Shown: positions 1 to 14,060 of the stretch, in pieces
Layout: every line of letters starts with the position of its first letter
Numbering within the stretch: the first letter of the stretch is position 1
Source of the DNA: Candidatus Hydrogenedentota bacterium
GTDB lineage: Bacteria > UBA8481 > J006
Direction: 5' to 3'
DNA length: 14,060 bases
NCBI GenBank assembly: GCA_003697085.1
Contig: RFFU01000117.1
Coordinates: 1 to 14,060 of the forward strand
The notes under the pieces: generated by a model
Databases searched by the model: none
The model's input: only the letters and a program-made list of their open reading frames with translations
What the model was told of the DNA's origin: nothing
Made by a program: the position numbers and the translations under genes

Positions 1-684
1 GCGGGCATCCGAAAGGGAGACCGAATCATCCAAATCAACGATACGCCTATTATTCAATGGCGGGATCTATCTCGTGAGATTGGAAACTCAAAGGGCGACA
101 CCTGCCGTTTTATTATCGAGCGTCAGGGAGAGACGATGGCTTTTCTCATCCAGCCGAAGACACAATACAGTCAGGGGCCGAACGGCGAGATCTCTTCCAA
201 GTACATCATAGGAATCAATGCCGTCACGGTTCCCGCGCCCCGGGGATTTCTTCGTTCCGTCGGATCCGCCACCTTCTGGACGATTCGAATGATGCGGATG
301 GTCGTCGTGATGGTTCACGGTCTTCTTACAGGCGACATATCCCTGAAATTGCTTGCGGGCCCCCTGGGGATCGCCCAAGGCTCGGGGCACTCCTTCCGCG
401 AGGGCGGGGTATCGGAGCTGATCCGCTATCTTGCGCTCATCTCGGTGAATCTCGGAGCGGTGAATCTCTTTCCGATTCCTCTGCTCGACGGGGGCTGGCT
501 TTTTATCTTCCTCCTTTATGAAGCGATCCGCCGGAAGCCGCTTTCCCAAAAGGTCCAGGAACGCTTGATGCAGGCGGGATTCGTCTTCCTCATCCTTCTT
601 TTTCTCGTGATTACCTACAACGATATCGGGAGAATCCTCGACATTCAATCCATCGATCAGATTATGGCGGCGAAGAAGAAGTGA
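1..684 (+). CDS. rseP: RIP site-2 metalloprotease RseP, C-terminal part (5' end outside window)
   Basis: The reading frame is open from the first base, so the start and the HExxH zinc site lie upstream of the window. The 227 visible residues begin inside a PDZ domain (about 1-52, starting A-G-I-R-K-G-D). A membrane segment follows at about 90-110, then a G-P-L-G-I-A motif at 120-125. The conserved second zinc-ligand motif N-L-F-P-I-P-L-L-D-G-G is at 155-165, and a last membrane helix at about 190-206 leads to a basic tail. This order is diagnostic of the RseP/YaeL/SpoIVFB-like intramembrane protease family. By family, it cuts anti-sigma factors or other single-span proteins within the inner membrane. 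The stop overlaps the GTG start of ispG (GTGA, 681-684), so the two are probably cotranscribed and translationally coupled. rseP next to isoprenoid genes is a common arrangement. Which substrate it has here cannot be told. Confidence 0.93.
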   Translation, partial: AGIRKGDRIIQINDTPIIQWRDLSREIGNSKGDTCRFIIERQGETMAFLIQPKTQYSQGPNGEISSKYIIGINAVTVPAPRGFLRSVGSATFWTIRMMRMVVVMVHGLLTGDISLKLLAGPLGIAQGSGHSFREGGVSELIRYLALISVNLGAVNLFPIPLLDGGWLFIFLLYEAIRRKPLSQKVQERLMQAGFVFLILLFLVITYNDIGRILDIQSIDQIMAAKKK

Positions 685-2345
685 ATCGGCGTCCGACGCG
701 GGAGGTTCGTGTTGGAAGGATTGGACTGGGCGGGAAGAACCCCGTGCGCATCCAATCGATGACGACGGCAGCCCCGGAGGATGTGGAGGGCACGGTTGAG
801 GAGTGTCTTCGGTTGGCCGCCGCCGGATGCGAACTGACGAGAATCTCCACTCCGAAGACTCTTGATGCGGCACGCCTGGAGCAGGTTCGGACCCGATTGC
901 GAGAGCGTTCCATTGGGACGCCGCTGGTGGCCGATATCCATTATCTTCCCGCCGCGGCTTTGCGGGCCGCCGAGACGGCCGATAAGGTCCGCATCAATCC
1001 GGGAAATTTCGCCGATGCGCGTTTCGGCCGCGAGGTCGTCTATTCGGAGGAGATGTATGCCGCGGAGCTTCGAAGGATCGAGAAGAAGGCACGTCCGCTC
1101 TTCGAGGAACTCAAAAAACGCCGCAAGCCGCTTCGTATCGGCGCCAACCATGGCTCGCTTTCGAAGCGAATCCTCTGCCGTTACGGGGACACGCCGAAGG
1201 GTATGGTTGAATCGGCGATGGAGTATCTGCGGATTGGAGAAAAACTCGGCTACTTCGACTTCGTTCTCTCGATGAAGGCGTCGAATCCCCGCGTGATGGC
1301 GCAGGCCTACCGCCTTTTGCGTCTCGAGATGGAAAAGGAAGGAATGGAATACCCGTTGCACGTGGGTGTGACGGAGGCGGGGGAGGGGGAGGACGGGAGA
1401 ATTCGAAGCGCGGTGGGGATCGGCGCGGTTCTGGCCGAAGGGTTGGGCGATACGATTCGCGTCTCGCTGGCGGAGCCGCCGGAGAACGAGATTCCCGTTT
1501 GTCGCGAGATCATTCGCGTCTTCGAGGAGGCGAAAGGAAATGGAGCCGGACCAATCCGGCTTCTCGAACCCCGCCGTAAAGCCTCCGCGGTCGAAAATCT
1601 CGGCGGTTCCTCTCCGGTGCGGATTCTGGGTGAGTACGGAAAGGAAGAGATCGGAGAGTGTGAGATACCGGTGGAGGGATCCATTCGCGCCGGCGGTACC
1701 TGGAGGGACATAAGCGATGAAGAGCCGTTGCCGCGGGAACTTCCGCCGGCCGAGGTCTATCGCGCGCGGATTTCGGACGCCGGCGCCGCGCTCTCGTTCG
1801 TGCGGGAGGTCGTTCGTCGGATCGGCCCCGCTCCGCTGATTTTGTCCTACGACGTCGATCGACGTCCGGAGGGAGTGAGTCCGGAGGTCGCAGCGGCAAT
1901 CGCTTTGGGGGTGCCGTTGATCGAAGGCTTCGGTGACGGCATAGAGGTGCGTTCATCGGGAAACGCCGGCCGGATACCTCTTTCCCCTTCCGAGCGTCAT
2001 TCTTTGGCCATCGGAGTTCTTCAGAATTCGCTGACGCGTATCTCGCGGGTCGAGATCATCGCGTGTCCCTCCTGCGGCCGGACGCTCTTCGATCTTCCCG
2101 AGGTGACGCAGATCATCAAAAAACGTTTCAGCCATCTCAAAGGCGTCCGGATTGCGGTGATGGGGTGTATCGTGAACGGGCCCGGCGAGATGGCGGACGC
2201 GGACTTCGGTTTCGTGGGAGGAGCGCCGGGGAAGATCAATCTTTATCGCGGGCGGGAATGTGTCGAGAAGGGGGTGCCGATTGCGGAAGCGTACGAGCGG
2301 ATGCGCGATCTGATAGCGGCTTCGGGGCGATGGGTGGATCCTTAA
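681..2345 (+). CDS. ispG: 4-hydroxy-3-methylbut-2-en-1-yl diphosphate synthase, long (insert-containing) form
   Basis: IspG (GcpE) reduces 2-C-methyl-D-erythritol 2,4-cyclodiphosphate to HMBPP, the penultimate step of the MEP isoprenoid pathway. The N-terminal TIM-barrel part shows P-V-R-I-Q-S-M-T-T (21-29), G-C-E-L-T-R-I (49-55) and K-V-R-I-N-P-G-N (102-109). The C-terminal iron-sulfur part shows C462-P-S-C465-G-R and M-G-C496-I-V-N-G-P-G-E503, the three Cys and one Glu that hold the [4Fe-4S] cluster. At 554 aa it is far longer than the two-domain enzyme (about 370 aa in E. coli). The extra 150 or so residues (about 285-440) sit between the two domains, as in the three-domain form of plants, Chlamydiota and Bacteroidota. 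Start: GTG at 681, overlapping the rseP stop. The next gene starts 16 nt before this stop. Function is very secure; the insert's role is thought to be structural. Confidence 0.97.
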   Translation: MNRRPTREVRVGRIGLGGKNPVRIQSMTTAAPEDVEGTVEECLRLAAAGCELTRISTPKTLDAARLEQVRTRLRERSIGTPLVADIHYLPAAALRAAETADKVRINPGNFADARFGREVVYSEEMYAAELRRIEKKARPLFEELKKRRKPLRIGANHGSLSKRILCRYGDTPKGMVESAMEYLRIGEKLGYFDFVLSMKASNPRVMAQAYRLLRLEMEKEGMEYPLHVGVTEAGEGEDGRIRSAVGIGAVLAEGLGDTIRVSLAEPPENEIPVCREIIRVFEEAKGNGAGPIRLLEPRRKASAVENLGGSSPVRILGEYGKEEIGECEIPVEGSIRAGGTWRDISDEEPLPRELPPAEVYRARISDAGAALSFVREVVRRIGPAPLILSYDVDRRPEGVSPEVAAAIALGVPLIEGFGDGIEVRSSGNAGRIPLSPSERHSLAIGVLQNSLTRISRVEIIACPSCGRTLFDLPEVTQIIKKRFSHLKGVRIAVMGCIVNGPGEMADADFGFVGGAPGKINLYRGRECVEKGVPIAEAYERMRDLIAASGRWVDP

Positions 2346-4213
2346 CACGCGGGAAGGAGGAGAGAACCGCGGGGCTGTTGCGGCGGGCTCAGGCGCGACG
2401 CGCCGTGGGAGATCCGAAGGGGGCGCTGGCGTTGATCGAGAAACATTTGGCGGCGCGCCCGCACGATCCCGGGGCACTCTTCGAAAAATCCCGGATACTT
2501 TATGAACTGGGGCGCCGTCCGGAGTCGCTCGAAACGCGCCTGCGCGCGCTCGAACTCAAAGGCGCGGCCACGGACGCCGCCGTGATCGCCGAGATGTTGA
2601 TGGAGGACGGGTTGACGGCGGAGGCGGAGGTGCTCTTGCGAGCCAGACTCGACGCGGATGATGAACAATTCACGACGCGGTTCACCCTGGCGAAGTTGCT
2701 GCTCTTCGAGGAACGTTTTCTTGAAGCCGAAAAGGAGATCGAAGAGTTGTATAAACGCAGCCGACCCGCGCCCCTCGTTCGCGCCGATTACCTCGCCGCC
2801 TTGCGCCTCGCCTTCCTCGGTGATGACGAAGGGCTGAAGAATCTCGTCGAACGTCTCCGGAAGAACCGGGTTGCTCCGGAGCGGCTGGAATTCTTCGAAT
2901 CATTGTTGCGGTTTCTCGAAGACGGTGATGCGGATCGTTTTTCCGCGGATCTGGCGCGATTCCGCTGGGTGATGCGGCGAAATCCTGTTTACGAAAGCCT
3001 CTATCGATCGATCGATCCCGAGAGGATTCTGGGGGCTGAGAGCCGCGTGCGGAATGAATTCCGCAAGGTTCTCGGGGGCCGGTGGCGAAGCCCCCGGATC
3101 CGCGGCGCGAACTTCTCGAACGAGGATCGCCTGATCGTCAATACGTTGTTCGCCCGGTATACCGCCGTGCAATTTTCGCCGATCGAGGAGCCCAACACGG
3201 GCTATTCCGGCGACCGCGTCTTTCGCGTTTTGGTCGAGGGCAAGGGTTACCAGGAAAATTCCTGCCTCTTGAAGATAGGTCCGAAGCAACGGGTTGCCGT
3301 CGAGCGCGAAAAGATGGCTCTTTACGTCGAGAACAAACTCCATCCGGCTTTTCACCCGCGGGTGCTTGGGTTTTCGGCTACGCGCCGCCGGGCCGGGATG
3401 CGTCTCAATTGGGCCGCCGTGGACGATGAGAAGACGGAATCCCTTCGCCAGATGTATCTGACGGAAGACGGGGACTCGAGTCGGGTCGAACAAGCCTTAC
3501 ACCGTCTGATCAAGGTCGTTCTCCGCGGTTGGTACGCGAAGAACACGCGACATCGAGCCGTGAGGATTACGCCACGACTGGCCGAGGTCGCGACGCGCCT
3601 GCGGCGTTACCTGGCCTCGTCAGAGGAGTACCGAGGTCAGGTCGGCGAGGAACGGATATCGCTGAAGTGGCTGGGTGCGGTGGAGAAAAATCCGATTTAT
3701 GTGGTTGAGGAGGCGGCGGAACGCTTTCGGACGGTGAAACTGTCCGTTCCGGTTGGGTTGCGTCACGGCGATTTGAACTCGCGGAACATCCTCATCGATT
3801 CGGTCGGTCAAATCTGCCTGATCGATTTTTACAAGGCGGGACCGGGATTCGTCCTCTTCGACGGCGCGCGCTTGGAGGCGGATTTTCGATATGAAGTGGA
3901 GAAGGTGTCACGCGAGTCCGTGGCGGAGTTGAGATGGATGGATCGGAGCCTTGCCACCGCTACGACAATTCGGGAACTCGAACGACTGGACGTGAGAAGG
4001 TCGATGGAAAAGCGGCTGCGTATGGCCACCGTCATTCGACGCCTCTTCCAGGAGGAGTTCTCGATGGAGGAGAAGGATTTCTTCGTCGCCTATTCCGCCG
4101 CTCTGGTTATGGCTCTCTCACGCCTCCTCGGTTACGGCCACCTCGACGCTCTCCGGCAGGAACTGATTCTGGCCGAGATCGTCGATCTCTGCCACGGGGT
4201 TTTGGCGATCTGA
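2330..4213 (+). CDS. TPR-repeat protein fused to an APH/choline-kinase-like kinase domain; function unknown
   Basis: This is a 627-aa soluble protein with no signal peptide or membrane segment. Residues about 10-200 are helical and repeat-like (A-L-A-L-I-E-K-H-L-A-A-R-P-H-D-P-G-A-L, then L-A-K-L-L-L-F-E-E-R-F-L-E-A-E-K-E-I), which reads as degenerate TPR units. From about 280 comes a kinase fold: a Gly loop-like T-G-Y-S-G-D-R-V-F at 290-298, a beta-3 Lys in L-L-K-I-G (K315), an acidic helix E-R-E-K (325-328), the catalytic loop H479-G-D481-L-N-S-R-N486 and the metal-binding I-D499-F. All key residues are present, so it is probably active. The substrate could be a small molecule (aminoglycoside/choline-kinase family) or protein; a TCAD9-type kinase is another possibility. 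Start ATG 2330 overlaps ispG by 16 nt and has only a weak SD (purine-rich run before it). A strong AGGAGG at 2355-2360 is too far (17 nt) from the next in-frame TTG, so the start is uncertain. It is probably cotranscribed with ispG. Confidence 0.8.
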   Translation: MGGSLTRGKEERTAGLLRRAQARRAVGDPKGALALIEKHLAARPHDPGALFEKSRILYELGRRPESLETRLRALELKGAATDAAVIAEMLMEDGLTAEAEVLLRARLDADDEQFTTRFTLAKLLLFEERFLEAEKEIEELYKRSRPAPLVRADYLAALRLAFLGDDEGLKNLVERLRKNRVAPERLEFFESLLRFLEDGDADRFSADLARFRWVMRRNPVYESLYRSIDPERILGAESRVRNEFRKVLGGRWRSPRIRGANFSNEDRLIVNTLFARYTAVQFSPIEEPNTGYSGDRVFRVLVEGKGYQENSCLLKIGPKQRVAVEREKMALYVENKLHPAFHPRVLGFSATRRRAGMRLNWAAVDDEKTESLRQMYLTEDGDSSRVEQALHRLIKVVLRGWYAKNTRHRAVRITPRLAEVATRLRRYLASSEEYRGQVGEERISLKWLGAVEKNPIYVVEEAAERFRTVKLSVPVGLRHGDLNSRNILIDSVGQICLIDFYKAGPGFVLFDGARLEADFRYEVEKVSRESVAELRWMDRSLATATTIRELERLDVRRSMEKRLRMATVIRRLFQEEFSMEEKDFFVAYSAALVMALSRLLGYGHLDALRQELILAEIVDLCHGVLAI

Positions 4214-4250
4214 ATTCTCTCCTCGAATTTCCTCTTTTTTCCGAACGAAT

Positions 4251-5723
4251 CTATCGGATCATCGAGCGTTCGCCCGTGGGGGCGTAGTTAATGAAGACCG
4301 TCTTCAATTCGGTGAAGAAATTGATGCCCTCCTCGGCCATCTCGCGATCCCCCACCCCCGTCGCCTTGACTCCGCCGAACGGCAGTTGCGCCTCCCCTCC
4401 GATCGTCGGTTCGTTCACGTGGGTCATTCCCGAATGAACCTCCTCGACGAATTTCATCGCGGCATTGATGTCGGAGGTGAAGATGGAGGAGGTTAGACCG
4501 TATTTGACATCGTTGGCGAGGTCGATGGCCTCCTCCAGCGTTTCCGCCTCGACGACCGAAAGAACGGGCCCGAAGATTTCCTCCTGAAAGATACGCATAT
4601 CGCGCGTTACGCCGTCGAAGACGGTCGGCTGAACAAAATAACCGTTGCCGGCATCCACGGCTTTTTCTCCGCCGACCAGGAGTTTGGCTCCCTCCTTCTT
4701 TCCAATCTCGATGTAGTTCAAAACAGTGTTGAATTGGTTCTCGTCCACGGAGGGCCCCATCTCGGTCTTCGGGTCGAGTCCGTTTCCAATGACCATCGTA
4801 CGAGCCTTCTCGCAGATGATTTCGAGCATCTTCTCCTTGATGGAGGGGTGGACGATGAGGCGAGAGGTGGCGGTGCAGCGCTGTCCGGTGGAGCCGAAGG
4901 CGCCGGCAATGACGGCCTTGGCGGCTTTTTCCACATCGGCATCGGCCAAAGCGACCAGCGGATTCTTCCCCCCCATCTCGCAGGTGACCTTGGCGCCCTT
5001 GCGCGATCCGGATTCGTACAGCGCCGATCCGACGTCATTCGATCCTGTGAAGGAGAGAAGCGGTACGTCCGGATGTTCGACGATCGTCTTTCCGACGTCC
5101 GAGCCGGATCCGACGACCATATTGAGTACGCCGGAAGGGATTCCGGCTTCGATCAGGATTTCAATGAGAATGGTCGCGGTTGCGGGAGTGCTGGATGCGG
5201 GTTTGAAGACGACGGTGTTGCCGGCCACCAGAGCCGGAGCGATTTTCCAACAGGGAATGGCCCAGGGGAAGTTCCAAGGCGTGATCAGCCCGGCAACCCC
5301 GAGCGGCTGGCGGATCGTATAGGTTGCGGTATTGGGGACCTCCGAGGGAAGCGTCTTGCCACCGAGGCGGAATCCGGCGCCGGCATAATATTCCAAGACA
5401 TTGATTCCCTTCAGTGTTTCTCCGCGGGCCTCGGCAAGGATCTTTCCTTCCTCCCGCGTAATCGTCTCCGCGATCTCGTCAATTCGTTTCCGGGCGATCT
5501 CGACAGCCCGAGCGATGAAGCGGCCCCGCTCGGGAGCCGGAACGGAGCGCCAGGAAGAATAGGCCTTCTTCGCGGCTTCGATCGCGCGAAGCGTCTCTTC
5601 CCGCCCCGCGGCCGGAAATTCCGCGATAACCTCGGTCGTATCCGCCGGATTGATGTTTCGGATCGTTTTCGAAGAATCCGGAGTGATCCATTCTCCATCG
5701 ATGAAAGAGCCGGTATGAGCCAT
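4251..5723 (-). CDS. NAD(P)-dependent aldehyde dehydrogenase (ALDH superfamily), possibly alpha-ketoglutaric semialdehyde dehydrogenase type
   Basis: This 490-aa, full-length cytoplasmic aldehyde dehydrogenase oxidises an aldehyde to the acid. Family motifs are intact: P-W-N151-F-P-W (oxyanion-hole Asn), F-K174-P-A-S (cofactor), F-T-G-S-N (225-229), the catalytic base E249 in C-E-M-G-G-K-N-P, the nucleophile C283 in G-Q-R-C-T-A-T-S-R, and E-E-I-F-G-P-V-L near the C-terminus. The overall look (K-V-T-C-E-M-G-G-K-N-P, F-F-T-E-L-K-T-V-F-I-N-Y) resembles 2,5-dioxovalerate/KGSA dehydrogenases used in sugar-acid or hydroxyproline breakdown, but succinate-semialdehyde and other branches cannot be excluded from the sequence alone. 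The ATG is preceded by GGGAGG about 8 nt upstream. A candidate -10 (TAGAAT) lies at 5762-5767 with a poor -35. It converges with the TPR-kinase gene, leaving a gap of 37 bp. No pathway partner is adjacent, so the substrate is open. Confidence 0.95.
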   Translation of the reverse strand: MAHTGSFIDGEWITPDSSKTIRNINPADTTEVIAEFPAAGREETLRAIEAAKKAYSSWRSVPAPERGRFIARAVEIARKRIDEIAETITREEGKILAEARGETLKGINVLEYYAGAGFRLGGKTLPSEVPNTATYTIRQPLGVAGLITPWNFPWAIPCWKIAPALVAGNTVVFKPASSTPATATILIEILIEAGIPSGVLNMVVGSGSDVGKTIVEHPDVPLLSFTGSNDVGSALYESGSRKGAKVTCEMGGKNPLVALADADVEKAAKAVIAGAFGSTGQRCTATSRLIVHPSIKEKMLEIICEKARTMVIGNGLDPKTEMGPSVDENQFNTVLNYIEIGKKEGAKLLVGGEKAVDAGNGYFVQPTVFDGVTRDMRIFQEEIFGPVLSVVEAETLEEAIDLANDVKYGLTSSIFTSDINAAMKFVEEVHSGMTHVNEPTIGGEAQLPFGGVKATGVGDREMAEEGINFFTELKTVFINYAPTGERSMIR

Positions 5724-5898
5724 TCTTCAATCCTCCCACGGAAAAATTTTTCGAGCGGGGAATTCTACAGAGATGTAAGACGGAGGAAAAGGGATTTCTT
5801 ATCCTGGAAACGCGCTCTCGTCATTTCTCATCGCCATCCATCAGTTTGTTCTTCCGAGGGATGTGCGTGGTTTCGGTTCTCTCTCCGCGGTACCCTCC

Positions 5899-6543
5899 CT
5901 AATAATCGCTGTAGGGAATGCCCTCCGTCGAATTGGAAGTGTTGTTGATCCGAACCTTGCCGTCGACGTTTCGATAATGCCAGCCGCGTAAGTCTCCATT
6001 GGGATTGGACTTTGGATCGTCCGGAAGATAATTCGTCTGCCAGGCACCGTTCGAAACGCGATTGTGCCCCGGAAAACCGTCCTGAAATTCCCACTGGCCG
6101 AAATTGACATCAGCACCGCCCGAGACCTCGGCTACCGGCATAACGGGCATAAAATCCTTCAGCGCCTTGCTGACGCCCCATTGGCCGTTACCGTCGTCCC
6201 AACCTCCGCTCAGCGCATCCCCATCCGCCCAGTTTTCGTTAGCCGCTGGAGGCGAGACATAATCTCCTTCGCGGATAGCCCAGGGATACCCGTCTGTTTG
6301 ATTGCCACCAGATAGATTCTCCGGTTTATTGATCGTCGTCTTGTACATCTTGACGGCGGAGCGGATCGTGTAGAGGCCGGTGTAGGTGCGGGACTCGCGA
6401 GCCTTGTAGATGGCGCGCTGAAGACTGCTAAGAAAGATGGCCGCCAGGACTCCGATAATTGCCACGACCGTGAGCATCTCCATCAAGGTAAAACCTTGCG
6501 ATTTCTCCTTCCAATAACACTTTCTCAACGAGAGTCTCAACAT
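5899..6543 (-). CDS. Type II secretion/type IV pilus-like pseudopilin, copy 1
   Basis: This is a 214-aa prepilin-like protein. A short basic leader (residues 1-17, containing R-K, W-K-E-K) ends at G17, followed by F-T-L-M-E-M-L-T-V-V, a class III (N-methylation) signal with Glu at mature position 5 (E22). Prepilin peptidase should cut after G17. The hydrophobic helix (18-40) is followed by an extended amphipathic helix and a soluble domain rich in G/N/W/D, ending W-H-Y-R-N-V-D-G-K-V-R-I-N. This architecture fits a GspG-like major pseudopilin. The mature part is 197 aa and differs from copy 2 (6776-7453) at only 22 positions by my count. The start is ATG 6543 because GGAGGAGG lies just upstream; the longer in-frame start would merely translate that SD as R-R-R-R. 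A TATAAT at 6599-6604 gives it its own promoter. No other secretion or pilus gene lies in the window, so its machine must be elsewhere. Confidence 0.9.
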   Translation of the reverse strand: MLRLSLRKCYWKEKSQGFTLMEMLTVVAIIGVLAAIFLSSLQRAIYKARESRTYTGLYTIRSAVKMYKTTINKPENLSGGNQTDGYPWAIREGDYVSPPAANENWADGDALSGGWDDGNGQWGVSKALKDFMPVMPVAEVSGGADVNFGQWEFQDGFPGHNRVSNGAWQTNYLPDDPKSNPNGDLRGWHYRNVDGKVRINNTSNSTEGIPYSDY

Positions 6544-6598
6544 GGCCCGCCTCCTCCTCTTTCGGAGAATCGTGAATACCTTCAATTCCAGAAGTTAA

Positions 6599-6627
6599 TT
6601 ATAACAAAAAATGAAGGAGAGTGGAAA
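6599..6627 (-). promoter_or_regulatory. Putative sigma70 promoter of pseudopilin copy 1
   Basis: On the minus strand a perfect TATAAT (6599-6604) lies 55 nt before the ATG. The -35 position (6622-6627, TTCCAC) is poor. It overlaps an A/T-tract palindrome (eight A, GGAA, eight T on the plus strand, 6625-6644) that could act as an UP-like or bent element and compensate. The predicted transcript start is near 6592, giving a leader of about 49 nt. No operator-like sequence is seen, unlike copy 2. Confidence 0.5.
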
Positions 6628-6775
6628 AAAAAGGAATTTTTTTTGGGAATGCACAGGTCCATGGTGAGCGGCCTGGGGAGGTGGGGGAGGAGCAGGCCAG
6701 AAGGGGTAAAGGAAGAAGGAGGGAAAAAATGTCGGGAATGGCGGTTTTCTTTTTCGGGTTACCTTCCCGATTTGT

Positions 6776-7453
6776 TCAGTAATCGCTGTAGGGAATGCCC
6801 TCGGTGGAATTGGAAGTGTTGTTGATCCGAACCTTGCCGTCCACGTTGCGATAATGCCAGCCGCGATAATCACCGCCGGGATTGGAGGCGGGAGCGTCGG
6901 GAAGAAAATTCGTCTGCCAAGCCCCGTTGGAATGATTTGAGTAACCGGGGAACCCATCCTGAAAACCCCATTGCCCGAAATTGACATCGGCGCCTCCGGA
7001 GACCTCCGCGATCGGCATCACGGGCATAAAATCCTTGAGAGCCGTGCTAACGCCCCACTGGCCGTTGCCGTCATCCCAACCGCCGTTCAATGCGTCTCCC
7101 GGTGCCCAATTTTCATTGCCCGCGGGCGGTGAGACGTAATCGCCCTCTCGAAGAGTCCAGGGATAACCTTGCGTTTGGTTGCCCCCAGGTACGTTCTCCG
7201 GTTTATTGATCGTCGTCTTGTACATCTTGACGGCGGAACGGATCGTGTAGAGGCCGGTGTAAGTGCGCGATTCACGGGCTTTGTAAATGGCTCGCTGGAG
7301 ACTGCTGAGAAAGATCGCCGCCAAGATTCCGATGATCGCAACGACCGTCAGCATCTCGATGAGAGTAAATCCTCTCTCGAAAGCGAAAGAGAAGGATTCT
7401 TTTCCGCTTTCCGTCTTCTTTCTTCCCATTCCACGCCTTTTCTTTTCAACCAT
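6776..7453 (-). CDS. Type II secretion/type IV pilus-like pseudopilin, copy 2
   Basis: This is a 225-aa prepilin-like protein. A 28-residue leader with a basic start (M-V-E-K-K-R-R-G) ends in E-R-G28, then F-T-L-I-E-M-L-T-V-V, with Glu at mature position 5 (E33). Its mature part is 197 aa, the same length as copy 1 and about 89 percent identical (22 differences by eye). The helix region has only two changes and the last 28 residues are identical. Differences cluster in the middle (for example Y-S-N-H against H-N-R-V, and P-G against L-S). The leader is unrelated to that of copy 1, so the duplication or later homogenisation covers essentially the mature region. The start is ATG 7453, with GAGGTG 8-13 nt upstream. 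A TTG 168 nt further up would add a run of Lys/Arg encoded by a purine tract and is rejected. It is expressed from the promoter/operator at 7658-7721. The two genes are separated by 232 bp. Confidence 0.9.
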   Translation of the reverse strand: MVEKKRRGMGRKKTESGKESFSFAFERGFTLIEMLTVVAIIGILAAIFLSSLQRAIYKARESRTYTGLYTIRSAVKMYKTTINKPENVPGGNQTQGYPWTLREGDYVSPPAGNENWAPGDALNGGWDDGNGQWGVSTALKDFMPVMPIAEVSGGADVNFGQWGFQDGFPGYSNHSNGAWQTNFLPDAPASNPGGDYRGWHYRNVDGKVRINNTSNSTEGIPYSDY

Positions 7454-7686
7454 CTCGTCCCACCTCACTTTCTCCTTCCCTTTCCCATTCCCTTTTCCTT
7501 CCGCTTCTTCTCCTTTCCTTTTTCTTTTTCTTTTCCTTCTCCTCCTTCTTTTCCTTCTCCTGCTGCTTTTCTTCCCTTCTCCCTTTTTTTCCGCTTCCGT
7601 GTCCGTCTCCAGGAGCGTCAAAGGTGACGTTCAAGGCACCCTCACCGGTCCGGAGATTTATGCAATCGTTTGAGCAAGCGCTTGCA
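7454..7686 (-). other. Long purine-rich 5' leader of pseudopilin copy 2, with a homopurine tract
   Basis: Between the predicted transcript start (about 7686) and the ATG (7453) lie about 233 nt with no gene. Much of it is purine-only on the transcript strand. The longest uninterrupted stretch, 58 nt of C/T on the plus strand (A/G in the RNA), is 7504-7561, and shorter tracts extend to about 7600. Homopurine-homopyrimidine DNA of this length can form triplexes, and a purine-only leader would be unstructured and rich in SD-like AGGAGG words. Read as protein it gives only K/R/E/G runs, so I treat it as untranslated. Confidence 0.55.
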
Positions 7687-7689
7687 TAA
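7658..7689. promoter_or_regulatory. Putative LacI-family operator at the pseudopilin copy 2 start site
   Basis: A perfect 12-bp palindrome GCAAGCGCTTGC (7674-7685) has the central CG and AAGCGCTT core typical of LacI/GalR-family operators. It overlaps a second inverted repeat, TTATGCAA (7658-7665) with TTGCATAA (7682-7689). Lying right after the -10 box, at about +1 to +12, it is placed as a repressor site. No LacI-type regulator gene is in the window. Confidence 0.6.
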
Positions 7690-7692
7690 GTA

Positions 7693-7721
7693 AATATAGC
7701 CCCTATTCAGACAAATGTCAA
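7693..7721 (-). promoter_or_regulatory. Near-consensus sigma70 promoter of pseudopilin copy 2
   Basis: On the minus strand, TTGACA (7716-7721) is followed by a 17-nt spacer and TATATT (7693-7698). This is a perfect -35 box and a 5/6 -10 box at ideal spacing. The predicted start is near 7686, next to the palindromic operator. It is the strongest promoter-like sequence I found in the window. Confidence 0.75.
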
Positions 7722-8049
7722 CCCCCAAAAGAAAAAAGGTGTCATTCTTACAATTTGACAATTTCGGCGAGAGACGCGCATGTGGAGACCGCGGCGCGGG
7801 TGGCGGGCGCGGAGCGGGAGACGGGGGGACGCCGGGTGAGATCGAGGTGGGAAGGTACCAGAGGTGCGGAGCGGAAGGGGGGGGGAGGCCGGAGGAGGAC
7901 GCGGAGGGAAGGCGTGGAGAAGGGTGCGGGAACGAGGGAGAACGGGCGAAGGACGCGCGGAGTGCGCGCGGTGGGAACGTGCGGAGGGGACGGAGCGGAA
8001 GGGGGGGAGACGAGATAAACGGGGGCGATTCGCTGGGCGCCCATCTCGA
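7722..8049. repeat. Gene-free G-rich region with a diverged duplicated block (offset 124 bp)
   Basis: This stretch has no credible gene; frames across it give only G/R/E-rich low complexity. A block at about 7827-7883 recurs at 7951-8007 with a constant offset of 124 bp. Shared pieces are GGACGC, GGTGGGAA (7846 and 7970) and CGGAGCGGAA followed by at least seven G (7867 and 7991). G runs reach nine (7877-7885) and seven (8001-8007). It looks like a degraded tandem duplication. No function can be assigned. Confidence 0.5.
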
Positions 8050-8184
8050 TTGTCATTCCGAGGAGGGCGCAGCCCGACGAGGAATCCCCCACGAGCGCCT
8101 ATCTGGCCGCAGTGTGGGACAACGCGTGGGAGCGATTCCCCGCGGAGCCTGTCCCGAGCGAACGCGAGTGGCTGGGAATGACAA
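8050..8184. repeat. Dispersed palindromic/MITE-like repeat (TTGTCATTCC ends)
   Basis: A 135-bp unit is bounded by perfect 10-bp inverted ends, TTGTCATTCC (8050-8059) and GGAATGACAA (8175-8184). It contains internal GAGGAATC and GCGATTCC words in opposite orientation. GTCATTCC-type repeats of this look are scattered through many bacterial genomes (from memory, no search done). It lies 38 bp past the stop of the GYF gene and could fold into a long hairpin in that transcript. No coding capacity. Confidence 0.6.
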
Positions 8185-8222
8185 CGAGGCGAAGCAGCCG
8201 GAACGAGAAAAGGAGTGACGCC

Positions 8223-9107
8223 TTATTCTTTGATCGGTTTGGCGTGACCGCTTTTGATCATCTTTCCGAGGATCTCGCAGCCGCGCATTCCGCAGAGCCC
8301 CTTATTGTTCGGAGGGCAACAACATTTTCGAGGTTTCGTGGTGCAGATTTTTCTCGAAGCCTCGTCGGACCTGCAGTCGGCGGAACACGTTCCGTACTTC
8401 ATTCGGAATTCGAGATCGGAGCCGTAATAAAGGTTGTTTCTTATCAAGACCCCCGCGACCGGAAGAAGCGCAATTACGACGATGATGGCGATGTTCCGCG
8501 GGGTCCATTCCCAATCGGCGGCGAGCGGACGGGGAATCTTCTTCCGCCAGCCCTTCCGCCCGTCCTTCTCTTCCGTTTGGCTTTTTTCCCTTTCCGCCTT
8601 TTTCGGCTCCGCACCTGTCCTTTCCGAGACAGTGGATTCCGGAAATTCCACCAGATCCTCCCTGGGAACCTGACGCGGATCCTCGGCGGGATTTTTCCAA
8701 GCCTTGAAGAGACGGGTGGAAGAGAAAGGAACCGCCTTCGGCCAGGTTTGATGTCGGAGCAGATCAGTCGGTTTGATCTCCTTTCGATCGAGCATCCGCA
8801 GGAGGGCCTGAAGCGCGAACGGTCCCTGTTCCGGCTTCGGCCGCCTTTGGATATACCACTCGATACCAAGGTCCGGTTGGGATTTCCCCGTGACCTCCTG
8901 GAGGTCGGTCACGGTTCCGGCGGCGTGCGCAGCAGGTGAAGGAGCCTCGGTCGAAAAGAGGTCCTTCAGCTCCGCGTCATCTTCCGCCTTGACCCACTCG
9001 GTTCCTCCGACGGGAGTCACGAGATCCTCAGGTTGGATCGATCCTCTCAGTGACTCCTTGTCATAAGGTCCGAGCGTTTCACCGTTTCTGTAGAGGTACC
9101 ATTGCAT
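8223..9107 (-). CDS. Double GYF-domain (GYF_2/DUF4339-like), single-TM protein with Cys-rich C-terminus
   Basis: This is a 294-aa protein. Residues 2-51 (W-Y-L-Y-R-N-G-E-T-L-G-P-Y) and 84-137 (W-Y-I-Q-R-R, then Q-G-P-F-A-L, D-L-L-R-H) are two copies of the bacterial GYF_2 domain, normally a cytoplasmic peptide-binding module found on membrane proteins. A charged linker (about 138-200, K/E/R-rich) leads to one membrane helix (205-223, I-A-I-I-V-V-I-A-L-L-P-V-A-G-V). The last 70 residues hold eight Cys (241, 245, 255, 262-264, 272, 277). Basic residues before the helix put the GYF part inside and the Cys-rich tail outside, where it could be disulfide-bonded or bind metal. The ATG is fixed by the first GYF domain starting at residue 2. 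The SD (AAGGA) abuts the ATG, so translation may be modest. It stands alone between two repeat-filled gaps; partner and function are unknown. Confidence 0.8.
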   Translation of the reverse strand: MQWYLYRNGETLGPYDKESLRGSIQPEDLVTPVGGTEWVKAEDDAELKDLFSTEAPSPAAHAAGTVTDLQEVTGKSQPDLGIEWYIQRRPKPEQGPFALQALLRMLDRKEIKPTDLLRHQTWPKAVPFSSTRLFKAWKNPAEDPRQVPREDLVEFPESTVSERTGAEPKKAEREKSQTEEKDGRKGWRKKIPRPLAADWEWTPRNIAIIVVIALLPVAGVLIRNNLYYGSDLEFRMKYGTCSADCRSDEASRKICTTKPRKCCCPPNNKGLCGMRGCEILGKMIKSGHAKPIKE

Positions 9108-9158
9108 TCCTTCACTTCACTCGAGGTCCTTTCTTACCCGAGAACGCGCAATTTGTCC

Positions 9159-9527
9159 AATGCAAGGGGTGCGATTTTATTTTGTAGGTAGTCACCCGGC
9201 CAGCGTAATAGGGAGGGCAAGAGCAGGGGCAAGGGCAAGCACGAGGGCAAAAAGGAGAAGGATCAAGGACGGGGGCGAAGGCAGGAGTAGGGGCGGAAAA
9301 AGACGCTACCGCGCTTGTTCTCGTCCGTGCTCGTCCCGGCGAGGACGCCGGGACCTCCATCGATGGACCAACAATGGAGCGGCGGATGCGCTCGTCCGCC
9401 CTACCCCGCCGAGACATACGCCTCAAGGTCCATCCCTGGGAATCTCCAACGGCTCCTGAACCCGTTCCAAGGCGTTTGCGACTGTCCAAACCTACCTACA
9501 AATCAAAACTGCGCCTAATGCAAGGGG
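9159..9527. mobile_element. Candidate MITE-like element with imperfect inverted ends and 11-bp flanking direct repeat
   Basis: AATGCAAGGGG occurs at 9159-9169 and again at 9517-9527. Just inside are imperfect inverted ends of about 23 bp (18 matches by eye), with a perfect 11-bp core TTTGTAGGTAG (9181-9191) and CTACCTACAAA (9492-9502). The 347-bp interior has no gene. It holds a G/GCAAG-rich low-complexity stretch (about 9215-9300) and two hairpins. The direct repeat reads as a target-site duplication, but 11 bp is unusual and it may instead be part of the ends. It accounts for most of the gap between the GYF and STAS genes. Confidence 0.5.
9333..9354. repeat. Perfect GC-rich hairpin inside the MITE-like element
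   Basis: GTCCCGGCG (9333-9341), loop AGGA, then CGCCGGGAC (9346-9354): a 9-bp perfect stem with no T-tract, so not a typical terminator. A second smaller stem, GGCGGA with TCCGCC, follows at 9381-9400. Confidence 0.6.
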
Positions 9528-9582
9528 GCAGGCGCGGGGCGTTTTGGAAGAGAGGTGTTCTTTCCGGTTTCCTCGGTTGCGT

Positions 9583-9909
9583 TCAGGAACGGGAGATGGC
9601 GTCGTCTCGACTCTCGGCGATCTCGAAGACATTGGTCAAACGGGTGAGGTCGAGGATTTCGCGGACATAGGGAGAGAGGCCGGTAAGGATGAAGCGAAGG
9701 CCGCGCTCCCGGCAGGTTTTGAAGAGGGAGACGAGCAAACCGAGTCCCGGAGTAACGATCACCTGAATTGCGGAAAGGTCAACGACGATGCGGGAGTCTT
9801 TTTTTTGATCACGAATAATCTTCTTCAGTTCCGGGGCTTCTTCGGTAAGAAGTTGCCCATGAATCACGACGACGAGTCCGCCCTCAATCTCCTCGATCCT
9901 ATATCCCAT
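9583..9909 (-). CDS. STAS-domain protein (anti-sigma factor antagonist-like) with altered phospho-site motif
   Basis: This 108-aa single STAS domain resembles SpoIIAA/RsbV: V-V-V-I-H-G-Q-L (13-20), I-V-V-D-L-S-A-I-Q-V-I-V-T-P-G-L-G (41-57), and the R-F-I-L-T-G-L-S-P-Y-V-R-E-I-L-D-L-T segment before the last helix. Family members bind anti-sigma factor kinases and are switched by Ser/Thr phosphorylation at the D-S-(S/T)-G-L-G motif. Here that motif is V52-T53-P54-G-L-G: the Asp is lost and one hydroxyl residue is Pro, leaving Thr53 as the only possible site. It may be a constitutive or non-phospho-regulated variant. The start is ATG 9909 with AGGAGG 8 nt upstream, encoded in the last codons of rnc; the gap to the rnc stop is 5 nt, so the two are likely coupled. 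No anti-sigma partner is in the window. Confidence 0.85.
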   Translation of the reverse strand: MGYRIEEIEGGLVVVIHGQLLTEEAPELKKIIRDQKKDSRIVVDLSAIQVIVTPGLGLLVSLFKTCRERGLRFILTGLSPYVREILDLTRLTNVFEIAESRDDAISRS

Positions 9910-9914
9910 AACCC

Positions 9915-10964
9915 CTACCTCCTCGTCCGCCCTCGCCGACGGAAGATTTTTTGTGGCAAGGCGAAAAGTTCGGCCGCGGCCCAGGCGACGGGATCGGCCA
10001 AACGATTCGTCTTCGGTGATTCCCAATCCGATGTTTGCGGTGTCTTTCGAGCGTTGTCCTTCTTTTTTGGCGGGGGCTTTTTTGGCGCGTCTGTTTCCCG
10101 CATGTTTTTCTTTCCTGGAGAGGAAACGGCGCGAAGGGGCTTCGCGTTGTTTGAGGCCACCTTTCCGCGCGCATCGCTTTTCTTCGACCGTTTTTTCCAT
10201 GTCATGACCGCGCGTTCCGCCGCCGCCTGCTCGGCCTCCTTTTTACTTCCCCCCGAACCGCTTGCCCGCTCCTTTCCCGCGAAGGAAACGGTGACACGGA
10301 AGGTGCGGGAATGATCGGGTCCGGCGGTTTTCACGACGGTGTAGACGGGGCGTTCCCCGTGCTCGCGTTGGACAAGTTCTTGAAGGTAGGATTTGTAATC
10401 TCCGGCGCTTTCCTGAGTCGAAACCGCGCGAACCTTCGATTCGAGGTACCGGAGAATGAATTTCCGGACGGTCGGAAGGCCTTGATCGATATAGAGCGCG
10501 CCGATGAAAGCCTCGAGGATATCCGCCAACAGTGAGGGGCGTTTGTCTCCGCCCGACCGCCGCTCGCTTCGCCCCAACAAAATCATCTTTCCGAGCCCGA
10601 TTTCCTCGGCAACTTCCGCCAAACTCGATTCGGAGACGACGGCCGATTTGATCTTGGCCAATTCTCCCTCCTCGAAATCCGGAAAAACCTTGAAGAGATA
10701 CTCATTGATAACCAAACCTAAAACGCCGTCGCCGAAGAATTCGAGTTTTTCTGATTGTTCGTTATGGCTGTATCCCCGCTCATTGGTGTAGGACTTGTGG
10801 GAAAGAGCTCGGTTGAGCAGATTGTAATCGTTCATCTGAAGTCCGAGGCGATCGAGGAAAGACTTCAATTCTCTTCTTCGAGGTTCGTCGACGCGATCGA
10901 GATAATCGAGTTTGGGGAGGCGATTCCGCCGCTTCCGGCTCATATCCCTTCGCCGTCCGATCAC
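9915..10964 (-). CDS. rnc: Ribonuclease III with long basic C-terminal tail
   Basis: RNase III cuts double-stranded RNA in rRNA maturation and mRNA turnover. The 349-aa protein has the nuclease domain (about 30-180) with signature E72-K-L-E75-F-F-G-D79-G-V-L and the second metal-binding set L-A-D148-I-L-E151-A-F-I-G-A. A dsRNA-binding domain spans about 188-256 (Y-K-S-Y-L-Q-E-L-V-Q, then G-S-K-K-E-A-E-Q-A-A-A). Most bacterial RNase III proteins end there (about 220-250 aa). Here about 93 more residues follow, rich in K/R/P/S (for example K-K-P-P-P-K-K-K), likely disordered and RNA-binding. Starts: GTG 10964 overlaps the fabF stop (GTGA) and gives coupling; an ATG seven codons in (10943) with GAAGG just before it is the alternative. 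Its place after acpP-fabF is the usual one in many bacteria. Confidence 0.95.
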   Translation of the reverse strand: MIGRRRDMSRKRRNRLPKLDYLDRVDEPRRRELKSFLDRLGLQMNDYNLLNRALSHKSYTNERGYSHNEQSEKLEFFGDGVLGLVINEYLFKVFPDFEEGELAKIKSAVVSESSLAEVAEEIGLGKMILLGRSERRSGGDKRPSLLADILEAFIGALYIDQGLPTVRKFILRYLESKVRAVSTQESAGDYKSYLQELVQREHGERPVYTVVKTAGPDHSRTFRVTVSFAGKERASGSGGSKKEAEQAAAERAVMTWKKRSKKSDARGKVASNNAKPLRAVSSPGKKNMRETDAPKKPPPKKKDNARKTPQTSDWESPKTNRLADPVAWAAAELFALPQKIFRRRGRTRR

Positions 10965-12202
10965 ACTCTCCCAAGTGCGATGACGGCGTTGTGTCCGCCG
11001 AAGCCGAGATTGTTGTTGAGGGCGGCCTCAACAGCCGCTTCTCGGGCTTCATTGGGTACGTAGTCGAGATCGCACTCGGGGTCCGGATCCGTATAATTGA
11101 TCGTCGGGGGAACCGCACCCCGGGCAATCACCAGAGCCGTGACGATCGTTTCGATTCCGCCGGCGGCGCCGATGAGATGCCCGGTCATCGATTTCGTGGA
11201 GCTGACCATCACGTGGTCCGCGGAATCACCGAAGACCTTCCGAATGGCCAGAGTTTCGAATTTGTCGTTGAGCGGCGTCGAGGTGCCGTGGGCATTGATA
11301 TAGGTGAATTGATCGAGCGGGCGTCCGGATTCCTTGATCGAGAGTTCCATCGCCTTCGCGACGCCGCTTCCGTCGGGGGCCGGAGCGGTGATGTGATTTG
11401 CGTCGCACGTCATTCCGTAGCCGATGACCTCGGCATAGATTCGCGCTCCGCGCCGCCGGGCGTGCTCGTATTCCTCCAGCAAGACGATTCCGGCTCCCTC
11501 TCCCATCACAAAACCATCGCGTCCGGCATCGAAGGGACGGGAGGCCCCGGCGGGGTCGTCGTTGCGCCGGGACATTGCTTTCATCGCGCAGAAGCCGCCC
11601 ATCGCCAACGGCGTAATCGCCGCCTCGGCTCCTCCCGCCACCATCGCATCGGCATGGCCGTGTTGGATGAGGCGCGCTGCGTCTCCGATGGCATGCGTGC
11701 CCGTGGCGCAGGCCGTCGCGACACAGGTGTTGGGGCCTTTGTACCCGAAACGGATCGCGACAAGTCCTGAGGCCATATTGATGATGATCATCGGAATGAG
11801 AAACGGGGTAAGCCGTCCCGGCCCGCGGTCCCGCAGAATTTCGGCCTGCTTTTCAAGTGTTTCGATGCCTCCGATGCCCGAACCAATGATTACGCCGATC
11901 CGCTCGGGAGAATAATCCGTCTCGGAAAGCCCAGCGTCCTCAATCGCCAGGATCGCTCCGGCTAAGGCATACTGGCAAAAGAGATCCATTCGTTTGAGTT
12001 CCTTGGTGGAAAAGAATCGCTCCGCCGGAAAGTTCCGTATCTCCGCGGCGATCCTGGTGGGGAAATTAGCGGCGTCGTATCGTTCGACGGGACCGACGCC
12101 GCTCTTCCCTTCGATCAACGCCGACCAAAAATCCTCGACGCCGATTCCCACGGGTGTGACGGGACCGCATCCCGTTATGACGACTCGTCTCTTATCCGAC
12201 AC
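10961..12202 (-). CDS. fabF: Beta-ketoacyl-ACP synthase II
   Basis: FabF condenses malonyl-ACP with acyl-ACP to elongate fatty acids. The 413-aa protein has the thiolase fold with the full Cys-His-His triad: C165 in T-A-C-A-T-G, H305 in N-A-H-G-T-S-T and H342 in K-S-M-T-G-H-L-I-G-A-A-G. The N-terminal V-V-I-T-G-C-G-P-V-T-P-V-G and the C-terminal N-N-L-G-F-G-G-H-N are typical of KAS II. The GTG start at 12202 gives an N-terminus (M-S-D-K-R-R-V-V-I-T) of normal length; a GGAG lies about 12 nt upstream, somewhat far. It follows acpP by 69 bp, a gap that contains a hairpin, and its stop overlaps the rnc start by 4 nt. It works with the FabD, FabG and AcpP encoded upstream. Confidence 0.98.
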   Translation of the reverse strand: MSDKRRVVITGCGPVTPVGIGVEDFWSALIEGKSGVGPVERYDAANFPTRIAAEIRNFPAERFFSTKELKRMDLFCQYALAGAILAIEDAGLSETDYSPERIGVIIGSGIGGIETLEKQAEILRDRGPGRLTPFLIPMIIINMASGLVAIRFGYKGPNTCVATACATGTHAIGDAARLIQHGHADAMVAGGAEAAITPLAMGGFCAMKAMSRRNDDPAGASRPFDAGRDGFVMGEGAGIVLLEEYEHARRRGARIYAEVIGYGMTCDANHITAPAPDGSGVAKAMELSIKESGRPLDQFTYINAHGTSTPLNDKFETLAIRKVFGDSADHVMVSSTKSMTGHLIGAAGGIETIVTALVIARGAVPPTINYTDPDPECDLDYVPNEAREAAVEAALNNNLGFGGHNAVIALGRV

Positions 12203-12226
12203 AGTGTTACCGGCTCCAACCTTCGT

Positions 12227-12268
12227 TTCGAACGCGGGGTGCGGGAGCGCAGCCTCCGCGGCTTCGAA
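12227..12268. repeat. Intercistronic hairpin between acpP and fabF
   Basis: Plus strand: TTCGAACGCGG (12227-12237) pairs with CCGCG-GC-TTCGAA (12256-12268), an 11-bp stem with a 2-nt bulge and an 18-nt loop. It has no T-tract, so it is more likely a processing or mRNA-stabilising structure than a terminator. Confidence 0.45.
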
Positions 12269-12271
12269 TGA

Positions 12272-12514
12272 TCAACTCTGGTGAGTCTGAATAAATTCGA
12301 CCGCCTCGCCCACCGTCGTGATTTTCTCGGCATCCTCATCAGGGATGCTGATTCCGAAAGCCTCTTCGAGGGCCATCACCAGTTCCACGGTGTCAAGAGA
12401 ATCGGCGCCGAGATCGTTGATGAAGGACGATTCCATCGTAATCTGATCCGCTTCGACACTCAAGTTTTCGGCGACGATCTCCTTGACCCGCTCGAAAATG
12501 TCTTCCTCGGCCAT
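12272..12514 (-). CDS. acpP: Acyl carrier protein
   Basis: AcpP carries growing acyl chains on a 4'-phosphopantetheine arm in fatty-acid synthesis. It has 80 aa, the normal size, and is strongly acidic, with the attachment motif L-G-A-D38-S39-L-D-T-V-E and the [13 protein letters not shown] helix II/III region. The start is ATG 12514 ([10 protein letters not shown]) with AAAGGAG about 9 nt upstream; the longer open frame upstream is noncoding. It sits between fabG (337 bp upstream, an unusually wide gap) and fabF (69 bp downstream). Hairpins on both sides and a possible promoter at 12574-12602 suggest it can be expressed apart from fabD-fabG, as expected for a very abundant protein. Confidence 0.97.
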
Positions 12515-12573
12515 GAGCGTTACTCCTTTGATTATGGGATTCGGCGGGAGCCTACGACCCCCGATTTCTGGGA

Positions 12574-12602
12574 ACGATAGACGGTTCGCGGCGGAACGGC
12601 AA
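12574..12602 (-). promoter_or_regulatory. Possible acpP promoter
   Basis: On the minus strand, TTGCCG (12597-12602), a 17-nt spacer and TATCGT (12574-12579): 4/6 matches in each box at ideal spacing. The predicted start is about 50 nt before the acpP ATG. It fits the wide gap, but the match is only moderate. Confidence 0.35.
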
Positions 12603-12683
12603 GAAAAATCTCGCCGAAGTTTTCCAAGGGAGGCGAGAGGTGACCGTGTGTCAAAACTTTGCGGGATGCGAAAGGAGACGGAG

Positions 12684-12715
12684 AAAAGAGGGGAAAGGTC
12701 CCTTTGCTCTCTTTT
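12684..12715. terminator. Terminator-like hairpin in the fabG-acpP gap
   Basis: AAAAGAGGGG-AAAG (12684-12697), loop GTCC, then CTTT-GCTCTCTTTT (12702-12715): about 12 pairs, with one mismatch and one G-T pair on the plus strand. On the minus strand (the operon direction) the 3' arm ends TCTTTT, and the G-T pair becomes a mismatch. It could give partial termination after fabG. The rest of the 338-bp gap (12515-12852) shows no gene. Confidence 0.35.
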
Positions 12716-12852
12716 TTTCAACACGATCCGCTCGTCCTCCTACGAGCTTCCAACCGTGGAGCAATTCGATGTCCGCCGACGGGCAGGGTTGGGCCTGCGA
12801 GGAGAAACCGCCGTTCGAGAGTTTTATCCAAGAAGAAAGGAGAGGCGGGCTT

Positions 12853-13608
12853 TCATCCTCCCATCACCATTCCGCCGTCGACGGTAATGACCTGCCCCGT
12901 TAGATAGGCGGATTCCTCAGAGGAAAGGTACCGCACGGCGGCCGCGACGTCCGCAACGTTGCCCAGCCGCGCTTGCGGAATACGGGACTTGATTTCGTTT
13001 ACCTGTTCGGCCGATAAGGCGGCCGTCATATCCGTTTCGATGAAGCCGGGAGCCACCGCGTTGACGGTGATTCCGCGCGAGGCCACCTCGCGCGCGGCGG
13101 ATTTCGTCAATCCGATCAAACCGGCCTTCGAAGCCGCATAGTTCGCCTGGCCCGGATTTCCGATCAGTCCGATTACCGAACTAATATTGATGATACGCCC
13201 CCATCGGGCCTTCATCATCGGCCGCATGGCAGCTTTCGTGAAGAAGAACGCGGAACGCAGGTTCGTCTGAATCACCGCGTCCCATTCCTCGTCTTTCATC
13301 CGAAGAAGAAGGTTGTCTCGGGCGATCCCGGCGTTGTTGACGAGAATGTCCAGACGCCCCGCGGTTTCGATCACAAATTTCACGGCGTCCTGTCCGGCAT
13401 CCGGATGGGAGACGTCCAGAGGAAAGGCATGGGCCGTTCCCCCGGATTCCTGTATCCGTTGCACCGCCTCCGTCAACCGCTCCTCGTTTCGGCTGACTAG
13501 GAAAACCTCGGCTCCCGCGCGCGAAAGCTCGCAGGCGATGCCGTAACCGATCCCGCGCGAACCGCCGGTGATCAAAGCCGTTTTTTTCGAGAGATCACAG
13601 AAACTCAT
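12853..13608 (-). CDS. fabG: 3-oxoacyl-ACP reductase
   Basis: FabG reduces 3-oxoacyl-ACP with NADPH in fatty-acid elongation. It is a 251-aa classical short-chain dehydrogenase: T-G-G-S-R-G-I-G (14-21) binds cofactor, N-N-A-G (91-94) follows, and the catalytic set is N116, S144 (I-N-I-S-S), Y157 and K161 (N-Y-A-A-S-K). N-A-V-A-P-G-F-I-E-T-D-M and the end L-T-G-Q-V-I-T-V-D-G-G-M are FabG-typical. The ATG at 13608 has GAGGAGGT 9 nt upstream. It is unambiguously FabG by sequence and context (fabD before it, acpP and fabF after). It is separated from fabD by 361 bp of repeats, which is unusual in this cluster. Confidence 0.97.
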   Translation of the reverse strand: MSFCDLSKKTALITGGSRGIGYGIACELSRAGAEVFLVSRNEERLTEAVQRIQESGGTAHAFPLDVSHPDAGQDAVKFVIETAGRLDILVNNAGIARDNLLLRMKDEEWDAVIQTNLRSAFFFTKAAMRPMMKARWGRIINISSVIGLIGNPGQANYAASKAGLIGLTKSAAREVASRGITVNAVAPGFIETDMTAALSAEQVNEIKSRIPQARLGNVADVAAAVRYLSSEESAYLTGQVITVDGGMVMGG

Positions 13609-13637
13609 TGCACGGATACCTCCTCAAACAGAAAAAA

Positions 13638-13760
13638 ACCACGGAATACACCGAAGAATACGGAAGAAAGGGGGACCACGGAAGACGCGGAAAAGGGAGA
13701 GCAAGGGCAAGGGCAAGGGCAAGAAGAAGGGAAACCACGGGGGACACGGAAAAACACGAA
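13638..13760. repeat. Dispersed ACCACGG/ACACGGAA repeat cluster
   Basis: Three ACCACGG words (13638, 13675, 13734), each followed by ACAC(C/G)GAA- or GACGCGGAA-like units, form a purine-rich direct-repeat patch upstream of fabG. ACCACGGAATACACGGAA-type repeats are, from memory, scattered in several bacterial groups. No gene is supported; frames give K/R/G low complexity. The patch also contains a (GGGCAA)n hexamer run. Confidence 0.5.
13695..13719 (+). repeat. (GGGCAA)n hexamer run with G-quadruplex pattern
   Basis: Four GGG runs (13695, 13705, 13711, 13717) with loops of 7, 3 and 3 nt match the canonical quadruplex pattern on the plus strand, the template strand of the fab operon. Similar GGGCAAG words recur inside the element at 9159-9527. 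Confidence 0.55.
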
Positions 13761-13810
13761 AGTGAGAAAGAAAAAGGCAAATGGGAACAGAAGATGGGGC
13801 ATTCGCTCAT

Positions 13811-13892
13811 CGTTTATCATTCACCGTTTATCGTTTGACATTTCAAGTTGATCGATCGATGTCCAAGGAAGAAAAACGGATAACGGTAAACG
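13811..13892. repeat. CGTTTATC-type short repeats in inverted arrangement around an ATCGATCGAT palindrome
   Basis: Forward units CGTTTATC (13811-13818 and 13825-13832) and CGTTTGAC are followed by ATCGATCGAT (13851-13860). Reverse-oriented units then appear as GGATAACGGTAAACG (13878-13892), giving CGTTTACCGTTATCC on the other strand. This fills the rest of the fabD-fabG gap; no gene is seen from 13609 to 13969. Confidence 0.5.
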
Positions 13893-13969
13893 AAAAAGGA
13901 AACGGGAAGAAGAGAAAATCAGGGGCGGAAAAATCGCGTTGCAGTCAAACAGCGTCGTGAACAAGGAAC

Positions 13970-14060
13970 TCACGCGGCCAAAAGTTTGGCGATGGCATCG
14001 GGGTGGCCGGCCTGGAAGACAGCGGCTGCTCGGTGAATGCGTCGCATCAAGCCGCTCAAA
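13970..14060 (-). CDS. fabD: Malonyl-CoA:ACP transacylase FabD, last 29 residues (5' part outside window)
   Basis: An open minus-strand frame enters from the window end and stops at TGA (13970-13972). The 29 residues L-S-G-L-M-R-R-I-H-R-A-A, then F-Q-A-G-H-P-D-A-I-A-K-L-L-A-A line up with the FabD C-terminus (G-K-V-L-T-G-L-T-K-R-I, then a short tail with A-L-N-E-P-S-A-M in E. coli). The position upstream of fabG-acpP-fabF is the standard place for fabD. By family, it loads malonyl groups onto AcpP. Catalytic residues are outside the window, so the call rests on the tail motif and synteny. Confidence 0.75.
   Translation of the reverse strand, partial: LSGLMRRIHRAAAVFQAGHPDAIAKLLAA

Follow-up and report, generated by a model that had tools for sequence, protein, structure and literature searches.

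The operator predicted upstream of pseudopilin copy 2 in the window (the whole stretch of DNA analysed, 14,060 nucleotides, which is the entire contig C10 of a 3.2 Mb genome in 145 contigs) appears to be real and is probably functional. In the explanation that we consider likely as a whole, a LacI-family repressor—C136 LacI being the best candidate—would bind TGCAAGCGCTTGC on the transcription start of copy 2, with a weaker, overlapping second site joining the first, and would block RNA polymerase until a sugar derived from a glycan frees the repressor. One repressor would control about ten promoters in this way, that of its own gene included, and induction would bring up filament subunits along with the machinery that handles one glycan; this glycan is probably a β-glucan.

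Promoter and predicted operators of pseudopilin copy 2

The features of the window on which the argument draws are as follows.

7716..7721, minus strand: -35 box TTGACA, read directly
7693..7698, minus strand: -10 box TATATT, 17-nt spacer, from a promoter scan
about 7686-7687, minus strand: predicted transcription start, placed by inference
7673..7686, minus strand: O1, main predicted LacI-type operator, TGCAAGCGCTTGCT
7661..7674, plus strand: O2, second predicted operator, TGCAATCGTTTGAG, overlapping O1
7454..7640, minus strand: purine-rich long 5' leader, operator to ATG 7453, from the sequence
6776..7453, minus strand: copy 2 of the pseudopilin, 225 aa counted from ATG 7453, with an N_methyl motif, not GspG
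6598..6627, minus strand: promoter-like site of copy 1, TTTCCA-N18-TATAAT, TG ahead of the -10
5899..6543, minus strand: pseudopilin copy 1, without operator

The promoter TTGACA-N17-TATATT (7721-7693, minus strand) scores 11/12 and is the top promoter-like site within 5700-9200; nowhere else in the 14-kb window does a site reach 11/12, and dinucleotide shuffles expect 0.02 such sites per window. O1 starts 6 nt past the -10 box, and its palindrome spans the predicted +1. The original prediction had described this minus-strand promoter with a LacI-type palindrome just downstream, and its coordinates were exact and its details all correct. Perfect 12-bp palindromes are by themselves unsurprising in the window (7 vs 4.9 expected); the weight of this one comes from its LacI-type sequence, from its position on a promoter close to consensus and from the way the motif recurs across the genome. 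Dinucleotide shuffles expect 0.005 exact copies of the 12-mer GCAAGCGCTTGC (7674-7685) per window, and 0.035 copies of the degenerate core GCAANCGNTTGC. O1 is an even palindrome with central CG, of the TGNAANCGNTTNCA type with one outer mismatch; in the LacI family, even palindromes with central CG are documented, as is autoregulation, in 72% (PMC4052901). On a regulon matrix built partly from O1 itself, O1 scores 22.6 bits and O2 9.1 bits.

O1 had also been placed inside a second inverted repeat. Both arms, TTATGCAA (7658-7665) and TTGCATAA (7682-7689), are present, but the repeat would be better read as two overlapping operators, O2 and O1, because the left arm TTATGCAA opens TGCAATCGTTTG (7661-7672), which on its own matches the regulon core in full. 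The centres of O1 and O2 are 12 bp apart, and overlapping LacI-family sites ~13 bp apart are a documented class (PMC4052901). Because of the long 5' leader, O1 lies 220 bp from ATG 7453, beyond the usual 30-140 bp for LacI-family operators; some 7% of known sites of the family are >200 bp from the start codon (PMC4052901).

Several further observations concern the surroundings of this promoter. The copy 2 leader includes ~170 nt that are nearly all purine, with numerous GGAG motifs, and an alternative upstream TTG start of copy 2 would give an extra Lys/Arg-rich N-terminus. Positions 7760-8020, between the promoter and the neighboring GYF_2-domain gene (8223-9107), are very G-rich and of low complexity, and hold no convincing gene. 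From their sequences, we take other neighbors in the window to be an aldehyde dehydrogenase-like gene and rnc-, fabF- and acpP-like genes. No Rfam families were found in the window.

Copies 1 and 2 are 83% identical over their full length and 88% in the mature part. The idea that copy 2 is switched while copy 1 is not holds insofar as copy 1 is without an operator and has its own promoter, weaker than that of copy 2. Between the two copies, however, the minus strand yielded no convincing terminator, so that read-through could still couple copy 1 to copy 2.

Recurrence of the operator and the predicted regulon

Searching the genome by pattern gave 2 copies of the exact 12-mer GCAAGCGCTTGC, in C10 and C75. 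The degenerate core GCAANCGNTTGC occurs 7 times (vs 3 for the reversed control), all 7 being intergenic, and TGNAANCGNTTNCA 13 times (vs 2 for the control); TGCAANCGNTTG gave 12 matches on the plus strand (control 2) and 5 on the minus strand (control 1). When one mismatch in 14 was allowed, TGCAANCGNTTGCA was barely over its control (11 vs 7): loose matching loses the operator signal. The TGCAANCGNTTG matches fall in 13 places, 10 of them intergenic, vs 13% non-coding DNA (binomial p = 2.5e-7), the corresponding 87% coding figure coming from a simple hexamer gene caller run on ~308 kb of regions picked around the sites. Counting the two window sites once leaves 9/12 intergenic (p = 1.5e-6). 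Core matches at C58, C101 and C113:104627 are in-gene and without a palindromic end, and were not taken as operators; TGAAACCGGTTTCA at C72:3647, which encodes ETGFT within a pseudopilin, was likewise rejected. The operator family TGCAAnCGnTTGCA is predicted to define a regulon of about ten promoters, with these members.

C10: pseudopilin copy 2; -10 box to operator 6 nt
C113:27296: pseudopilin, 52-55% identical; TTGACA-N18-TATACT, operator 9 nt past the -10 box
C110:50734: minor-pilin operon of pilin-like genes, for N_methyl proteins plus one protein of 775 aa that carries a lamin-tail domain
C110:46078: PorV/PorQ-family protein; -10 box to operator 7-12 nt
C75:13789: 445-aa protein with a hydrophobic segment and a GH2-type barrel; TTGACT-N17-CATATT, operator at 7 nt
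C106:108413: 2021-aa GH2-type barrel protein; operator overlaps the -35 of TTGCAT-N17-TATAAT
C50:4599: CBM30-like lipoprotein, then a distant relative of GH149 (β-1,3-glucan phosphorylase)
C47:13222: aldo/keto reductase
C129:7225: TGAAAGCGCTTGCA; gene for a sugar-binding domain of LacI type that lacks a DNA-binding domain, then a GH2-barrel gene
C136:15900: promoter of a LacI gene; TTGACT-N17-TTTAAT, then 5 nt, then TGCAAGCGTTTG

An additional site, C136:17252, lies behind the C136 LacI gene. The targets are scattered over the genome; the promoters of C47, C50 and C129 fit the -10/operator geometry poorly, and the GH149 match of the C50 protein is distant (95 bits vs a cut-off of 1150). In C129, TGAAAGCGCTTGCA is 139 bp upstream of the sugar-binding-domain gene (L025:6115-7086). 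Glyco_hydro_2_C is among the families matched by the targets, and the GH2-barrel proteins of the regulon would be secreted or anchored. The 2021-aa C106 protein (L022:2078-8143) has Ig-like domains and, at its C-terminus, a type IX secretion sorting domain, and the genome also has PorV-family genes. With the palindrome recurring in regulatory positions, glycoside hydrolases among the downstream genes, and three LacI-family genes in the genome, one with the operator in its own promoter, the claim that a LacI-type operator gives copy 2 carbon-source control is well supported in silico.

The comparison covered 60 genomes, of which only one (G001) is in the same order and none is closer than order. 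G001 has 17 LacI-type sites vs 2 for the control, and several of them, as we read the sequence, presumably adjoin glycan genes. One (C55:3892, L065) directly follows the TTGAAT-N17-TATACT of a relative of the C72 pseudopilin; the -10 box is 10 nt before the site and the mRNA may be leaderless. This site overlaps the first codons (ATG AAA CCG CTT ACA), so coding constraint could contribute, and the G001 sites appear to offer independent though imperfect support. Eight distant genomes, several of them pseudopilin-rich, showed no comparable excess of TGNAANCGNTTNCA (2-7 sites vs 0-5 for the control), and by eye none of their listed sites lies just upstream of a listed pseudopilin. Within the genome of the window, a GYF-like protein encoded in C72 (L056:6122-6892), similar-looking to the window GYF_2 protein, adjoins an ABC operon with a pseudopilin; between the GYF-like gene and the ABC operon is a LacI-type site, TGTAAGCGGTTTCA, at C72:6061.

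Candidate regulators and other readings

Proteins of the LacI type generally act as repressors until they bind a sugar, and the position of O1 on the predicted start site would fit repression. Sugar effectors are on record for LacI-family regulators (PMC4052901). The three LacI-family genes are in C136, C106 and C118. The C136 gene (C136:15952) carries the regulon operator in its own promoter, in the same place as in the window promoter, and its product is the best candidate owner of O1. The recognition helices of C136 LacI (LSESTVSR) and C106 LacI (VSISTVSR) have ST where C118 LacI has AT. The motif of C118 LacI is different, TGwAAnCGGTTwCA, and occurs at its own gene and at other glycan genes (C118, C91 and C92; L027, L057 and L058): a PF10091 glucoamylase-like/CBM9 protein, a CBM11 lipoprotein, a sugar ABC operon that includes GH94, and a GH35 gene. 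A second LacI motif at glycan genes points to carbohydrate control by LacI proteins as general in this genome.

The operator could be as described and yet belong to C106 LacI (C106:117 kb), alone or with C136 LacI. The two proteins share the recognition residues STVSR, a palindrome, TGCAAACGTTGCA, lies upstream of the C106 gene, and the regulon site C106:108413 is just 9 kb from it. We nevertheless regard ownership by C106 LacI as rather unlikely: the palindrome in its own upstream region is an odd one of 13 bp (TGCAA-ACG-TTGCA) with a shorter spacer, whereas all regulon sites are even, as in the C136 promoter. Less probable again is global carbon-catabolite control, in which the sites would be cre-like and a CcpA-like LacI protein would sense energy or carbon state rather than one glycan sugar. 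The operator sequence does resemble the general LacI/cre consensus, and the targets are scattered single operons with an aldo/keto reductase among them; against this, there are only about ten sites, their targets are glycan- or surface-related with no central-metabolism genes seen among them, and other glycan genes of the genome belong to a second LacI regulon, distinct from this one. A chance palindrome of no regulatory role on a real promoter is very improbable: palindromes of this length are not rare in the window, but a LacI-type core sits at the start site, the same architecture is found at the homologous C113 pseudopilin and at the C136 LacI gene, and the sites have a strong intergenic bias.

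Orphan pseudopilins, secretion and precedents

Copy 2 has the prepilin N-terminal cleavage/methylation motif, with both PF07963 (28 bits) and TIGR02532 (32.9 bits) above cut-off. On the GspG equivalog TIGR01710 it reaches 35.8 bits vs a cut-off of 88.85, and on these scores copy 2 is not GspG. The real GspG of the same genome is a C70 protein (133.3 bits on TIGR01710), its gene adjoined by gspK (177 bits), and two more ATPase/platform pairs are in C119 and at C106:157 kb. Copy 2 is not inside a gsp operon. No operator was found near the pilin genes of C70, C119 and C106:160 kb, the best matrix score within ~1.5 kb being ≤4.4. The term secretion pseudopilin in the original prediction is therefore too firm for a protein so far below the GspG cut-off, and its suggestion that carbohydrate-active enzymes are exported finds no support here, since the protein is not GspG and the true gspG cluster is without the operator. 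A search of GTDB contigs found no homologue of the window pseudopilin, and its AlphaFold model has a mean pLDDT of 41, too low to be of use.

The operator is common to degradative enzymes and pilin genes, while the core secretion apparatus is not in the regulon. With canonical clusters free of the operator, the sugar switch would govern the C110 minor pilins and the orphan pilins rather than core machines. A more specific reading, which we offer tentatively, is that in this deep-branching lineage a LacI repressor switches on a dedicated non-GspG filament (the two orphan pseudopilins and the C110 minor pilins) alongside glycan enzymes and a PorV-family protein; the filament would be a glycan-specific capture or export device on constitutive type II/IV pilus platforms, its subunits swapped by sugar.

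KdgR is an IclR-family protein, and in the Klebsiella pul system MalT activates a complete secretion operon, unlike the predicted LacI repression of stand-alone pilin genes. Sugar gating of a secretion pseudopilin, originally called unusual, is less so in the light of both systems, in which secretion genes are sugar-induced. In Dickeya/Pectobacterium, pectinases and the type II apparatus are both under KdgR (PMC4908373): much as predicted here, a single sugar-responsive regulator serves scattered loci for polysaccharide-degrading enzymes and for type II secretion, but KdgR runs a real type II apparatus, whereas here the gspG cluster is without the operator and only orphan or minor pilins have it. 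The Klebsiella pul promoters are maltose-induced (PMC10790770), so that a secretion pseudopilin is expressed in response to its substrate's sugar. In Cytophaga hutchinsonii, type II secretion genes take part in cellulose use and polysaccharide use has been linked to a GspG-type protein; the abstract of that paper notes no regulatory link to a LacI protein (PMC5553014).

Local LacI carbohydrate regulons have the same even central-CG palindrome, autoregulated regulator, carbohydrate genes and tandem or overlapping sites, but here the targets extend to pilin-like and PorV-family genes (PMC4052901). The words 'secretion' and 'pilin' are absent from the main text of Ravcheev et al. 2014, which surveyed 1303 LacI-family regulators (PMC4052901), and a Caldicellulosiruptor regulon paper makes no mention of pilin. 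We found no LacI-controlled pseudopilin in the open-access literature, which argues only weakly that none has been described. It is already known that polysaccharide enzymes and secretion can be controlled together; the predicted LacI-type operator at orphan pseudopilins would be the new part.

Some poorly studied genomes are rich in pseudopilin-like genes (40 matches in one unrelated genome, 25 in another), and most of these genes are without known function. Through the predicted operator, two pseudopilins, a minor-pilin operon and a PorV-family protein would be linked to a glycan regulon, which offers a testable role for them and a growth condition under which it might be seen. Because pilins, glycan enzymes and, likely, the regulator itself have this predicted switch in common, the filament is probably made together with the enzymes for one glycan, and may hold the glycan, haul it in or help secretion.
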